Positions 1 through 64,000 of a stretch of DNA of 64,000 nt are shown piece by piece. A model generated the notes under the pieces. That model searched no databases, had not been told where the DNA came from, and was given only the letters and a program-made list of their open reading frames with translations. The position numbers and the translations under genes were made by a program. Position 1 is the first letter of the stretch; every line of letters begins with the position of its first letter. This stretch comes from Pontibacillus chungwhensis. GTDB lineage: Bacteria; Bacillota; Bacilli; Bacillales; BH030062. The stretch spans positions 2,232,001 through 2,296,000 of the forward strand of contig NZ_CP126446.1 in the NCBI RefSeq assembly GCF_030166655.1. The letters run 5' to 3'.

Positions 1-224
1 ACAAGGGATATAGGGGATCCCAGGGTGTAACCATGTCTAACCCCACCCGTAATGTTAATCAAGTCCTTTTCAATCTGCATACGGCGACCACGCCCATAGC
101 CACCTTGTCTACGTATTAAGGATTCATTTATATCCTCAGAAAGTAGTGGCATAAGAGAAGGGATCCCTTCTACGATTGTTGTAAGTTGTTTTCCATGTGA
201 TTCGCCTGCAGTTAAATATCTCAT
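1..224 (-). CDS. aroC: Chorismate synthase, N-terminal part (truncated by window edge)
   Basis: Only the first ~74 codons are inside the window. The protein begins [14 protein letters not shown] and continues with a GGYGRGRRM segment; both are hallmarks of chorismate synthase, which converts 5-enolpyruvylshikimate 3-phosphate to chorismate using reduced FMN (last common step of aromatic biosynthesis, cytoplasmic). The ATG at 224 has a good ribosome-binding site (AAAGGAGAG, about 229-238). The gene corresponds to B. subtilis aroF and lies just downstream of cheR, as in that species. The remainder is outside the window. Confidence 0.95.
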
Positions 225-385
225 CTAAACTCTCCTTTTCTCAGCTAAACTTTATGAATTTTGTCTTACTATATCATATCCTATAGGTGCTGTGTTCATC
301 ATTATTAAAAAATTGTATGATCTATCTAAATATCCAAAAAAGTCTGAATTTTTTATTACAGCTCAAAACGTCTTCTCTCTCTTTC

Positions 386-1162
<777 letters not shown>

Positions 1163-1297
1163 CTATATTTCTCCTCTTCTCCATTATTGCCCATGTATAT
1201 GAATCTTCTTAATCTTAATAAATGGCCATGTCAATGTAAACAATCTTTCGCCGCTGCTACTAGTAAACACATTCTTTCAGTCATCCCTAAAAGGAAT

Positions 1298-1336
1298 AAA
1301 AAAAGGCGCAACCTTAGGTGGTTACGCCCTTTTTAA
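1298..1336 (-). terminator. Rho-independent terminator of ndk
   Basis: On the minus strand the arms GGGCGTAACC and GGTTGCGCC close a six-base loop and are followed by a run of seven T. It sits 25 bases after the ndk stop codon. Confidence 0.85.
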
Positions 1337-1360
1337 TCATACTTTCATCGACCGATAATT

Positions 1361-1807
1361 CTAATAAAGCCAGTTCTGATCGTTCTTTTCATAAGAAACA
1401 AGTTCTTGATCCTTAAAGAAAAGACCAATCTCGCGCTGAGCGCTCTCCGGAGAGTCAGAACCGTGTATAACATTCTTGCCTACTGTAAGACCAAAGTCTC
1501 CTCTTACAGTACCTGGCAAGGCTTCTGATGGATTTGTTTTCCCCATCATTTGACGAGACGTCGCGATTACGTTTTCACCTTCCCATACCATTGCAAAAAC
1601 AGGACCAGATGTGATGAATTCGACCAACTCACCAAAGAAAGGCTTTTCTTTGTGCTCGCCATAATGTTCCTCTGCTAGACTTGAAGGAATTTGCATTAGC
1701 TTCCCACCAGCTAATTTAAATCCTTTTCTTTCAAATCTACTTACAATGTCCCCGATTAAATTTCTTTGAACTCCGTCTGGTTTGACCATAATGAACGTTT
1801 TTTCCAT
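1361..1807 (-). CDS. ndk: Nucleoside diphosphate kinase
   Basis: A 148-residue enzyme that transfers the gamma phosphate between NTPs and NDPs through a phosphohistidine. The N-terminus [19 protein letters not shown] and the active-site segment [12 protein letters not shown] (catalytic His near 115) are diagnostic. An in-frame GTG at 1816 lies inside the ribosome-binding site (AGAGGTGG), so the ATG at 1807, seven bases downstream, is the likely start; this gives the usual family length. It is preceded by hepT, the same context as in B. subtilis, and is followed by its own terminator. Confidence 0.96.
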
Positions 1808-1903
1808 TTTCTCCACCTCTTAGTTATGTAGAATTATGAAAGCGTTTAAATGTTTAACCAGATGAAATTCTATCAAATTTTCGGAAAAGTAGCAAACGTT
1901 TTC

Positions 1904-2875
1904 TTATGATTTACGTTTTCCTATGTATTTGGCAATTTTCATAAGGGTTTGTTTCTCTTTTTGATTGGGAAGGATATCTAGCGCCTCATATGCTTTGTTG
2001 AGGTAACGTTCACTTAAAGCAAACGACTGGTCAATCGCTCCAGATTCTTTAATTTTCTCGATTACCCATGCCATATCAGTCTTTGTAACCTCTTCTTTTT
2101 GGAATAAGCTTTGTACTTCTTGCTTAAACCTTTCATCTTGATCCATCGCATAAAGAACGGGGAGTGTAATATTCCCTTGCATTAAGTCGCTCCCTGCAGG
2201 CTTCCCTAATTCCTTTTCTGTCGCTGTAAAATCTAATACATCGTCGATGATCTGATAAGACATGCCTACATAATAGCCATACTTAAATAAAGCTCTTTCA
2301 ACTTTTTCGTCAGCTCCAGCTGCTACTGCACCAAGGCGACAGCTTACAGCAATTAAAAGAGCTGTTTTTCTTTTAATTCTACGTAGATAAGTACGGAGGT
2401 TTTGATCCCAATCAAATTTATCTTTAATTTGCTCTATTTCACCCACACAGACCTCTACAATTGTTTTGGATAGGATTTGATGGGCTTTAGCGTCTTCTAA
2501 AGTCGATAAGCTCTCAATTGCTCTGGCAAAGATATAGTCTCCTGTATACATTGCCACACGATTGTCCCATTTAGCTTTAATTGTCTGCTCGCCCCGTCTG
2601 AGCTCAGCGTCATCAATCACATCATCATGAACAAGTGATGCCATATGAATAAGCTCTAGCGCTACTGCTACATGCTTAATTCTCTCGATATCATAATGAC
2701 CAAACTTAGCTGCTAATAAAACAAAAACAGGACGGATACGTTTTCCTCCTGCTTGTAACAATTGGGTAGAAGCTTCTCTTAAGATGCTATGATCAGCTTG
2801 AATTGTCGTGTTGAGAGACTTTTCTATTTTATCAATATCTTGTTTTAAGTGTGGATAGATCATCGCTAATTTCAT
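1904..2875 (-). CDS. hepT: Heptaprenyl diphosphate synthase component II
   Basis: The catalytic subunit of the two-component heptaprenyl diphosphate synthase, which makes the C35 side chain of menaquinone-7 from farnesyl diphosphate and isopentenyl diphosphate. The two aspartate-rich motifs of trans-polyprenyl synthases are visible: HDDVIDD (about 88) and DDVLDF (about 213). GGKRIRP near residue 44 is the substrate-binding segment. A GTG at 2884 is part of the AAAGGTGA ribosome-binding site, so ATG 2875 (323 residues) is chosen. It forms an operon with menG and hepS, as in B. subtilis. Confidence 0.94.
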   Translation of the reverse strand: MKLAMIYPHLKQDIDKIEKSLNTTIQADHSILREASTQLLQAGGKRIRPVFVLLAAKFGHYDIERIKHVAVALELIHMASLVHDDVIDDAELRRGEQTIKAKWDNRVAMYTGDYIFARAIESLSTLEDAKAHQILSKTIVEVCVGEIEQIKDKFDWDQNLRTYLRRIKRKTALLIAVSCRLGAVAAGADEKVERALFKYGYYVGMSYQIIDDVLDFTATEKELGKPAGSDLMQGNITLPVLYAMDQDERFKQEVQSLFQKEEVTKTDMAWVIEKIKESGAIDQSFALSERYLNKAYEALDILPNQKEKQTLMKIAKYIGKRKS

Positions 2876-2899
2876 CGGAGTCACCTTTATATCATTTTC

Positions 2900-3613
2900 T
2901 TACTTCAATGGTTTTGTTCCAAGATGCATGGCAGCTACGCCACCAGTGTATCCTTTAACTTCAACATCTTTCAATCCTGCTTGTTCGAACAAACGCTTTA
3001 ACTCTACTCTTCCTGGAAAGTCCTTTGCAGATTCATGGAGCCAAGCATATTCGTTATAGCTTTTAGCAAATAAACGACCAAGAACTGGCATGATATATTG
3101 GAAGTAGAAGTAGTAAGCTTGCCTAAATCCAAACGCAGTAGGCTGAGAAGTCTCAAGACAGACTACAATACCTCCTGGTTTAACAACTCGAGTCATTTCT
3201 TTAAGGACTTGCAAATAGTCTGGAACATTTCGCAATCCAAACCCGATTGTTGCATAATCAAAGCTATTATCTTCATATGGAAGTTCCATAGCATCTCCAT
3301 GAATAAAATCTACGTAATCAAGATTAAGATCATTTTTCTTTTCTTTGCCTACACTAAGCATATTCTGGCTAAAATCAAGACCTACGACTTTACCTGATTC
3401 CTTTACTTTATCAGCAAGAGCAATGGTCCAGTCTCCTGTTCCGCAGCAAACATCGATAGCTGTTTCTCCCTTTTGAACATTCATACGACTCATAACATCT
3501 TTACGCCAAGCTTTATGACGCTGAAACGATATGATGGAATTCATAACGTCATATCGATTATAGATTTTTTCAAATACATGATGAACACGTTGTGATTTTG
3601 TTTGTTGGTCCAT
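2900..3613 (-). CDS. menG: Demethylmenaquinone methyltransferase
   Basis: A 237-residue class I SAM methyltransferase (UbiE/MenG family) catalysing the last step of menaquinone synthesis, C-methylation of demethylmenaquinone. Motif I ([13 protein letters not shown], about 54-66) binds SAM. The signatures [10 protein letters not shown] near the N-terminus and GFGLRNVPD (about 124) are typical of UbiE/MenG. It sits between hepS and hepT, three bases after the hepS stop codon, so side-chain synthesis and ring methylation are co-expressed. Confidence 0.95.
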
Positions 3614-3616
3614 TGA

Positions 3617-4420
3617 TTACCCTTCCTCCACAGCTTGATGTTTCAGATAAAATGAATGATAGATATGATGTTGGAGGTACGTTTTAAGTGAACTGAAGCT
3701 CCCTGGCAACTGTGCTAAAGACTGCTCAACTGAAACCATTTGCTTCTTCATATATTTTTCTATCGTTCGGAGAGCTTGTGCACCGTTTTGGTGAACGAGC
3801 GTGCTTTTAATTAACAATTCAATTAAAGGGGAGTTCTCACGCTTACGAAAACGACGGTCTTCATCTTGTAATCGTTTGGCTAATAACCAATCCCCCGCCA
3901 CCTCATTCATCACAGGTTGATTTACAAATTCCGCTACCCGTTGAATCAATAATGATTCGACTTGTTTTAAAGCATCCATTACTTGAGCTATCGATGGAAA
4001 ATCCTGATTGTAAATCTTCATTTTTAATTCATTAATTTCTTTAATAGCAGAAGCTAGTGTATGAATCATTGGTAAATCCTCAATTTTAGACAAAAGGTAA
4101 TAGTACAGCCCACTGTAATAGTCTCCAGCTAATACGGTCAACTGTCGACTCTTTGTTACATGGTCTTCTTCATTCGTTTTGGATGAATTCACAAGTTCAT
4201 GCGTATCTAGAGCTATTTGTACTAGCATCGTTGAGATTATATATTGTTTCTGTTTATCTTCACTAAGGTCTGTATCTTTTAGTAAAGACGTAAGAAACAT
4301 TAGTTTATCTTCACAAATTACGGGTTCAGGTATAAATTTGGCTAAATAAGGATGTTGGATTTGATGTTCAATACTAGTTCTTAAATGTTCGATATTCACG
4401 TTTGTATTCTTCACTGACAT
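3617..4420 (-). CDS. hepS: Heptaprenyl diphosphate synthase component I
   Basis: The non-catalytic partner of HepT, about 267 residues, needed for assembly and chain-length control of the heptaprenyl diphosphate synthase. It has no aspartate-rich motif. Identification rests on position (hepS-menG-hepT), on size and on segments such as HPYLAKFIPEP near the N-terminus and LLAKRLQDEDRRFRKR around 180-195. The start is uncertain among an overlapping GTG (4423), the ATG at 4420 and a GTG at 4414; the ATG lies about ten bases after an AAAGG. Confidence 0.88.
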   Translation of the reverse strand: MSVKNTNVNIEHLRTSIEHQIQHPYLAKFIPEPVICEDKLMFLTSLLKDTDLSEDKQKQYIISTMLVQIALDTHELVNSSKTNEEDHVTKSRQLTVLAGDYYSGLYYYLLSKIEDLPMIHTLASAIKEINELKMKIYNQDFPSIAQVMDALKQVESLLIQRVAEFVNQPVMNEVAGDWLLAKRLQDEDRRFRKRENSPLIELLIKSTLVHQNGAQALRTIEKYMKKQMVSVEQSLAQLPGSFSSLKTYLQHHIYHSFYLKHQAVEEG

Positions 4421-4462
4421 CACCCAAAGCCTTTCGTGCCGTATCTCGGCTTACTGTCGTCT

Positions 4463-4471
4463 ATTATAGCA
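4463..4471 (-). promoter_or_regulatory. Extended -10 promoter for hepS-menG-hepT
   Basis: On the minus strand TGCTATAAT gives a perfect -10 hexamer with an upstream TGn extension, about 40 bases before the hepS start. No good -35 hexamer is seen at 17 bases, as is common for extended -10 promoters. Confidence 0.55.
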
Positions 4472-4544
4472 TATCCGGTCGGATCAACACATTTTTGAAT
4501 AACTATAGTGTGCCCATTATTTAAAAATGATTATATGTATAAAA

Positions 4545-4573
4545 GAAAAAGCAGAGCGTTCAGGTCACTCTGC
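4545..4573 (-). terminator. Rho-independent terminator of mtrB
   Basis: An eight-pair stem (GCAGAGTG with CGCTCTGC, one G-U pair) followed by TTTTTCTTTT on the minus strand. The 5' arm includes the mtrB stop codon. Confidence 0.75.
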
Positions 4574-4795
4574 CTCGGAATTCATCTCGCCGTGACTTGT
4601 TTGAATCTGTGCTTTTCCCCTTACTTTAACCGCCGAGGTATGCTCTGTAAACTGGGCTATCATGACTTCTCCGGTATCAAGCTTCTCTGAGTGATGGAAT
4701 CGAGTATCAGTACCTCTGGTAAGGCCAATCACATTCACTCCATCTTCAAGAGCCTTTATTACAAAAAAATCTCCGCTAGACTTTTGGTTGCTCAT
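4565..4795 (-). CDS. mtrB: Trp RNA-binding attenuation protein (TRAP)
   Basis: A 76-residue protein matching TRAP, the 11-subunit ring that binds tryptophan and then (G/U)AG repeats in leader RNAs to attenuate trp genes. Diagnostic segments are [20 protein letters not shown] (about 9-28) and [15 protein letters not shown] (about 51-65); the latter carries the lysine and arginine residues that contact RNA. In B. subtilis it is co-transcribed behind folE (mtrA). Here no folE lies between hbs and mtrB, so mtrB appears to stand alone with its own terminator. Confidence 0.95.
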
Positions 4796-4896
4796 CTCAA
4801 TCCTCCTAGAGCTAATCTTTATTTAATATCTCTTAAATTGCCATGTGTGTCAATTCATTAACACTGTTAAGGAACAGCTTTTCCTACATAAATGTG

Positions 4897-4931
4897 AAAA
4901 TAAGGCTGACCCATAACTTGAGTCAGCCTTA
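4897..4931 (-). terminator. Rho-independent terminator of hbs
   Basis: Perfect ten-pair stem: TAAGGCTGAC at 4901-4910 pairs with its complement at 4922-4931. On the minus strand it is followed by TTTTC. It lies about 20 bases after the hbs stop codon. Confidence 0.85.
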
Positions 4932-4952
4932 CTCATTATGCCCTTTATGTAA

Positions 4953-5225
4953 TTACTTAACGGAATCCTTAAGGGCTTTACCTGGTTTGAATGCTGGTAC
5001 TTTGCTAGCAGAAATTTCGATTTCTTTACCAGTTTGTGGGTTACGACCTTTACGAGCCGCACGTTCACGTACTTCAAAGTTACCAAAACCAATTAGTTGT
5101 ACTTTATCACCGTCTTTAAGTGTTTCAGTGATTGAATCAAAAACTGCATCTACAGCTTTTGTAGCATCTTTTTTAGAAAGATCACTTTTCTCTGCAACTG
5201 CATTGATTAGATCTGTCTTGTTCAT
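4953..5225 (-). CDS. hbs: DNA-binding protein HU
   Basis: A 90-residue histone-like HU protein, beginning [20 protein letters not shown] and carrying the beta-arm [20 protein letters not shown] (about 46-65) that wraps the minor groove, with the intercalating proline in NPQT. It compacts the nucleoid. ATG 5225 is six bases after a strong AGGAGGTG site; an in-frame GTG at 5234 overlaps that site and is rejected. It has its own promoter, a leader of about 130 bases and its own terminator, as expected for an abundant protein. Confidence 0.97.
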
Positions 5226-5332
5226 GCTATTCACCTCCTCCCAGGAAATGGTTACGCATCATTTTGTGCCAAGATCGTAACATGATGTTACATACATTTG
5301 TGCACAATTTTTTAACGTTTTATACGTGTGTG

Positions 5333-5350
5333 CATCAAGAAAACTTGATG
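5333..5350. repeat. Inverted repeat at the 5' end of the hbs leader
   Basis: CATCAAG-AAAA-CTTGATG, seven perfect pairs around a four-base loop. It begins a few bases after the predicted hbs transcription start, so it would form a 5'-terminal stem-loop in the mRNA, or could act as a DNA operator. Confidence 0.55.
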
Positions 5351-5359
5351 ACAAGCCTT

Positions 5360-5388
5360 ATATTAAACGATGATGCGAGTGATTTCAA
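5360..5388 (-). promoter_or_regulatory. Predicted SigA promoter of hbs
   Basis: TTGAAA (5383-5388), 17-base spacer, TAATAT (5360-5365) on the minus strand. The start point would be near 5353. Confidence 0.5.
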
Positions 5389-5487
5389 TAAAAACAACAA
5401 ACTTTCTTCAACAAAAAGGCTGATACATCAAGTCTTCGAGCCCATTTTCTCCCTTCCACCTTGTTTTTTCTGAATTATTAAACAAAA

Positions 5488-5518
5488 CCCAAAACCCTTG
5501 ATATGAAAGGGTTTTGGG
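5488..5518. terminator. Second strong hairpin downstream of spoIVA
   Basis: A perfect 12-pair stem (CCCAAAACCCTT and complement) with a seven-base loop. On the minus strand it is followed by TTTTG. It probably backs up the spoIVA terminator and insulates hbs. Confidence 0.6.
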
Positions 5519-5587
5519 CATATGGATAAGATTTCTATTTTACATGTATTAGGGAAATGAAATCCCTCTAAAAAATTTCTTAAAAAA

Positions 5588-5614
5588 AATAAAAAAAGCG
5601 GTGGTTAACCGCTT
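5588..5614 (-). terminator. Rho-independent terminator of spoIVA
   Basis: AAGCGGT and ACCGCTT around a five-base loop, then seven T on the minus strand. The stem overlaps the spoIVA stop codon. Confidence 0.75.
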
Positions 5615-7091
5615 ATAAAATGATGGCAATAAGCCCTCCACTGCCCTCATTGATGATTCTTTCGAGGGTTTCTTTAAGTTTATATCGAGCATTCTCTGGC
5701 ATTAAAGCAAGCTTCGCACCAATACCTTCCCTCACAATAGAACTTAGTGAACGCCCGAATATATCAGAGTTCCAAATGGATAGTGGGTCTTCTTCAAAGT
5801 CCTGCATCAGGTACCGAACAAGTTCTTCACTTTGCTTCTCGGTTCCAATAATAGGGGCGAATTCAGACTCAACATCTACCTTCACCATATGAATAGATGG
5901 AGCTACAGCCTTAAGACGAACGCCAAACCTTGATCCTTGACGTATAATTTCCGGTTCATCTAAGAACATGTCTTCAAGGGCTGGCGCTGCAATACCATAT
6001 CCTGTTTGTTTTACCATCTGAAGGGCTTCAGACACCTGATCATACTCACGTTTTGCATGGGCAAAATCTTGCATAAGCTGAAGCAAATGGTCTTTCCCTC
6101 TAATTTCTTCTCCTACAATCTCTTTTAGAACTTGATCGTACAAATAGTCAGGAGCTTGGAGATCTATCTCAGCCACTCCTTCTCCCATTTCCATACCAGC
6201 TAACTGTGCTTTATCAATGTAGTCGTAGTCTGAGAACTGTCCGACTACTCGGTCCACGTCTCTTAATCTTTTAATGTCTTTCACAGTATCTTGAATCGCA
6301 TCTTGGTAGTTTTTGCGAAGCCAATGACCTTCGTTTAAAACCATAACCCAGCTTGGTAAATTCACATTAACTTCAAGGACAGGGAATTCATATAATGCTT
6401 CTCGAAGCACATTATAAACATCACTTTCTCTCATGCCTTCCACACTCATTGATATCACAGGAATATCATATTTCTCTTGAAGTTTTTGTCTTAATACCTC
6501 TGTATCTTGGTGGTGTGGGCGAACAGAGTTAATAATCATAATAAATGGTTTTCCTACTTCTCTTAATTCTTCCACAACACGTTCTTCCGCTTCAACATAG
6601 TCTGCTCTTGGAATCTCACCAATTGTCCCATCTGTTGTTACAACTACACCGATTGTGGAATGTTCTGTAATAACTTTTCTTGTTCCAATTTCAGCAGCAT
6701 CGTGAAATGGAATGGGTTCTTCATACCAAGGGGTATTAATCATTCTTGGTCCATTCTCATCTTCATAACCTTTAGCACCATCAACCGTATATCCAACACA
6801 ATCTACAACTCTAAAATTAACATCTAAGCCATCGTCCACATGTACTTGAACGGCCTGATTTGGTACAAACTTCGGCTCCGTTGTCATGATCGTCTTACCT
6901 GCTGCAGATTGAGGAAGTTCATCCTGAGCTCTTGCACGTTCACCTTCATCTTGGATGTTTGGAAGGACAACAAGCTCCATAAACTTTTTGATAAATGTGG
7001 ATTTCCCTGTTCTCACCGCTCCTACAACACCTAAATAAATATCTCCATCTGTCCGTTTAGAAATATCTTTAAAAACATCAACTCTTTCCAA
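5613..7091 (-). CDS. spoIVA: Stage IV sporulation protein A (spore coat morphogenetic ATPase)
   Basis: A 492-residue SpoIVA, the ATP-hydrolysing protein that polymerises on the forespore outer membrane (anchored by SpoVM) and forms the coat basement layer. Walker A is GAVRTGKST (about 24-32). The N-terminus ERVDVFKDISKRTDGDIYLG and the SigE-type context match the family, and length equals the B. subtilis protein. Translation begins at TTG 7091 behind a strong GGGAGGGG site; no ATG is better placed. The C-terminus ends in GSGGLIAIIL, the region implicated in localisation. Confidence 0.97.
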   Translation of the reverse strand: MERVDVFKDISKRTDGDIYLGVVGAVRTGKSTFIKKFMELVVLPNIQDEGERARAQDELPQSAAGKTIMTTEPKFVPNQAVQVHVDDGLDVNFRVVDCVGYTVDGAKGYEDENGPRMINTPWYEEPIPFHDAAEIGTRKVITEHSTIGVVVTTDGTIGEIPRADYVEAEERVVEELREVGKPFIMIINSVRPHHQDTEVLRQKLQEKYDIPVISMSVEGMRESDVYNVLREALYEFPVLEVNVNLPSWVMVLNEGHWLRKNYQDAIQDTVKDIKRLRDVDRVVGQFSDYDYIDKAQLAGMEMGEGVAEIDLQAPDYLYDQVLKEIVGEEIRGKDHLLQLMQDFAHAKREYDQVSEALQMVKQTGYGIAAPALEDMFLDEPEIIRQGSRFGVRLKAVAPSIHMVKVDVESEFAPIIGTEKQSEELVRYLMQDFEEDPLSIWNSDIFGRSLSSIVREGIGAKLALMPENARYKLKETLERIINEGSGGLIAIIL

Positions 7092-7163
7092 GTGATCCCC
7101 TCCCGATCCATTTACTTCGCTTGGACAAACAAATGATGATTGCTAACGAATCTTTGCATTACA

Positions 7164-7194
7164 AGTCTATGATGTTGTCCTACTGTTTTATGAC
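7164..7194 (-). promoter_or_regulatory. Candidate SigE promoter of spoIVA
   Basis: On the minus strand GTCATAAAA (-35 like, 7186-7194), about 14 bases, then CATAGACT (7164-7171), close to the SigE -10 consensus CATACANT. It lies about 70 bases upstream of the TTG start. spoIVA is SigE-dependent in B. subtilis. Confidence 0.45.
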
Positions 7195-7412
7195 TTGTTT
7201 TTAAAACCTCTTCTATAGAATCTAGTCCAGCCAAAGGTTAATCCCTTTTGACCTACTACTATTGTTACTATATAAAAACGGAAGGATGATTATGCTATAG
7301 TTTTAAAGCTAAGCAAAAATTTTACGGTATTTTTGATCAGATATTTTATAGATTATGATCCCAGCAGAGGATGAGTCGGAGAAGTTGCCAAGTCATTCAA
7401 CATTAGGAACAC

Positions 7413-7441
7413 AAAAAAACCTTTCAACCAAGTTGAAAGGT
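7413..7441 (-). terminator. Rho-independent terminator of yphF
   Basis: ACCTTTCAAC paired with GTTGAAAGGT (ten pairs, three-base loop), followed by a T run on the minus strand, immediately after yphF. Confidence 0.85.
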
Positions 7442-7449
7442 CTCATTTC

Positions 7450-8184
7450 TTAAGATGGATTGTTTATGTCGACACCATTAAAGACTGGTTCTCCATTTTT
7501 AACAGTATATGGAAGGGAATGGGACGGCACGATAGGAGAATCTTGTACAAGTAAGTATCGAATATCGTCACCACTTGAGAAAGAGTGATCGTTCTCCTGT
7601 AAAGCTTGGTAGAGTTCTTGTCGATAGTCTAAATATATTTTTCCTTTTGCATCCATTACTACGGGAAGTTGAGTTTCAGAATACGGACTTTTTATAGTAG
7701 GGTTTTGTTTTAATCCAATCTTTTCATAATCAATTTTATAAACATCTTTTGCAATCCGTTCTCCGTAAGGGGCATACTGATGCTCATTTCTATACGCTGT
7801 GATACGATTATTAATTTTTTGTAGTTCTTGCGTTGCTCTTAAATCCATCACTTTCACAGTCGGATCTTCTTCGGCATAAATGATGACATATTGATAAACG
7901 CCTCCGCGTTCAAACGAATTACCTGGAGCTTCTGAGATAAGATTTTCTTCTCGCAAGCGTTTATAGTCAATGGGATACTTTTGAAAAATATTCGTATCTT
8001 GGTCTCTCGTCTTAATTGGTAATGCGTAAGGGTTGTTCTTCTTAAATTCATCCACAGCTGCTTGGAGAGACTCTAGTTGAACTTGGTTTGGTGTTTGGTT
8101 CTTAGAAAGACGATCGTCCGGATATAAACAACCAGTTAAAATGAACGCTGCCAGCAAGAGCACCGCCATTTTCTTTATGTACAT
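7450..8184 (-). CDS. yphF: YphF-like sporulation-region lipoprotein
   Basis: A 244-residue predicted lipoprotein with a short hydrophobic signal and lipobox LTGC (Cys about 19). The mature part is hydrophilic, with no recognised catalytic motif. Position next to yphE and upstream of spoIVA, size and lipobox match B. subtilis YphF, whose function is not established. Start ATG 8184 lies seven bases after GGAGGT. It is probably co-transcribed with the small membrane protein gene upstream (19-base gap). Confidence 0.82.
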   Translation of the reverse strand: MYIKKMAVLLLAAFILTGCLYPDDRLSKNQTPNQVQLESLQAAVDEFKKNNPYALPIKTRDQDTNIFQKYPIDYKRLREENLISEAPGNSFERGGVYQYVIIYAEEDPTVKVMDLRATQELQKINNRITAYRNEHQYAPYGERIAKDVYKIDYEKIGLKQNPTIKSPYSETQLPVVMDAKGKIYLDYRQELYQALQENDHSFSSGDDIRYLLVQDSPIVPSHSLPYTVKNGEPVFNGVDINNPS

Positions 8185-8202
8185 ACTTCATACCTCCACT
8201 TC

Positions 8203-8421
8203 TTAAGATGTAGGTCCACTAAAGACGATATAAAATATAATGAGTCCTGCTACTATCATAAATATGTATGCTAAAAATGCAGTGATTCCACTTAAAATCC
8301 CCTTTAACTTATGACGACTAAGTAAAATCAAGCCAATGGAGAGGAACATAAATATAATACCAGCAAAAGAAATATACATATTTAACATCGATTTTGACAA
8401 CGAATTCAACTCCTTTTGCAT
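8203..8421 (-). CDS. yphE: YphE-like small membrane protein (DUF2768)
   Basis: A 72-residue protein with two transmembrane segments (about 14-35 and 43-68) and a short basic link (RHKLKG). It resembles the DUF2768 family that includes B. subtilis YphE. It sits directly upstream of yphF, in the same orientation as in B. subtilis. Function unknown; a sporulation role is only suggested by context. Confidence 0.75.
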   Translation of the reverse strand: MQKELNSLSKSMLNMYISFAGIIFMFLSIGLILLSRHKLKGILSGITAFLAYIFMIVAGLIIFYIVFSGPTS

Positions 8422-8507
8422 GTGTCAACTTTCACGAAATTTATTATACCACAACTTACAAGCTTACCATATGCTAGCAAGAAACCCTTTTCATTCTTTT
8501 ATACACC

Positions 8508-8545
8508 AAAAAACCGAGGTGAATGGGGCGAGTTCACCTCGGTTT
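8508..8545 (-). terminator. Rho-independent terminator downstream of the SpoVIF-like gene
   Basis: A 13-pair perfect stem (AAACCGAGGTGAA and complement) with a nine-base loop, followed by TTTTTTGG on the minus strand. Confidence 0.85.
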
Positions 8546-8646
8546 GACTAAATAGTACCCTTTACATACAACCCTAGTTGAAATCCTGCTGCGTTTTATA
8601 GTATGCAATCATTCATGTATTGGTATCCTCAAGTGCCTATTTGTGA

Positions 8647-8901
8647 CTATTTTTTAAACATTTGATTTAATTGGTTCATATCCATGTTATTGTTCGTAAT
8701 AGCTTTAACAATTTTGTCTTCTTTTTCTTTAGAGACAGGCTTGCCCGCCATTTTAGATAACTGCTTCACAAGATTACGAACAGTTTTCTCATCTTTAAAG
8801 TTTGCATTCTTTACAGAATCAGCAACTTTCATAATTTCATCCGGAGAGATGTTGGCTTTATTTTGAAGATGCTCAAATGCTTTCTTTTGAAATCCGCTCA
8901 C
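8647..8901 (-). CDS. Stage VI sporulation protein F-like
   Basis: An 84-residue helical, charged protein with no membrane segment. The pattern ISPDEIMKVADSVKNANFKD and the C-terminal NNMDMNQLNQMFKK resemble the SpoVIF family (B. subtilis SpoVIF/YjcC, needed for proper coat assembly). Homologues often lie next to gpsA in Bacillaceae. It has a good ribosome-binding site (AAGGAGGAAG) and its own terminator. Identification is by recollected family pattern, so the symbol is left empty. Confidence 0.72.
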   Translation of the reverse strand: MSGFQKKAFEHLQNKANISPDEIMKVADSVKNANFKDEKTVRNLVKQLSKMAGKPVSKEKEDKIVKAITNNNMDMNQLNQMFKK

Positions 8902-8977
8902 GTAACTTCCTCCTTATAATAAACTTTCAAACACAGTATATGCGAAGGAAGTGTAAGCGTGATGTATTCATAAGAAA

Positions 8978-10006
8978 TTAATCACCTAACACATTTGATA
9001 AGTCTTCCATTTCGTGTCGACGTCCTCTTGTCATTAATTGATCGACAACATCTTTAGCCTCAGCATCTTGGAATAGAATTTGCTCAATTCCAGCTGTAAT
9101 TGGCATTTCAACACCTTGCTGCTGAGATAGTTTATAAGCCGCATTTGTTGTACGAACGCCTTCAACAACCATTCCCATGTGCTCTAATACATCATCAAGA
9201 TCTTTACCTTGACCTAATAAATATCCAGCACGGTAATTACGACTATGCTGGCTCGTACAGGTTACAATAAGATCCCCAACCCCTGTTAAACCTGCGAAAG
9301 TTAAAGGACTTGATCCCATAGATGTGCCTAGACGCGCTATTTCAGCAAGCCCTCTTGTTATAAGGGCAGCTTTTGCATTATCGCCGTACCCTAATCCATC
9401 TGAGATTCCTGCACCTAAAGCAATAATATTCTTTAGTGCTCCTCCCAACTCAACTCCAACTACATCCGGATTTGTGTATACACGAAAGTTCTCGTTTATA
9501 AATAAATCTTGTGCTAATTCGGCTGTTTTCATGGTTTCAGAGGAAACCGTTACAGTAGTTGGCTGTCGTAGCCCCACTTCCTCAGCATGAGATGGACCAC
9601 TAAGAACAACGACATCATCATAGTATTCCCCGCTCATCTCTTCTGTGATCATTTCAGAGACCCGCTTTAGAGAATCTGGATCAATTCCCTTAGTAGCATG
9701 AATAAGCGTTACTTTATGATCAAGAACGGATTGTAACTGTTGACAAACGTCCCTGATCGCTTTAGTAGGAACGACCATTACAACAGCAGTAACGTCTTTA
9801 ACAGCTTCCTTTAAGTCGGTATAAGCCACAATGGATTCAGGTAAGGTGACTTCTTGCAAGTAGTTCTTATTCTGGTGTAAGTCGTTTATTTCATTGGCCT
9901 GCTCCGGGCGATGAGTCCATAAACGAACATCATGGTGGTTATCGGCTAACACAATGGACAAGGCTGTTCCCCAACTGCCTGCACCTAATACGGCTACATT
10001 TGCCAT
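8978..10006 (-). CDS. gpsA: Glycerol-3-phosphate dehydrogenase [NAD(P)+]
   Basis: A 342-residue enzyme that reduces dihydroxyacetone phosphate to sn-glycerol 3-phosphate, the backbone of phospholipids. The N-terminal Rossmann motif GAGSWGTALS (about 8-17), the catalytic region GVELGGALKNIIALGAG (about 185-201, with the active-site Lys) and AGLTGVGDLIVTC are diagnostic. Length is normal. It follows der with a 15-base gap and a strong GGGGAGAG site, so the two are probably in one transcript, as in B. subtilis. Confidence 0.97.
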   Translation of the reverse strand: MANVAVLGAGSWGTALSIVLADNHHDVRLWTHRPEQANEINDLHQNKNYLQEVTLPESIVAYTDLKEAVKDVTAVVMVVPTKAIRDVCQQLQSVLDHKVTLIHATKGIDPDSLKRVSEMITEEMSGEYYDDVVVLSGPSHAEEVGLRQPTTVTVSSETMKTAELAQDLFINENFRVYTNPDVVGVELGGALKNIIALGAGISDGLGYGDNAKAALITRGLAEIARLGTSMGSSPLTFAGLTGVGDLIVTCTSQHSRNYRAGYLLGQGKDLDDVLEHMGMVVEGVRTTNAAYKLSQQQGVEMPITAGIEQILFQDAEAKDVVDQLMTRGRRHEMEDLSNVLGD

Positions 10007-10021
10007 GCCTTCACTCTCCCC

Positions 10022-11332
10022 TTATTTTCGTCTACGTGCATAAATCTTAACCGGCGTACCTTCAAAACCAAACGCATCACGAATTCGGTTCTCTAAGAAA
10101 CGTTCATATGAGAAGTGCAATAGATCCGGATCATTTACAAATACCACAAAAGTTGGCGGTGATACTGCTACTTGAGACATGTAAAAGACTTTTAATTTCT
10201 GCCCCTTTAAGGAAGGTGCCGGATTCATTGCTAAAGCATCCATGATTACTTCATTCAGCACATTAGTCTGTACGCGTTTGGTGTGATTCTCACTAGCTTG
10301 TAAAATACTAGGTAATAAAGTATGGACACGCTTTTTTGTTTTAGCAGATAAGAAGACGATAGGTGCATAATCAAGGAACTGAAATTCCTGACGCACTTTA
10401 TCCTCAAATTTCTTCATCGTTTTATCGTCACGCTCGACGGCATCCCATTTATTTACCACAATGACAACAGCTTTACCTGCTTCATGGGCATAACCAGCAA
10501 TGCGTTTGTCCTGCTCGATAATTCCAGATTCGCCATCTAGAACTACAAGGACTACATCGGAGCGCTCAATTGCTTTGAGGGCTCTCATTACACTATACTT
10601 TTCAGTCGTTTCATACACTTTACCGCGCTTACGCATTCCCGCCGTATCGATGATGATATAATCGCGATCATCCTTTGTAAAGGATGTGTCAATTGCATCT
10701 CTTGTTGTTCCTTCGATGTCGCTTACGATGACGCGTTCCTCACCTAGCATTGTGTTGACAAGAGAAGACTTTCCTACATTCGGTCGGCCGATTAAGCTGA
10801 ACCGAATTGTATCATCATCTTCATCTTCCTCTACACGTTCAGGGAAATGATTAACAACTTCATCAAGCATGTCTCCAAGCCCAAGTCCGTGTGTACCAGA
10901 GATTGGATATGGCTCACCGAATCCTAAAGAATAGAATTCATAAATCTTTTCTCTCATCTCAGGATTATCAATTTTATTAACAGCAAGCACTACAGGCTTA
11001 TTAGATTTATAAAGTAGCTTAGCTACCTCTTCATCTGCCCCTGTAATTCCATCACGGCCATTTACCATAAAGACAATAACATCAGCTTCATCAATTGCAA
11101 CCTCAGCTTGTCCTCTCATTTTGACTAGTAAAGGCTCGTCTCCTTGCTCTATTCCACCTGTATCAATTATATTAAACGTGGTATTTAACCATTCTGCTTC
11201 TGCATAAATACGGTCTCGTGTTACACCAGGCGTATCTTCAACAATCGAAATACGCTCTCCAACTAATCGGTTAAAAATGGTGGATTTCCCAACATTCGGT
11301 CTACCGACTACAGCTACTACAGATTTTCGCAT
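10022..11332 (-). CDS. der: Ribosome-associated GTPase Der (EngA)
   Basis: A 436-residue essential GTPase with two tandem G domains, needed for 50S subunit assembly. G1 motifs GRPNVGKST (about 10) and GRPNVGKSS (about 185), DTAGM, NKID (about 118) and NKWD (about 295) are all present, followed by the C-terminal KH-like domain. The ATG at 11332 lies eight bases after AAAGGGTG and gives exactly the usual family length; an upstream ATG at 11356 lacks a ribosome-binding site and is rejected. Confidence 0.97.
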
Positions 11333-11437
11333 GAAAGGTTCACCCTTTCTTATCATATTCTTATTTTTACAATGTCTTTCTTAAACGCGTTTCACGCTTA
11401 ACGCTCTTTGAAATTCGACGATTGCAAATGAAGAAGC

Positions 11438-11466
11438 AAACCCCTCTTGTCAAGTAAGAAGGGTTT
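11438..11466 (-). terminator. Possible terminator of the YIEGIA cluster
   Basis: AAACCCTTCTT paired with AAGAGGGGTTT (one mismatch), with a seven-base loop. The following tract (GCTTCTTC) is weak, so termination may be partial. Confidence 0.45.
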
Positions 11467-11550
11467 ACTCTTAACTTTTTCATTTTAGCAGAAGGATTTG
11501 AAACTAACAATCCTTTTCTAGCACAATTAGAGCACCTTCCGAGCACTTCA

Positions 11551-11736
11551 TTAATGTTTAACGATAATATAGAGCTCGTCACTCAATGCATGAGAGATGC
11601 CATCCAGTATCGCTTCAAGGTTTGCGGCCACTTTATCCATTTCTTCCTTAGAATCACAAATAAAGATTGGAGCACCTCCATCGACTTTATCACGACTCGT
11701 CGTAATGGCTGCGAGCACCATTTTTTCGACTTTCAT
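11551..11736 (-). CDS. Small partner protein of YIEGIA (capping complex subunit family)
   Basis: A 61-residue soluble acidic protein, MKVEKMVLAAITTSRD..., matching the small family annotated as capping complex subunit for YIEGIA. Its start codon overlaps the stop codon of the YIEGIA gene by four bases (ATGA), and its ribosome-binding site lies within that gene, so the two products are probably made in a fixed ratio. It has no transmembrane segment and presumably acts on the cytoplasmic face of the YIEGIA membrane protein. Its biochemical function is unknown. Confidence 0.75.
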   Translation of the reverse strand: MKVEKMVLAAITTSRDKVDGGAPIFICDSKEEMDKVAANLEAILDGISHALSDELYIIVKH

Positions 11737-12629
11737 TGAAGATCTCCCTCCTCTTTATTGGCTTTAGATTCTGACGGCATCCGTATAGCATTTTCAAGCA
11801 CAGGAACAGCTCCAATAATTTTTACTGCTTTTTCTTTATCCCTCTCTTGTGGTAAAACAAAAACTCCGATTCGGCCATCGTCCAGATCCCTCTTAATTAA
11901 CGGAACCAGTGCCGGTGTACCACTGTCTCTGAAAACGCCCATTGAAATGGAGATATCGTGTAGAATGGCTTGTCGTTGGCCAAGATTCGCTATAGTGGAT
12001 CGAACATTAAAGTTTTTAGGTGTTAACACGAACCCCATCCCGTACTCACCAATTTCCTTTTGCCTCTGAGGAAGACCAATGTTCATGATATAAATATTAT
12101 CAACATACAACCCTGCACCCTCAAAATGAGGGTCTACATATTCGATATCTACTATATCCTTTAATGTCTTCCCACTCATGAATTTGCGAACGATGAAATA
12201 ACAAATCAGAGAAACAAAAAGAGCTACCCATATGTTCCATACAAGGAAGCTAAGCGTTGCTAATAAAGAAGTAAAGATGACGAGGTAGTTCCTGGCTTCA
12301 AAAGCAATGGCAATTCCTTCTATATATGTATTTCCCCTCGGGACCAATTCATAAGAATCTAATTCAGTCAATGTATTCCTCTCCATATTTCTCACTTCCC
12401 TAAACTGAGAAGCTGCAATCGTTAAAAACGTTACTGCAGTAAATTCCATTTCCATAATAGCAGGTACAGCAATAGTCCCAAGAGATGCTGCAATAAACCC
12501 GAGTGAAATGTGTATGACTTTCCCATGTAAATAAGTAGGGTATTGACGATAATCTGCACGTAACATCACGAGTCGAACTCCCACTCCAATAATTAACCCA
12601 AATATAATGGGATAAGTATATTCATTCAT
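11733..12629 (-). CDS. seaA: YIEGIA-family membrane protein (YphB/SeaA-like)
   Basis: A 298-residue protein with several N-terminal membrane segments (about 5-25, 42-80, 120-160) and a cytosolic C-terminal half. It contains the literal family motif YIEGIA (about 101-106, in GNTYIEGIAIAFEARN). B. subtilis YphB, renamed SeaA for spore envelope assembly, is the likely counterpart; that name is from memory. The start overlaps the yphA stop (ATGA), and the end overlaps the small capping-subunit gene, giving a tightly coupled three-gene unit. Confidence 0.8.
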   Translation of the reverse strand: MNEYTYPIIFGLIIGVGVRLVMLRADYRQYPTYLHGKVIHISLGFIAASLGTIAVPAIMEMEFTAVTFLTIAASQFREVRNMERNTLTELDSYELVPRGNTYIEGIAIAFEARNYLVIFTSLLATLSFLVWNIWVALFVSLICYFIVRKFMSGKTLKDIVDIEYVDPHFEGAGLYVDNIYIMNIGLPQRQKEIGEYGMGFVLTPKNFNVRSTIANLGQRQAILHDISISMGVFRDSGTPALVPLIKRDLDDGRIGVFVLPQERDKEKAVKIIGAVPVLENAIRMPSESKANKEEGDLQ

Positions 12630-13231
12630 GAACGAAATCCCGCCTTTCTTCTCACACGATTCAATACTGCCTGTTCAAATGTTCTTGCAACCGAAGCCAC
12701 CGCAGAGTTCAACATTACGATCACAGAAACAAGACTAAGCACATCCAAATAACCTGCATCTCCAATGGGGGCACTGACATTGTATCCCATCACAACCATA
12801 GAATAGATAAACTCTCCAAACACTGAACCAAACCCCCAAATAGCTAACCGGACCATCATGGACTCCACTAAAAAATAAAGGAGTATATAACATAACAGCG
12901 ACAATAGAATTAATCTTGGCATCACTACCCATACAGGCACAACAGTCTCCCATAAAAGCATACCTGCATATCCAATACTAACGATTATAGAAGCAAAGGT
13001 TGGATAAACCACTTTCTTCCTATTAATCAGAATAGCTATGCAAACGCAAGTAATAATGATGGCAGTTAGACTGAAACGGAAATGAAAAATGGCTACAGAC
13101 TCATTAGAACTAATAATTAAGACCAATAGAAATAAACCAGCAAGAAAACGTTCCCGTGTCTTAGCCATAAGGAATGTAACCACCACCCAAACGCACCAGC
13201 TTACAAAATAAAAGATCAGCCCTTCTCCCAT
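12626..13231 (-). CDS. yphA: YphA-like polytopic membrane protein
   Basis: About 201 residues, with five to six predicted transmembrane segments and few loops; it ends in a basic tail (NRVRRKAGFRS). Size, hydrophobicity and position match B. subtilis YphA. Start ATG 13231 is preferred because it is five bases after AAGGTGG; an earlier ATG at 13255 would place the AAAGGAGGG site inside the gene. Four-base overlap with the YIEGIA gene implies translational coupling. Function unknown, probably sporulation-linked by context. Confidence 0.72.
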   Translation of the reverse strand: MGEGLIFYFVSWCVWVVVTFLMAKTRERFLAGLFLLVLIISSNESVAIFHFRFSLTAIIITCVCIAILINRKKVVYPTFASIIVSIGYAGMLLWETVVPVWVVMPRLILLSLLCYILLYFLVESMMVRLAIWGFGSVFGEFIYSMVVMGYNVSAPIGDAGYLDVLSLVSVIVMLNSAVASVARTFEQAVLNRVRRKAGFRS

Positions 13232-13335
13232 GACTTCCACCTTCCCTCCTTTCATTATGGGTCATTTGCATGATTTCTAATCATGCATAACTCTTCTGCA
13301 AGGGAAAATACTACATTCCAAGAGGAGGTGTTTTC

Positions 13336-13470
13336 ATGGGTAAAGACCGTCAGCAAAAGAAGCTAAAGAAAGAAAAACGTGTTGAAAGTGATCGGGACAC
13401 AGAGACTCATCCGAAGGGCAGTACGTACTTAGATACACCAGAACAAGCAAGAAAAGATCAAAAGCTATAA
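13336..13470 (+). CDS. ypzI: YpzI-like small basic protein
   Basis: A 44-residue plus-strand gene, MGKDRQQKKLKKEKRVESDR..., ending in ARKDQKL. It has a strong AGAGGAGGTG site six bases before the ATG and a terminator directly behind the stop. The N-terminal MGKDRQ-KKL-KRVESDRD pattern matches the YpzI family, which in B. subtilis lies divergently next to yphA as here. It is very charged, lacks membrane segments and has no known function. Confidence 0.8.
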   Translation: MGKDRQQKKLKKEKRVESDRDTETHPKGSTYLDTPEQARKDQKL

Positions 13471-13474
13471 AAAA

Positions 13475-13500
13475 ACCCATTGCCCTATAGGGCAATGGGT
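13475..13500. terminator. Bidirectional terminator between ypzI and fni
   Basis: A perfect 11-pair stem (ACCCATTGCCC and complement) with a four-base loop. A runs precede it and T-rich sequence follows, so it can serve ypzI (+) and fni (-). Confidence 0.85.
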
Positions 13501-13510
13501 CATGATTTTA

Positions 13511-14548
13511 TTAAAATGTTGTAATCCTTTGTTCGAGCCATGTCTTCGTAGAACCGGTATAAATATGAGGTTTTCCATCCAATTGATACGTTTCTTTTGC
13601 TCCTAGTAGCATCATGGCAATCCTAAACTCCTCATGAACGTGATCCACTTTTTTAATTAGTGTTTCTAGATCATCTTTCATTAGAGTTCTAAGAAGCTGG
13701 CCTGCCATACCAAAGGCATTTGCGCCTAAAACGAATGACTTCGCACCATCTAAACCATTACGCATTCCTCCAGAAGCAATTACATTACATTCAGGAAATA
13801 CACTTTTTACCTCTTTAATAGAAGTAACCGTTGGAATTCCCCAACCATTATACGATTCAAGAGGTTGTTTCCTACGTTTATTCTCCACATTTGAGAAATT
13901 AGTTCCGCCTTTACCGCCTACATCTATATACGAAACACCAATTTCCTTCAATTGACGCGTGGTTTCTTGAGAAATACCAAATCCGACTTCTTTTAATATG
14001 ACAGGGACCCCGACCGATTTAACGATTTCCTCAATTTGTTGTAAGCGGGTAGTAAAGTCACGGTCTCCTTCAGGCATGATGAGTTCCTGCAATACATTCA
14101 AGTGAATTTGCAATGCATTGGCTTCTAACATATCTACAGCACGCTTCGCTTGTTCAAGCGTTGCTTCACTGCCCACATTAGCAAACACAATCCCATCTGG
14201 ATTTTCTTCTCTCACAACTTGATAACTTTTCATTTCACGTTCATCTTTAAGGGCAGACATCTGTGAGCCTACGGCAAGTGCAATTCCCGTCTCCTTTGCA
14301 GCAATAGCAAGGTCTCGGTTAATCGCCTCCGTTTTCTCTCCGCCACCTCCTGTCATCGCATTGACAAAAAGAGGCGAACTTAGAGTAAGTTCGCCTAATT
14401 GAGTCTGCAATGAGATATCATCCCAATGGATATCTGTTAGACTTTGATGGATAATTTCCATCTCATCAAAGCTATTAATCCCCAGATCTTCACGAGATAG
14501 GGCATGTCTGATATGCTCTAATTTTCTTTTTGATCGACTCAATAACAT
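13511..14548 (-). CDS. fni: Isopentenyl-diphosphate delta-isomerase, type 2
   Basis: A 345-residue FMN- and NADPH-dependent enzyme that interconverts isopentenyl and dimethylallyl diphosphate. The N-terminus SKRKLEHIRHAL, the FMN-barrel segment NAMTGGG (about 64), QIHLNVLQE (about 152), DVGGKGGTNF (about 215) and SGGMRNG (about 262) are family signatures. It supplies precursors to the heptaprenyl synthase encoded earlier in the window. A GTG at 14551 directly precedes the ATG; the ribosome-binding site is weak (CGGTG). It lies 15 bases after ypfD, as in B. subtilis. Confidence 0.95.
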   Translation of the reverse strand: MLLSRSKRKLEHIRHALSREDLGINSFDEMEIIHQSLTDIHWDDISLQTQLGELTLSSPLFVNAMTGGGGEKTEAINRDLAIAAKETGIALAVGSQMSALKDEREMKSYQVVREENPDGIVFANVGSEATLEQAKRAVDMLEANALQIHLNVLQELIMPEGDRDFTTRLQQIEEIVKSVGVPVILKEVGFGISQETTRQLKEIGVSYIDVGGKGGTNFSNVENKRRKQPLESYNGWGIPTVTSIKEVKSVFPECNVIASGGMRNGLDGAKSFVLGANAFGMAGQLLRTLMKDDLETLIKKVDHVHEEFRIAMMLLGAKETYQLDGKPHIYTGSTKTWLEQRITTF

Positions 14549-14563
14549 CACCGAATTTTTAGT

Positions 14564-15700
14564 TTATTTTAGTTTGTTTAGTTTATCTCCGATAAAGTCC
14601 CCTAATTGGAAACCACCGTCATCATCTTTTGTATACTGTTCTACTTCTTGACGATCTTGATCAGCTTCGATTTCTTTAATGCTAAGGGAAATACGTTTTT
14701 CATCTTCATTTACGTCTAGCACCTTCACTTTTACATCTTGGCCTTCTTCAAGAACCTCTTGTGGTGTACCAATATGGTGCTTAGATATTTGAGAAATATG
14801 CACTAGCCCCTCTACACCAGGAAGAAGCTCAACGAATGCACCAAAGTTTACTAAGCGGCGCACTTTGCCTTCAAGAATGTCACCAGGTCTAATTTTTTCT
14901 CCAACCTGATCCCACGGTCCTGGAAGAGTATCTTTAAGGGACAGTGAAATTCTTTCATTATCACGGTCTACAGAAAGAACACGTACTTGGATTTGTTGTC
15001 CTTCTTCAACGACATCGGAAGCTTTATCCACGTGTTCATGGGCAAGTTGAGAGATATGGACAAGGCCATCCACTCCACCAATATCAACGAAAGCTCCGAA
15101 ATCTGTAAGTCTCTGAACAGTACCGTCTAATACTTGACCTGCTTCAAGGTCCTGAAGTAAAGCATGCTTGCGTGCGTCGTTTTCATCTTCGACTACAGCA
15201 CTATGAGAAAGGATTACGCGGTTTTGTTCTCGATCAAGCTCAATTACTTTAAGGGCAAGAGTTTTGCCTTTGTAATCATTAAAGTCTTCCACGTAATAAG
15301 TTTCAACAAGAGAAGCAGGAATAAATCCTCGAAGACCTACATCAACTACAAGTCCACCTTTTACGATGTCTTTAACTTCAGCTTCGAATATTTCTCCACT
15401 TTCTAATTTTGCTTCAAGGTCTTCCCAAGCTGATTCAGCATCTACCGCACGCTTAGATAAGACAATTTCTTCATCATCCATTTTCTTCACTTTTAGCGTT
15501 AACTCGTCACCTTCTGATACCACATCAGAGGCTTTCTCTACATGTAAACTAGAAAGCTCACTAATGGGAACGATGCCTTCAACTTTGTAACCGATATCGA
15601 CAAGAACTTGCTTGTCCTCTACTTTTACAACCTTACCTGTGAGTACATCGCCGACTGAAACGTTCGGCATTTCTGACATTTCTTGGTTCATTTCATCCAT
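14564..15700 (-). CDS. ypfD: S1-domain RNA-binding protein (RpsA homologue YpfD)
   Basis: A 378-residue protein with four S1 RNA-binding repeats (starting near residues 18, 101, 188 and 273), a shortened version of ribosomal protein S1 typical of Firmicutes. Each repeat carries the G-DGLVHIS- or GIVPISE-type core. It is thought to be dispensable or only loosely ribosome-associated in Bacillus. The ATG at 15700 follows an AAGGAGG site; upstream in-frame codons are rejected. The acidic C-terminus ends [12 protein letters not shown]. Confidence 0.93.
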
Positions 15701-15798
15701 TAAAAAGACCTCCTTCAGTTCCGCCACAACCAACCATTAATTAATCCTTGGTTCTAACTTCTAATATTTGAAGCTTTTTGTCAAGTGAAAGGCGCACT

Positions 15799-16380
15799 CT
15801 AGCGCTTTTTGTCTAAAAGCTTCTGAATATCTCCCATTATAACATCTGTCACCTCTTGAGATGAAGCCTTTCGCTCTCTTAATTCAGCCATAGGCACTGG
15901 TTTCCCGTAAATAACCCTTAAAGGTTCTTTCCCTTTATATGACCCTACAATCGCACATGGAATGACGGTTGCCTGGGAACGAAGAGCGAAAAAACCAGCC
16001 CCTGCTAGTCCTTTCTTCAACTCTCCGGTTTTACTTCTTGTCCCCTCTGGGAACAATCCTAAAACCTCGTTATCGTCTAGTACACCCATTGCTTGACGTA
16101 AGGCTTGACGATCTTTCATGCCTCTTTTGACTGGAAAAGCATGAATACGTTTTAATAATCCACCTATAACTTTATTTTTAAATAATTCCTCTTTGGCCAT
16201 AAAATAAATATCTCTTGGAGATGTAATCCCTACAATTATAGGATCTAAATTAGAAATATGATTCGAACATATAACTACGGCACCTTTATCAGGAATGTTC
16301 TCTTTCCCCTCTACTTTTATTCGGTAGCGAGGATAAAAAATAGTTGCGCAAATTGATTTAGCTACCCCATATAAACTCAT
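15799..16380 (-). CDS. plsC: 1-acyl-sn-glycerol-3-phosphate acyltransferase
   Basis: A 193-residue PlsC-family acyltransferase that acylates lysophosphatidic acid to phosphatidic acid at the membrane. The HX4D catalytic motif appears as NHISNLDP (about 40-47), and the substrate-binding motif as FPEGTRS (about 115-121). It sits two bases after cmk, an arrangement common in Bacillaceae outside B. subtilis, and probably shares its transcript. Ribosome-binding site AGAGGTG is well placed. Confidence 0.93.
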   Translation of the reverse strand: MSLYGVAKSICATIFYPRYRIKVEGKENIPDKGAVVICSNHISNLDPIIVGITSPRDIYFMAKEELFKNKVIGGLLKRIHAFPVKRGMKDRQALRQAMGVLDDNEVLGLFPEGTRSKTGELKKGLAGAGFFALRSQATVIPCAIVGSYKGKEPLRVIYGKPVPMAELRERKASSQEVTDVIMGDIQKLLDKKR

Positions 16381-16382
16381 GA

Positions 16383-17066
16383 TTATTCACCTCTGTCTAA
16401 TTTATCGTGAACAACACGTAAGATTTTTTCGGCGACTTCTTTAATAGATAAAGAGGTGGTATCAATTTCTACTGCATCGTCGGCTTTCACAAGTGGAGAA
16501 ACCTCACGTTCAGAATCTATTTGATCGCGTCTCCTGATCTCCTCTTTTAATTTCTCCAGATCTGAGGAAAATCCTTTTTCCTTGTTTTCTTTATGACGTC
16601 GCTCGGCTCTTTCCTGAACTGACGCGATTAAAAAGATCTTAACTTCTGCATCAGGAATAACGTGGGAACCTATATCTCGACCATCCATCACGACTCCACG
16701 TTTGGCAGCTAGCTCTCTTTGTCGTTTCACCATTTCATGGCGTACTTTCCCATGCTTCGCTACAATGGATACCTGGTTTGTCACTTGTTCTGTTCGAATA
16801 TCTAACGTAACTTCTTCCCCGTCTAAAAGAACTTGTTGCCCAGCTGTTGATTGTTGAAGATCGATGACTGTCTTTTCAAGAAGATCCATTAAAGCTTCCT
16901 CTTCTTCCAAGGGAATCCCCTCTTGGATCGCTTTAAATGTAAGAGCCCGATACATGGCCCCGGTATCTATATAAACGTATGTTAATTTCTCAGCTATAAT
17001 TTTGGCAACCGTACTCTTTCCGGCAGCCGCTGGTCCATCAATAGCTATTGCAATATTTTGTTTCAT
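16383..17066 (-). CDS. cmk: Cytidylate kinase
   Basis: A 227-residue kinase phosphorylating CMP and dCMP. P-loop GPAAAGKST (about 10-18), the CMP-binding insert and the GRDIGSHV segment (about 111-118) identify it. ATG 17066 lies seven bases after AGAGGG and gives the usual length; about 20 further upstream codons read as open but lack family similarity and a ribosome-binding site. Co-transcription with plsC and ypfD is likely. Confidence 0.96.
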
Positions 17067-17192
17067 CCTAATCCCTCTTTCAATTGCTAAAATACAAAAC
17101 AGCTCCCCTCTAAAAAAGGAAAGCATTCTTGTTCTTGCATAAACTCAAAGCTAAAAAACCTGAACTTATAATATGTAACCGCAAGTTATCCT

Positions 17193-17393
17193 TCAAAAGG
17201 ATAACACATCACTGAAGATCCGGTCTATTGTTTCTACAATATTGGTCTCAAGGCTTTTTCCAATCCCAAAATATTCATAAACAGGCTGAACATACAAAGA
17301 AAAGTCTGTATGTAGCATTAAAGCTTGAACGATGATTAATAAGAAAGCATGAAATACTACAAGGGTTAGGAGCCATTGTTCAAAACGTTTCAC
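17193..17393 (-). CDS. ypfB: YpfB-like small membrane protein (DUF5359)
   Basis: A 66-residue protein with one N-terminal transmembrane helix (about 8-28) and a short extracytoplasmic or cytoplasmic tail. GTG start at 17393, behind AAGAGGT. It occupies the ypfB position between ypfA and cmk. Similarity to YpfB is judged by size, topology and position. Function unknown. Confidence 0.68.
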   Translation of the reverse strand: MKRFEQWLLTLVVFHAFLLIIVQALMLHTDFSLYVQPVYEYFGIGKSLETNIVETIDRIFSDVLSF

Positions 17394-17446
17394 GAGCTAT
17401 GACCTCTTTTTGATATTAGCGTATCCGCTCACAATGAGTTTATACG

Positions 17447-18112
17447 TTACTGCACCTTACTTCTTCTTAACAACAATTGGCGCTCAAAACAAAAACGAAT
17501 TAAGATTTCTCGATCACGATTCTCAACATCAATAAACTCGAGGGAAAGTTGATCCCGCTTTGTTTCTTTATCCTGAACGATTCGCACTATTCTAGAAGTT
17601 GATTGAATATAGTGCGTTTCACCGGAAGAAAGAGGTATGACAAACCACGTTTCTACAAGATCGTCCTCTTTTAGAGAATGATCTGCAGGAGGGATAACTG
17701 CAGCCCCACCCCCACTAACATCCAAGCTAATGGTAGTAAATGGATCTTGTCTTCCTTTAATCCCTTGTACACTTACATCTACAGCGGTTTCTACTCGAAC
17801 ATATTGGCGCCGTTGAATCCGAATCATGTGCTTTTTCCCTGGATTATGTAACGCTAAAACAGGGATTTTTAGTTTCTTGCGTTCTTTTACTTCTGTATGA
17901 AACATATATACGGATTGATCTTCTCCTACAAACGTGATTTTAAATTGAGTGCCTTCGAAGAAAAATCCCGTTCGACCTGTTTTCTCATTAATAGGGTAAT
18001 CTATGTAGAACATATGATCATCTTGTTCTACCAGCTTACAACGAAATGATTCAGGCTCTTCATCACTATCTTGTTTTGGCTCTAACGTTAAAGGCATGCC
18101 TATTTTAATCAA
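17447..18112 (-). CDS. ypfA: PilZ-domain c-di-GMP receptor (YpfA/MotI-like)
   Basis: A 221-residue protein with an N-terminal YcgR-like beta domain (about 1-95) and a C-terminal PilZ domain (about 97-210). The c-di-GMP-binding residues are visible as RRQYVR (about 102-107) and the later DVSGGGA (about 138-144). In B. subtilis the homologue MotI (DgrA) binds c-di-GMP and acts as a clutch on the flagellar stator MotA; the same function is inferred here. TTG start at 18112 behind GAGAGGG. With cheR it supports a motile lifestyle. Confidence 0.9.
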   Translation of the reverse strand: MIKIGMPLTLEPKQDSDEEPESFRCKLVEQDDHMFYIDYPINEKTGRTGFFFEGTQFKITFVGEDQSVYMFHTEVKERKKLKIPVLALHNPGKKHMIRIQRRQYVRVETAVDVSVQGIKGRQDPFTTISLDVSGGGAAVIPPADHSLKEDDLVETWFVIPLSSGETHYIQSTSRIVRIVQDKETKRDQLSLEFIDVENRDREILIRFCFERQLLLRRSKVQ

Positions 18113-18177
18113 AATATGTCCCTCTCTCCCCTAATCCTGGTTCTAAGGTCTTATATAACACATTATGGCAAAAAATA

Positions 18178-18213
18178 TAAAAAAGGGAAAGATAGATACG
18201 CTATCTTTCCCTT
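18178..18213 (-). terminator. Rho-independent terminator of sleB-ypeB
   Basis: A 12-pair stem (AAGGGAAAGATA and complement) with a seven-base loop, followed by a T run on the minus strand, directly after ypeB. Confidence 0.88.
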
Positions 18214-18218
18214 CATCT

Positions 18219-19550
18219 TTATTCAAATTTCATTTCGGCTTGCTTTAATTTTTCAACCTTTTCTTCTACTCCATCATTGGCATTAATAAAGATACGATAG
18301 GTACTTTCTCCTAATGTACCAAGAAATTCGTAGCAGAGCACTTCTTCATTCAGGTCATTTTCAATTATGGCCATATGCTGCTCTTGAATATCTACATTCG
18401 GATTCACACTATTTCTAGCTTCTTTCTCTGATATTTTTGGTTCTCCCAAGTCACGCTTATGATGATTCATAAGAAAATCACGTGCAGATAATCCAAGAAT
18501 ATCCCCGTTATCTAAGGCTACTTTAACTTGTAACGAATCAGGGTAAATGCGAACTCCATCCTGCACATACAAGAAATTATAAACCCCTACTTGATTGTAT
18601 TGAGTACTCTGGAAATTCTCCATGTTTGTATATTTGTATTGCGCTAGAAACTCTTTAGCTTTTTCAGCGCCATCATAAAGCCCTAACTCTGCTTCTTTTA
18701 GTTTTCTCTCAACCAGTATACTAATGGGATGTCCCCCTTTAACTGACATATCCATATAGCCATTCTTCTGATCGCCCCGATACGATAAACTATAGGTTGG
18801 CACCTCTGCTCCTTCACCACTCTTTGTCATCGTAACCTTTGCACCCTTTGGAATTTCGAAAATATTTTTAGTCTTTTCTCTGGCTTTCTCTTCAGATAAA
18901 TTTTCACCTTTTAAAAACTGGTATTCATGATTTTCTTTAGATGCCCCAGTAAAAGTTGGGCCAAGGTCGCCTTCTGAATACCCTTCCATATTCTTCTCGA
19001 CTGTTTTAAACCCATCAATTATAGTATTATCCGCTTTATCATCGTTTGCTAATGCTAACTGGACATCCATCCAGCGAAGATTATCGTTAAGAACCATGTA
19101 TTGAACTTTTCGAAGCTCTTTTTCAATTTTGCCTGATTGCTTATAAAGGTTTTCTAACAACTTTACCTCTTCATCTGTAAGTGGATTTTTATTTAAATCC
19201 CTTATAGCTGTTCTGTAACTAAACTCTCCAATATTTGCAAGAAATTCTTCTGTTTTATTAAAAGGAAGCAATGCTAGAGGGAGTTGCCCAACATCATTAT
19301 GCGCTTCTGAAGTAATTCTCCAAATATCAGCTAACTGCGGAGATAGCTGCTTTTGTGTATTCATCGCCAAAACTGTTCCAATTTTATCGTGCAATAAATT
19401 TGTATGATAAGATAAATCGTGGAAAGCGCGTTGATAGGAGTTCTCTGCCTGGACGAGTATAGCATTCTTCTCCTGGTGTTCCTGGTACCCCCAAACGGCA
19501 GTACCCGTCACCCCAACAGCTAACACCCCAATAAGGAGCCAACGGATCAT
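18219..19550 (-). CDS. ypeB: Germination protein YpeB
   Basis: A 443-residue protein with an N-terminal signal anchor (about 3-21), a helical middle region and C-terminal PepSY-type repeats (about 205-430). YpeB stabilises and localises the cortex-lytic enzyme SleB in the dormant spore, and is degraded on germination. It lies 18 bases after sleB, in the conserved sleB-ypeB bicistron. Length and organisation are normal. Confidence 0.94.
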   Translation of the reverse strand: MIRWLLIGVLAVGVTGTAVWGYQEHQEKNAILVQAENSYQRAFHDLSYHTNLLHDKIGTVLAMNTQKQLSPQLADIWRITSEAHNDVGQLPLALLPFNKTEEFLANIGEFSYRTAIRDLNKNPLTDEEVKLLENLYKQSGKIEKELRKVQYMVLNDNLRWMDVQLALANDDKADNTIIDGFKTVEKNMEGYSEGDLGPTFTGASKENHEYQFLKGENLSEEKAREKTKNIFEIPKGAKVTMTKSGEGAEVPTYSLSYRGDQKNGYMDMSVKGGHPISILVERKLKEAELGLYDGAEKAKEFLAQYKYTNMENFQSTQYNQVGVYNFLYVQDGVRIYPDSLQVKVALDNGDILGLSARDFLMNHHKRDLGEPKISEKEARNSVNPNVDIQEQHMAIIENDLNEEVLCYEFLGTLGESTYRIFINANDGVEEKVEKLKQAEMKFE

Positions 19551-19568
19551 ATCAGTTTCACCCTTTCA

Positions 19569-20390
19569 CTATTTAGCAAAGATATGTTTACCAATCTTCT
19601 TAATTTGAGGCCGACTCCAGATCCAACCGGATGTAGCCGTATTTGGATTAAAGTAATAAAGAGCATTTTGTGATGGGTCCCACCCATTCATTGCATCCAT
19701 AACCGCTTTTTTAGATGTCTCATCAGGTTCTAACCAAATTTGGCCATCACTCACAGCCGTGAATGCCCTAGGTTCAAAAATAACTCCCGATACACTATTT
19801 GGGAAAGTGGAACTTTCTACGCGGTTTAAAATAACTGCCGCAACAGCCACTTGCCCTACATAAGGTTCCCCGCGTGCTTCACCATGTACGGCATTCGCCA
19901 TTAATTGAATATCGTTCTGTGAATATCCTGATGGAACATTCACTGCGGTAGGTTCAGACTGTGTATCTTCTGCTTCCTGACCTCCCTGCGGAGAAGGTTG
20001 GGTTTGCTGTTCCTTCGGAGTACCACCATAATACGTAAAGTCTTTACCAGAATTAATTTGCTTTTTAACATACTGCTTATCATACTGAGTCGCATCTCTC
20101 AATTTTTGCTTTACTTCTTGCCCAGCTAAACCATCAATCTCTAAACCGAATTCCTTCTGAAAGTTTCGAAGAGCCCAATAAGTTCCCCATCCAAAAACTC
20201 CGTCAATCTTCCCCTCATAAAAGCCGATATACTGAAGCCGTGCTTGCAACTCAATCACATCATCTCCAGTTGACCCCTTTTGCAAGATTCTTGGACTGAA
20301 CGCATGAGATGTTTGATCCACACTCGATGATACGGAAACCGTTAATATCAAAGCGATCAATAATATAGACATCACTCGCAACCATTTCAT
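19569..20390 (-). CDS. sleB: Spore cortex-lytic enzyme SleB
   Basis: A 273-residue secreted lytic transglycosylase that degrades cortex peptidoglycan containing muramic-delta-lactam during germination. A signal peptide (about 1-30) precedes a PG-binding domain (about 35-92, ILQKGSTGDDVIELQARLQ), a low-complexity linker and the Hydrolase_2 catalytic domain (about 165-273, ANAVHGEARGEPYVGQVAVA with the catalytic Glu). Good ribosome-binding site GGAGGAT. SigG control is expected; no perfect SigG promoter was seen. Confidence 0.96.
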   Translation of the reverse strand: MKWLRVMSILLIALILTVSVSSSVDQTSHAFSPRILQKGSTGDDVIELQARLQYIGFYEGKIDGVFGWGTYWALRNFQKEFGLEIDGLAGQEVKQKLRDATQYDKQYVKKQINSGKDFTYYGGTPKEQQTQPSPQGGQEAEDTQSEPTAVNVPSGYSQNDIQLMANAVHGEARGEPYVGQVAVAAVILNRVESSTFPNSVSGVIFEPRAFTAVSDGQIWLEPDETSKKAVMDAMNGWDPSQNALYYFNPNTATSGWIWSRPQIKKIGKHIFAK

Positions 20391-20429
20391 ATCTCGTATA
20401 TCCTCCTGAACAATAGTCTTTATGCACTG

Positions 20430-20444
20430 TAGTTTCCGAAACTA
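20430..20444. repeat. Palindrome upstream of sleB
   Basis: TAGTTTC-C-GAAACTA, seven perfect pairs around one base, about 40 bases before the sleB ATG. It lies where the sleB promoter is expected. A possible operator. Confidence 0.4.
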
Positions 20445-20535
20445 TCGGCTTTTTATGCATAAGAGACCATTAAAGTCAGCGGTTGCCTTTAAATATGTTC
20501 CATATAAGTACTTGAACATCACTAAACTTACGCAG

Positions 20536-20570
20536 AAAAAAATAAAACCCGCTCTATATAGAACGGGTTC
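20536..20570 (-). terminator. Rho-independent terminator of prsW
   Basis: Stem AACCCG/CGGGTT extended by an inner TCTATATAGA palindrome, followed by TTTTATTTTTTT on the minus strand. Confidence 0.8.
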
Positions 20571-20572
20571 GG

Positions 20573-21259
20573 TTATGCTTTCCATTTATTTTGTTCAATA
20601 GGGATAATATCTGCAGAAGCCATATTGGCTTGCTTAACTTTCCTTATTGCGATCATCCATAAAATAATCATGAAAGGGGTAAGCGTATATAACCATGTGG
20701 ATTTCCAAGCTTCTAGGATATAATCGTACAGGCCATGAAGGAAGACAGGCGTCACTAAGGCAAGCCATATGATATACATTGATTTCTTGTGGATGTCCGT
20801 TTTTCCTTTCCCCATATAATATCCCATAATCACTCCAAATAAAGCATGGGAGGAGACGGGATAAAGGGCGCGTAAAAACGCGAGTTCAACCCCATTGGCG
20901 AGTAAGTACAAAATATTCTCTACCGTCGCAAATCCAAGGCTTATCGAAACACCATAAACGATGCCATCATAGCGACCTTCAAAGTGATCTTGCTTATAGA
21001 CAGCATATAAGAAAATAAACCATTTAAAGAACTCTTCAAGTCCTGCTGATAGGAGAAAGGACTTTGTTAACGGATATTGTAAGACGCCTTCTGTCTCAAA
21101 AGCGTACTGAATAAACATGATTGGGAACACTAGTAACGCTCCCATTATGAACGTTCTGAATACAATCGAAAAAGGCTTAGAGTCAAAACGGTCTTTCAAA
21201 TAAAAAAACGACATGAGCGCAAAGCCCGGTGCCATTGCTGCTGAGAGTATAGTAAACAC
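20573..21259 (-). CDS. prsW: Intramembrane protease PrsW
   Basis: A 228-residue polytopic membrane protein with about eight transmembrane segments. Conserved acidic pairs characteristic of PrsW are visible: GLEEFFKW (about 66-73) and the downstream SHALFGVIMGYYMG segment (about 137). In B. subtilis PrsW performs site-1 cleavage of the anti-sigma factor RsiW in the SigW envelope-stress pathway. The substrate gene is not in this window. GTG start at 21259 behind GAGGAGG. Confidence 0.92.
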   Translation of the reverse strand: MFTILSAAMAPGFALMSFFYLKDRFDSKPFSIVFRTFIMGALLVFPIMFIQYAFETEGVLQYPLTKSFLLSAGLEEFFKWFIFLYAVYKQDHFEGRYDGIVYGVSISLGFATVENILYLLANGVELAFLRALYPVSSHALFGVIMGYYMGKGKTDIHKKSMYIIWLALVTPVFLHGLYDYILEAWKSTWLYTLTPFMIILWMIAIRKVKQANMASADIIPIEQNKWKA

Positions 21260-21346
21260 GACCGTTCCTCCTCTTTCAATTCAATCTATTTCATCGTATC
21301 ATGAACATAATGGAAAGAAAATACTTGAAATAAGAAGGTGTACATA

Positions 21347-22315
21347 TTGAAAAAAATTGTAGTATTACATACAGGCGGAACCATATCCATGAAAGAAGAT
21401 AAAGACACAGGGACTGTGGCGCCAGAACAAGATCACCCATTATATGATATGCTTCCTTCCTTAGCCACTTCAGCCGAAATCGAAGATGAGGTCGTCTTTC
21501 ATTTACCTTCTCCTCACATGACTCCTGCACACATGTTGAAGTTAGGGCAAAGGATTCATGAACGTTTAGCGAATGAAGAAATTCATGGCATCGTCATTAC
21601 TCACGGAACAGATACACTTGAGGAAACAGCATATTTTTTAGATCTTTATTTGCAGACTCGTAAACCCATAATTGTGACTGGAGCGATGCGTTCTTCAAAT
21701 GAAATTGGTTCTGACGGGCTTTATAATTTATTAACATCCGTTCGAGTAGCATGCTCTGACGAAGCACAAGATAAAGGTGTACTGGTTGTCATGAACGATG
21801 AAATCCATAGCGCAAAGAATGTGACAAAGACCTCAACAAGTAATGTAGCTACTTTTCAAAGTCCGCAATACGGCCCAATTGGTATTGTAACGAAAACAGG
21901 GATCATGTTTCACCATACCTTAACATCTCATGAGTCGTATCCAATCCAACAAATCACAAAACGTGTCTCACTTATAAAAACTTATGCTGGTATGGACCGG
22001 GAAACAGTAGAAGCGATTCGCCAAACAAATCCAGATGGGCTAGTGATCGAAGCGTTAGGGCAAGGAAATGTTCCACCCCAAATTGTTGAACCTTTAAAAG
22101 GAATGATCAATGATGGAATACCAGTTGTGCTTGTATCGAGGTGCTACCAGGGAATAGCTCAAGATGTGTATGGATATGAAGGCGGGGGACGCAGGCTTAA
22201 GGAAATGGGAATTGTCTTTTCAAACGGTTTAACAGGACCAAAAGCACGCATTAAATTAATGATCGCCTTAGAAATGACACAGAATGCCTCAGAATTGGTA
22301 CATATTTTTTCATAG
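21347..22315 (+). CDS. ansA: L-asparaginase, type I
   Basis: A 322-residue cytoplasmic-type asparaginase hydrolysing asparagine to aspartate and ammonia. The two catalytic threonine motifs are VLHTGGTIS (about 6-14) and THGTDTLEETA (about 85-95), with a distal Lys in the conserved C-terminal part of the first domain. No signal peptide. TTG at 21347 is six bases after AGAAGGTG; the GTG at 21338 overlaps that site and is rejected. It is the only plus-strand gene between prsW and ypdA and ends at a bidirectional terminator. Confidence 0.9.
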   Translation: MKKIVVLHTGGTISMKEDKDTGTVAPEQDHPLYDMLPSLATSAEIEDEVVFHLPSPHMTPAHMLKLGQRIHERLANEEIHGIVITHGTDTLEETAYFLDLYLQTRKPIIVTGAMRSSNEIGSDGLYNLLTSVRVACSDEAQDKGVLVVMNDEIHSAKNVTKTSTSNVATFQSPQYGPIGIVTKTGIMFHHTLTSHESYPIQQITKRVSLIKTYAGMDRETVEAIRQTNPDGLVIEALGQGNVPPQIVEPLKGMINDGIPVVLVSRCYQGIAQDVYGYEGGGRRLKEMGIVFSNGLTGPKARIKLMIALEMTQNASELVHIFS

Positions 22316-22383
22316 CTGCGCGAAAAGTCAAAGTCTTTGAGATGATTGATGGCAATTCACTCTATATGATAGGCAAATACATA

Positions 22384-22417
22384 AAAAGGTTCTGCGACTA
22401 ACCTCGCAGAACCTTTT
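22384..22417. terminator. Bidirectional terminator between ansA and ypdA
   Basis: A perfect 13-pair stem (AAAAGGTTCTGCG and complement) with an eight-base loop, serving converging genes. Confidence 0.9.
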
Positions 22418-22426
22418 CTAGTTTTA

Positions 22427-23401
22427 TTATTTCCCGCAAATAGCTGCGGCAATTGTTTCGCCATGATGTCGACCGTTTTCAATGAAAATTTCATTGTTGT
22501 TGTAGCCTGCTGCAATTACTCCTGCAATATAAATGCCAGGCACATTTGTTTCCATTGTTTCTTCATTAAAGGCCGGACGACCCGTCTCTTCTTCAATCGT
22601 AATACCCATTTCACGCAAGAAACTATGATCAGGGTGATAACCAGTCATAGCAAAAACAAAGTCATTCTTCACATCTTTTTGTTGTCCATGAACCTCATAG
22701 TATACTTTATCATGCGTGATCTCGGTTACGTTCGCATTGAATTCCATTTGAATGACTTCTTTGTTCACAAGAGCTTCAAATTCGGGTAGGATCCATGGCT
22801 TAACACTTTTGGAATAATCGGCCTGTCGATATAACACCGTTACATTTGCGCCAGCTTTAACAAGTTCTAATGTAGCATCTACAGCAGAGTTCTTCCCGCC
22901 AATGACCACTACATTCTTATCAAAGTAAGGATGAGACTCTTTGAAATAATGGCTTACCTTGTTTAATGATTCCCCAGGTATCCCCATATAATTTGGGTGG
23001 TCGTAGTACCCTGTAGCAATCACAATGTGATTCGCCTGATAAGTAACTTCTTCTCCATTATTTCGCTTTGAACAGAGCGTAAATGTATGATCGTCTTTCG
23101 TCACGTTTAACACTTTTTCATATGCATTGACTCGAAGATCCTTTCGTTTAGCAACTGCCCGATAATACGCCAATGCTTGATTACGGACTGGTTTCTTCAT
23201 CTCTGTTATAAATGGCATACGCCCAATCTCTAACTTCTCGCTCGAGCTAAAAAAGGTTTGGTGAGTGGGATAATTATAGATGGCATTTACTACATTCCCT
23301 TTCTCAATAATAAGCGGGTTCATCCCTTTTTCTTGAAGCTCAATAGCAGTGGACAAACCACATGGTCCTGCTCCTACAATTATTACATCTTCTTTCTGCA
23401 C
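22427..23401 (-). CDS. ypdA: Bacillithiol disulfide reductase YpdA
   Basis: A 324-residue FAD/NAD(P)H-dependent oxidoreductase. The N-terminal FAD motif is VGAGPCGLSTA (about 9-19, containing the conserved cysteine Cys14 implicated in bacillithiol disulfide reduction), and the NAD(P)H motif is VVIGGKNSAVDAT (about 165-177). The C-terminal FAD segment GIYIAGVIAAG is near 290. It regenerates bacillithiol, the low-molecular-weight thiol of Bacilli. GTG start behind GGAGTGAAGG. Neighbour of glutamate dehydrogenase as in B. subtilis. Confidence 0.93.
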   Translation of the reverse strand: MQKEDVIIVGAGPCGLSTAIELQEKGMNPLIIEKGNVVNAIYNYPTHQTFFSSSEKLEIGRMPFITEMKKPVRNQALAYYRAVAKRKDLRVNAYEKVLNVTKDDHTFTLCSKRNNGEEVTYQANHIVIATGYYDHPNYMGIPGESLNKVSHYFKESHPYFDKNVVVIGGKNSAVDATLELVKAGANVTVLYRQADYSKSVKPWILPEFEALVNKEVIQMEFNANVTEITHDKVYYEVHGQQKDVKNDFVFAMTGYHPDHSFLREMGITIEEETGRPAFNEETMETNVPGIYIAGVIAAGYNNNEIFIENGRHHGETIAAAICGK

Positions 23402-23492
23402 GTTTCCTTCACTCCTCTATCTACAACACAGATCATCGTAACATAAGTATCATAAGGTTCTTTCGTATATAATCTTTAACATGTTTCCAAAA

Positions 23493-23530
23493 CAAAAAAA
23501 CATCTCCTACCCACATAATGATAGGAGATG
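23493..23530 (-). terminator. Rho-independent terminator of glutamate dehydrogenase gene
   Basis: CATCTCCTA paired with TAGGAGATG (nine pairs, 12-base loop), followed by seven T on the minus strand. Confidence 0.85.
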
Positions 23531-23547
23531 CTTGCAAAAGATTCAAC

Positions 23548-24828
23548 CTATATCCATCCACGGAAGCGTGAAGCCTCCGCCATTTTTCTAACACCAACCA
23601 TATAAGAGGCAAGTCGCATATCAATACGACGAGTTTCAGCAGTGTTATACACTGCATTAAAACCTTTTACGATTACTTTGTGAAGCTTCTCTTCTACTTC
23701 CTCTTCTGTCCAGTAATACCCTTGGTTATTCTGTACCCATTCAAAGTAAGAAACCGTCACGCCTCCAGCAGAAGCTAACACATCAGGCACTAAGAGAATG
23801 CCACGTTCTGATAAAATACGTGTTCCATCTAAAGTAGTTGGACCATTCGCCGCTTCAACTACAATGCTTGCTTTAATGTTGGATGCATTCTCTTCAGTAA
23901 TCTGGTTTTCAATTGCAGCTGGCACTAGAATATCACAATCTAACTCTAGCAACTGCTGATTCGTGATTGTATTTTTAAATAGATTCGTTACTGTTCCAAA
24001 GCTATCTCTACGATCAAGAAGATAATCTATATCAAGACCTTCAGGATCATGAAGTGCACCATTAGCATCAGAGATACCAATAACTTTTGCACCTTTATCA
24101 TGCATAAATTTCGCTAAAAAGCTTCCGGCATTACCAAAGCCTTGAATGACGACACGCGCTCCTTGGATATCGATATCTTTCTTTTTGGCTGCTTCTTCAA
24201 TACAAATTGTAACACCTTTGGCAGTAGCAGATTCACGACCATGTGATCCACCTAAAACAAGAGGTTTTCCTGTAATAAATCCTGGGTTATTAAATTCATC
24301 AATACGACTATACTCATCCATCATCCAAGCCATAATTTGAGAATTTGTAAAGACATCAGGTGCAGGAATATCTTTAGTAGGACCAACAATTTGGCTAATA
24401 GCTCGTACATAACCGCGACTAAGTCCTTCTAGTTCACGGAAAGACATTTCACGTGGATCGCAAACAATTCCGCCTTTACCTCCGCCATACGGAAGGTCTA
24501 CAATCCCAGCCTTTAAACTCATCCAGATTGATAGGGCCTTGACTTCTTTTTCAGTTACATCCGGGTGGAATCTCACGCCACCTTTAGTAGGGCCTACCGC
24601 ATCATTATGTTGTGCTCTGTATCCTGTAAAGATCTTAATGGAACCATCGTCCATTCGAACTGGTATACGGACAGTCATCATTCTTACAGGTTCTTTAAGC
24701 AATTCAAACACTTCGGACGGATATCCCAATTTATCAAGTGCCTTATTCACTACAGTTTGAGTTGATTTTAATACGTCTAATTTGTCATGATTTTCATTCG
24801 CAGAATCTGCTGCTTTATCGGCTACCAT
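23548..24828 (-). CDS. gudB: NAD-specific glutamate dehydrogenase
   Basis: A 426-residue catabolic glutamate dehydrogenase, converting glutamate to 2-oxoglutarate and ammonia. GPTKGGVRFHP (about 80-90) and KAGIVDLPYGGGKGG (about 110-124) contain the glutamate-binding and catalytic lysines; GFGNAGSFLA (about 225) is the NAD-binding motif. The B. subtilis 168 GudB-type inactivating three-residue duplication near the active site is absent, so the enzyme should be active. ATG 24828 follows GGGAGGTAA. Locus position is that of gudB, but the promoter carries a cre site, which in B. subtilis is a property of rocG. Confidence 0.93.
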   Translation of the reverse strand: MVADKAADSANENHDKLDVLKSTQTVVNKALDKLGYPSEVFELLKEPVRMMTVRIPVRMDDGSIKIFTGYRAQHNDAVGPTKGGVRFHPDVTEKEVKALSIWMSLKAGIVDLPYGGGKGGIVCDPREMSFRELEGLSRGYVRAISQIVGPTKDIPAPDVFTNSQIMAWMMDEYSRIDEFNNPGFITGKPLVLGGSHGRESATAKGVTICIEEAAKKKDIDIQGARVVIQGFGNAGSFLAKFMHDKGAKVIGISDANGALHDPEGLDIDYLLDRRDSFGTVTNLFKNTITNQQLLELDCDILVPAAIENQITEENASNIKASIVVEAANGPTTLDGTRILSERGILLVPDVLASAGGVTVSYFEWVQNNQGYYWTEEEVEEKLHKVIVKGFNAVYNTAETRRIDMRLASYMVGVRKMAEASRFRGWI

Positions 24829-24956
24829 GAACTTACCTCCCATGAAAATTCGGTTCAGTCAATGTACATTCCATTTCTTCAGAAATTAGTATACAACTTC
24901 TTAGCACTTATGGAAACACGAAAATGAATATTTTGGTCAAAACTAAACCTTTTATA

Positions 24957-24972
24957 ATGTAAGCGATTTCAT
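24957..24972. promoter_or_regulatory. Catabolite responsive element (cre) for CcpA
   Basis: The sequence ATGTAAGCGATTTCAT matches the cre consensus WTGNAANCGNWNNCW at every fixed position when read on either strand. It overlaps the -10 box and the predicted transcription start of the glutamate dehydrogenase promoter, a position suited to repression. Confidence 0.75.
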
Positions 24973-24999
24973 TATAAGGGGGTTTCGGAATTCTTGCAA
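24971..24999 (-). promoter_or_regulatory. Predicted SigA promoter of glutamate dehydrogenase
   Basis: TTGCAA (24994-24999), 17-base spacer, TATAAT (24971-24976) on the minus strand. It implies a leader of roughly 135 bases. A weaker alternative (TTTCCA-17-TATACT, 24888-24916) lies downstream. Confidence 0.6.
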
Positions 25000-25136
25000 T
25001 AACATCTTTATGTGAGCCCCCTATATTTACTATTCTGTTTTATCGTAACATGTTCATATGAATCCTTCTAATATTTACTTAAATATTTTTTACTTTTCTA
25101 CTCAGGACTCACTAATGGATTCACTAATCTACAAAA

Positions 25137-25167
25137 AAAAGACCGTCCTCTTTAATGGACCGATCTT
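25137..25167 (-). terminator. Terminator of mecB
   Basis: An imperfect stem (AAGATCG-G-TCC with GGACGGTCTT, one bulge) followed by at least eight T on the minus strand. Confidence 0.65.
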
Positions 25168-25172
25168 TTCAT

Positions 25173-25751
25173 TTACTGAAAATACGTTGTAATCTCCTGA
25201 ACCGCATTGCCTCTAAGAATCGTTGTTCCATATTCGTGAAGACGATAGCTGGTCACAGTACTTGGGGATCCGAATTCAGAAAGAATCGCGATTAAATCTT
25301 CTCGATTCAATTCATCCATATCTTCATCATTTAATTGCATAAAGTAACGATCCATGAAGTAGACTGATCCCCCTTCTATGCCTAACTGAGATAAATGGTG
25401 AGCTACTTGGATAATGTCTTCGAATGAGTGAAAGGTGAACATCATTTCCTTACTCTCATCGAGCGTTACTTTCATTTCGATATAGTCCTCATCGTAATTT
25501 TCATCTGTCTGGTCACTTTGAGTAACAACAATCAGCATACCTTGAGCTTGCATAAGATAAACCTGAACCAAAAGTGTTCCCTCAAGTTCAATCCCTAACT
25601 CATCTGTAGCCTCATACATCATATCATGAAACAATGCATGGACTGCAGGGAGGTCGTGCCACAGATCCTCTTTGGAAATACCGCGATCGAGTAAATCATC
25701 AAAGGTTAAAAATATTTTAAATTTATTACTTGATAATCTTTCAAGACGCAT
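25173..25751 (-). CDS. mecB: Adaptor protein MecB (YpbH)
   Basis: A 192-residue MecA-family adaptor that presents substrates to ClpCP. The N-terminal substrate-binding segment MRLERLSSNKFKIFLTFDDL and the acidic linker before the C-terminal ClpC-binding domain (about 105-192, HSFEDIIQVAHHL) match the family. At this locus (next to gudB/ypdA) the paralogue is MecB/YpbH rather than MecA, which lies elsewhere in B. subtilis. Own terminator downstream. Confidence 0.9.
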   Translation of the reverse strand: MRLERLSSNKFKIFLTFDDLLDRGISKEDLWHDLPAVHALFHDMMYEATDELGIELEGTLLVQVYLMQAQGMLIVVTQSDQTDENYDEDYIEMKVTLDESKEMMFTFHSFEDIIQVAHHLSQLGIEGGSVYFMDRYFMQLNDEDMDELNREDLIAILSEFGSPSTVTSYRLHEYGTTILRGNAVQEITTYFQ

Positions 25752-25886
25752 TCATTCGTCCCCCTTTGAATGCATGTGCGATGCCTTACATTAGTATATG
25801 TTTTTTCTTTGATTTTGGTACTATTTTTAAAGTATAAATTGGAATGGATAAGTGTACAACAATTTTATTCATTTCAAAGCTCGCAA

Positions 25887-25914
25887 CAAAAAGACCCGCG
25901 TATCCACGCGGGTC
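25887..25914 (-). terminator. Terminator of the MerR/B12 regulator gene
   Basis: GACCCGCG paired with CGCGGGTC (eight G/C-rich pairs, six-base loop), followed by TTTTTGTT on the minus strand. Confidence 0.85.
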
Positions 25915-25915
25915 G

Positions 25916-26827
25916 TTATGAATGATTAGACAACCATTCTTCCCATTCTGTACTCGTACTTCCGATAATATAGGGCTTAACTGGCTCTTTATCTTTATGT
26001 GGTAATGTATCCAAGGCAAAGCCACCAAGTCCAATTTCTAAATCAGGATAGCGCTCCTTTAATGCATCTGCAATATGGACGGTCGAGGGTATGTTCTTTT
26101 TCATTGTACAAGACAAGAAAAGATATTTAGGCTTAAGCTCGTTTACGATTACTTCCACGTCCCCTGGTGCAATACTTTGACCAAGATAAACCACATCGTA
26201 CCCCTGACGTTTAAGATAAAGGCTGAAAATCAAGATACCTAATTCATGTCTCTCATTAGGTCCACACACACAAACGGCTTTAGGTTGCATATGGTTAGCC
26301 GGCATAGAGACTAACATCATTCCAAGTCTAGATCGTAGGAAATTGCTTGCGAAATGCTCATGAACACTCGAGATTTCATTCGATTCCCAAAGATCACCTA
26401 TTTTCACTAGAATTGGACCTACAATATCGATAGCCACTTTTTCAGGAGTAAAGAGGCTGAACGCATGATCAAGTTTCATTTGGGCTTCCCTCTCATTAAA
26501 GCGAAGAAGAGCATCCAATAATTCGTCCGATACTGATTCCACATGGCTTTCATTTGTGGTTGTATTTTCCTCTGAAATAGTCGTCTGCTGGCTTTGGTTG
26601 CTCTCTAGCAATGAAACGGCCTGGGATATAGTAAATCCTCTATTCACTTTATCAATCAGCCATTTAAGGACTTTAATATGTTCATCTGTATATAATCGAT
26701 GACCAGCCTCATTGCGCGTTGGACGTATCATTTTATATCTCCGCTCCCAAGCTCGAAGTGTACCTGATTGGATTCCGAGCATTGTTGATACGGCTTTGAT
26801 GTTGTATTTTCCTTGAGTGCTGGACAT
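25916..26827 (-). CDS. MerR-type regulator with cobalamin-binding photoreceptor domain (CarH/LitR-like)
   Basis: A 303-residue protein with a MerR winged-helix DNA-binding domain (about 7-75; TLRAWERRYKMIRPTRNEAG), a four-helix cap (about 100-175) with the W-x9-EH signature (Trp147...Glu157-His158), and a B12-binding domain whose ExHxxG motif is ERHELG (192-197, His194 the expected lower cobalt ligand). CarH and LitR bind adenosylcobalamin in the dark, repress as tetramers, and release DNA in light. In Thermus CarH the residue after the cap Trp is His132, the light-state ligand (from memory); here it is Glu, so light response is not assured. Own promoter and terminator; no carotenoid genes nearby, so targets are unknown. 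Confidence 0.85.
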   Translation of the reverse strand: MSSTQGKYNIKAVSTMLGIQSGTLRAWERRYKMIRPTRNEAGHRLYTDEHIKVLKWLIDKVNRGFTISQAVSLLESNQSQQTTISEENTTTNESHVESVSDELLDALLRFNEREAQMKLDHAFSLFTPEKVAIDIVGPILVKIGDLWESNEISSVHEHFASNFLRSRLGMMLVSMPANHMQPKAVCVCGPNERHELGILIFSLYLKRQGYDVVYLGQSIAPGDVEVIVNELKPKYLFLSCTMKKNIPSTVHIADALKERYPDLEIGLGGFALDTLPHKDKEPVKPYIIGSTSTEWEEWLSNHS

Positions 26828-26857
26828 ACCTTATCCCCCAATAAACTATTTGCCTTT

Positions 26858-26886
26858 ATTATAAGTAAAAACCTTTGTTGTGTAAA
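26858..26886 (-). promoter_or_regulatory. Predicted SigA promoter of the MerR/B12 regulator
   Basis: TTTACA (26881-26886), 17-base spacer, TATAAT (26858-26863) on the minus strand, about 30 bases before the ATG. Autoregulation at this site would fit CarH-type regulators. Confidence 0.6.
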
Positions 26887-26931
26887 CTATGTATGGGTTT
26901 TGGATATGTTTTGCACAAAAGATAAGGAGTA

Positions 26932-27312
26932 TTATAAAGACCTTTGTTGATCGTAAGCCTTCTTTTCCTTCGTTCGCTCTGTAGAAAGGATACCATAAAT
27001 GATAGAGATACTAAAAAGAAGGATGACGACTTTCACAGAAAAGATAAGAAGCATAAGAGGACTTAACCAACCTAAAAAAGACAATATTTTTATGCCTTTC
27101 CTTCCATTTGGTGTGAAAATGACCCGAAATAGTAATCCGTGTGTCATACAAGCAACGAATAAACATAGACTCCCTAATAAAAATTCTACTGGAGCTAAAA
27201 TGGAACGTAAAAAGAAGTCAGATGAAAACGGTATTCTAGCAAATGGCAACCAATATATTGCAAAAAACGTAGCGATCCAAGCGATTCCACTTATCACAAT
27301 GGCCCCAAACAA
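26932..27312 (-). CDS. Unknown small polytopic membrane protein
   Basis: A 126-residue protein with about three to four transmembrane segments (about 4-24, 40-62, 73-95) and a charged tail (STERTKEKKAYDQQRSL). Not recognised. It occupies roughly the place of ypbF in B. subtilis, but no convincing resemblance was seen. TTG start at 27312 with a strong GGAGGGG site, five bases upstream. That site is entirely inside the 3' arm of a 12-pair stem, so translation is probably conditional or coupled to the upstream CBS gene. Confidence 0.6.
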   Translation of the reverse strand: MFGAIVISGIAWIATFFAIYWLPFARIPFSSDFFLRSILAPVEFLLGSLCLFVACMTHGLLFRVIFTPNGRKGIKILSFLGWLSPLMLLIFSVKVVILLFSISIIYGILSTERTKEKKAYDQQRSL

Positions 27313-27316
27313 TTTA

Positions 27317-27355
27317 ACCCCTCCTCTTTCCTAGTATATGGATAAGAGGAGGGGT
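27317..27355 (-). promoter_or_regulatory. Stem that sequesters the ribosome-binding site of the membrane protein gene
   Basis: In the minus-strand transcript ACCCCTCCTCTT (27355-27344) pairs perfectly with AAGAGGAGGGGT (27328-27317), which contains the ribosome-binding site. The stem begins eight bases after the CBS gene stop codon and ends just before the TTG start. No U tract follows, so a simple terminator is less likely. Confidence 0.6.
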
Positions 27356-27362
27356 CTAGTCC

Positions 27363-27998
27363 TTATGAATCTTCTTTTATATCAAGAATTCTAAATCCAG
27401 ATCTTTCGAGTTTTTTTGCAAATTTATCTATATTATCTTTCTTCTCTATTTTTAAGACAATTCTTCGAGCTAGTTTAGCTGTTTCATCGAATGTAGCAAG
27501 AGAGATAATGTTTTCATGATATTGTTTAACGATTTCAGCTAATCGAGCAATACGCCCTTCTGATTCTTCTGATGTAAAGGCAATCCTTACACCCTTCTTC
27601 TTCATTCCAAATGCACTCTCAAATTGTTCTAGTATGTCATATCTCGTAACAATACCTAAAAACTTCGAATTGGGTCCAATGACAGCTACAATCGGGAATC
27701 CTTTAAAAGTGGTAAGAGTTTGCTCAAAAACATCGCTTTCTGTGATGTAAAGATCCTCATGAGCCATTACATCTCCAACTTTGTGCTGCTCTAAAAAGGT
27801 TTCTTTCGTTAAACTACTCTCAAAAAAGCTTTTGTAAATTAATTCTTTAGAAACCATTCCTTTAAAGATTCCTTCCACGACCACAGGCATGCCTTGAATA
27901 TCATGTTGATTGAGTTTACTGATGACGTCTTTTAACGGTGTTTCCATTGATGCTGTCCAGCATTGATGCGCCTCTTTCATAATTCCCTTTACAAACAT
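27363..27998 (-). CDS. CBS-domain protein (AcuB-like)
   Basis: About 211 residues: a tandem CBS pair (about 4-60 and 75-130; VGDVMAHEDLYITESDVFEQ, GIVTRYDIL) and a C-terminal ACT-like region (about 140-205). Such proteins sense adenine nucleotides; the closest named example in B. subtilis is AcuB, but the usual acuA/acuC neighbours are absent, so no symbol is given. ATG 27998 lies six bases after GAGGTG; the GTG at 28007 overlaps that site. It is the first gene of a probable two-gene unit with the membrane protein gene downstream. Confidence 0.75.
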   Translation of the reverse strand: MFVKGIMKEAHQCWTASMETPLKDVISKLNQHDIQGMPVVVEGIFKGMVSKELIYKSFFESSLTKETFLEQHKVGDVMAHEDLYITESDVFEQTLTTFKGFPIVAVIGPNSKFLGIVTRYDILEQFESAFGMKKKGVRIAFTSEESEGRIARLAEIVKQYHENIISLATFDETAKLARRIVLKIEKKDNIDKFAKKLERSGFRILDIKEDS

Positions 27999-28168
27999 TG
28001 GCTTCACCTCTATATGTATTTAAATAATGACTCACTATCCTTATTCTAGATGGAAAACAATAATTCCTCTTTCCCATAGAGGATTAACTCAGTCATAGGA
28101 CAAGTGTTCACACAATATCCATAGATAGTAATGGTATGAAATACAGCTTATCGAAAGGAGAAAAAACC

Positions 28169-28390
28169 ATGTTCACCCAGGTAAAATACTATCAGCCATA
28201 CATCAGCCCATATGACCCTTGCCCGCCTATACGGGTTAAAAGCTATCAAACCCCACCTCAACTTTATATTGGTTTCCAACCACCAAACTTAGAGCAGTTT
28301 AGTCCTAAGCAAGCACTTTATTGCGGTACGCTTTGGCCTGCCTTTTACAGTCCTTACCCCAATCCTGACGGGAGGAGTGAAAACGAATGA
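28169..28390 (+). CDS. cotJA: Spore coat protein CotJA
   Basis: A 73-residue proline- and tyrosine-rich coat protein (YQPYISPYDPCPPIRVKSY near the N-terminus) matching CotJA. First gene of cotJABC, a mother-cell-expressed operon (SigE-dependent in B. subtilis) whose products go to the inner coat. ATG 28169 follows GAAAGGAG. The stop codon overlaps the cotJB start. In B. subtilis the operon lies elsewhere, so its place inside the ypb cluster is a rearrangement relative to that species. Confidence 0.9.
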   Translation: MFTQVKYYQPYISPYDPCPPIRVKSYQTPPQLYIGFQPPNLEQFSPKQALYCGTLWPAFYSPYPNPDGRSENE

Positions 28391-28650
28391 ACCAGCCACT
28401 CCCCCCTGCTTATTATGAGTTGCTAGAAGAAATTCAAGCTGTGGACTTTGTCTTAGTAGAACTTACATTGTATTTAGATACTCACCCCGACGATTATGAA
28501 GCCATTAATCAATTTAACCAATTTGCAAAACAAAGCAAAAACCTAAAAAAACAATACGAACAGCAATATGGACCGTTAAGACAATATGGTGAGAGCTATT
28601 CAGGCTATCCATGGAACTGGAAAAACGCACCATGGCCGTGGCAGGTTTAA
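28387..28650 (+). CDS. cotJB: Spore coat protein CotJB
   Basis: An 87-residue coat protein with a helical part (about 8-65) and an aromatic C-terminus (YPWNWKNAPWPW). It matches CotJB in size, in the YYELLEEIQAVDFVLVEL segment and in position between cotJA and cotJC. Start overlaps the cotJA stop by four bases, so translation is coupled. Confidence 0.92.
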   Translation: MNQPLPPAYYELLEEIQAVDFVLVELTLYLDTHPDDYEAINQFNQFAKQSKNLKKQYEQQYGPLRQYGESYSGYPWNWKNAPWPWQV

Positions 28651-28671
28651 TACAAAGAAGGAGGGATCACC

Positions 28672-29241
28672 ATGTGGTATTATGAGAAGAAATTACAATA
28701 TCCGGTTAGAGTAAGCACTTGCAATCCTCAACTTGCTAAATATTTGATTGAACAATACGGAGGAGCAGATGGAGAACTTTCTGCAGCATTGAGATATTTA
28801 AATCAGCGCTACACCATTCCAGACAAAGTGGTTGGTCTCTTAACAGATATCGGGACTGAAGAGTTTGCTCATTTAGAAATGATTGCAACAATGGTTTATA
28901 AACTAACGAAAGATGCAACCCCAGAACAGATGAAAGCGGCGGGTTTAGGAGCCCATTATTCGAATCACGAAAATGCACTATATTATGAAAATGCAGCTGG
29001 TTCTGCTTGGACAGCAACCTATATTGCAGCTAAGGGTGACCCAATTGCCGATTTATATGAGGATATTGCAGCAGAGGAAAAAGCACGGGCTACTTACCAA
29101 TGGATTATTAATTTATCTGATGATCCAGATTTAAACGATGGCTTAAAGTATCTTCGTGAAAGAGAAATTATCCATTCTCAAAGATTCCGTGAAGCTGTGG
29201 AAATCTTAAAAGAAGAGCGTGATCGACAAATATTCTTTTAA
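28672..29241 (+). CDS. cotJC: Spore coat protein CotJC (manganese catalase-like)
   Basis: A 189-residue protein of the manganese catalase family, ferritin-like four-helix bundle. Metal-ligand type residues are visible: GELSAALRYL (Glu about 36), EEFAHLEM (about 64-71), AEEKARATYQ (about 139) and REREIIHSQRF (about 164-174). In the coat it may detoxify peroxide. Strong GAAGGAGGG site. The gene is followed by a 14-pair bidirectional terminator. Confidence 0.93.
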   Translation: MWYYEKKLQYPVRVSTCNPQLAKYLIEQYGGADGELSAALRYLNQRYTIPDKVVGLLTDIGTEEFAHLEMIATMVYKLTKDATPEQMKAAGLGAHYSNHENALYYENAAGSAWTATYIAAKGDPIADLYEDIAAEEKARATYQWIINLSDDPDLNDGLKYLREREIIHSQRFREAVEILKEERDRQIFF

Positions 29242-29280
29242 TACTTCCCCATTTACCAATTCTTTTGTCAACGAATATAA

Positions 29281-29316
29281 ATAAAGGTTCAGAGATGATG
29301 AGCTCTGAACCTTTAT
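29281..29316. terminator. Bidirectional terminator between cotJC and ypbE
   Basis: A perfect 14-pair stem (ATAAAGGTTCAGAG and complement) with an eight-base loop, serving converging genes. Confidence 0.9.
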
Positions 29317-29807
29317 TATTTAGGAATGGTTATCTTCAACCCAGGGGCTATATCATCTGTTTCCATTTTGTTTGCGTGAAGAATAAGACTAACTTTACTC
29401 TTGTCCCCGAAAAACTTCTCTGCAATCGATTCTAACGTATCTCCGCTCTTCACTTCATATACTACTTGATTATCAAAAGATGAACGTCCTTTAAGTTCAA
29501 CATTGTGCACAGCTCTTGCTGTTGTACTTATAGATAGTTGATGATCCTCACTCGTATCCCCCCGGAGATAATATAACGGCAAAAGGAGTAGCATGATAAT
29601 AAAGAGAACCACTAATAAGCGTATGAGTGGATAACGCATTCTCCATTTTGTACGTTTAGCTTTCCCCTTGTGTACTTCACTCCTTGAGGGCAATGTATCA
29701 CTTAGTGAGGTTTCTTCTAACTGCCCTTTATCAAAGCCTGTTCGTTCAATGTCCATCCTATTCCGCAAAGCTTTCGCCTGATCATTATGTCTAAAGGAAT
29801 CTTCCAT
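29316..29807 (-). CDS. ypbE: YpbE-like LysM membrane protein
   Basis: A 163-residue protein with a basic cytoplasmic N-terminus, one transmembrane helix (about 58-81) and an extracytoplasmic LysM domain at the C-terminus (about 115-163; YEVKSGDTLESIAEKFFGD), which binds peptidoglycan. Topology and locus match B. subtilis YpbE. ATG 29807 follows TGAGGTG; upstream codons overlap ypbD and lack support. Function unknown. Confidence 0.85.
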   Translation of the reverse strand: MEDSFRHNDQAKALRNRMDIERTGFDKGQLEETSLSDTLPSRSEVHKGKAKRTKWRMRYPLIRLLVVLFIIMLLLLPLYYLRGDTSEDHQLSISTTARAVHNVELKGRSSFDNQVVYEVKSGDTLESIAEKFFGDKSKVSLILHANKMETDDIAPGLKITIPK

Positions 29808-29812
29808 CCCAA

Positions 29813-30385
29813 TCACCTCATTACACGATATCGAATCATTATACCTAAAACGAGATCGATTAAGAAATGGGCGAATATGGTTACCCATAGATTTCCTGTG
29901 ATCTCATACATCCATCCAATATAAAAGCTTATAGCTAAAACAGATACAAATAATACCGGTTTATTTAGGTATCGAATATGCACAAGGGCAAAAATAATAC
30001 TTGCAGCCAAATAGCCAAACTCTGTTTGAATGATGCCTCTAAAGAGCAACTCTTCTGCGCAAGCTACGAAAAATGTGAGTGCAAATATCTCCATTAAGGG
30101 AAGATTTCTGAACACTTTCTCGTTAATGCCTCCGTCATCATAAAATCGTTTGGGCATGATCTTCATAAGTAAAACATCCAACAATAAAATAAAAAGTGCA
30201 GCGGAACCTCCGTAGTAGAAAATATCCTTTAGATCCCATTGGAATAATTCATACCAGTCTGTATATCCATCGAACAAATACAAGCTACTTCCCAAAGAAA
30301 CCAGCAATATCAACAATTGTGTAATATAAAGTTGAGTAACAACTTGACGGTCGGTCATATTCTGAATTAGTTCAGCTTGTTTCAT
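29813..30385 (-). CDS. ypbD: CPBP-family intramembrane metalloprotease YpbD
   Basis: A 190-residue polytopic membrane protein of the CAAX protease/bacteriocin-processing (CPBP, Abi) family. The motif EELLFRG (about 121-127) and the later histidines in ALVHIRYL (about 144-151) and FAHFLIDL (about 171) are the predicted glutamate/histidine active site. ATG 30385 overlaps the recS stop (ATGA) behind AAGGAGA. Substrate unknown. Confidence 0.88.
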   Translation of the reverse strand: MKQAELIQNMTDRQVVTQLYITQLLILLVSLGSSLYLFDGYTDWYELFQWDLKDIFYYGGSAALFILLLDVLLMKIMPKRFYDDGGINEKVFRNLPLMEIFALTFFVACAEELLFRGIIQTEFGYLAASIIFALVHIRYLNKPVLFVSVLAISFYIGWMYEITGNLWVTIFAHFLIDLVLGIMIRYRVMR

Positions 30386-31917
30386 TGATATTCTCCTTGC
30401 AAAAAGACCTTCTGCAACTCCTTTTCCCATCCTAATAGTTCCATTCGATCAGGAGTTTCGCTTGTTTCCCATAAATTAAATGAAAAATCGCAACGGTCAC
30501 AACAAAAACCAACTGGAGTCTTATAGGAAGACTGAAAAGACTGATATAAGCTAGCCCTTAAACAATCTTTAGAATGAACCCAATTTAAAAGTTCCGTTAG
30601 CTTATTTTGCTTGATATTGGTTCTTTCTTTAATAAAAGCCACAATAGAATGATAAGCTTCTCCCCAATTTGCTTGATGTACAACTTTCCTGCCTTTGATT
30701 ACACCGTTTTTCTCAAACTGATACGCCAAGAAGCGCCATTGAACTTCGCTAATCTGAAGGCTTTCCTCAATTTCTTCTGGTTGCAAAGGAAGCAGACGGC
30801 CATTTTGAGCAATGTTTTGTAAATACTGAATAGCATCTGAAACGAGCTCAGCTGAAGGCAGTTCTGATTCTATAAAACGTTTAGGAATTTCCCCATCACC
30901 AGGACTATAAAAGGTTAAGCTCACACTTTGTTCCCCATCCCTTCCCGCGCGTCCCACTTCCTGAAGGAAGGATTCCACTTGAGAGGGGATATGAGCATGA
31001 ATAACAAGACGTATATTACTTTTGTTAACCCCCATACCAAAGGCACTTGTACAGCAAATAACATCAAGTTGATCATTCATAAACTGCTGTTGGATTAATA
31101 AACGATCTGTTTGTTCCATTCCACCATGATAATAGGCAACCCTTAATCCGCTTGTAGCTTGAGTTAATTCGTAAGCCGCTTTCTCCGTCCACTGACGACT
31201 GGAGAAGTAAATCATTGTAGGAACTGGGTGAGTCTTTAAAACAGAAGCAATCCGCTCAATTTTTTCCTCCATTCCAGTTACATGTTCAACTGTAAATGCG
31301 ATATTCTCACGGTCCATAGGAAAGATATGTTTCTGCATATCGGGTCTGTTTATTTGTCTCATAATATCGTTTTGGACATGAACCGGAGCTGTAGCACTTA
31401 AAGCCAATACAGTTGGGTTATTTAACTGTTTAAGCGTATCATCTAGCTTCAAGTAATCTGTTCGAAATTCATGACCCCATTGAGAAATGCAATGGGCTTC
31501 ATCTACAACGAATAGGGATACAGAAACTTTTTCTTTCAAGGTCTGCATAAACTGAGCATTCTGAAGCATCTCGGGTGAACAATAGATTAACTTATAGTGA
31601 TTGATGTGATCATAAACCTGTTGCTTTTGCATTGGAGTTAAAAAGCTATTAATAGCAACCACACGTTTCATTCCTTGTTGTTTTAACTGCTTAACTTGAT
31701 CCACCATTAAAGAAATTAAGGGGCTTACAACAATAACTGTACCTTCCAATAAAAGAGATGGTAATTGATAACACATCGATTTACCAGTGCCAGTCGGCAA
31801 TATCCCTAAGACATCATTGCCATTTAGTAATTCCTCAATAATTTCCTTTTGCCCTTCTCTAAATTGCTCATAACCAAAGTGTTTATATAGTGTTTTTTCA
31901 AGTGGTCTGTCCTGCAT
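30382..31917 (-). CDS. recS: RecQ-family ATP-dependent DNA helicase RecS
   Basis: A 511-residue short RecQ helicase. Motif I LPTGTGKSMCYQLP (about 40-53), the DEAH box VVDEAHCISQWGHEFR (about 137-152), motif III ALSATA and motif VI QEVGRAGRDG are intact; a RecQ zinc-binding region with cysteines follows (about 455-490). No HRDC domain, as in B. subtilis RecS. It starts inside the last 20 bases of ypbB, with AAGGAGC upstream. A role in fork repair is inferred from the family. Confidence 0.93.
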   Translation of the reverse strand: MQDRPLEKTLYKHFGYEQFREGQKEIIEELLNGNDVLGILPTGTGKSMCYQLPSLLLEGTVIVVSPLISLMVDQVKQLKQQGMKRVVAINSFLTPMQKQQVYDHINHYKLIYCSPEMLQNAQFMQTLKEKVSVSLFVVDEAHCISQWGHEFRTDYLKLDDTLKQLNNPTVLALSATAPVHVQNDIMRQINRPDMQKHIFPMDRENIAFTVEHVTGMEEKIERIASVLKTHPVPTMIYFSSRQWTEKAAYELTQATSGLRVAYYHGGMEQTDRLLIQQQFMNDQLDVICCTSAFGMGVNKSNIRLVIHAHIPSQVESFLQEVGRAGRDGEQSVSLTFYSPGDGEIPKRFIESELPSAELVSDAIQYLQNIAQNGRLLPLQPEEIEESLQISEVQWRFLAYQFEKNGVIKGRKVVHQANWGEAYHSIVAFIKERTNIKQNKLTELLNWVHSKDCLRASLYQSFQSSYKTPVGFCCDRCDFSFNLWETSETPDRMELLGWEKELQKVFLQGEYQ

Positions 31918-32965
31918 GTTTTGACGCTCCTTGTGCAGCGGCTAGTACAAGCCTGATCTCAAAATATGAGTAGATTCCATCAAGATGGTCTCTAATCGCT
32001 TTCAAACGATTCGTGTTTAATTCCTTAGCTGTGTGGGAAATGTTCTGTGCCGCTTCTTTTGAAACATATTCATCTATCTTAAATAGCGGATTCACTAAGG
32101 CAATCTCAACAATATGGTCCTGGATCGTGCTCATCTTTAAATTTCGAATTTTAGATATCCGATCAAGCGAGTGACCTTTATTAATCCATTCTAATGTCTT
32201 TTGAGCCGATTGTGTAAGAGGTAAAGTAACAATTAAATCTTCACATATCCCATATAAATACGGATAACGCTCTTGATGTTTTAGAATTTGCCGTAAAAGA
32301 TAATGAATTACAGCTTGCAGCACAATTGTTATATCATGGATCTTAAGGTCATATCGAATAGCTAGTTGTTCTTTACTCATACCATATCGGTGATGGCTTG
32401 AGAATCTTAAGGTGGTGCACTCAGCCACCCATTCTGGAAGTTCTTTCAATAACGCATAAAGCTCTTCATAGAGAAATGTCAGATTTTCATTTAAATTCCC
32501 TTGGATGGATCGATATTTCATTTTCACCCATTTCAATATATCACTATGGTCCTCTACTGGAATAAATTGATGCTGACCTGAAGCAATATTAGAAGCTGTC
32601 TGAACGAATACTAATAACCGACCCCAAAATAACTGATCCATGTGTTGAAATTCTGCGCCATTTAACCAGTATAGAGGGGTTTTTTCTATAGGATGTGTTT
32701 GGAGATGAGATATTCCAGCCGTTGTTAAGTGGATCTCTTTCCCTTTAGTCTCTATATAATGATTTGCTTGTAAGGATTTCAATTCGGCCATCAATTCTTC
32801 ACGCGTTATGGTACGATAAATGCCAAAAAAAGTTGATAAGCCATACGCATAAACATCCTGAAATGTTTGGGAAGATTTCTTCCCAGTGAGCATATGTAAA
32901 ATTGCCGAAGTACTTCTTTCCCCTTTTAATTGATGGATGCTGTGAAGTAATAAAGTAGTAAACAT
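31898..32965 (-). CDS. ypbB: YpbB, helix-turn-helix domain protein
   Basis: A 355-residue soluble protein with a C-terminal helix-turn-helix region (about 265-315; TLEWINKGHSLDRISKIRN, STIQDHI) of the HTH_40 type often associated with RecQ helicases. It overlaps recS by 20 bases, a conserved pairing with B. subtilis ypbB-recS, which suggests that the two work together. The exact role is unknown. Confidence 0.88.
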   Translation of the reverse strand: MFTTLLLHSIHQLKGERSTSAILHMLTGKKSSQTFQDVYAYGLSTFFGIYRTITREELMAELKSLQANHYIETKGKEIHLTTAGISHLQTHPIEKTPLYWLNGAEFQHMDQLFWGRLLVFVQTASNIASGQHQFIPVEDHSDILKWVKMKYRSIQGNLNENLTFLYEELYALLKELPEWVAECTTLRFSSHHRYGMSKEQLAIRYDLKIHDITIVLQAVIHYLLRQILKHQERYPYLYGICEDLIVTLPLTQSAQKTLEWINKGHSLDRISKIRNLKMSTIQDHIVEIALVNPLFKIDEYVSKEAAQNISHTAKELNTNRLKAIRDHLDGIYSYFEIRLVLAAAQGASKHAGQTT

Positions 32966-33049
32966 GAAATCCCCTTTCAGTTCCCATTCAAACGCTCAGT
33001 CGAGGGATGAGTCAAACGCAGGTTGCCTCGTGAAATAGCCGATTTTTTG

Positions 33050-33078
33050 TTGAAATGTTAAGAAAGTAGCTTTACAAT
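33050..33078 (+). promoter_or_regulatory. Predicted SigA promoter of fer
   Basis: TTGAAA (33050-33055), 17-base spacer, TACAAT (33073-33078). It would give a leader of about 90 bases before the fer ATG. Confidence 0.6.
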
Positions 33079-33152
33079 ATGATATGAGGCGAAAATGTTT
33101 CCAAATAAGGATACTTATATATGTAATAGAAAGATCCATACCAGGGTCTTGA

Positions 33153-33422
<270 letters not shown>

Positions 33423-33432
33423 TTTCTGCCCT

Positions 33433-33465
33433 AAAAGATCCCTTCCTTTATTGGAGGGATCTTTT
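33433..33465. terminator. Bidirectional terminator between fer and the XRE regulator
   Basis: AAAAGATCCCT-T-CC pairs with GGAGGGATCTTTT (one bulge), A- and T-rich on the two sides. Confidence 0.8.
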
Positions 33466-33919
33466 ATTTGGATTCTCCTAGCTCAGCTAACTTCTGACGT
33501 GTTTCCTCAAGATCAAAGCTACTAAAATAACGGTAGTGCCTTTCGTCAATAATGCGGTAGTGTTGGCTTAGAACGTTCTGCTGTATCACATAGCTATTGT
33601 GTTCCTCTATAGTTGTCCACCATACTTTCCCTCCGAGTGTACGCTGCTTTGACCTAGTTACTGAATCATGAGCAATCGTTTCTAATACCTCAAGCGGGTC
33701 ATCTCCAAGTGTATGCTGAATAACCTCACTATCTCTGAATAAAGCAACCATCGCTACTAAAGTTGTCCAACTCGCCTCAATACGTCCTTTTTCAATTTGG
33801 ACTAGCGTCTTCTTTGATACACCGAGTATCATAGACATACGTTCTTGTGTGTAGCCTTTTTCGACACGAACAAGCTTGACTTTGGGTGAAAGTTGCTCAA
33901 CTAAAGAGTGTTGGTCCAT
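33464..33919 (-). CDS. XRE-family transcriptional regulator of unknown target
   Basis: A 151-residue protein with an N-terminal helix-turn-helix (about 13-62; VKLVRVEKGYTQERMSMILG, SKKTLVQIEKGR) followed by an uncharacterised C-terminal part rich in aromatic residues (VWWTTIEEHNSYVIQQNVLS and RHYRYFSSFDLEETRQKL). The gene diverges from ppa, with 130 bases between them. I do not recognise the full-length family. It could regulate itself, ppa, or distant genes. Confidence 0.75.
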   Translation of the reverse strand: MDQHSLVEQLSPKVKLVRVEKGYTQERMSMILGVSKKTLVQIEKGRIEASWTTLVAMVALFRDSEVIQHTLGDDPLEVLETIAHDSVTRSKQRTLGGKVWWTTIEEHNSYVIQQNVLSQHYRIIDERHYRYFSSFDLEETRQKLAELGESK

Positions 33920-34049
33920 TTATCATCAGTCCTAACATACGTCGATACCTTTATTTTAACACGTTCTATCCTTTCCTTCCTAGCTAAATGTTGATATAAT
34001 ATAAATCTGTAACAACTTACATACTATTGTCGAATAAGGAGGCATTCAT

Positions 34050-34544
34050 ATGGCTGAAAATAAAGTAATTGACGTGTTTATTGAAATTCCAACAGGAAGT
34101 CAGAACAAATATGAATTTGATAAAGAAAAAGGTGTATTTAAACTTGATCGAGTACTATTCTCATCACAGTTCTACCCAGCTGAATACGGGTATATTGATG
34201 ACACTTTAGCATTAGATGGTGATCCTCTAGATGCTCTTGTTCTCGTTACTAATCCTACTTTCCCAGGGTGTGTAATTGAATCCCGCATTCTAGGTTTCTT
34301 AAACATGATTGATGATGGTGAAGAAGATCAGAAACTGATCGCTGTGCCTACTGAAGATCCTCGCTTTAAAGATATTCATACACTAGATGATCTTCCTCAG
34401 CACAAGCTTACAGAGATTTCTCATTTCTTCCAAACGTACAAAGACCTACAAGGTAAGAAAACTGAAATCGGAGAGTATGAAGGTGTAGAAGCCGCTAACA
34501 AACTGATTGATGACTGTCTAGCACGCTACGAAGAAAATAAATAA
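34050..34544 (+). CDS. ppa: Inorganic pyrophosphatase, family I
   Basis: A 164-residue soluble pyrophosphatase, hydrolysing PPi to two phosphates. The signature DGDPLDALV (about 56-64) holds three metal-binding aspartates; YPAEYGYI (about 42-49) is also typical. B. subtilis itself relies on a family II enzyme (PpaC), so this family I gene is a difference from that species, although family I enzymes are common in other bacilli. Strong AAGGAGG site; divergent from the XRE gene. Confidence 0.95.
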   Translation: MAENKVIDVFIEIPTGSQNKYEFDKEKGVFKLDRVLFSSQFYPAEYGYIDDTLALDGDPLDALVLVTNPTFPGCVIESRILGFLNMIDDGEEDQKLIAVPTEDPRFKDIHTLDDLPQHKLTEISHFFQTYKDLQGKKTEIGEYEGVEAANKLIDDCLARYEENK

Positions 34545-34576
34545 AAAAAAGCTCGCCTTTTGGCGAGCTTTTTTAT
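34543..34576. terminator. Bidirectional terminator between ppa and rsiX
   Basis: AAAAAGCTCGCC paired with GGCGAGCTTTTT (12 pairs, four-base loop), with A and T runs on the two sides. Confidence 0.9.
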
Positions 34577-35820
34577 TTAGAGTAACTTTGATTTGCAGGC
34601 ATGGGATTCACACTAAATGGAACTTGCAGAGACTTAGTGAAGTTATATGTTCCTAAACGTTCAAAAGGAAAACCATTAAACTTGACCTCTTGGTACCCAA
34701 ATTCCTTTGCGGTCATAAGAATGGATTCAATCATCCACAAGGTGTAGCGGGCCTGTTCCAAGCCTTCAACACCATTAACGTTGACCTCAAGTGTATCACC
34801 GGTAGTTTCTACTGCCATTACCTCTACCTCTTTAGGAATCGTTCCTTCCACATTAAAGTTAGGTTCATCTACTTTCAGCTTATTTAACGCCTCTTCAACT
34901 GTCGCACTTTGATTGATAGGTACCTGCACAAACAACTGCAACCCATTTGGTGAGTTAAACCGTTTATATACAGATATCCCATCCAATTTTATCTGCTTTA
35001 GACCTGAATTATTTCCAAGGTCTACACCAGGTTCACCATTCGTTTGAAGATCAATGGTTTGAATGTTTAGAGGCCGAAACATGGCTTTTAAAGACTTTAA
35101 AAAGATGTTTTCCTGAGCTGAGGAACCTGGAAATTCGTAATCTTCAGGAAAACCCGCCACCACTATTCGTTCTTTTTGGTTAATATTAAACGAAACAGAG
35201 GAAAACTGATACTCCATTACGCCCCAATCTTCTTGAATAGAAGGGGAAAGAGAATTGTATAACTGCTCAACGGTTTGAGTATCATTTACGGACTGAAATG
35301 TAAAAGGAATAATATATTGTCCTTGCACATCCGCAAAAGGCAAAGTCGCATATTTCTTATTATCCTCTCTATACACGACCTGAGAGCTTAACGCACTGTC
35401 AGTGGCAACAAATCCTTGTTCACTATCGTTACCCATATCTGATTTTGACTGATCACTTGACTGATGGCTCTCTTCTGTTTCTTGAAGCTTTGCCTCTTTA
35501 TACTCATGAGCTTCACTTGTCGATTGGTCAGCACTTGCGTCCATTGACTCATTAGATGAAGCCGTATCGTGTTGAGCATTATCCATTTGCATAGAAGGGA
35601 AAGCAACGACGAAAAAGAGAATAATGGCTGCTAGTGAAGCTATTCCTGCTCCCCAAGCTGTTAGGGCCTTCTTGCGTTTGGATCGTTTCTGTACATGCTG
35701 AAACCGCTTCGTTGATATCTTTCTGTACAATTCTTCACTGCTTTGCCGGTCTTCTACACTCGGCATCCGGTTCAGGAGATCTTGAATGGAATCATCGTTG
35801 TGATGGTTATTTCGTTTCAC
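34573..35820 (-). CDS. rsiX: Anti-sigma factor RsiX
   Basis: About 415 residues: a cytoplasmic N-terminal part (about 1-52), one transmembrane helix (about 53-76), a Ser/Gln-rich linker and a large extracytoplasmic domain with GerMN-like segments. Position directly downstream of sigX and the topology identify it as RsiX, which sequesters SigX. GTG 35820 lies eight bases after GAGGAGGGG; an in-frame ATG at 35847 has its only support inside sigX. It overlaps the sigX end by 14 bases. Confidence 0.85.
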   Translation of the reverse strand: MKRNNHHNDDSIQDLLNRMPSVEDRQSSEELYRKISTKRFQHVQKRSKRKKALTAWGAGIASLAAIILFFVVAFPSMQMDNAQHDTASSNESMDASADQSTSEAHEYKEAKLQETEESHQSSDQSKSDMGNDSEQGFVATDSALSSQVVYREDNKKYATLPFADVQGQYIIPFTFQSVNDTQTVEQLYNSLSPSIQEDWGVMEYQFSSVSFNINQKERIVVAGFPEDYEFPGSSAQENIFLKSLKAMFRPLNIQTIDLQTNGEPGVDLGNNSGLKQIKLDGISVYKRFNSPNGLQLFVQVPINQSATVEEALNKLKVDEPNFNVEGTIPKEVEVMAVETTGDTLEVNVNGVEGLEQARYTLWMIESILMTAKEFGYQEVKFNGFPFERLGTYNFTKSLQVPFSVNPMPANQSYSK

Positions 35821-36349
35821 GCTGGATCCCCTCCTCATATTCCTCATTCATAAGGGATTGTAGCGCCTTCATCCCTCTGTGTTGTGTGGTCTTTACTTTG
35901 CTAACCGTCATCCCTAATATATCAGCAGTCTCCTGTATGGACATGGATTGAATAAATCGTAAGATAATCACCGTCTTCTGGTCCATTGTACACTTTTCTA
36001 AGCAATGATACATTTTTTGAATTTCTTCATTTTGAAGAGCAATTTCCTCAGGGATTGGTTGTCCGTCTTCAATAAGATGACCTTTTTCTCCCCAGTCAAA
36101 GAATTCTAAAATTCGATTTCTCTTTCTCTTTTGCTTTCTGAAGAAATCAATCGTAACATGGCGTGCTATTGAAAACATCCATGTCTTTTCACTACTATCC
36201 CCATTGAAACGGTCATAGGAATTCATTACTTTTATATAGACTTCTTGAACGAGATCCTCAGCTTGTTCCCGGTTTTTAACCATATAAAATATAAATTGAA
36301 ACACATCTTTATGATATTTCTCATAAAGATCTTGAAATACGGAATCCAT
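35807..36349 (-). CDS. sigX: ECF sigma factor SigX
   Basis: A 180-residue ECF sigma factor with region 2 (about 5-75; REQAEDLVQEVYIKVMNSY) and region 4 (about 118-170; SIQETADILGMTVSKVKTTQHRG). In B. subtilis SigX controls cell-envelope modification genes (dlt, pssA) and resistance to cationic peptides. Its location beside resDE and rsiX is the same here. A promoter matching the SigX consensus lies just upstream, indicating autoregulation. GGGAGG site before ATG 36349. Confidence 0.92.
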   Translation of the reverse strand: MDSVFQDLYEKYHKDVFQFIFYMVKNREQAEDLVQEVYIKVMNSYDRFNGDSSEKTWMFSIARHVTIDFFRKQKRKRNRILEFFDWGEKGHLIEDGQPIPEEIALQNEEIQKMYHCLEKCTMDQKTVIILRFIQSMSIQETADILGMTVSKVKTTQHRGMKALQSLMNEEYEEGIQRETK

Positions 36350-36375
36350 TCACGAACCTCCCGTTCATAACAATA

Positions 36376-36401
36376 GTCGTTATTTATGTAAATACGTTAC
36401 A
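36376..36401 (-). promoter_or_regulatory. SigX-type autoregulatory promoter of sigX-rsiX
   Basis: TGTAAC (36396-36401), 16-base spacer, CGAC (36376-36379) on the minus strand, matching the SigX/SigW-type -35 TGWAAC and -10 CGAC. It lies about 27 bases before the sigX ATG. Confidence 0.7.
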
Positions 36402-36520
36402 CCCGTACCATACTATAAATTATTTTCTAGGTTTTGAATAGACCATATTATCCCAATCCAAAGGTTTTTTCCAAATAAAACAAAAATTAAGAAAGTCTTC
36501 CCGAAACAATTCGATAATCA

Positions 36521-36554
36521 TAAAAAACCCAATCAGTTCAAAGTCTGATTGGGT
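36521..36554 (-). terminator. Terminator of the ECF S-component operon
   Basis: ACCCAATCAG paired with CTGATTGGGT (ten pairs, eight-base loop), then six T on the minus strand. It overlaps the last codons of the S-component gene. Confidence 0.85.
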
Positions 36555-37063
36555 CTGCTAAAAGATTTAAAATTTTTCTTTTCGTATAATTGAAACAAAC
36601 GGGATAAGACAGGATACAAGATGACCATAAAAACGACATTTCCAACCGCATGATACGTATCAAAAGGGAGACTCGTTAACCAATAGGCAAAGAAATGGTT
36701 TCCGATCTGGCCATATGTAACGGCCATTATAAATCCAAAGAAATACCCACTCATACCCGCAAAGAAGGCAAATCCATACAATGGAATCTTATGACGATAT
36801 TTCCCTAGTAAACCCGCGAGAAGTCCAATAAGAGACCAACTCACAATTTGAGGCAACGTCCATATTCCCATACCAAGCAACATATTCGATAAGATTGTAG
36901 TCAAAATGGCAAGGATAACGGAATAAGAAGGACCTAACCAAATTCCACATATAATAATGATTGCGGTCACAGGCTGGACATTCGGATAAAAGCTGAATAA
37001 AAATCGACCTACAGTGGCAAGAGAAGCAAGCAATGAAAGCAGCGTTAACCTGTATAAGTTCAT
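36533..37063 (-). CDS. ECF transporter S component, predicted cobalamin substrate
   Basis: A 176-residue integral membrane protein with about five to six transmembrane helices and no ATPase, typical of ECF-type vitamin S components (ECF_trnsprt family; SLLASLATVGRFLFSF near the N-terminus). Substrate is inferred from context: it is the second gene behind a cobalamin riboswitch, six bases after a DUF4430 lipoprotein gene. CbrT-type S components transport cobalamin. No EcfA or EcfT genes are nearby, so it probably uses a shared energising module encoded elsewhere. Confidence 0.8.
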   Translation of the reverse strand: MNLYRLTLLSLLASLATVGRFLFSFYPNVQPVTAIIIICGIWLGPSYSVILAILTTILSNMLLGMGIWTLPQIVSWSLIGLLAGLLGKYRHKIPLYGFAFFAGMSGYFFGFIMAVTYGQIGNHFFAYWLTSLPFDTYHAVGNVVFMVILYPVLSRLFQLYEKKNFKSFSRPNQTLN

Positions 37064-37069
37064 CGTTTC

Positions 37070-37486
37070 TTACTCCCAGCTATGAAAATCAAATGTCACA
37101 GAATCCCCAGCCTCTAATTTATAATCCTTCGCTCCAACCATTGCTTCTTCCCCATTTACAGTATAAAACCAAGCCTTTTTCTCTCCATCTTCAGGGCTAA
37201 CTCCTTCAATAGCAGTGATAAAGCCGTCATTTCCAGCCTCTAAATTAAAATTAGCTTCCATGACTTCCATAACCGTCATACCGTCTTCAATTTCAACCTC
37301 TTTTTCACTTATAACTTCTTCCCCGTTATTTTTGGTGATTTTAACTTCTACTTGTTGCTCTTGTTCTTCTTGCGTGGACTGGTTATCTGCATCTCCATTG
37401 CTTCCACCTTCTGTGGATTGTCCACATGCTGCAAGACCTCCTAGTACAAAAAAGGACACCAAAAATAGTTGTAACAGTTGTTTCAC
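37070..37486 (-). CDS. DUF4430 lipoprotein (transcobalamin C-terminal-like), predicted B12 binder
   Basis: A 138-residue predicted lipoprotein: signal peptide, lipobox LAAC (Cys about 21), an acidic Ser/Gln-rich linker and a C-terminal DUF4430 domain (about 48-138; WFYTVNGEEAMVGAKDYKLE, GDSVTFDFHSWE). DUF4430 is related to the C-terminal beta domain of transcobalamin and intrinsic factor. Placed behind a cobalamin riboswitch and before an ECF S component, it is probably an extracellular cobalamin-capturing protein; this is inference. GTG start at 37486 behind GAGGGT. Confidence 0.82.
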   Translation of the reverse strand: MKQLLQLFLVSFFVLGGLAACGQSTEGGSNGDADNQSTQEEQEQQVEVKITKNNGEEVISEKEVEIEDGMTVMEVMEANFNLEAGNDGFITAIEGVSPEDGEKKAWFYTVNGEEAMVGAKDYKLEAGDSVTFDFHSWE

Positions 37487-37560
37487 TTTACCCTCAACCT
37501 CTCTGAATTAGTATGTAGAGGTTCCTTAGCTTCGAAGTGACCTAATCCATAAAACGTAAT

Positions 37561-37594
37561 AAAAAAGACTCTCCCTTTTATTGGAAGAGTCTTT
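37561..37594 (-). terminator. Riboswitch-controlled intrinsic terminator
   Basis: AAAGACTCTTCC paired with GGGAGAGTCTTT (12 pairs, one G-U, seven-base loop), then six T on the minus strand. It lies between the cobalamin aptamer and the lipoprotein start, about 75 bases before the GTG. Confidence 0.85.
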
Positions 37595-37680
37595 GAGCAT
37601 GACAAATCTCGTTATTTATACAATAGACAAGAAAGGTCTCTCAAACGCTCAATCCTCGAAGCTTTGAAACCGTTAACTAT

Positions 37681-37840
37681 GGCAGGTCTACTGACTTGTG
37701 TATCGATCTACTCGAGAGCCTTCCCTTACATCTAACATATAAAGTGGCATTTCTCTTTCGTCCACACGTACAGTTGCGAGGACAGTTCTGGATTCTAACC
37801 AGATTCCCTATTCAGCTCTCTAGTGAGAGCACCATAATTA
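37681..37840 (-). ncRNA. Cobalamin riboswitch (aptamer)
   Basis: On the minus strand the conserved elements occur in order: GGTGC near the 5' end (about 37829-37833), AATAGGGAA, TAGAATCC, CTGTCCTCGCAACTGT, GCCACT followed by GGGAAGG, and the B12 box AGTCAGTAGACCTGCC (37681-37696). Behind it lies a candidate antiterminator and an intrinsic terminator, so control is probably by transcription termination when cobalamin is bound. A possible promoter with an extended -10 (TGCTACGAT, 37867-37875) is just upstream. It controls the DUF4430 lipoprotein and ECF S component. Confidence 0.93.
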
Positions 37841-37927
37841 AAAATATGAAATTATCATCTGCTTGTATCGTAGCACAGTATTCTAGAAAAAGGAAGTCTA
37901 ATATTTAGGTGAACCTATCTATTCTAA

Positions 37928-39697
37928 TCAGGATTCGTTGATATTTGGAAGTCTAAACAAGAAGGTTGTTCCTTCCCCTTGTTTACTGTGAACGGAAATA
38001 GAACCTTTATGAGCCTCCACAATATTTTTGGCAATCGCTAGGCCTAATCCAGTCCCCGTTTTTCCGCCTTCGCTTCTTTTACGCGATTTATCCGCTTTAT
38101 AAAAACGTTCAAACACAAATGGTAGATCTTCTTCAGCTATACCAATCCCCTGGTCGCGAATTGAAAATTGCACGTCCTCTTCTTCTTTTTCTACATCTAC
38201 AAAGACTAACTTATCATGATCGGTATGGCGGATGGCATTATCGAGGAGGTTTGTTAACACCTGCTCAATACGGTCGTAATCAAAGTAGACTTGTCCCAAG
38301 TCCTCATCTACCTGAACTTGAATGGTAATGTTCTTATCATTCGCAAGACCTGTAAACTTTTTCACAATTCGCTCAATGTAGTCATGGAGATCAACTAGCT
38401 CACGGTTTAACTGAATATGACCAGCTTCCATGCGAGCCAAATCTAAAAGCTCATTCACGAGTCTACCTATTCGCAAGGATTCATCATAAATGATCTGCGC
38501 TAATTCATTCTTGTCCTCTTTTGATTCCGCAATATCATCCACAATGGCTTCACTATACCCCTGCAACATGGATATAGGTGTACGGAGCTCATGAGACACA
38601 TTCGCTATAAAGTCTTTCCTTAGTTTATCGAGTCTTCTTTCTTCAGTCATGTCACGGATAACAGCCACTGCACCCCGGACATATGTTTTGTCATAAAGCG
38701 GAGTCATGATGACAACAAAACTACGGCCTTGTACGACGAGCTCGGTCATAATCTCTTTTTCTTTCGTAATAACTTCCTCAAGCATTTCCTGTAACTCGCC
38801 AGGTAAGAGATCATGATTAGGCAGTCCATTTTCATGTTCATAAAACCAAGAATCGATAAATTGATCAGCCGGAGGATTTGTAACAAGCATATGCCCTTTA
38901 CGGTTCAATGTGATGACCCCATCAGCCATCGATCGAAGAATCCCTGATAATTGCTCCTTCTCTTGGTTCAAAGCATTAATATGGAATTTTAATTGCCTTC
39001 CCATTCGATTAAATGCCATAGCCAGTTCCCCAATCTCATCGTGCGTTAAAATGGGAACTTTCGTATTAAATTCTCCCCTAGCTAATTCAAATGCCCCTTC
39101 TCTCATTTTTATAAGAGGCGAGGTAATTCGAGTCGATAGGAAGAAAGCAAAGATTGTAGTTAAAATAATAGCTATCCCTGCTCCAAGGAAAATGATTTTC
39201 GTCGTTTGAGAGGTAGTCTGTTCAACAAAAGCCAGAGACTGATAAACAAATATTCCAGCTCCTTCATTTGATAAAGGGATCCCCACAATCATAACGTGGG
39301 TGTCAGTTCCAGGAATAATGTCCTCCTTCATAACTGTCTCATTAGATGCAAATACAGTAGATAACGATTCATCCTCGTATAACCATTTGATCGGAACAAC
39401 TGGCACGTCCTCTTTATAGGTAGGTGAAATCCATTGATCCTTATCATCAAAAGCCACAACAATTCTGCTTGAAGGGTCTATAATTTTCTCAGCAATGGAT
39501 AAAGCCAAAGGTCTCTCTTCATATTCATCAAGAATATCCTCAACCTTTTCAGCGGTTTGCATTAATTCTTGTTCTGCTTGATAGACATGATAACTTTCAA
39601 AAAATTCAAGTAACAGTACCGTTAAAATAAATAAAACAAAAGATACTAAAAGTAGTATAGTAAACCAAAGCTTACCTACTACACTCCTCCAAAACAT
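37928..39697 (-). CDS. resE: Sensor histidine kinase ResE
   Basis: A 589-residue kinase with two transmembrane segments (about 10-32 and 165-188) flanking an extracytoplasmic sensor, a HAMP linker (about 188-240), a PAS domain (about 248-350), HisKA with the phospho-acceptor SHELRTP (about 370) and a HATPase domain with GTGLGLAIA (about 553). ResDE senses oxygen limitation, nitric oxide and redox state and controls respiration genes. The ATG overlaps the resD stop (TAATG). No clear terminator follows the gene. Confidence 0.95.
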   Translation of the reverse strand: MFWRSVVGKLWFTILLLVSFVLFILTVLLLEFFESYHVYQAEQELMQTAEKVEDILDEYEERPLALSIAEKIIDPSSRIVVAFDDKDQWISPTYKEDVPVVPIKWLYEDESLSTVFASNETVMKEDIIPGTDTHVMIVGIPLSNEGAGIFVYQSLAFVEQTTSQTTKIIFLGAGIAIILTTIFAFFLSTRITSPLIKMREGAFELARGEFNTKVPILTHDEIGELAMAFNRMGRQLKFHINALNQEKEQLSGILRSMADGVITLNRKGHMLVTNPPADQFIDSWFYEHENGLPNHDLLPGELQEMLEEVITKEKEIMTELVVQGRSFVVIMTPLYDKTYVRGAVAVIRDMTEERRLDKLRKDFIANVSHELRTPISMLQGYSEAIVDDIAESKEDKNELAQIIYDESLRIGRLVNELLDLARMEAGHIQLNRELVDLHDYIERIVKKFTGLANDKNITIQVQVDEDLGQVYFDYDRIEQVLTNLLDNAIRHTDHDKLVFVDVEKEEEDVQFSIRDQGIGIAEEDLPFVFERFYKADKSRKRSEGGKTGTGLGLAIAKNIVEAHKGSISVHSKQGEGTTFLFRLPNINES

Positions 39698-40413
39698 TAG
39701 TCACCAACTACCTCAAATTTGTATCCGACGCCCCATACAGTAACAATCATTTTAGCGGCATCTTTAGATACTTTACTTAGTTTCTCACGAAGGCGTTTCA
39801 CATGAGTATCAACTGTTCTCAAATCACCAAAAAACTCATACTGCCAAACTTCTTTTAAAAGCTGCTCACGATCAAATACTTTATCAGGTGCCTGCGCAAG
39901 GAATAGGAGTAGTTCATATTCTTTTGGAGTCAAACTCACATCTTTCCCGTCGGCTTTCACGCGGTGAGCATCATTATCAATGGTTAAATGATCGAAAACC
40001 AACACGTCTCTTGCACCTGTTTCCGTTTGAAGAAATTTCGTGGAAGAAGAGCGTCTTAACAGTGCTTTTACACGTAGTACAACTTCTCTTGGACTAAACG
40101 GTTTTACAATATAATCATCTGTTCCAGCCTCAAACCCTTGTACACGATTGGACTCTTCCCCTTTAGCGGTTAACATGATTATGGGTGTGGCCTTTTTCTC
40201 TCGAATTTCTTGACACACTTCAATCCCATCTTTTCCAGGCATCATCAAATCAAGAAGGATCAAATCGAAATCATCTTTATCAGCCATCTCTAAGGCTTCT
40301 TCTCCGTCTTCAGCCTCGACCACTTCATATTCTTCTCTTTCTAAATACATTCTAATTAATCGACGGATGCGTTCCTCATCATCTACTACTAAAATTTTTC
40401 CACCTTGGTCCAT
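39697..40413 (-). CDS. resD: Response regulator ResD
   Basis: A 238-residue OmpR-type regulator: receiver domain (about 6-120; VVDDEERIRR, phospho-acceptor Asp in LILLDLMMPG about 55, Lys in DYIVKPFSPREV) and a winged-helix DNA-binding domain (about 140-235; LTPKEYELL, VDTHVKRLREKL). It pairs with ResE. ATG 40413 follows GAGAGGGGAG. A hairpin without a good T run separates it from resC, suggesting partial separation of resDE from resABC expression. Confidence 0.96.
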   Translation of the reverse strand: MDQGGKILVVDDEERIRRLIRMYLEREEYEVVEAEDGEEALEMADKDDFDLILLDLMMPGKDGIEVCQEIREKKATPIIMLTAKGEESNRVQGFEAGTDDYIVKPFSPREVVLRVKALLRRSSSTKFLQTETGARDVLVFDHLTIDNDAHRVKADGKDVSLTPKEYELLLFLAQAPDKVFDREQLLKEVWQYEFFGDLRTVDTHVKRLREKLSKVSKDAAKMIVTVWGVGYKFEVVGD

Positions 40414-40445
40414 AAATGGTTCTCCCCTCTCAATCTGTGTTACAA

Positions 40446-40480
40446 CAAAGGCTACAAATCTTAATGATTAGCAGCCTTTG
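40446..40480 (-). terminator. Hairpin between resC and resD (possible attenuator)
   Basis: CAAAGGCT pairs with AGCCTTTG around a 19-base apical region that can pair further. Only TTG-TTG-rich sequence follows on the minus strand, so it is probably a leaky terminator or processing site. Confidence 0.45.
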
Positions 40481-40485
40481 TCAAT

Positions 40486-41682
40486 TTAAGCGTATGAATG
40501 TAGACCTGCTAACACCAGGTTAACAGCAATTAGGTTAAACATAATAATGGCAAATCCGATTACGGCTAACCATGCAGATTTCTCGCCATGCCAACCTGCA
40601 CCTAAACGTAGATGTAAGAATACTGCATAGAACAACCACGTTATAAGAGCCCATACTTCTTTAGGGTCCCATCCCCAGAAACGGTTCCACGCAATTTGCG
40701 CCCAGATCATCGCAAAGATCAGTCCACCTAATGTAAAGACAGGAAATCCAATGGCTACTGCTCGATAGGACACTTCATCGACTAATGAAGGCTTCACACG
40801 AGTTAATTTAGGCTGAATGGCTGCAGCAACCCGCTTCCTTAACAATAGCCTTGTTAACCAATATAAGGCTAAGCCTACAAGAAGGGACCAAATCATAGTA
40901 TTTAACTTTCTTGCAGCCTTCTCTCCTTTCATCCAAGAAGGAGCTTCAAATAAAGGTCCGCTTCCTCCGTTATTTTGTAAGGTACCATCTTTAGGACCTA
41001 CAATCGGAGGGAGTGTATATTCTACTGTGCTTACTTCAGTCATTCCTTCTTTAGGAGGAACATCAAATGCAGCTTCATAACCAGCTAATCTGAATCCACT
41101 TGTTATCACAATAAATCCAATTACGGCAAAGATCGTGTAAATAATAAATTCTAACCATGACGTTTTCTTCGTCTTTTCGGTTTGATCAATGGTTTTGATT
41201 AAGTACAATAAGCCAGCTGCAAAACTGACAGCTAAAATAGCCTGTCCAAGTGATACAGTAGAAACATGAATATACAGCCAGTGGGTATTAAGCGCTGGAA
41301 TTAAAGGCGAAATTTCACTAGGAAACATGCTTGCATAAGCGATAACTAATAAAGCTACTGGTAATACAAATAGCCCTAAAATATTTAAACGGTAGATAAA
41401 ATAGATAACAATAAAAGCTAGCACTAGCATCATGCCGAAGAACGTTGTGTATTCAAATAAGTTACTAAGTGGGGCATGATGGCTAGCAATCCAGCGAGTA
41501 ATAAAGTAGCCCACTTGAGCCACAAAGCCAACGATGGTTATTCCAATTCCTATAGTACCCGCCTTTGACACCTTCTGTTTAACGTCTTTCTCACGAATCG
41601 TACCTCCGAAAAAGAAAGTAGCGATTAGATAAAGAAAAAAGGCGGCATAGAGTAAATTACTACTTATTGTGCTTAGTTCCAA
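40486..41682 (-). CDS. resC: Cytochrome c biogenesis protein ResC (CcsA)
   Basis: A 398-residue integral membrane protein with the WWD-type haem-handling motif, seen as [14 protein letters not shown] (about 341-354), and the conserved histidines of CcsA. With ResB it exports and attaches haem to apocytochrome c. TTG start at 41682 behind AAGGAGG, three bases after resB, so the two are translationally coupled. Confidence 0.95.
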
Positions 41683-41684
41683 CT

Positions 41685-43349
41685 TTATTCCTCCTTACCC
41701 TTTGAACCATTATGGGGCTCCTCTTTTAACTCCTGCTGGTCCTCTGGTTCTTTAACATTCGTCCCATCTAAGACTTTTTCTATATCTTTCTTAAGACCAA
41801 ACCAGTTTTTATTCGTGTGACCTGCAATCCAAAATCCCTTTTCTCTCCTGTGAATCCATATTCGTCTATGATTCCAATACATTCCTTGGATAACGCCAAT
41901 CATAAAGATCGCACCACCAATACCTAATAAAGGCAAAGTGTAGTCTTTACGTATGGTTAACCCTGTTACGTCTCGTACTTCTAAATCAGCAATTCCAAGT
42001 TTATATTGATTTTCTCCACCAGGATCTAAATTAGACCCTATTGCAAGAAAGTTCACTTCTGGTTCATCTTCTCCAGGTGGGTAAACATGGAACACAAAAG
42101 CAGGATCTTTAGGGTATTTGGAGAAAGAGCTTGGGACCCCGTCTTTCATTTCGAACTCAGGGTAGTAATCATAAAGCTCCACTCTGTAGCCATTATCCAG
42201 TGTATATTCTGGTTCCGGATCCACTAAATCCACTGTAAACTCTCCAAGAGATTTCTCTTCCGGATCATTTCTCTCATGTAATTTAAAGGTCATCGTTTTA
42301 AATTCATTTAACTGATAAGTTGTTTGATAAATGGCATATCCATTTATTTTTAACGGTTCATTAACCCGGATTTCCCCATTCTTTACTTCTTTCAATTCAG
42401 GGTCCACACCAGGGAGAGCTTCGTCTGTACGTTCATATAATACAGCATTTGTCTGATAGTTTTTCGGTACAGCTCCACCTTGTTTTTTGATGGCTTCTTT
42501 ATACCTCTCATCATCTTCATCATACATCTCAACAATGAAATCCTCATTCTTGATATAGTACTCGCCTTCAGTTCCCTCAAGCATTTTGGTTTCGCCTTCT
42601 CGAACCCATACGTTGGCATCGACATACATAGAAGGAACAAACCGCAGTAAGGCACCTAGAAGGAAAATGATTAACCCTATGTGATTGACATAAGGTCCCC
42701 ATCTTGAGAACCGACCCTTTTCAGCAAGGACATGCCCGTTCTCTTCTGTTACCTTATATCGGCGTTTTTTTAAATTTTCTACAATACTATGGTAGTCCTC
42801 ATTCGAAGCATCCTCTGCTTCTCCAAATACGCGTTGCCTCTTTAAAAACGTTTCGTGTCGTTTTGGTTTCTGCTTCTTTAAAGCACGATATAAGGGTACG
42901 ACACGATCAATACTACAGATAACAAGTGAAACCCCTATCGAGGCTATTAAAATCATATACCACCATGAACCATATAAATCATGAAACCCAAGCTGGTAAT
43001 AAATCTGGCCTGCCATCCCATAATTCTGTTCATAATATTGTTCAGGAGGTAAAGGAGACTGATTGTTCATCGCCTGTGGAAAAATTGTTCCAATGGATGA
43101 AGCAATTAATGTAATGGCAATTAGCCAGACCCCTACTTTTACAGAAGAGAAGAAATTCCAAATCTTATCAACAATTGTTTTGTTGTATGTTTTAGAACGT
43201 CTCGCACTTCCATCATATCTCATGTTCAAAAGTTTGCTTTTGTTATTCCCATCAATGTGCTGATTTTCTTCTACTGGTTTCCCACAAGCTTCACAGAGAA
43301 CGGTCCCTTCAGGGTTAATGTGTCCGCACTCACATTTGATTTTGTTCAT
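41685..43349 (-). CDS. resB: Cytochrome c biogenesis protein ResB (Ccs1)
   Basis: A 554-residue membrane protein with an N-terminal zinc-ribbon-like segment ([19 protein letters not shown], about 4-22), transmembrane helices (about 70-90, 130-150, 220-240 and 480-500) and a large extracytoplasmic domain. It acts with ResC in haem delivery and ligation. The C-terminal tail is highly charged. Middle gene of resABC. Confidence 0.94.
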
Positions 43350-43377
43350 GTAAAAACCTCTCTATCCCTTGGCTCGT

Positions 43378-43926
43378 TTAAGACTCAGGTGTTATGTCTT
43401 GTAAATAACCCTCCAGACGATCGAGCGTTAATGGTCCAATGATTTTCTTTTCAATGGTACCGTCTGGATTAATAAAATAACTAGCCGGTAGGTAGCCTAC
43501 CCCATACTCCCCCATAACTTGGCCTTTTTTATCATGAACGATTGGAAATGTGATTCCGTATTCATTTAAGAATCGCTTAACGACGAGTTCACTTTGATCG
43601 AGATTAACTGCCAGAATCTCTACATCTTTATCCTTGTATTTCTTATATAACTCTTCCATATAAGGCATTTCTTCTTTACAAGGTTCACAGTATGTAGCCC
43701 AAAAGTTCACCATAACACCCTTGCCTTTAAAGTCAGAAAGTGCAAGAGCATCGGCCGTTTCATGATTAACCGTTTTCAATTTAAAATTTGGAGCCGTGTC
43801 TCCTTCTTTTAAAACGGCCTTTTCACCATCTGTAAAGGAGGAATAGAGCGCAAACCCAACGGCAATCGCCAGCACGACTAAAATGATACTACGAAAAATC
43901 AGTCTTTTTTTCTTCTTATCTGCCAT
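43378..43926 (-). CDS. resA: Thiol-disulfide oxidoreductase ResA
   Basis: A 182-residue membrane-anchored thioredoxin-like protein: N-terminal anchor (about 10-30) and active site FWATYCEPCKEEMP (CEPC about 76-79). It reduces apocytochrome c cysteines before haem attachment. ATG 43926 is ten bases after GGAGGAG; the in-frame GTG at 43935 lies next to that site. It leads resABC and is probably transcribed from an extended -10 promoter just upstream. Confidence 0.95.
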   Translation of the reverse strand: MADKKKKRLIFRSIILVVLAIAVGFALYSSFTDGEKAVLKEGDTAPNFKLKTVNHETADALALSDFKGKGVMVNFWATYCEPCKEEMPYMEELYKKYKDKDVEILAVNLDQSELVVKRFLNEYGITFPIVHDKKGQVMGEYGVGYLPASYFINPDGTIEKKIIGPLTLDRLEGYLQDITPES

Positions 43927-43946
43927 GTTTGTCACTCCTCCCGCAC

Positions 43947-43955
43947 ATTATACCA
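43947..43955 (-). promoter_or_regulatory. Extended -10 promoter upstream of resA
   Basis: TGGTATAAT on the minus strand, about 20 bases before the ATG. A perfect -10 with TGn extension and a poor -35, compatible with an activator such as ResD. Confidence 0.5.
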
Positions 43956-43994
43956 TTTTACATAGTGGTAAACTTTGAAAATTTAGTTACAATT

Positions 43995-44723
43995 TTATTC
44001 TGATGCTTTTTTTAGTAATTTCACTTCATGGGGAGTGAGTTCCCGGCATTCGCCTGGTTGAAGACCTTGAGTTGTTAAAAAGCCATACCGTTCACGCTTC
44101 AATTTATCAACAGGATATCCTAACGCCTCAAACATACGACGGATTTGACGGTTCTTCCCTTCGTGAAGAATCATCTGAATAATCGATGTATTTTTCTTTC
44201 GATCACTAGATATCATTTTTGTGTGAATGGCTTTTAAATACTCTCCGTCTGATTTAATTCCTTGTTTTAAACTCTGCAATTCTTCTTTAGTCGGTATACC
44301 TTTTACCTTCGCTACATATACTTTATCGATTTGATGCTTAGGGTGCATAAGAGACTGCGCAAATGATCCATCATTTGTAAGGATAATCAGCCCAGATGTA
44401 TCATAATCAAGCCTTCCAACTGGGTACACGCGTTCATTTACCTCAGGTAAAAAGTCTGTAACTACTTTACGATCTTTGTCATCACTAACACTAGAAATTA
44501 CGCCTCTAGGTTTATATAACAAGTAATAAACAGGAACTTCTTTCTCGAGAGGGACCCCATCTACTTCTACCGTATCATTAGGCCCTACTTTGGTTCCAAG
44601 CTCACTTACAACTTTCCCATTTACTTTAACTCTTCCATCTGTAATATAAACTTCTGCTTTTCTTCTTGAAGTTACTCCACTTTTTGCAATAACTTTTTGC
44701 AATCTTTCTTGATGATCTGCCAT
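43995..44723 (-). CDS. rluB: Pseudouridine synthase RluB
   Basis: A 242-residue enzyme with an N-terminal S4 RNA-binding domain (about 4-60; ERLQKVIAKSGVTSRRKAEV) and the catalytic domain with the active-site Asp in GRLDYDTSGL (about 103-112). It makes a pseudouridine in the peptidyl-transferase region of 23S rRNA. ATG 44723 follows AAAGGAG. The gene lies between spmB and resA, as in B. subtilis (ypuL). Confidence 0.94.
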   Translation of the reverse strand: MADHQERLQKVIAKSGVTSRRKAEVYITDGRVKVNGKVVSELGTKVGPNDTVEVDGVPLEKEVPVYYLLYKPRGVISSVSDDKDRKVVTDFLPEVNERVYPVGRLDYDTSGLIILTNDGSFAQSLMHPKHQIDKVYVAKVKGIPTKEELQSLKQGIKSDGEYLKAIHTKMISSDRKKNTSIIQMILHEGKNRQIRRMFEALGYPVDKLKRERYGFLTTQGLQPGECRELTPHEVKLLKKASE

Positions 44724-44770
44724 TTTCAAACTCCTTTTCAATCTAACTATGTAGACTTATAATGCACAAC

Positions 44771-44802
44771 AAATGCGCTAACATGAAGATGTTAACGCAT
44801 TT
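44771..44802 (-). terminator. Terminator of spmA-spmB
   Basis: AAATGCG-TAACAT arms pair with one mismatch around a four-base loop, followed by T-rich sequence on the minus strand. Confidence 0.65.
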
Positions 44803-44816
44803 TCATCTTAACGCTT

Positions 44817-45350
44817 TTATGAGCCAAATACAATCGACACAACGATGATAGAGGCAATTATACCAATAAAATCCGCGATTAGTCCAACTTTCAATGCATC
44901 CCCCATACGCTTAATCCCTACAGCCCCAAAATATACCGTAATAATGTAAAGCGTTGTATCTGTACTTCCTTGCATTGTAGAGGCAAGTCGCCCCAAGAAA
45001 GAATCAGGACCATGTGTTCCTATAATTTCAGTTGTCATCCCAAGAGCTGCTGTACCCGATATAGGCCTCACCATGGCTAAGGGGACAATTTCTGAAGGAA
45101 CACCAACAAGCTGTAATAAAGGGGAAAATAGCGCTACGATCGATTCCATCGCACCTGAAGCTCTAAAGATAGCTATAGCCACCATCATTCCTAATAGAAA
45201 TGGTAGAAGACTAATAGCCATTTTAATCCCCTCTTTCCCTCCTTCTACGAATGTTTCATAGGTTGGGACTTGCTTAATTGTCCCAACAATTAAAACAAGT
45301 AAGATGAGCAAGGGGATCATCCATGTACTGACAGTTGTTAACCACTGCAT
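44817..45350 (-). CDS. spmB: Spore maturation protein SpmB
   Basis: A 177-residue nucleoside-recognition (Gate-domain) membrane protein with four to five transmembrane segments. GKEGIKMAISLLPFLLGMMVA (about 38) is typical. SpmA and SpmB are needed for full spore core dehydration and heat resistance. Start overlaps the spmA stop by one base (TAATG), and the gene ends at its own terminator. Confidence 0.93.
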   Translation of the reverse strand: MQWLTTVSTWMIPLLILLVLIVGTIKQVPTYETFVEGGKEGIKMAISLLPFLLGMMVAIAIFRASGAMESIVALFSPLLQLVGVPSEIVPLAMVRPISGTAALGMTTEIIGTHGPDSFLGRLASTMQGSTDTTLYIITVYFGAVGIKRMGDALKVGLIADFIGIIASIIVVSIVFGS

Positions 45351-45940
45351 TACTTGGCCCTCCTCTCACGTAACGTATAAAAAAAGCGATCCACCAATAC
45401 AGCTCCCAGTGTAGAAATCAAAGTGGCTACAATCGTCGTGGCCACAATTTCAGTAGGAGCAACAGATTCATATTTCATCCGTATGGCAATGACAGTAGTC
45501 GGGATTAACGTTACAGAGGATGTATTAATAGCTAGAAAAGTAATCATCGAACGACTCGCTTCATCGCTGCCAGGCTGCAACTTCTTCATCTCTTCCATTG
45601 CTTTGATCCCCATAGGTGTAGCTGCATTCCCAAGACCGAATAAATTCGCAGAGATATTAGACAGTATATATCCCATAGCAGGGTGTTCAGCAGGAATATC
45701 AGGAAAAAGCCTTTTAATTAGAGGGCGGAACAAGCGGGATAACATATCAAGTAACCCCGCCTTTTCAGCAATTTTCATGAGCCCTAGCCAAAAGATCATC
45801 ACACTCATTAAGCTAATGCTTAACATAACAGCGTCATCAGCTGTTTGAAACAATGCCTCATTCACATCAGTCATTGTTCCATTAAACATTGCGAAGATAA
45901 TACCTCCTGCCGCCATAAAAACCCATATTAGATTAACCAT
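45350..45940 (-). CDS. spmA: Spore maturation protein SpmA
   Basis: A 196-residue nucleoside-recognition family membrane protein (Gate domain; GNAATPMGIKAMEEMKKL about 107). Partner of SpmB. Begins immediately after the dacB stop (TAGATGG) behind AGGGGCG, giving the conserved dacB-spmA-spmB order of the mother-cell operon. Confidence 0.94.
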   Translation of the reverse strand: MVNLIWVFMAAGGIIFAMFNGTMTDVNEALFQTADDAVMLSISLMSVMIFWLGLMKIAEKAGLLDMLSRLFRPLIKRLFPDIPAEHPAMGYILSNISANLFGLGNAATPMGIKAMEEMKKLQPGSDEASRSMITFLAINTSSVTLIPTTVIAIRMKYESVAPTEIVATTIVATLISTLGAVLVDRFFYTLRERRAK

Positions 45941-47041
45941 CTAGTTCGCCCCTATTAGGTTTTTAAAGAAGGAAAAAACAGAGCTTGCAAAATCCTTGTT
46001 CCCTGGTTCAGGTGCTGGATTAGCCATAACAGAAGCTTCTGCAATGACTTCACCATTCACTTCAAAGATCGTGTGACCTAGTATAGGAGTAACAGACTGA
46101 TAATCGGTAGGTTTTTGAATATGAGTGGTTGCTTTTACTTCATTAAATTCTTCATCGGTCAATGGTGCTTTAATAGAATCCCAAATGTAGCCCGTCATTT
46201 TATCATCTGAGCCGAGTGATTGCTCTCCTTCTTTTTTCAAATCTCGCATTTTGTAAGTATCAAAACCCCAATTAAACGTATGGATGTGATCATTCCAATC
46301 ATCTGGTCCATTTAATGTAACCATAATTAAATTCATGCCGTTCTTTTCTGCTGTTGATACAAGAGTACGACCTGCCGTCTTCGTAAAGCCGGTTTTACCA
46401 CCTGTACTATGGTCGTAAAGCTTTGTGAGCAGCTTATTCTTATTCCCCCAAGCATACGTTCTTGTATCCGACTTGTAGGTAGTCGTTCCAGCGATCTCTC
46501 GATAGACCTCATTATCCATTGCGTACCTGGTTAATAAAGCCATATCATAAGCTGTGGAATAATGTCCCTCCGCATCTAGCCCATGAGGATTTGCAAAGTG
46601 AGAATTTTTCATTCCAATCCATTCTGCTTTTTGATTCATAAGGTACACAAACCCTTCCATACTCCCTCCTACATGTTCTGCAATAGCCATGGCAGCATCG
46701 TTGCCAGAACGAAGCATAAGACCATACACGAGGTCTTCAAGCTTCATCTTTTCACCTTCTTCTAAATAAATAGAAGACCCTTCCGTATAGACAGCTCGTT
46801 TTGATGTCTTAACCGTGTCTTCCATCATACCTGACTCAATTGCAATAATAGCGGTCATGATCTTTGTAATACTTGCAATATTCCTTTTTTCATGAGCTTG
46901 TTTCTCATAAAGAACTCGTCCAGTTTCTTGCTCCATTAGCACGGCATTGCGTGCTGAAACGGAGGGTTTCGCCTTCACTTGTAATGGAGATAATAACAAA
47001 CTTAAACATATACTAAGTAACAGAATCCTCGTTAACTTCAA
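45941..47041 (-). CDS. dacB: D-alanyl-D-alanine carboxypeptidase DacB (PBP5*)
   Basis: A 366-residue low-molecular-weight penicillin-binding protein with a signal peptide and the three active-site motifs SITK (SxxK, about 59), SGN (about 117) and KTG (about 215). In the mother cell it trims cortex peptide side chains and controls cross-linking. TTG 47041 follows GGGAGG; an ATG at 47056 lies just upstream of that site and is rejected. In operon with spmA and spmB. Confidence 0.93.
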   Translation of the reverse strand: MKLTRILLLSICLSLLLSPLQVKAKPSVSARNAVLMEQETGRVLYEKQAHEKRNIASITKIMTAIIAIESGMMEDTVKTSKRAVYTEGSSIYLEEGEKMKLEDLVYGLMLRSGNDAAMAIAEHVGGSMEGFVYLMNQKAEWIGMKNSHFANPHGLDAEGHYSTAYDMALLTRYAMDNEVYREIAGTTTYKSDTRTYAWGNKNKLLTKLYDHSTGGKTGFTKTAGRTLVSTAEKNGMNLIMVTLNGPDDWNDHIHTFNWGFDTYKMRDLKKEGEQSLGSDDKMTGYIWDSIKAPLTDEEFNEVKATTHIQKPTDYQSVTPILGHTIFEVNGEVIAEASVMANPAPEPGNKDFASSVFSFFKNLIGAN

Positions 47042-47132
47042 GGGGAATCCTCCCATTCCATAAACTTTGTATTAACATATGCGAGCGTGACAAGCATATG
47101 AATCATTTCAGCATCCCAATCATTGCTAAATC

Positions 47133-47161
47133 AAAAAAAGAGCCAGGTTACTCCTGGCTCC
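47133..47161 (-). terminator. Terminator of the superoxide dismutase gene
   Basis: GAGCCAGG paired with CCTGGCTC (eight pairs, five-base loop), followed by seven T on the minus strand. Confidence 0.88.
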
Positions 47162-47174
47162 TTAGCACTTTGAA

Positions 47175-48059
47175 TTAATATAATTTCCACTTTAAATCTT
47201 TCACGGACTGAAATCGTTTGGAAGCATCCTTCCAATTCACTACATTCCACCAACTATCAATATAGTCAGCTCGTTTATTCTGGTATTGCAAATAATAAGC
47301 ATGTTCCCATACATCGAGCGCCAATATCGGAATGACATCCCACAGAGATACGTTCTGATGTTTTTCTACTGTCTGGATAGCTAATCTTCCTGATCGCAAT
47401 TCCCAAACCAACAAGGCCCAACCAACGCCCTCGACCGATTTAGCAGCATCAGTAAATTGCTTCTTAAAAGTCTTAAAACTTCCAAAGTCACGATTAATCT
47501 GTTTTAACAGTTCCCCTTCAGGCTTTCCTCCTCCATTTGGAGACATGTTAAACCAAAAGATCGTGTGTAAAAAATGGCCCGACCCATTAAATGACTGTTC
47601 CCTCAGCCAGTGCTTAATTAATGTATCTTTTCCGTTTTTACGAAGCTTTTCTAACTCAATTTCTGCTTTATTTAATCCATCTACATAAGATTTGTGATGG
47701 ACATCATGATGAAGACGCATGATTTCTTTTGAGATATAGGGTTCAAGGGCGTTGTAGGCATAAGGAAGAGGAGGTAATTTGTGTTTCCCTATTGGCACAC
47801 GCTCTCTTTGCCTTGTATCCTCAACATGATCCTCAAGATGATACATGATTCGTTCCCCTTCAAGCACCACGTCCTCTACATCCTCTTTAGTAATTTCATT
47901 TTTTTGAAGTGTTTTTTGAATCATGTTCTTCCATTGATCAAAATCATCCATCCATCCCTCAAGCTTTTCTTTTTCAATGGGAGCTTCTTTCAGGTTTTTT
48001 TCTACTTCATTTGCCCAATTAAGCAATGAGCGTAAGTATTGTCTTCTTTCCTCTTGCAT
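47175..48059 (-). CDS. sodF: Superoxide dismutase (Fe/Mn) with N-terminal extension (SodF-like)
   Basis: A 294-residue protein. The C-terminal ~200 residues are a Fe/Mn superoxide dismutase with all four metal ligands visible: the first His of HHDVHH (about 117), the His of GSGHFLH, and Asp and His of DVWEHAYY. The first ~95 residues form a helical, highly charged extension absent from SodA; B. subtilis SodF has a similar one. ATG 48059 follows GAGGTG. It lies between dacB and ypuI, within a sporulation-rich region, with its own terminator; a spore role is possible but unproven. Confidence 0.88.
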   Translation of the reverse strand: MQEERRQYLRSLLNWANEVEKNLKEAPIEKEKLEGWMDDFDQWKNMIQKTLQKNEITKEDVEDVVLEGERIMYHLEDHVEDTRQRERVPIGKHKLPPLPYAYNALEPYISKEIMRLHHDVHHKSYVDGLNKAEIELEKLRKNGKDTLIKHWLREQSFNGSGHFLHTIFWFNMSPNGGGKPEGELLKQINRDFGSFKTFKKQFTDAAKSVEGVGWALLVWELRSGRLAIQTVEKHQNVSLWDVIPILALDVWEHAYYLQYQNKRADYIDSWWNVVNWKDASKRFQSVKDLKWKLY

Positions 48060-48104
48060 ACGAATCACCTCGTCGTATCGTATGCCCCACGCCCAGAAAA
48101 AGTG

Positions 48105-48132
48105 AAAAGCTCCTCTAAGTTAAGAGGAGCTT
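48105..48132 (-). terminator. Terminator of ypuI
   Basis: AAGCTCCTCT paired with AGAGGAGCTT (ten pairs, five-base loop) overlapping the ypuI stop codon; TTTTC follows on the minus strand. Confidence 0.75.
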
Positions 48133-48629
48133 CTTTGGTCTTCATTCATTACCATCTTGGTATGATAATCTGTTTCATAATACGCTAGATCTTCTCGCAT
48201 TTGTTGGAATGATTTCTCTAATTTCACAATTAACTTCTTAAAGGATTGCGGGGGTTCATGATGATATTTTATAGCATTGTTCCCCGTATATGCAGCGCGG
48301 CTATCTTCGTACCATATGTCCCCTTTGGGTGAGAAAAACTCCATCACACATTGATGATAGATGCCATAAAGCGTTCGCTCAGCAGCTGGTTTACGAAAGC
48401 TTTCAGATTTTAAAATAACTTGCACAGCATCATAAGCTTCATCGCAAAAAACTTCTAAACGCCTTAACGCTTTTAATAGTAACTTATAATACTCCTTATG
48501 ATGACTGCCCTCTTCGAGGAGCATAGCACCCATGGATTGTTGATTTAAGTAGTCGTTCGTGTCAGTTACAGATTGCTGTAAGATATCTTTTACCTCTTCC
48601 ATCTGTGCACGAACCATCTGATTACTCAT
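48120..48629 (-). CDS. ypuI: YpuI-like protein (DUF3907)
   Basis: A 169-residue soluble protein with no membrane segment. Size, locus (between scpB and dacB) and segments such as YGIYHQCVMEFFSPKGDIWYE (about 87-107) match B. subtilis YpuI, DUF3907. Function unknown. Strong AAGGAGG site. The terminator stem covers its last serine codons. Confidence 0.8.
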   Translation of the reverse strand: MSNQMVRAQMEEVKDILQQSVTDTNDYLNQQSMGAMLLEEGSHHKEYYKLLLKALRRLEVFCDEAYDAVQVILKSESFRKPAAERTLYGIYHQCVMEFFSPKGDIWYEDSRAAYTGNNAIKYHHEPPQSFKKLIVKLEKSFQQMREDLAYYETDYHTKMVMNEDQRSSS

Positions 48630-48819
48630 GTAAAGACCTCCTTTATTTAGGTCATTCCTGAAAAATACATCCCCATAGAGAAATAAATAAGCGTTTTTCT
48701 ATGGTACATACTTATTCGACAACTCCCATGCAATGTCCTTTTTTCTAACTAGATTCTCAGGTTATGTTGCCTCCCCCTTATTTTCAAAAGGATAAGTCCA
48801 GTAATAGGAATAAACTATA

Positions 48820-48852
48820 TAAAAAAGAACCTTCCTAAGTTCAGGAAGGTTC
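48820..48852 (-). terminator. Terminator of scpA-scpB
   Basis: GAACCTTCCT paired with AGGAAGGTTC (ten pairs, six-base loop), followed by six T on the minus strand and overlapping the scpB stop codon. Confidence 0.85.
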
Positions 48853-49440
48853 AGATGAATCATCAAATGTTTCTTGGAAAGACTCGAAGAATAGGTCTGC
48901 TTCATCTTCCATATCTAGTTGCTCCGCACCTTCTGGCAGTGGCGGGAGTTCTTCTATAGAAGTTAAACCAAAATACGTTAAGAAATCGGTGGTCGTACCA
49001 TAAAGGATCGCACGGCCACTCCCCTCTTTCCTTCCCCGTTCTTCAATTAGTGAACGGTTAATTAATGTTTGAATAGGACGCTCACTCTTCACACCCCTGA
49101 TTTCTTCTACCTCAGTTCGGGTAATTGGCTGTTGATAAGCAATGATGGCTAATGCTTCTAAAGCTGCCTGTGATAAGCGAGAAGAGTGGGGAGCATCCTT
49201 CAGGCGTTGAAAATACGCAGAGTGCTCAGGTTTCGTTGTTAGATGAAAGAAAGCTTTGGACTTCATTAGTGATATTCCTCTAGATGGCTGGTCGTAGTCC
49301 TCTTTAAGATGTTCTAATATCGTATCGACAGTATTAGGGTCAGTATCAATAATTTCAGCAAGTTGTTTCTTTGTCATTCCTTCATCTCCTGCTGCAAATA
49401 AAAGTCCTTCTACAATCGCTTTTAATTCATTCATTTCCAT
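48841..49440 (-). CDS. scpB: Segregation and condensation protein B
   Basis: A 199-residue winged-helix kleisin-interacting subunit that joins ScpA and Smc in chromosome condensation. The segment LKAIVEGLLFAAGDEGMTKKQL (about 5-26) and LSQAALEALAIIAYQQPITR (about 90-109) are diagnostic. ATG 49440 follows GGAGGAA, which lies at the end of scpA; upstream in-frame codons overlap scpA and are rejected. Confidence 0.94.
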   Translation of the reverse strand: MEMNELKAIVEGLLFAAGDEGMTKKQLAEIIDTDPNTVDTILEHLKEDYDQPSRGISLMKSKAFFHLTTKPEHSAYFQRLKDAPHSSRLSQAALEALAIIAYQQPITRTEVEEIRGVKSERPIQTLINRSLIEERGRKEGSGRAILYGTTTDFLTYFGLTSIEELPPLPEGAEQLDMEDEADLFFESFQETFDDSSEPS

Positions 49441-49444
49441 GTTG

Positions 49445-50188
49445 CTATTCCTCCATCTTGTATAACACGAGTTCGTCGAAGTGGTTGGATTGTTCACAAT
49501 AAACTTCTCTGCTTTTCATAAGTTCTAAGATTGCTATAAAGGTTACAACAATGTGAGTCCGCGTAGGAAATGGGAACATTTCAAAGAAACGTACCCCTCC
49601 ACGAGAATGTGTAATCACATCACGCACTTCATTCATACGATCTTGTATCGGAATTTCTTGTCTTTGTATGCGAGTTTCTAATGGCTGTTCCCATTTCTTA
49701 CGTTGAAACAATTTCTGCATAGCTCCAATCATATCATAAATGGAAACGTTCCCTGAATTGCTCACGGGTTGCTGCTCCTCCTGTTCTCCTTCCATATTCA
49801 TTGGGGGACGAGTATAGATCTGCGTGGCTTCTAATTCCCGTTCTTTTAATTCATCGGCAGCTTCTTTATATTTTCGGTACTCAATTAAACGTCTCATTAA
49901 TTCTTCACGTGGGTCCTCTTCCTCATACTCCTCGTCTTCTACTTCAAGTTCCTGGTTAGGCAGAAGCATCTGACTTTTAATTGCTAAAAGCGTAGCAGCC
50001 ATTACAAGATATTCACTGGCTACATCCAATTCTAATTTTTGCATGGTATGGATATAAGCCATGTACTGTTCGGTAATGGTCGCAACAGGTATATCATAAA
50101 TATCAATTTCATATCGGTTTATCAAATGAAGCAAAAGATCCAGAGGACCTTCGAAGGCATCAATTTTTACTGTGTAGCTTGTATTCAT
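49445..50188 (-). CDS. scpA: Segregation and condensation protein A
   Basis: A 247-residue kleisin. The N-terminal Smc-binding part (YTVKIDAFEGPLDLLLHLI about 5-23) and the C-terminal winged helix (about 165-245) match ScpA. The acidic middle region is rich in glutamate. ATG 50188 follows AGAGGA; codons upstream lack support. Operon with scpB (four-base gap). Confidence 0.94.
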   Translation of the reverse strand: MNTSYTVKIDAFEGPLDLLLHLINRYEIDIYDIPVATITEQYMAYIHTMQKLELDVASEYLVMAATLLAIKSQMLLPNQELEVEDEEYEEEDPREELMRRLIEYRKYKEAADELKERELEATQIYTRPPMNMEGEQEEQQPVSNSGNVSIYDMIGAMQKLFQRKKWEQPLETRIQRQEIPIQDRMNEVRDVITHSRGGVRFFEMFPFPTRTHIVVTFIAILELMKSREVYCEQSNHFDELVLYKMEE

Positions 50189-50307
50189 ATTGTAATCCTC
50201 TCTATTACGTACAAAGTACCCCATTTTATTGGATTATGAAAAAATTCTCCGAGACCGGTACAAACGCCCATACAGAATAAGGCATTTTCTCATAAGGTAT
50301 ACCGTAA

Positions 50308-50335
50308 GATAAATGTTATCAAAAAAACATTTATC
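50308..50335. repeat. Inverted repeat upstream of the YjcZ-like gene
   Basis: GATAAATGTT paired with AACATTTATC (ten perfect pairs, eight-base loop), ending 15 bases before the ribosome-binding site. It could be an operator or a leader stem-loop. Confidence 0.55.
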
Positions 50336-50364
50336 CGTTAACAGAAAATAAGGAGGAATTCAAT

Positions 50365-50451
50365 ATGAGTTACGGTTATGGTGGCGGATTTGCGTTAATC
50401 GTTGTGTTGTTTATTCTATTGATCATTGTTGGTGCTAGCTGGTTATATTAA
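50365..50451 (+). CDS. YjcZ-family small sporulation membrane protein
   Basis: A 28-residue gene: Gly/Tyr-rich N-terminus MSYGYGGGFALIVV followed by a single hydrophobic helix and a C-terminal SWLY. This matches the YjcZ family of tiny sporulation proteins, which occur in several copies in bacilli. Very strong AAGGAGGAATT site before the ATG. Plus strand, divergent from scpA. It was identified directly from the sequence because it is short. Confidence 0.8.
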   Translation: MSYGYGGGFALIVVLFILLIIVGASWLY

Positions 50452-50571
50452 TTAATCGTTTCATGAGGGAGCTAGATGTTGGCTCTCTCTTTCCTTATTC
50501 TTCTCATTTTCTTCTGCCTTTCCACCTATGATACACTTATGCTATGTACACTTTTGAAAGGAGTCTACCCT

Positions 50572-51093
50572 TTGTTTGAACAAGCCTATATTGATTATCT
50601 AGCACATTTCCATGGCACTAGAGACTATTTTGAATGTCATGAATTACTTGAAGAACGTTGGAAAGAAGATAAACCTCTTGATAAAAACGCACTATGGGTA
50701 GGCCTCATCCAGTTAGCTGTATCCCTTTATCATCATAGACGTGAAAACTTTAATGGTGCTAAACGAACGATCCAAAAAGCAGAAGCAATCCTGACAGATC
50801 ATTACGGTGAATTAGGTGAATATGGATTAGATGCTAAAGCCTTACTTTCTATGATTGATACCATTCGTTATCGCATTGAACATGAACAACCCTATCAAAG
50901 CATGGAGATCCCACTCATGTCTGATGAATTAAAGAAAGCAGCTTCTCTTCGTTGTAAAGAATGGGGAATCTCATACAACACACCAAGCGACCTGCATGAT
51001 GAGACAATCATCCATCGACATAGTATGAGAGATCGTACAGATGTTATTAATGAACGTTTAGAGGCTTTATCACAAAGACGCTCAAGTCAGTAG
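50572..51093 (+). CDS. ypuF: YpuF-like DUF309 protein
   Basis: A 173-residue soluble protein with the DUF309 core HFHGTRDYFECHELLEERWK (about 11-30) and a second histidine-rich helix (SLYHHRRENFNGA about 65). B. subtilis YpuF belongs to this family; function unknown. TTG 50572 follows AAAGGAG and is preferred; an in-frame ATG at 50476 would add an unlikely hydrophobic leader and has no ribosome-binding site. It converges with ribT at a shared terminator. Confidence 0.8.
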   Translation: MFEQAYIDYLAHFHGTRDYFECHELLEERWKEDKPLDKNALWVGLIQLAVSLYHHRRENFNGAKRTIQKAEAILTDHYGELGEYGLDAKALLSMIDTIRYRIEHEQPYQSMEIPLMSDELKKAASLRCKEWGISYNTPSDLHDETIIHRHSMRDRTDVINERLEALSQRRSSQ

Positions 51094-51156
51094 CAATATC
51101 CAGGAATGATACCCACCCTTTATTTATAAGCAAGATGGTATTCCATCATAAACGAT

Positions 51157-51198
51157 GAAAAAAGCCAGTTTCCTCAAAAAGAGAGGAGCTGGCTTTTT
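51157..51198. terminator. Bidirectional terminator between ypuF and ribT
   Basis: AAAAGCCAG paired with CTGGCTTTT, extended by TCCTC/GAGGA, with A and T runs on both sides. Confidence 0.8.
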
Positions 51199-51213
51199 AT
51201 GCTTCCTTCCGGA

Positions 51214-51570
<357 letters not shown>

Positions 51571-51735
51571 TCATTATGAAAATAACTTCCCAATCATTGA
51601 TATCCAAAAAAGTACAATACATCAATAACTAAGTTCATTTTTCATCTCTTTTGTTCTTGTATTATTCAATCAAGAACAAAAGCAATCTATCAATCTACTT
51701 GAAAGGCAACGCTTAGTCAACGATCTAAACTTTAC

Positions 51736-51828
51736 TTACTGGATTACAAATAGGATCCAGTAAATCACGCCCCATATTAAACTCACTCCGAGTAAAATTG
51801 AGAAAAGGATCCAATTCTTTTTCTTCAA
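51736..51828 (-). CDS. Candidate 30-residue membrane peptide
   Basis: A short gene with TTG start at 51828 and a strong GGGAGGAG site seven bases upstream. The product, MKKKNWILFSILLGVSLIWG followed by VIYWILFVIQ, has a basic N-terminus and one transmembrane helix. No family was recognised. The RBS and the hydrophobic, in-frame composition support it, but no conservation could be tested. Confidence 0.5.
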   Translation of the reverse strand: MKKKNWILFSILLGVSLIWGVIYWILFVIQ

Positions 51829-51897
51829 TTTTTTACTCCTCCCTTATTATAACGACATTCGTTAAATATGCAAGCCCTTCCCATTTTATCTCTTAGG

Positions 51898-52356
51898 TTA
51901 TGAACTCTTTCTCAGAATCCCTATAAGATCTTGAAGAATCAGAGATCCATCTGAGCGTTTACCTCGAATTTTAAACGGGATTAAGTTCACAGCAAAAAGC
52001 CATAGGTTAAAAATGATCATAAACGATAAAATCGGATGAGGGAAATATAGATAGCTCCCCCACGAAAGCACAGCTCCTCCTAAACTAAAAAGAGGTCCAC
52101 CTAGAGAAATCGCAATTCGTTCACCAGGCTTAAAAACATCTTGTTTATCATAAGAAGCCATAGCACCTAAGAAGTATAAAGAAGCAATATGTATAGAGAA
52201 TGAAGGATGGACTTGCATTTGGTAAGCCGGCCCCACCCCTAGAAAAACCTCTACACGTTCCGCACCCGCGCTTCGTGCCAATAGGGCATGACCGCATTCA
52301 TGGAGAAGTAAGCATAAAGGAGCTATGAGGAATAGTAAACTGAAAAACACAACCAT
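51898..52356 (-). CDS. Small M50-family zinc metallopeptidase
   Basis: A 152-residue membrane protein with the HExxH zinc motif (LLHECGHALLARSAGA, about 18-33) in the first hydrophobic stretch, and a second-ligand region NLIPFKIRGKRSDGSLI (about 125-141) resembling NxxPxxxxDG of site-2 proteases. It lacks PDZ or CBS domains and is short for SpoIVFB or RasP. Substrate unknown; it stands alone between ribT and ppiB. Confidence 0.78.
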   Translation of the reverse strand: MVVFFSLLFLIAPLCLLLHECGHALLARSAGAERVEVFLGVGPAYQMQVHPSFSIHIASLYFLGAMASYDKQDVFKPGERIAISLGGPLFSLGGAVLSWGSYLYFPHPILSFMIIFNLWLFAVNLIPFKIRGKRSDGSLILQDLIGILRKSS

Positions 52357-52462
52357 TAAAAAAGACCCCTTCTATCCAAATCTATACATATTTTCTCTTT
52401 CATCTAAAGAGATTGCAAGTATGTTTATTAACTAACGCGGCAGTTGACAATATAAGTTCATT

Positions 52463-52496
52463 AAAAAAACTGTTCCATTTTTATGGAACAGTTTTT
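52463..52496 (-). terminator. Terminator of ppiB
   Basis: AAACTGTTCCAT paired with its complement (12 pairs, four-base loop), followed by T-rich sequence on the minus strand. Confidence 0.85.
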
Positions 52497-52503
52497 CCAC
52501 TAC

Positions 52504-52941
52504 TTAATCTTCCCAAACTTTCACTTCTTGCATAACATCACCAGGATGAATACGTAAAACGGTATCCATTCCTTCTGTTACTTGACCAAACACAGTATGA
52601 GCACCGTTTAGATGCGGTTGTGGTTCATGAACGATAAAGAACTGGCTTCCGCCTGTATCCTTACCAGCATGCGCCATGGAAAGAGAACCTGCCTGATGAG
52701 TGTGAGGATTTCCTTCTGTCTCACATTTAATTGTGTAGCCAGGACCACCTGTTCCATTTCCTTTAGGACAGCCTCCTTGAGCTACGAACCCTGGAATGAC
52801 ACGGTGGAATGTTAACCCATTATAAAATCCTTCGTTAGCTAATTTGGCAAAGTTTTCAACTGTACCTGGTGCTTCATTTGGGTATAGATCGAAATGAATC
52901 ACTTCACCGTTTTCGAATGTAATTGAACCTTTATTCATCAT
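52504..52941 (-). CDS. ppiB: Peptidyl-prolyl cis-trans isomerase B (cyclophilin)
   Basis: A 145-residue cytoplasmic cyclophilin. [21 protein letters not shown] (split here: FHRVIPGF at about 45 and [11 protein letters not shown]) and [16 protein letters not shown] (about 98) carry the catalytic Arg, Phe and Gln residues. It speeds proline isomerisation in protein folding. Good AGGAGGAA site. It lies near lysA, as in B. subtilis. Confidence 0.95.
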
Positions 52942-52977
52942 GTATGGTTCCTCCTGTTTACTCTATGTTTTCGTTTT

Positions 52978-54288
52978 TTAGACGTTTTCGGGGGGAGTGT
53001 ATGGCAAATCTAACCGGGTCATTTCCTGATAAGATTCTCGTTTAATAACCAATTGATGATGACCATCCTCTACAAAAACAACAGCCGATTTAGGAAATCG
53101 ATTGTAATGGTTACTCATGGAATACCCATAAGCTCCCGTGCTAAATGTAGCTAGCAGGTCTCCACTCTCCACTATAGGAACATCTATATCCCATATTAAC
53201 ATATCTCCAGACTCACAGCACTTCCCTGCAATAGAAACCGTTGTTTGTTTCTCTTGATTGACCTTATTTGCTACCACTGCTTCATATTTAGCAGAATACA
53301 GAGCCGGTCGTAAATTGTCGGTCATTCCCCCATCGACAGCCACATACGTCCGTACATTTGGGATATTCTTTATTGACCCAATTGTATACAAAGTAACTCC
53401 AGCATCACCAACTATTGCTCGACCTGGTTCAATCCAAATCTCAGGAAAAGTGAAATTATAGGAATCTACTTGGACTTTTACCTCTTTAACTAATCTATGT
53501 ACATAATGAGATAATGGGAGTGGCTCATCGGAATCTGTGTACTTAATGCCGAATCCACCACCTAAATTAAGAACTTCCGGATGAAAGCCATACGTTTCTT
53601 TCCAGGCACCTAAGGCTTCATATAATTTTCTAATAGCCATAATAAAGCCATCTGTCTCGAAGATTTGCGAACCTATATGGCAGTGTAGCCCTTTTAAGCT
53701 CATATGTTCTTGATCTTTCAGAAGATACTGAACCGCTTTGTCAGCTTGACCGTTCCATAAGTCAAATCCAAATTTTGAATCTTCTTGCCCAGTAAGAATA
53801 TAATCATGTGTATGCGCCTCGATTCCTGGAGTCACGCGGAGCAATACATCCATAGAAGCATTTCTTTCAGCCAACAAACCTTGTAATAGCTCCATTTCAA
53901 AGAAGTTGTCGATTACAATGCAACCGATTTGTTGATCGATTGCCATTTCTAATTCCTGAATGCTCTTGTTATTTCCATGTAAATGAATGCGTTCTGGAGG
54001 AAACGATGCTTCTAATGCTGTGTATAATTCTCCTTGCGAAACCACATCTAGACTAAGTCCTTCATCTTTCGCCACTTGAAGCATGGCTATGGAGGAAAAT
54101 GCTTTTGAAGCATACGCGACCTGAGCTTCAACTCCTAACTCCTTGAAGGTATCCACAAAGTTCCGAGCATTTCGTCTAATTTGATTTACATCATATACAA
54201 ATAAAGGTGTACCATAGGTTGAAGCAAGTTCAACCGCATCCACACCGCCGATCATTAAGTGTCCGGGTTCATTCATTTCCTGTTCCAT
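52978..54288 (-). CDS. lysA: Diaminopimelate decarboxylase
   Basis: A 436-residue PLP enzyme that makes lysine from meso-diaminopimelate. The PLP lysine is in YASKAF (about 59-64), the glycine loop is GGGFG (about 245), and substrate-binding segments include EPGRAIVGDAG (about 292) and CCESGD (about 355). In sporulating bacilli, diverting diaminopimelate also matters for dipicolinic acid and cortex synthesis. GGGAGTG site. It is separated from the spoVA operon by a terminator. Confidence 0.95.
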   Translation of the reverse strand: MEQEMNEPGHLMIGGVDAVELASTYGTPLFVYDVNQIRRNARNFVDTFKELGVEAQVAYASKAFSSIAMLQVAKDEGLSLDVVSQGELYTALEASFPPERIHLHGNNKSIQELEMAIDQQIGCIVIDNFFEMELLQGLLAERNASMDVLLRVTPGIEAHTHDYILTGQEDSKFGFDLWNGQADKAVQYLLKDQEHMSLKGLHCHIGSQIFETDGFIMAIRKLYEALGAWKETYGFHPEVLNLGGGFGIKYTDSDEPLPLSHYVHRLVKEVKVQVDSYNFTFPEIWIEPGRAIVGDAGVTLYTIGSIKNIPNVRTYVAVDGGMTDNLRPALYSAKYEAVVANKVNQEKQTTVSIAGKCCESGDMLIWDIDVPIVESGDLLATFSTGAYGYSMSNHYNRFPKSAVVFVEDGHHQLVIKRESYQEMTRLDLPYTPPENV

Positions 54289-54317
54289 TTAAGTCACTCC
54301 CGTTCTACGTCAAACCA

Positions 54318-54350
54318 TGAAAAAGAAGACAGAATGATGCTGCCTTCTTT
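54318..54350 (-). terminator. Terminator of the spoVA operon
   Basis: AAAGAAG-CAG arms pair around an eight-base loop, then TTTTTC on the minus strand, between spoVAF and lysA. Confidence 0.65.
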
Positions 54351-54408
54351 CATTCGTTAGAAGATTAAAATAAATTTACCACATCATAAGTTGTTATTCA
54401 ATAAACAA

Positions 54409-55878
54409 CTACGACTGACGATAATCGTTTTGAGGCTTGACGATACTTGGACGATTCTTCGCTAAAGGAACAGCTACACGGAAAAGGATTTGCATGAGCG
54501 CTCCAAAGTTAAACGGTAAAAACGGCCAAAAATACGGGGTATTTAAAGAGTTCGTTCTTGTTAACAACAGTACATAGAGGGTAAATCCGATAACAAATCC
54601 TTTAATACCAAATAGAGCTGTGATTAACAATAATGTGATTCGACTGATCTTATTTGCCACACTAAGCTCATAACTAGGTGTAGCAAATGAGCCAATAGCA
54701 CTCATCGAAACATATAAGATAACTTCAGGGATAAACAATCCTACGTCAATGGCAATTTGTCCAATCAATACAGCAGCAATTAGACCCATTGCCGTCGAGA
54801 GCGGGGTCGGCGTGTGAATCGCTGCAATCCTCAAAAATTCAATTCCTATATCTGCGATTAACAACTGAGCAAATACAGGGATGTTACTCTCATCGTGTGG
54901 ACCTATAAACTTTAACGATTGGGGCAATAACGTTGGATCATCGACCATGAGTAGCCAAAAAGGTAATAAGAATACAGACATAAAGATTCCCAAATAACGA
55001 ATCCAGCGAACGAATGATCCTACGATGGGAGCTTGACGGTATTCCTCTGCATGTTGCACATGATGAAAAAATGTTGTAGGTGTGATAATCATACTTGGTG
55101 ATGTATCCACCATAATTAACACGTGGCCCTCAAACAAATGAGCAGATGCTACGTCAGGTCTTTCTGTATAGCGTACAAGCGGGAAAGGATTTTTCCCCTG
55201 GCTTACCAAATACTCTTCAACAGTTTTATCCGCCATCGATAACCCATCTATATCAATGCTTTGAATTTCCTCTTTAATAAGTTTAATTAAACCTTGATCA
55301 GCAACATCTTGTAAGTATGAAATACAAACGTCGGTCTTGGAGCGTTCGCCAACCTGAAAGATTTCGTGGCGAAGCCGCTCATCTCTCACCCGTCGGCGTG
55401 TTAGTGATGTATTCTCGATGATATTCTCTGTATACCCATCCCGTGAACCTCGGACAACCTTTTCTGTGTCAGGCTCACTAGGTGTTCGTCCAGGGTACAT
55501 ACGGACATCTACTATAAACGCTTCACTATATCCATCAATAAATACGATAATTAATCCTGACAGCAGCTGGGTTGTTGCTTCACCTAGATCTTTTACTTTT
55601 GACACTTGTTGATGGACTAATCGATTCTCTACAATGGAGAATAATTTAGATTTATTATGTCGTTCAACATCATTGATCTCAATTAACTTCTTCATTAGTT
55701 CAATAATGTATTGAGTATCACACATGCCTGTTAAGTAGTAAATATCAATGTCTTTTTCAAATACTTTAATCTTTCTAAAACCTAGATCAAATGATACTCC
55801 TACCCCGACGCGATCTTTAAGAAATTGCTCATTTTCTTTTATTTTGGAAGAGATCGGTTGACTACTCCCCTTTTTCAT
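54409..55878 (-). CDS. spoVAF: SpoVAF, GerA-family membrane protein of the spoVA operon
   Basis: A 489-residue protein of the GerA/SpoVAF family: a soluble N-terminal half (about 1-285) and a C-terminal half with about five transmembrane helices (about 290-460). It is thought to assemble with FigP into a channel that amplifies ion release during germination. It overlaps spoVAEA by 17 bases and is the last gene of the operon, before its terminator. Confidence 0.94.
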   Translation of the reverse strand: MKKGSSQPISSKIKENEQFLKDRVGVGVSFDLGFRKIKVFEKDIDIYYLTGMCDTQYIIELMKKLIEINDVERHNKSKLFSIVENRLVHQQVSKVKDLGEATTQLLSGLIIVFIDGYSEAFIVDVRMYPGRTPSEPDTEKVVRGSRDGYTENIIENTSLTRRRVRDERLRHEIFQVGERSKTDVCISYLQDVADQGLIKLIKEEIQSIDIDGLSMADKTVEEYLVSQGKNPFPLVRYTERPDVASAHLFEGHVLIMVDTSPSMIITPTTFFHHVQHAEEYRQAPIVGSFVRWIRYLGIFMSVFLLPFWLLMVDDPTLLPQSLKFIGPHDESNIPVFAQLLIADIGIEFLRIAAIHTPTPLSTAMGLIAAVLIGQIAIDVGLFIPEVILYVSMSAIGSFATPSYELSVANKISRITLLLITALFGIKGFVIGFTLYVLLLTRTNSLNTPYFWPFLPFNFGALMQILFRVAVPLAKNRPSIVKPQNDYRQS

Positions 55879-56443
55879 TTTTATCAGCCCTTTCCAAAAT
55901 CAGTTCAATCGCCTTCCTTGTTATTGGCACTCCCTTTTTTAAGTCGTCTTGGCCATACATTTTACCGATATCTCCAATGGCAACTACAGTAGGAATATCC
56001 AATTCATCAAGGGAATAGACCGTATCCCCACTAATTCGACCAATTTCCATTTCTCTTTCCCCTTCTTTGTCGACCCCTTCTGCAACAATTTCCCCTTTCC
56101 GATCGATAGCGAATGTAAATCTTGACCACTCACGGAAACGAGTATGAGAAGCTACTGCTATCGCTCCGATAATATCAATCGAAGGCTCCTTGGCTAAATC
56201 TAATAACACTCGCTCCCCTGGCCCAACCCCTTGGATTCCTGCGTCATCTAATAAAACATAAACGGGTTCAGCCTTGGCTCTATTAACCGCTTTAATAATT
56301 TCCCCAGAAGACGCTGTCGTCGGATTAGCGGAATATTCAGCAAGAGAAGTTCCTCCGATTTCTCTTGCCAAATAATCTATAGCGTTCCTGGCATATTCAT
56401 CTCCGTCTGTAATGACAATGACTTGTTTTGAAAGCATATGCAT
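55862..56443 (-). CDS. spoVAEA: SpoVAEA, soluble subunit of the dipicolinate channel
   Basis: A 193-residue soluble protein with segments DGDEYARNAIDYLAREIGGTS (first part about 13-24) and DDAGIQGVGPGERVLLDLA (about 77). In spores it sits on the outer face of the inner membrane and helps gate Ca-dipicolinate release. It follows spoVAEB directly and overlaps spoVAF. Confidence 0.93.
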   Translation of the reverse strand: MHMLSKQVIVITDGDEYARNAIDYLAREIGGTSLAEYSANPTTASSGEIIKAVNRAKAEPVYVLLDDAGIQGVGPGERVLLDLAKEPSIDIIGAIAVASHTRFREWSRFTFAIDRKGEIVAEGVDKEGEREMEIGRISGDTVYSLDELDIPTVVAIGDIGKMYGQDDLKKGVPITRKAIELILERADKNEKGE

Positions 56444-56794
56444 CTATCCTTTCGGTTTGAATACAAGGGCGACAAGGAAGCCAAACAAAATGGCTGATGC
56501 GATTCCAACGGATGTTAAATGAAAGATCCCAATTCCAATACCAAGCAGCCCATTCTTATCTGCTTGTTCCATAGCTCCATGTAACAAGGAATGACCAAAG
56601 CTCGTAATCGGTACGGTAGCCCCCGCTCCTGCAAATTCAATTAGTTTATCGTATATATTAAAACCATCGAGAACAGCACCAGATACTACAAAGGAAGCCA
56701 TAACGTGCGCTGGGGTTAATTTAAATACATCTAATAAGATTTGACCAATAACACAAATGGCCCCTCCTACTACAAACGCCCACACATAATCCAT
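56444..56794 (-). CDS. spoVAEB: SpoVAEB, membrane subunit of the dipicolinate channel
   Basis: A 116-residue membrane protein with three to four transmembrane helices; [20 protein letters not shown] (about 56-75) is typical of SpoVAE/SpoVAC. Starts one base into the spoVAD stop (TAATG) behind GAGGAGG. Part of the dipicolinic acid channel with SpoVAC. Confidence 0.93.
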
Positions 56795-57807
56795 TATTGT
56801 TCCTCCTCTCGCATTAATACGACGCCGTGAGCTATTGTTGGAATCGATTCCTTTTGTTGAACCATGGTAGGACTCATTAGGGCTCCAGTTGCTACAACTA
56901 ATATGCGCTTATATTTTCCTTTTTCAAGTGCCTGAATTAAATGGCCATATGTCACAACGGCTGAGCATGCACAACCACTTCCTCCAGCAAAAACTTCCTG
57001 ATCGCTGTTGTAAATCATGAGTCCACAATCGTTATGAACTTGTTCCATATTGTACCCATCTTCTTTTAACATGTCCTTTACAATTGGACTTCCAACACCT
57101 GATAGGTCTCCTGTTACAATCAAGTCATAATCCGTCGGTAGTCTGCCCATATCTTCAAAGTGTGTCTTAATGGTGTCATAAGCCGCAGGAGCCATAGCCG
57201 ATCCCATATCGAACGGGTCTTTAGCTCCATAATCCATTACTTTACCAATAGTAGCCGCTTCAACACGAATGCTTGACTTTTTCTTACTCACAAGAGCAGC
57301 ACCTGCACCAGTTACTGTAGAGGTAGCTGTCTTTGGTTTTTGGCCTCCATACTCCGTTGGATAGCGAAACTGTCTTTCAGCTGTTGCATTATGACTACTC
57401 ACAGCAGCCACAACATGATTAGCAAATCCACCGTCTACAAGAGCACTTCCTACAGCTAACGTTTCCATTGAAGTTGAACAAGCACCGAACATACAAAGAA
57501 ATGGAATGGATAAAGAACGGGCTAGATAGTTAGAGGTAACATTCTGATTTAACAAATCACCTGCTAAGAACAGATCAACCTGTTCCTTCGTAAGCTCGCC
57601 TTTGTTGAGACAAGACTGTACGGCTGTTTCCATTAGTTTTCGTTCAGCTAACTCCCAATTGCCCTCATCACAATGAAGATTCTCAAAACTCTTATCAAAA
57701 GTACCGGCTAAAGGTCCTTTTGCTTCCCTCGGACCGACAGCTGTACCCGTAGCATTAATATAAATGGGGTTTTCATATACCCAAGATTGTTTCCCTTGCT
57801 TTCGCAT
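56794..57807 (-). CDS. spoVAD: SpoVAD, dipicolinate-binding subunit
   Basis: A 337-residue thiolase-fold protein that binds dipicolinic acid on the forespore inner membrane surface and blocks or guides the channel. Segments [20 protein letters not shown] (about 15-34) and [18 protein letters not shown] (about 108) are typical. ATG 57807 follows GGAGGTG; the in-frame GTG at 57816 lies in that site. Confidence 0.95.
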
Positions 57808-57819
57808 GAAGGTCACCTC

Positions 57820-58275
57820 CTATAGAATGAGTTTAAATACGTAACGCACAATCCCTACAACATAGGCTGCTACCACTCCAAACACAATGACAGACCCTGC
57901 TAATTTAAATAAGTTTGTTGCAATCCCAAGCACAATTCCTTCACTTTTATGTTCAAGCGCAGCACTTGTTATCGAATTAGCAAACCCTGTTACTGGTACA
58001 GCGGATCCTGCACCTGCAAATTGCCCAATCTTATCATAAATACCAAATCCGGTAAGGAGGGATGCAATAAGGATTAGCGTTGTAACCGTATAGTTTCCTG
58101 CATCCTTTTCAGAAACATCCATCACGTTCATATAAAGCTCCGTAAGAACTTGGCCAAATGCACAAATCAGACCCCCAACTAAAAAAGCCTTCAAACAATT
58201 ACTGAATAACGCTGGCTTTGGCTGGTATTCCTTGATCGTGTTGTTGTATTGCTGTTGATTAAATTTCTCACTCAT
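57820..58275 (-). CDS. spoVAC: SpoVAC, membrane subunit of the dipicolinate channel
   Basis: A 151-residue membrane protein with about four helices and the segment GAGSAVPVTGFANSITSAAL (about 91-110), a mechanosensitive pore component. ATG 58275 lies seven bases after GAGGTG, so the in-frame GTG at 58284 is rejected. Twelve bases separate it from spoVAD. Confidence 0.94.
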   Translation of the reverse strand: MSEKFNQQQYNNTIKEYQPKPALFSNCLKAFLVGGLICAFGQVLTELYMNVMDVSEKDAGNYTVTTLILIASLLTGFGIYDKIGQFAGAGSAVPVTGFANSITSAALEHKSEGIVLGIATNLFKLAGSVIVFGVVAAYVVGIVRYVFKLIL

Positions 58276-58289
58276 TTTGGTCACCTCAT

Positions 58290-58703
58290 TTATTTAACAA
58301 AAATCGTCCATTGAAATAATGATCCTGTAATTTTCCCTAAAACAATAGCCATAAGAAACCACAAAAGACTTCGTTCTACTCCAATACGCCTCGCCAGAAT
58401 CGGAAAGACATTTAATACTTCTGTCAGTGCTGCCGCCAGCATTCCTATGAAGATCCCATGGAACAATCCCCATATAGAACTCAAGAATGTTGGAAATCCA
58501 AAGGGACTATCATTAAATGATAAAAATGTGCCTGATAAGACCCCCAATACAACGCTTCCTTCATACCATTTTGTATAGATAGCACTCTTACTCAATTGTA
58601 TAAGTCTCGGTATAATACCAAGCACTGTTAAAAATGCAACAAAACCTGCTCCTACAGCCAGCCCACCAGCAAGGCCAACAAATAGTTCAATCAGTGGAAT
58701 CAT
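58290..58703 (-). CDS. spoVAB: SpoVAB membrane protein
   Basis: A 137-residue membrane protein with four to five helices (GLAGGLAVGAGFVAFLTVLG, about 10-29). The ATG at 58703 is chosen to match the usual length and N-terminus; an earlier in-frame ATG at 58736 is deep inside spoVAA and lacks a ribosome-binding site. The site before 58703 is also weak, suggesting translational coupling to spoVAA. Confidence 0.85.
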   Translation of the reverse strand: MIPLIELFVGLAGGLAVGAGFVAFLTVLGIIPRLIQLSKSAIYTKWYEGSVVLGVLSGTFLSFNDSPFGFPTFLSSIWGLFHGIFIGMLAAALTEVLNVFPILARRIGVERSLLWFLMAIVLGKITGSLFQWTIFVK

Positions 58704-59316
58704 GTTTCTTATGATCCTGATTGATTTGGTTCTCATGATAAGAAACGTACTGGTCCAAGTCTTGCTGGTATTTGTGCATTTCTATTTCAAGAGGACTTGG
58801 CTCTTCATTAATTCGTTTCTTAAATAAGTGGTTAAAGAATAAAATCATGCCGATCCCTAAACCAATGGAATAAGGGACTTGCAGCCAGAGCGGATGTTTT
58901 ATGCGTTCCCCTGTCAATAAGAAATGCAAGTGCTGATGGACTTCTTCCATACTGACATCGAAGTGAAAGTTCATAATAGCCATACCAGCTCCTATAAATA
59001 GTAAAAGCCAGATGAGAACGACATAGAGTAGCGCAGGTTTTTTTCGCTTAGAAGGAATCATGACGATGGTTTGATTAGGCCCCATCGGTTGAAACTCAAG
59101 CTCTTTAAACGTTTGACTAAGTTCATAAATCACACGAAATACGTCAATAATGACAATGTTTTTATCTTGTGTTGAAACGGTATGGATGACGACGTTATTT
59201 AATTTCTCTGTCAACCGCGTACTTGCAGAAATGAGCGCAATATCAGACAAATAAATAACTTGATGACGATATCCGTTTATTTTTTGCTTCATTCTTATAT
59301 AAACGACCTCGCTCAT
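58687..59316 (-). CDS. spoVAA: SpoVAA
   Basis: A 209-residue protein, first gene of the operon, with an N-terminal cytosolic domain and two transmembrane helices (about 97-117 and 150-172). It is required with the other SpoVA proteins for dipicolinic acid uptake into the forespore. ATG 59316 follows GAGGAGG. It lies directly downstream of sigF, with a consensus SigG promoter between. Confidence 0.92.
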   Translation of the reverse strand: MSEVVYIRMKQKINGYRHQVIYLSDIALISASTRLTEKLNNVVIHTVSTQDKNIVIIDVFRVIYELSQTFKELEFQPMGPNQTIVMIPSKRKKPALLYVVLIWLLLFIGAGMAIMNFHFDVSMEEVHQHLHFLLTGERIKHPLWLQVPYSIGLGIGMILFFNHLFKKRINEEPSPLEIEMHKYQQDLDQYVSYHENQINQDHKKHDSTD

Positions 59317-59349
59317 CTCGCATCCTCCTCAACAAGAAATGTTTATAAA

Positions 59350-59379
59350 TAGTATGAGTTTCATGTCCTCGAATCATGC
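59350..59379 (-). promoter_or_regulatory. SigG promoter of the spoVA operon
   Basis: GCATG (59375-59379), 18-base spacer, CATACTA (59350-59356) on the minus strand; both match the SigG consensus (GHATR and CATAMTA). It lies about 34 bases before spoVAA, where SigG control is expected. Confidence 0.75.
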
Positions 59380-59408
59380 GTTTACATCTTTTGTAAAATA
59401 CTTTCCAT

Positions 59409-59446
59409 AAAAAAGGTGCCTCCTCATATTGAGGAGACACCTTTTT
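59409..59446 (-). terminator. Terminator of spoIIA-sigF
   Basis: AAAAAGGTG-CTCCTC arms pair with one mismatch around a four- to six-base loop, followed by a T run on the minus strand, next to the sigF stop codon. Confidence 0.85.
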
Positions 59447-60206
59447 ACTCGTTCATCTGATTTTTGATGAAGGCCAGAATTTTTTTCTCAAGTCGAGATA
59501 CTTGAACTTGTGATATACCCAGCCTATCTGCTACGTCAGACTGCGTTTGATCTTTAAAATACCGTAAGTATATAATGAGACGTTCTCTCTCATCTAAGGA
59601 CCGAATTGCTTCTTCTAATGCCATTTTGTCAAACCACTTTGTATCTTGATCAGCGATTTGGTCCAAAAGAGTGATTGGGTCACCGTCATTTTCATAAACG
59701 GTTTCATGAATCGAGTGTGGCGCTTTGGAAGCTTCTTGGGCTAAAACAACATCTTCTGCTGAAATATCTAATTCTTTCGCAAGTTCTTGAACAGTTGGGG
59801 CACGGCCATATACTTTGGTAAGTTCATCTTTTTTCTTACGAATCTTATTTCCAGTTTCCTTGAGACTACGGCTGACCTTAACACTACCATCATCTCGTAT
59901 AAACCTTTGAATTTCACCGATAATCATAGGAACAGCATAAGTGGAAAACTTCACATCATAGGAAAGATCAAACTTATCTACCGACTTTAATAAACCAATA
60001 CAACCAATCTGAAATAAGTCATCAGGATCATAACCCCGATTTAGAAACCGCTGTACAACGGACCAAACTAATCGCATATTCTTTTCAACAAGGATATTCC
60101 GTGACTCTTGATCACCTTGTTGACTTAATTCAATATACGCTTTGACTTGTTGATCAGAAAGTTGCTCTTGTTTTTTGTTTTGTTTTAGTTCCACATCCAT
60201 ACGCAT
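59445..60206 (-). CDS. sigF: Forespore sigma factor SigF (SpoIIAC)
   Basis: A 253-residue sigma-70 family factor, first forespore-specific sigma in sporulation. Region 2 (YDPDDLFQIGCIGLLKSVD, about 59-77; KFSTYAVPMIIGEI) and region 4 (QSDVADRLGISQVQVSRLEKK, helix-turn-helix about 218-238) are clear. It is held inactive by SpoIIAB. Third gene of spoIIA, six bases after spoIIAB. Confidence 0.97.
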   Translation of the reverse strand: MRMDVELKQNKKQEQLSDQQVKAYIELSQQGDQESRNILVEKNMRLVWSVVQRFLNRGYDPDDLFQIGCIGLLKSVDKFDLSYDVKFSTYAVPMIIGEIQRFIRDDGSVKVSRSLKETGNKIRKKKDELTKVYGRAPTVQELAKELDISAEDVVLAQEASKAPHSIHETVYENDGDPITLLDQIADQDTKWFDKMALEEAIRSLDERERLIIYLRYFKDQTQSDVADRLGISQVQVSRLEKKILAFIKNQMNE

Positions 60207-60212
60207 GACCCC

Positions 60213-60653
60213 TTAATTACATAAGGTTTTGCTTTTTTTTAGGTGTTTGACTAATCGAACTGTCGTGCCTTCCCCGGGAATTGATGTGATATCCACTTCA
60301 TCCATAAAGTTCTCCATGATGGTAAAGCCCATTCCAGATCGCTCTAACTCTGGCTTTGATGTATATAAAGGCTGTTTAGCTTCATCTACGTTTTCAATTC
60401 CCATACCCTCATCCCAAATGGAGATCGAAACGGTTCCTTCAGCAATCTCACAGTCAATATGGACAAGTCCTTCTGGATAGCCATCATAACCATGGATAAT
60501 GGCGTTGGTCACTGCTTCTGACACTACCGTTTTAATTTCAGTGAGTTCATCCATTGTAGGGTCTAGTTGTGTAATAAAAGCTGCTACGGTAACACGTGCA
60601 AAGGATTCATTTTCACTTAAGGCCGAGAATTGGATATGCATTTCATTCTTCAT
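60213..60653 (-). CDS. spoIIAB: Anti-sigma F factor SpoIIAB
   Basis: A 146-residue GHKL-fold protein kinase that binds and inhibits SigF and phosphorylates SpoIIAA. The N box is [11 protein letters not shown] (about 46-56), and WDEGMGI (about 80) and GMGFTIM (about 109) form the nucleotide pocket. Start overlaps the spoIIAA stop (TAATG). Confidence 0.97.
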
Positions 60654-61006
60654 TAGGAAGCCACCCCCAACGTTTCAAGTGCAAACGCCTCGTTTTCTTC
60701 TAAACGAATAATTTTGAATAACCCTGACATTTCAAATAACCTTTGTACAGCAGGTGAAATGGAACAAACCACCATTTCTCCTCCCTGTTGCTTGACTTCT
60801 TTATATCTACCTAGAATCACGCCTAGTCCTGAACTATCCATAAAGCTTAACGATTCTAAATTTAGAATCACATGCTTCAGGTTCTGCCGCGATAAAATGT
60901 CCTGCCAGTCATTACGTAAATTCTCTGCTTCATGATGATCAAGTTCGCCAGACAGGCGAACCAATAAAACGTGCTGTTTTGTTTCAAAGTGAACTGAAAG
61001 ACTCAC
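60653..61006 (-). CDS. spoIIAA: Anti-anti-sigma factor SpoIIAA
   Basis: A 117-residue STAS-domain protein that, when dephosphorylated by SpoIIE, frees SigF from SpoIIAB. The phosphorylated serine is in MDSSGLG (about 56-62). GTG start at 61006 behind AAGGAGG. First gene of spoIIAA-spoIIAB-sigF. Confidence 0.97.
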
Positions 61007-61040
61007 TGGGGTTTCCTCCTTGTTAATGGGTTAATGAGTC

Positions 61041-61068
61041 TTTCTTCTTTTTTATGCCTATTTCCTGC
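61041..61068 (-). promoter_or_regulatory. Candidate SigH promoter of spoIIA
   Basis: GCAGGAAAT (-35 like AGGAWWW) and, 12 bases on, GAAGAAAG on the minus strand; the -10 is imperfect (consensus GAAT). A near-match to an inverted Spo0A box (TTTGTCA, 61074-61080) lies upstream. spoIIA is driven by SigH and Spo0A in B. subtilis. Confidence 0.35.
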
Positions 61069-61110
61069 ACCCTGACAAAACTAGTCGCATTTCGAGTAAA
61101 GGTCTTAAAT

Positions 61111-62277
61111 TTAGCGCTGTTTCACCATCTCGCTCATGGATCGTTTAAATAGCGTCCATATTCCGGCTTCTTCGACCGTTTCATTTACCACAATATCTGT
61201 TTTAGAGAGTGGCTTTCCATTGCTTGTAATGGTAAGCGTTCCAACGGTATCACCTTTTTGAATCGGTAGTGTTAGATCTTTTTTATAGACCAGGTTCTTC
61301 TCAACATTTTCAATCTTTTGGCCCTTTTTCTTTAATACACTGACGGATTCACTTGTCACTACATCCACTGTCGTTTTAGCCGCCCGTATATTTGTCAACT
61401 GATCTACTGCCTGATGGCGTTTATATAGGGATTCTGTTTCGTAATGGTTAAAGGCATAATCAAGCATAGCTGAAACATCCGAATTCCGGTCCTTTGGTGT
61501 TTCTGCTCCCATTACCACTGCAATAACCCTCATATCGTCCTTTTTAGCAGTTGCTGTTAAGCAGTACATGGCTTCTCTTGTAAAACCTGTCTTAAGGCCA
61601 TCCACACCGTTATAAAACTTTACAAGTTTATTTGTATTTACTAGCCAAAACTCATTATCGGTTCCTTTACGTAAATAATCTTCGTAAATGCTTGTGTACT
61701 TCGTAATCCCTTCGTGCTTAAGTAATTCTTTTGCCATTACTGCCATATCATGTGCTGTACTGTAATGGTCTTTAGCTGGTAAACCAGTGGTGTTTTGGAA
61801 TTTCGTATGTTTAAGTCCTAGTTCTTTTACTTTTTGATTCATTTGTTTAACAAATGCGGATTCACTTCCAGCAATTCGTTCTGCTAATGCTACAGAGGCA
61901 TCATTTCCAGAGGCCACCGCCACCCCTTTTAAGAGCTCCTCAACGGTCATTTCTTCCCCAGGCTCTAAGAAAATTTGAGATCCTCCCATGGAAGCAGCAT
62001 ATTCACTCGCACGGACTTTCTCATTAAGCTTTAGCTTCCCTTCATCAAGAGCTTCCATTACAAGGATCATTGTCATAATCTTCGTCATACTAGCTGGTGG
62101 AAGTGACTCCTCAGAGTTCTTCTCATAAAGGATCTCGCCTGTATCTCGCTCCAACAGAATAGCGGACTTCGCACTTTCTACTAACTCAGGACCTGACTCT
62201 TCTTTCGCATAAGAGGCAGGTGCAAACATTGTCATTATCATTGTCATCAACATGAACCAGACACCTATTTTTTTCAT
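61111..62277 (-). CDS. dacF: D-alanyl-D-alanine carboxypeptidase DacF
   Basis: A 388-residue low-molecular-weight PBP with signal peptide (about 1-24; ends ASYAKE) and motifs SMTK (about 63), SGND (about 123) and KTGF (about 232). It is made in the forespore under SigF and regulates cortex cross-linking together with DacB. ATG 62277 follows GGAGGGA; an in-frame ATG at 62316 is rejected. It precedes spoIIAA, as in B. subtilis. Confidence 0.95.
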   Translation of the reverse strand: MKKIGVWFMLMTMIMTMFAPASYAKEESGPELVESAKSAILLERDTGEILYEKNSEESLPPASMTKIMTMILVMEALDEGKLKLNEKVRASEYAASMGGSQIFLEPGEEMTVEELLKGVAVASGNDASVALAERIAGSESAFVKQMNQKVKELGLKHTKFQNTTGLPAKDHYSTAHDMAVMAKELLKHEGITKYTSIYEDYLRKGTDNEFWLVNTNKLVKFYNGVDGLKTGFTREAMYCLTATAKKDDMRVIAVVMGAETPKDRNSDVSAMLDYAFNHYETESLYKRHQAVDQLTNIRAAKTTVDVVTSESVSVLKKKGQKIENVEKNLVYKKDLTLPIQKGDTVGTLTITSNGKPLSKTDIVVNETVEEAGIWTLFKRSMSEMVKQR

Positions 62278-62305
62278 AGAGGTCCCTCCAATCTTTATGT
62301 TAGCT

Positions 62306-62333
62306 ATTTTTTCCAAGGCAAGAAAATATATAA
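62306..62333 (-). promoter_or_regulatory. Candidate SigF promoter of dacF
   Basis: TTATA (62329-62333) and, after 14 bases, GGAAAAAAT (62306-62314) on the minus strand; the second fits the SigF -10 GGNNANAMT, the first is one base off GYATA. About 30 bases before the dacF ATG. Confidence 0.45.
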
Positions 62334-62379
62334 CAAGAAAACCAAAAAAATAAAGCTTTACCCCAGTAAAGAACTAAAT

Positions 62380-62392
62380 GGTGTCAGACACC
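62380..62392. repeat. GGTGTC-A-GACACC palindrome
   Basis: A 13-base perfect palindrome in the dacF-pdp intergenic space. Similar GGTGTCNGACACC-type units recur between genes in Bacillaceae genomes (from memory). Only one clear copy was noticed in this window. Confidence 0.4.
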
Positions 62393-62419
62393 CTTCTTCT
62401 CTTTACTAGAGCAAAGCAC

Positions 62420-62465
62420 AAAAAAGCCCACTGCGGAGGGATGACTCCCTCAGCAGTGGGCTTTT
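62420..62465 (-). terminator. Terminator of pdp
   Basis: AAAAGCCCACTGC paired with GCAGTGGGCTTTT, with an inner GGAGGG/CTCCCT stem; flanked by A/T runs. Directly after pdp. Confidence 0.88.
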
Positions 62466-62474
62466 CATAATTTT

Positions 62475-63782
62475 TTACTTCTCTGTTACCATATCGTGGA
62501 CAAGAGTGGGAGCGTCAACTTTATTTGATGAGATGGTGATGTTCTCATATAGTTTTTGCTTCACATCTTCAATATCCTCTTGATTAGCATGGATCGTAAG
62601 AAGGGATTCACCTGCTTCTACATAGTCTCCGACCTTTTTATTTAAGTAAAGGCCTACCGCAAGATCAATGACAGATTCTTTCGTGGCACGGCCAGCTCCA
62701 AGCATCATAGCCGCGGTCCCTAGCTCATCGGCAACAATTTCTTCTACATATCCAGATTCCTTCGCTTCAAGCTCTACTTTATAAGTAGCCTCTTCCATTA
62801 CGCTAGGATCTTCTACGACACGAGAATCGCCACCTTGAGATTGAAGGAAAGTAGCAAATTTCTCAAGGGCTTTGCCGTTATTCATATTCTCTTGAAGTTT
62901 CTCACGTGCTTCATCTAGAGAATCCGCTTTACCTGCTAATACCACCATTTGGCTACCAAGGGTTAAACAAAGTTCAGTCAGATCTTCCGGACCATGGCCT
63001 TTAAGAGTATCAATAGCTTCTTGAACTTCTAAAGCATTTCCGATTGCACGACCGAGAGGCTGGCTCATATCAGAAATAACTGCCATTGTGTTTCGACCTA
63101 CACGATTTCCGATTGCCACCATCGCTTCAGCTAAGGCTTTTGAGTCTTCAAACGTCTTCATGAAAGCACCGGCGCCCGTTTTAACATCTAATACGATCGC
63201 GTCTGCACCAGCAGCGATCTTCTTACTCATAATGGAACTTGCGATAAGAGGGATCGAGTTAACGGTTGCTGTTACATCGCGAAGACCATAAAGCTTCTTA
63301 TCAGCTGGTGTTAAATTACCTGTTTGTCCGATAACAGATACTTTATTTTTGTTGACAAGTTCAATGAACTCGCTCTTATCAATTTCCACATGAAAACCTG
63401 GCACAGCTTCTAGTTTGTCAATTGTACCGCCGGTATGTCCAAGTCCTCGTCCACTCATCTTAGCTACAGGTACATCTAATGAGGCAACAAGTGGTCCTAG
63501 AATGAGTGTCGTTGTATCACCCACACCACCTGTAGAGTGCTTATCTACTTTAATGCCTTCAATAGCAGATAGATCAATGGTATCTCCACTCTTCACCATT
63601 TCCATCGTTAGGTTGGCACGTTCCTCATCATTCATATCTTGGAAGAAGATAGCCATGCATAAAGCACTTGCCTGGTAGTCCGGAATGTCACCATTGGTAT
63701 ATCCTTCAATAAAAAATGTGATTTCTTCTGGTGTTAACGCTTTTCCATCTCGTTTTTTAGTAATAATATCATACATTCTCAT
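62475..63782 (-). CDS. pdp: Pyrimidine-nucleoside phosphorylase
   Basis: A 435-residue thymidine/pyrimidine nucleoside phosphorylase that cleaves uridine, thymidine and deoxyuridine with phosphate. KSGDTIDLS (about 66), [17 protein letters not shown] (about 81-97) and [17 protein letters not shown] (about 113-129) are diagnostic. It follows a purine nucleoside phosphorylase gene, as in the drm-pupG-pdp order, so the pair forms a nucleoside salvage unit. Confidence 0.96.
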
Positions 63783-63812
63783 GTTTCAATTCCCCCTGTA
63801 TTCATGACACTT

Positions 63813-64000
63813 TTAAAGTGATTTTGTAATTTCTTTTACGAAGTTTAAAAAGTCTTCTCTTACTTGTTGTGTAGTTTCAATAACTTCATCGTGTGTTAGA
63901 GGTTGATCTAAAATGCCCGCTGCCATATTAGAAATACAAGAGATTCCGAGTACATTCATTCCGGCATGATTCGCTACAATGACTTCTGGTACAGTGGACA
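63813..64000 (-). CDS. punA: Purine nucleoside phosphorylase, C-terminal part (truncated by window edge)
   Basis: The last ~61 codons of a gene entering from the right edge. The visible translation contains STVPEVIVANHAGMNVLGIS and CISNMAAGIL, the trimeric purine nucleoside phosphorylase (PupG/PunA) C-terminal signature. It cleaves guanosine and inosine. It lies 30 bases upstream of pdp, probably in the same transcript. Confidence 0.93.
   Translation of the reverse strand, partial: STVPEVIVANHAGMNVLGISCISNMAAGILDQPLTHDEVIETTQQVREDFLNFVKEITKSL

Follow-up and report, generated by a model that had tools for sequence, protein, structure and literature searches.

A cobalamin riboswitch-led gene pair of a DUF4430 lipoprotein and a CbrT-type S component, a probable vitamin B12 uptake operon

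Results

A two-gene unit probably for B12 uptake

The DNA analyzed here (the window) is the whole stretch of 64,000 nucleotides. A two-gene unit in it is probably a B12 uptake operon repressed by B12, in which a lipoprotein captures the vitamin for a CbrT-type S component that works with a shared ECF module. The computed support comprised a riboswitch, terminators, the gene order, homology to CbrT, a predicted beta fold, a single EcfT in the genome, the linkage of the two genes in other genomes, and fuller operons. The first-pass annotation had arrived at the same overall reading, and each link of it that could be computed agreed.

On the minus strand, the unit is flanked by a sensor kinase gene, whose 3' end is at 37928, and by sigX, which starts at 36349 (Table 1). 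The riboswitch is followed by a terminator, the lipoprotein gene, the S-component gene and a second terminator. The two genes are six bases apart, as read from the coordinates and as the first-pass annotation had said. The upstream kinase is named resE here as in that annotation; among the best 25 NCBIfam models listed for it, none scored over its cut-off. The unit had also been said to be missing beside resE and sigX in B. subtilis. A profile search of that control genome gave no PF14478 match.

Table 1. Coordinates of the unit and of the two genes that flank it
Feature	Position	Strand	Evidence
Sensor kinase (resE), upstream neighbor, outside the unit	37928..39697	-	Conserved neighbor
Cobalamin riboswitch aptamer, RF00174, complete	37664..37851	-	Rfam; B12 box at 37681-37696, zero mismatch to the pattern
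Intrinsic terminator in the expression platform, with 12 pairs and a T-rich tail	37564..37594	-	Terminator scan
DUF4430 lipoprotein, 138 aa, GTG start 37486, stop 37070	37070..37486	-	PF14478; lipobox; predicted structure
CbrT-type ECF S component, 176 aa	36533..37063	-	PF12822; phmmer to 6fnp_A
Intrinsic terminator ending the two-gene unit, overlaps the 3' end of the S-component gene	36525..36556	-	Terminator scan
SigX, downstream neighbor, outside the unit	35807..36349	-	NF007220, 278.8 bits vs cut-off 260; conserved neighbor

Riboswitch and terminators

The covariance search found the cobalamin riboswitch that had been predicted. The match spanned the complete RF00174 model (1-189) and scored 119.7 bits (gathering score 31.5), which placed the element in the family by its score over the whole model. 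A chance match was ruled out by the E-value of 1.9e-29. This was the sole Rfam gathering match within the window, in a search that included RF01482. The span proposed earlier needed correction. The aptamer starts 11 bases above the former upper end at 37840 and ends at 37664, and the bases from there to the gene make up the expression platform.

The leader of 365 bases folded better than 100 of 100 dinucleotide shuffles (z -4.39). The terminator scan gave three terminator-like sites against a mean of 1.3 (sd 1.1) in shuffles, so the terminators are supported by their place and shape and not by their number. Presumably the riboswitch responds to its ligand and lowers the expression of the unit with B12.

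The S component is of the CbrT type

The S component matched PF12822 (46.1 bits, cut-off 30.7) and also passed DUF6580 (28.1 versus 27). A phmmer search of the PDB sequences up to E 1 matched chain A of 6fnp alone (E 4.5e-25, residues 3-162 of 176). The PDB table names this entry only 'Membrane protein', and we take it to be ECF-CbrT of Lactobacillus delbrueckii.

The structure of L. delbrueckii ECF-CbrT is described in PMC5997447. That source reports from experiment that CbrT imports cobalamin and cobinamide and binds cobalamin with a nM Kd; it describes S components as being themselves the substrate-binding protein, and it cites a 2009 paper for the prediction of CbrT. The lone S component noted in the first-pass annotation is therefore closest to, and homologous with, an experimentally characterized CbrT. 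By analogy, it would bind and import cobalamin.

Other specificities were considered. The Pfam model for riboflavin S components was marginal (26.8, cut-off 26.7), and this identity was rejected on that score and on CbrT being the sole PDB match. A folate or ThiW S component was rejected with NCBIfam scores far under the cut-offs. The nearest named relatives, among the best 80 of 230 CbrT places (see below), were Pontibacillus salipaludis and P. chungwhensis, at 84% identity in CbrT.

The lipoprotein has a predicted transcobalamin-beta-like fold

The N-terminus of the lipoprotein, as read from the sequence, carries a signal peptide and the lipobox LAAC with Cys21, followed by an acidic linker and a beta domain (residues 45-138). 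PF14478 matched residues 69-135 with 71.9 bits (cut-off 23.8), which made it a DUF4430 protein. In an AlphaFold2 model from a 42-row alignment, pLDDT was at least 90 in 90 of the 138 residues, nearly all of them within 45-138.

Foldseek comparison of this model with the PDB gave 19 chains at E <= 1e-3. Two were 3u7z, a DUF4430 structure, and the other 17 were transcobalamin, haptocorrin or intrinsic factor. The E-values to the beta domains of these carriers were 8e-6 to 9e-5, which gave the predicted model a beta-domain fold, with moderate TM-scores (0.51-0.58 by query length; 0.66-0.80 by target length for single-domain targets). A profile from the same 42 sequences reached intrinsic factor at E 2.7e-4, haptocorrin at 8.8e-4 and transcobalamin-2 only at 0.16. 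The kinship with the transcobalamin beta domain suggested earlier is thus borne out by the predicted fold and weakly by sequence.

The alpha/alpha barrel of the transcobalamin family was not found in this single-domain protein of 138 aa, nor was an alpha-toroid gene found in the genome. The lipoprotein was left outside the transcobalamin, intrinsic factor and haptocorrin family; both domains occur only in relatives such as those at loci L189 and L211. An alpha-toroid partner elsewhere in the genome was rejected by a search that was positive in four of four control genomes. The gene was also not found in two other genomes of the host's genus.

The isolated beta domain of human transcobalamin has been crystallized with cyanocobalamin and with cobinamide (PMC5599065). 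Cobalamin is required for the alpha and beta domains to assemble, and splitting them lowers the affinity (PMC5599065). Cobalamin is described as going to the beta domain first, after which the alpha domain closes (PMC11107200). By likeness to that domain, the lipoprotein would bind corrinoids and hand them over to CbrT. In the literature covered, which left most subscription journals outside, no function was found for a bacterial DUF4430 protein and none was tied to transcobalamin.

The weaker binding by separated transcobalamin domains, together with a genome in which no alpha toroid was found, is an observation that speaks against B12 capture by the lipoprotein. So does the name that the depositors gave to 3u7z, 'putative metal binding protein'. 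The same name would suit a different task, in which the lipoprotein is a structural partner, a chaperone or a binder of a different metal compound and shares only its regulation with CbrT. We judge such a task very doubtful, as the 17 Foldseek chains other than 3u7z are all cobalamin carriers, and related operons add an alpha-toroid partner domain (see below).

ECF module and B12 demand of the host

The genome gave one PF02361 match (185 bits), which identified a single EcfT. Its gene sits after two ECF ATPase genes and before truA, as read from the sequence. The first-pass annotation had the S component borrow EcfA/EcfT from elsewhere, and the one ECF module found indeed lies outside the locus. 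A dedicated module for the window CbrT was rejected on the count of one EcfT.

The genome encodes NrdJ (607.9 bits, cut-off 399.95) and a cobalamin adenosyltransferase. A further protein joins the C-terminal domain of methylmalonyl-CoA mutase to an epimerase, and both parts scored over their cut-offs. For an IcmF-type mutase, the available part of the gene gave 974 bits against a cut-off of 1500. Scores under the cut-offs were obtained for CarH-like proteins and for a radical SAM protein that has a B12-binding domain. CbiC was absent in the genome search.

These enzymes bear on the cargo. The unit might serve salvage, with cobinamide or another incomplete corrinoid and not cobalamin as the main substrate. 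CbrT also imports cobinamide (PMC5997447), a review pairs cbrUVT with uptake of cobyrinate diamide (PMC8123684), and the transcobalamin beta domain binds cobinamide (PMC5599065). On the other hand, the host has B12-dependent enzymes and the adenosyltransferase and no CbiC, and salvage as the main task seems to us distinctly unlikely.

Two RF00174 riboswitches are present in the genome. The other one precedes a class I ribonucleotide reductase pair, probably nrdE/nrdF by reading of the translations, which leaves the window unit as the only RF00174-led transport unit.

DUF4430 and CbrT genes are linked

Of 249 genomes of the host's order, 94 had a PF14478 match. The DUF4430 set consisted of 93 loci: the best match in 92 of the other 93 genomes and a second place in G129. 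Genome G053 was left out, its weak DUF4430 match not being among the matches listed. A CbrT homolog was found on the same strand in 90 of the 93 loci, and within 150 bp in 56. Among the three loci lacking it, L045 is at a contig end, and the genomes of L123 and L125 carry CbrT on another contig. CbrT was present in all three DUF4430-positive genomes tested and in none of five DUF4430-negative ones. The two genes lie apart in G035 and G235.

Such linkage would also be compatible with a composite site, in which the lipoprotein is a lid over cobalamin already on CbrT, CbrT replaces the missing alpha domain, and no ferrying takes place. We consider this unlikely. In its favor, the two domains of transcobalamin close only around bound cobalamin, searches found no alpha toroid at minimal loci or in the window genome, and the lipoprotein gene abuts cbrT in the window and in the 56 loci above. 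On the other hand, CbrT of L. delbrueckii binds cobalamin alone, and G035 and G235 keep the genes apart. Because that binding has nM affinity, the lipoprotein may even be dispensable. Capture by the lipoprotein followed by hand-over remains our preferred reading.

A B12-box pattern, allowing up to 2 mismatches, was found upstream on the same strand in 79 of the 93 loci (<=400 bp in 75). With CbrT in 90, this survey, which the first-pass annotation had suggested, showed a close linkage of DUF4430 with CbrT. Rfam confirmed eight of nine pattern-positive loci examined, the exception being L102. All 14 pattern-negative loci were also searched: seven had a cobalamin-clan riboswitch (six RF01482, one RF00174) and seven had none. 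This indicated that the strict pattern misses AdoCbl-class riboswitches (RF01482) and undercounts there. With strict filters, the genomes of the sample held 0 to 8 riboswitches each. At the highest density observed (7 in a 3.6-Mb genome), simple arithmetic gives a chance of about 2% for a riboswitch in a random 12-kb stretch.

The lipobox pattern was present in 95 of 111 short DUF4430 proteins (106 distinct) from loci without EcfT, the CbrT-led ones being from the best 80 of 230, against a mean of 6.2 and a maximum of 13 in 200 shuffles. Judged from their N-termini, the 16 pattern-negative proteins of this same sample include some with a missed lipobox and several that are apparently helix-anchored.

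A CbrT profile was run against named genomes; of the 230 places confirmed, the best 80 form the CbrT-led set to which the following counts refer. A DUF4430 gene was found in 76 of the 80 loci, two archaeal contigs included. Nine of the 80 recur in the DUF4430 set, and among the unshared loci the gene was present in 67 of 71. The four loci without it (L201, L203, L205 and L210) all lie on short contigs or at contig edges. The second survey depends in part on the first: DUF4430-led loci supplied the seed for the CbrT profile, the scan used one peptide pattern, and nine loci recur.

The strict riboswitch pattern was found in 47 of the 80 CbrT-led loci. Rfam found RF00174 in seven of seven pattern-positive loci tested, and at the Rfam threshold no cobalamin riboswitch in seven pattern-negative loci tested, from Oceanobacillus, Virgibacillus, Gracilibacillus, Paraliobacillus and one genome labeled Roseburia. 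This suggested that part of the family keeps the DUF4430-CbrT pair without such control, which counts against our reading.

Fuller operons carry an alpha toroid and their own ECF module

Locus layouts were drawn from in-box searches that took proteins of the window, L115 and L189 as seeds and could have overlooked distant genes for EcfT, EcfA or the alpha toroid. EcfT- and EcfA-like genes were found in 34 of the 93 DUF4430 loci. An alpha/alpha-toroid domain was present in all 34, fused to DUF4430 in 32, and at 38 of the 93 loci overall. Among the CbrT-led loci (best 80 of 230), 26 of 80 had EcfT; 20 of these had the alpha toroid, and in six no alpha-toroid ORF was found. L096, L116 and L134 have an EcfA-like ORF and no EcfT. 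Separate alpha-toroid and DUF4430 genes, with CbrT, no ECF module and an AdoCbl-class riboswitch upstream, were found at L061, L065, L070 and L075.

Pooling both sets (CbrT-led again the best 80 of 230) gave 44 fused alpha-DUF4430 ORFs, 40 of them distinct, and 27 of the 40 have an LPxT-type anchor. SLH domains occur on some other fused proteins. Most fused proteins have the beta domain first; the alpha-then-beta order of transcobalamin was found at L080, L209 and L211. Ten DUF4430 copies are present at L071. The Pfam model for eukaryotic cobalamin-binding proteins touched L115 weakly, at E 0.0041 and under the cut-off. For the predicted structure of the L189 protein the top match was a farnesyltransferase, and prenyltransferases and terpene cyclases were matched as well as transcobalamin chains, so the toroid alone is no proof of kinship with transcobalamin. 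Nevertheless, its presence in related operons, as the other half of a transcobalamin-like clamp, is a further argument for B12 capture.

A CbrT tree was built by a quick method and rooted at its midpoint. It held 162 sequences: the window protein and those of loci with a CbrT ORF of at least 120 aa, identical ones taken once. The 55 proteins of loci with a dedicated ECF module separated from the rest at a branch with SH-aLRT 100. Only two loci departed from this, both on the full side: L203, whose contig is 4 kb long, and L201, which has EcfA alone and sits at a contig edge. Loci with split alpha genes branched low on the minimal side.

ResE- or SigX-like genes were found in the stretch at 49 of the 93 DUF4430 loci and 47 of the 80 CbrT-led loci (best 80 of 230). 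Among dedicated-module loci such neighbors occur at three distinct places: L056 (the same place as L189), L092 and L111. One chromosomal place therefore carries both the minimal and the full form. Compared with the fuller operons, the window unit seems to represent a minimal version with only the beta domain. We infer that the minimal form arose when the full one was reduced; with a quick, midpoint-rooted tree, the direction can be put no more firmly than that.

Discussion

The unit probably works as follows. When cobalamin is scarce, the riboswitch would let transcription pass the terminator. On the outer side of the membrane, the tethered, transcobalamin-beta-like lipoprotein would bind cobalamin or a related corrinoid and pass it on to the CbrT-type S component. 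CbrT would dock on the single shared EcfA-EcfA'-EcfT module of the cell for ATP-driven import. The unit would be a reduced, beta-only form of a wider system, in which CbrT occurs together with a surface protein with alpha toroid and DUF4430, a second DUF4430 protein, a dedicated EcfT and a duplicated EcfA.

A broader proposal is tentative, and we would hold it somewhat less probable than its opposite. A transcobalamin-like clamp of bacteria and archaea, in bacteria an alpha toroid and a DUF4430 beta domain on one or two surface-anchored proteins, might feed an ECF transporter, and the animal carriers transcobalamin, haptocorrin and intrinsic factor might be a branch of this older prokaryotic pair. 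The window unit would then represent the extreme of reduction, with an extracellular binding protein dedicated to an ECF transporter. ECF transporters are not known to need such a protein.

The part worth an experiment is the transcobalamin-like domain pair tied to CbrT in Firmicutes, of which the DUF4430 part is also found in archaea. The close DUF4430-CbrT linkage leads to a simple and direct test on one soluble domain of 94 residues. Should the alpha-toroid relatives prove to bind B12, human carriers would share their two-domain design with prokaryotic counterparts in B12-controlled transport operons. This would bear on the origin of the human B12 carriers and on competition for B12.

Comparison with known systems

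The transporter type is known, and the window unit is a variant of it. The S component is homologous over nearly its whole length to that of ECF-CbrT of L. delbrueckii, with one EcfT to share. In L. delbrueckii the gene order is given as nrdJ-cbrS-cbrT-pduO (PMC5997447), whereas the window has a riboswitch-led lipoprotein-cbrT pair between resE and sigX. CbrV-CbrU-CbrT has been named as an ECF transporter (PMC6722938); the window locus differs in having no dedicated CbrU or CbrV, in a genome with one EcfT only.

A DUF4430 lipoprotein as a component of a cobalamin ECF transporter is not wholly new, as it is already known as an annotation. The entry for LGG_02295 of L. rhamnosus (LRHMDP2_2713), a DUF4430 protein encoded near rtpR, reads 'Additional lipoprotein component of putative cobalamin ECF transporter'. 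On aeration this protein decreases together with the B12-dependent RtpR (-1.8 and -2.0 log2) (PMC9963975). The window unit shares with it the DUF4430 partner of a cobalamin ECF transporter. The entry as given in that source is an annotation only, with neither a mechanism nor a link to transcobalamin.

The lipoprotein shares its predicted fold with the beta domains of human transcobalamin (5no0, 5np4), haptocorrin (4kki) and intrinsic factor (2pmv, 3kq4), with a faint likeness in sequence. These carriers are soluble two-domain proteins, whereas the window protein is a lipid-anchored single domain without the alpha barrel.

BtuF has a different fold and belongs to a different type of ABC importer, not to the ECF type. 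As part of BtuCDF, it is likewise an extracytoplasmic B12-binding partner of an importer (PMC5997447). BtuG of Bacteroides, as described in PMC6143338, is also a surface lipoprotein that catches B12 for a transporter, from a locus with a B12 riboswitch. However, it is a seven-bladed beta-propeller that works with the outer-membrane BtuB (PMC6143338), and its fold is unrelated to that of the window lipoprotein.

Riboswitches and forms of the unit

No cobalamin riboswitch was detected at the Rfam threshold in the fetched loci L155, L156, L158, L161, L165, L174 and L178, where the pair of DUF4430 lipoprotein gene and cbrT still adjoined resE- or sigX-like genes. Our reading of these sequences is that riboswitch control of the pair was lost or replaced there. 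In L061, L065, L070, L075, L076 and L106, the unit was headed by an AdoCbl-class riboswitch (RF01482) instead of RF00174.

L161 lies on a contig named Roseburia sp. 1XD42-34. It clustered with Virgibacillus chiguensis in the CbrT tree and had the resE-like gene beside the unit. Because of this grouping and this neighbor, the record may be misnamed.

The minimal operon and the full operon, with a dedicated ECF module, were both present in Oceanobacillus manasiensis (L142 and L202). An EcfA-like ORF without EcfT lay close to the pair in L096, L116 and L134. Genome G129 carried two operons with a DUF4430/toroid gene (L135 and L093), the former with tandem B12-box matches (table).

The gene for the 2063-aa surface protein in L071 was preceded by a cobalamin riboswitch. 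Several DUF4430 copies in this genome (G152) shared equal E-values. This suggests recent tandem growth of the copies.

Other cobalamin-linked genes of P. chungwhensis

Besides the pair, the window held a gene for a CarH-like regulator. Elsewhere in the genome, a second cobalamin riboswitch lay upstream of genes that we read as nrdE/nrdF, and the B12-dependent reductase NrdJ was also encoded. The putative nrdE/nrdF product would be a B12-independent reductase retained as a backup that is likely repressed by B12.

Coordinates of cobalamin-linked features
Feature	Location	Strand	Remarks
Three tandem B12-box matches	L135 454-1320 (G129)		Upstream of DUF4430/toroid gene; pattern scan alone
Surface protein, 2063 aa	L071 6844-13035		Ten DUF4430 copies, alpha-toroid domain, SLH domains
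Second cobalamin riboswitch	Own genome C1:786692-786873 (L002, L004)		116.9 bits
Putative nrdE/nrdF	L004 4021-7311		
CarH-like MerR regulator	Window 25922-26830	-	B12-binding domain; NF052513 150 bits, under the 400-bit cut-off
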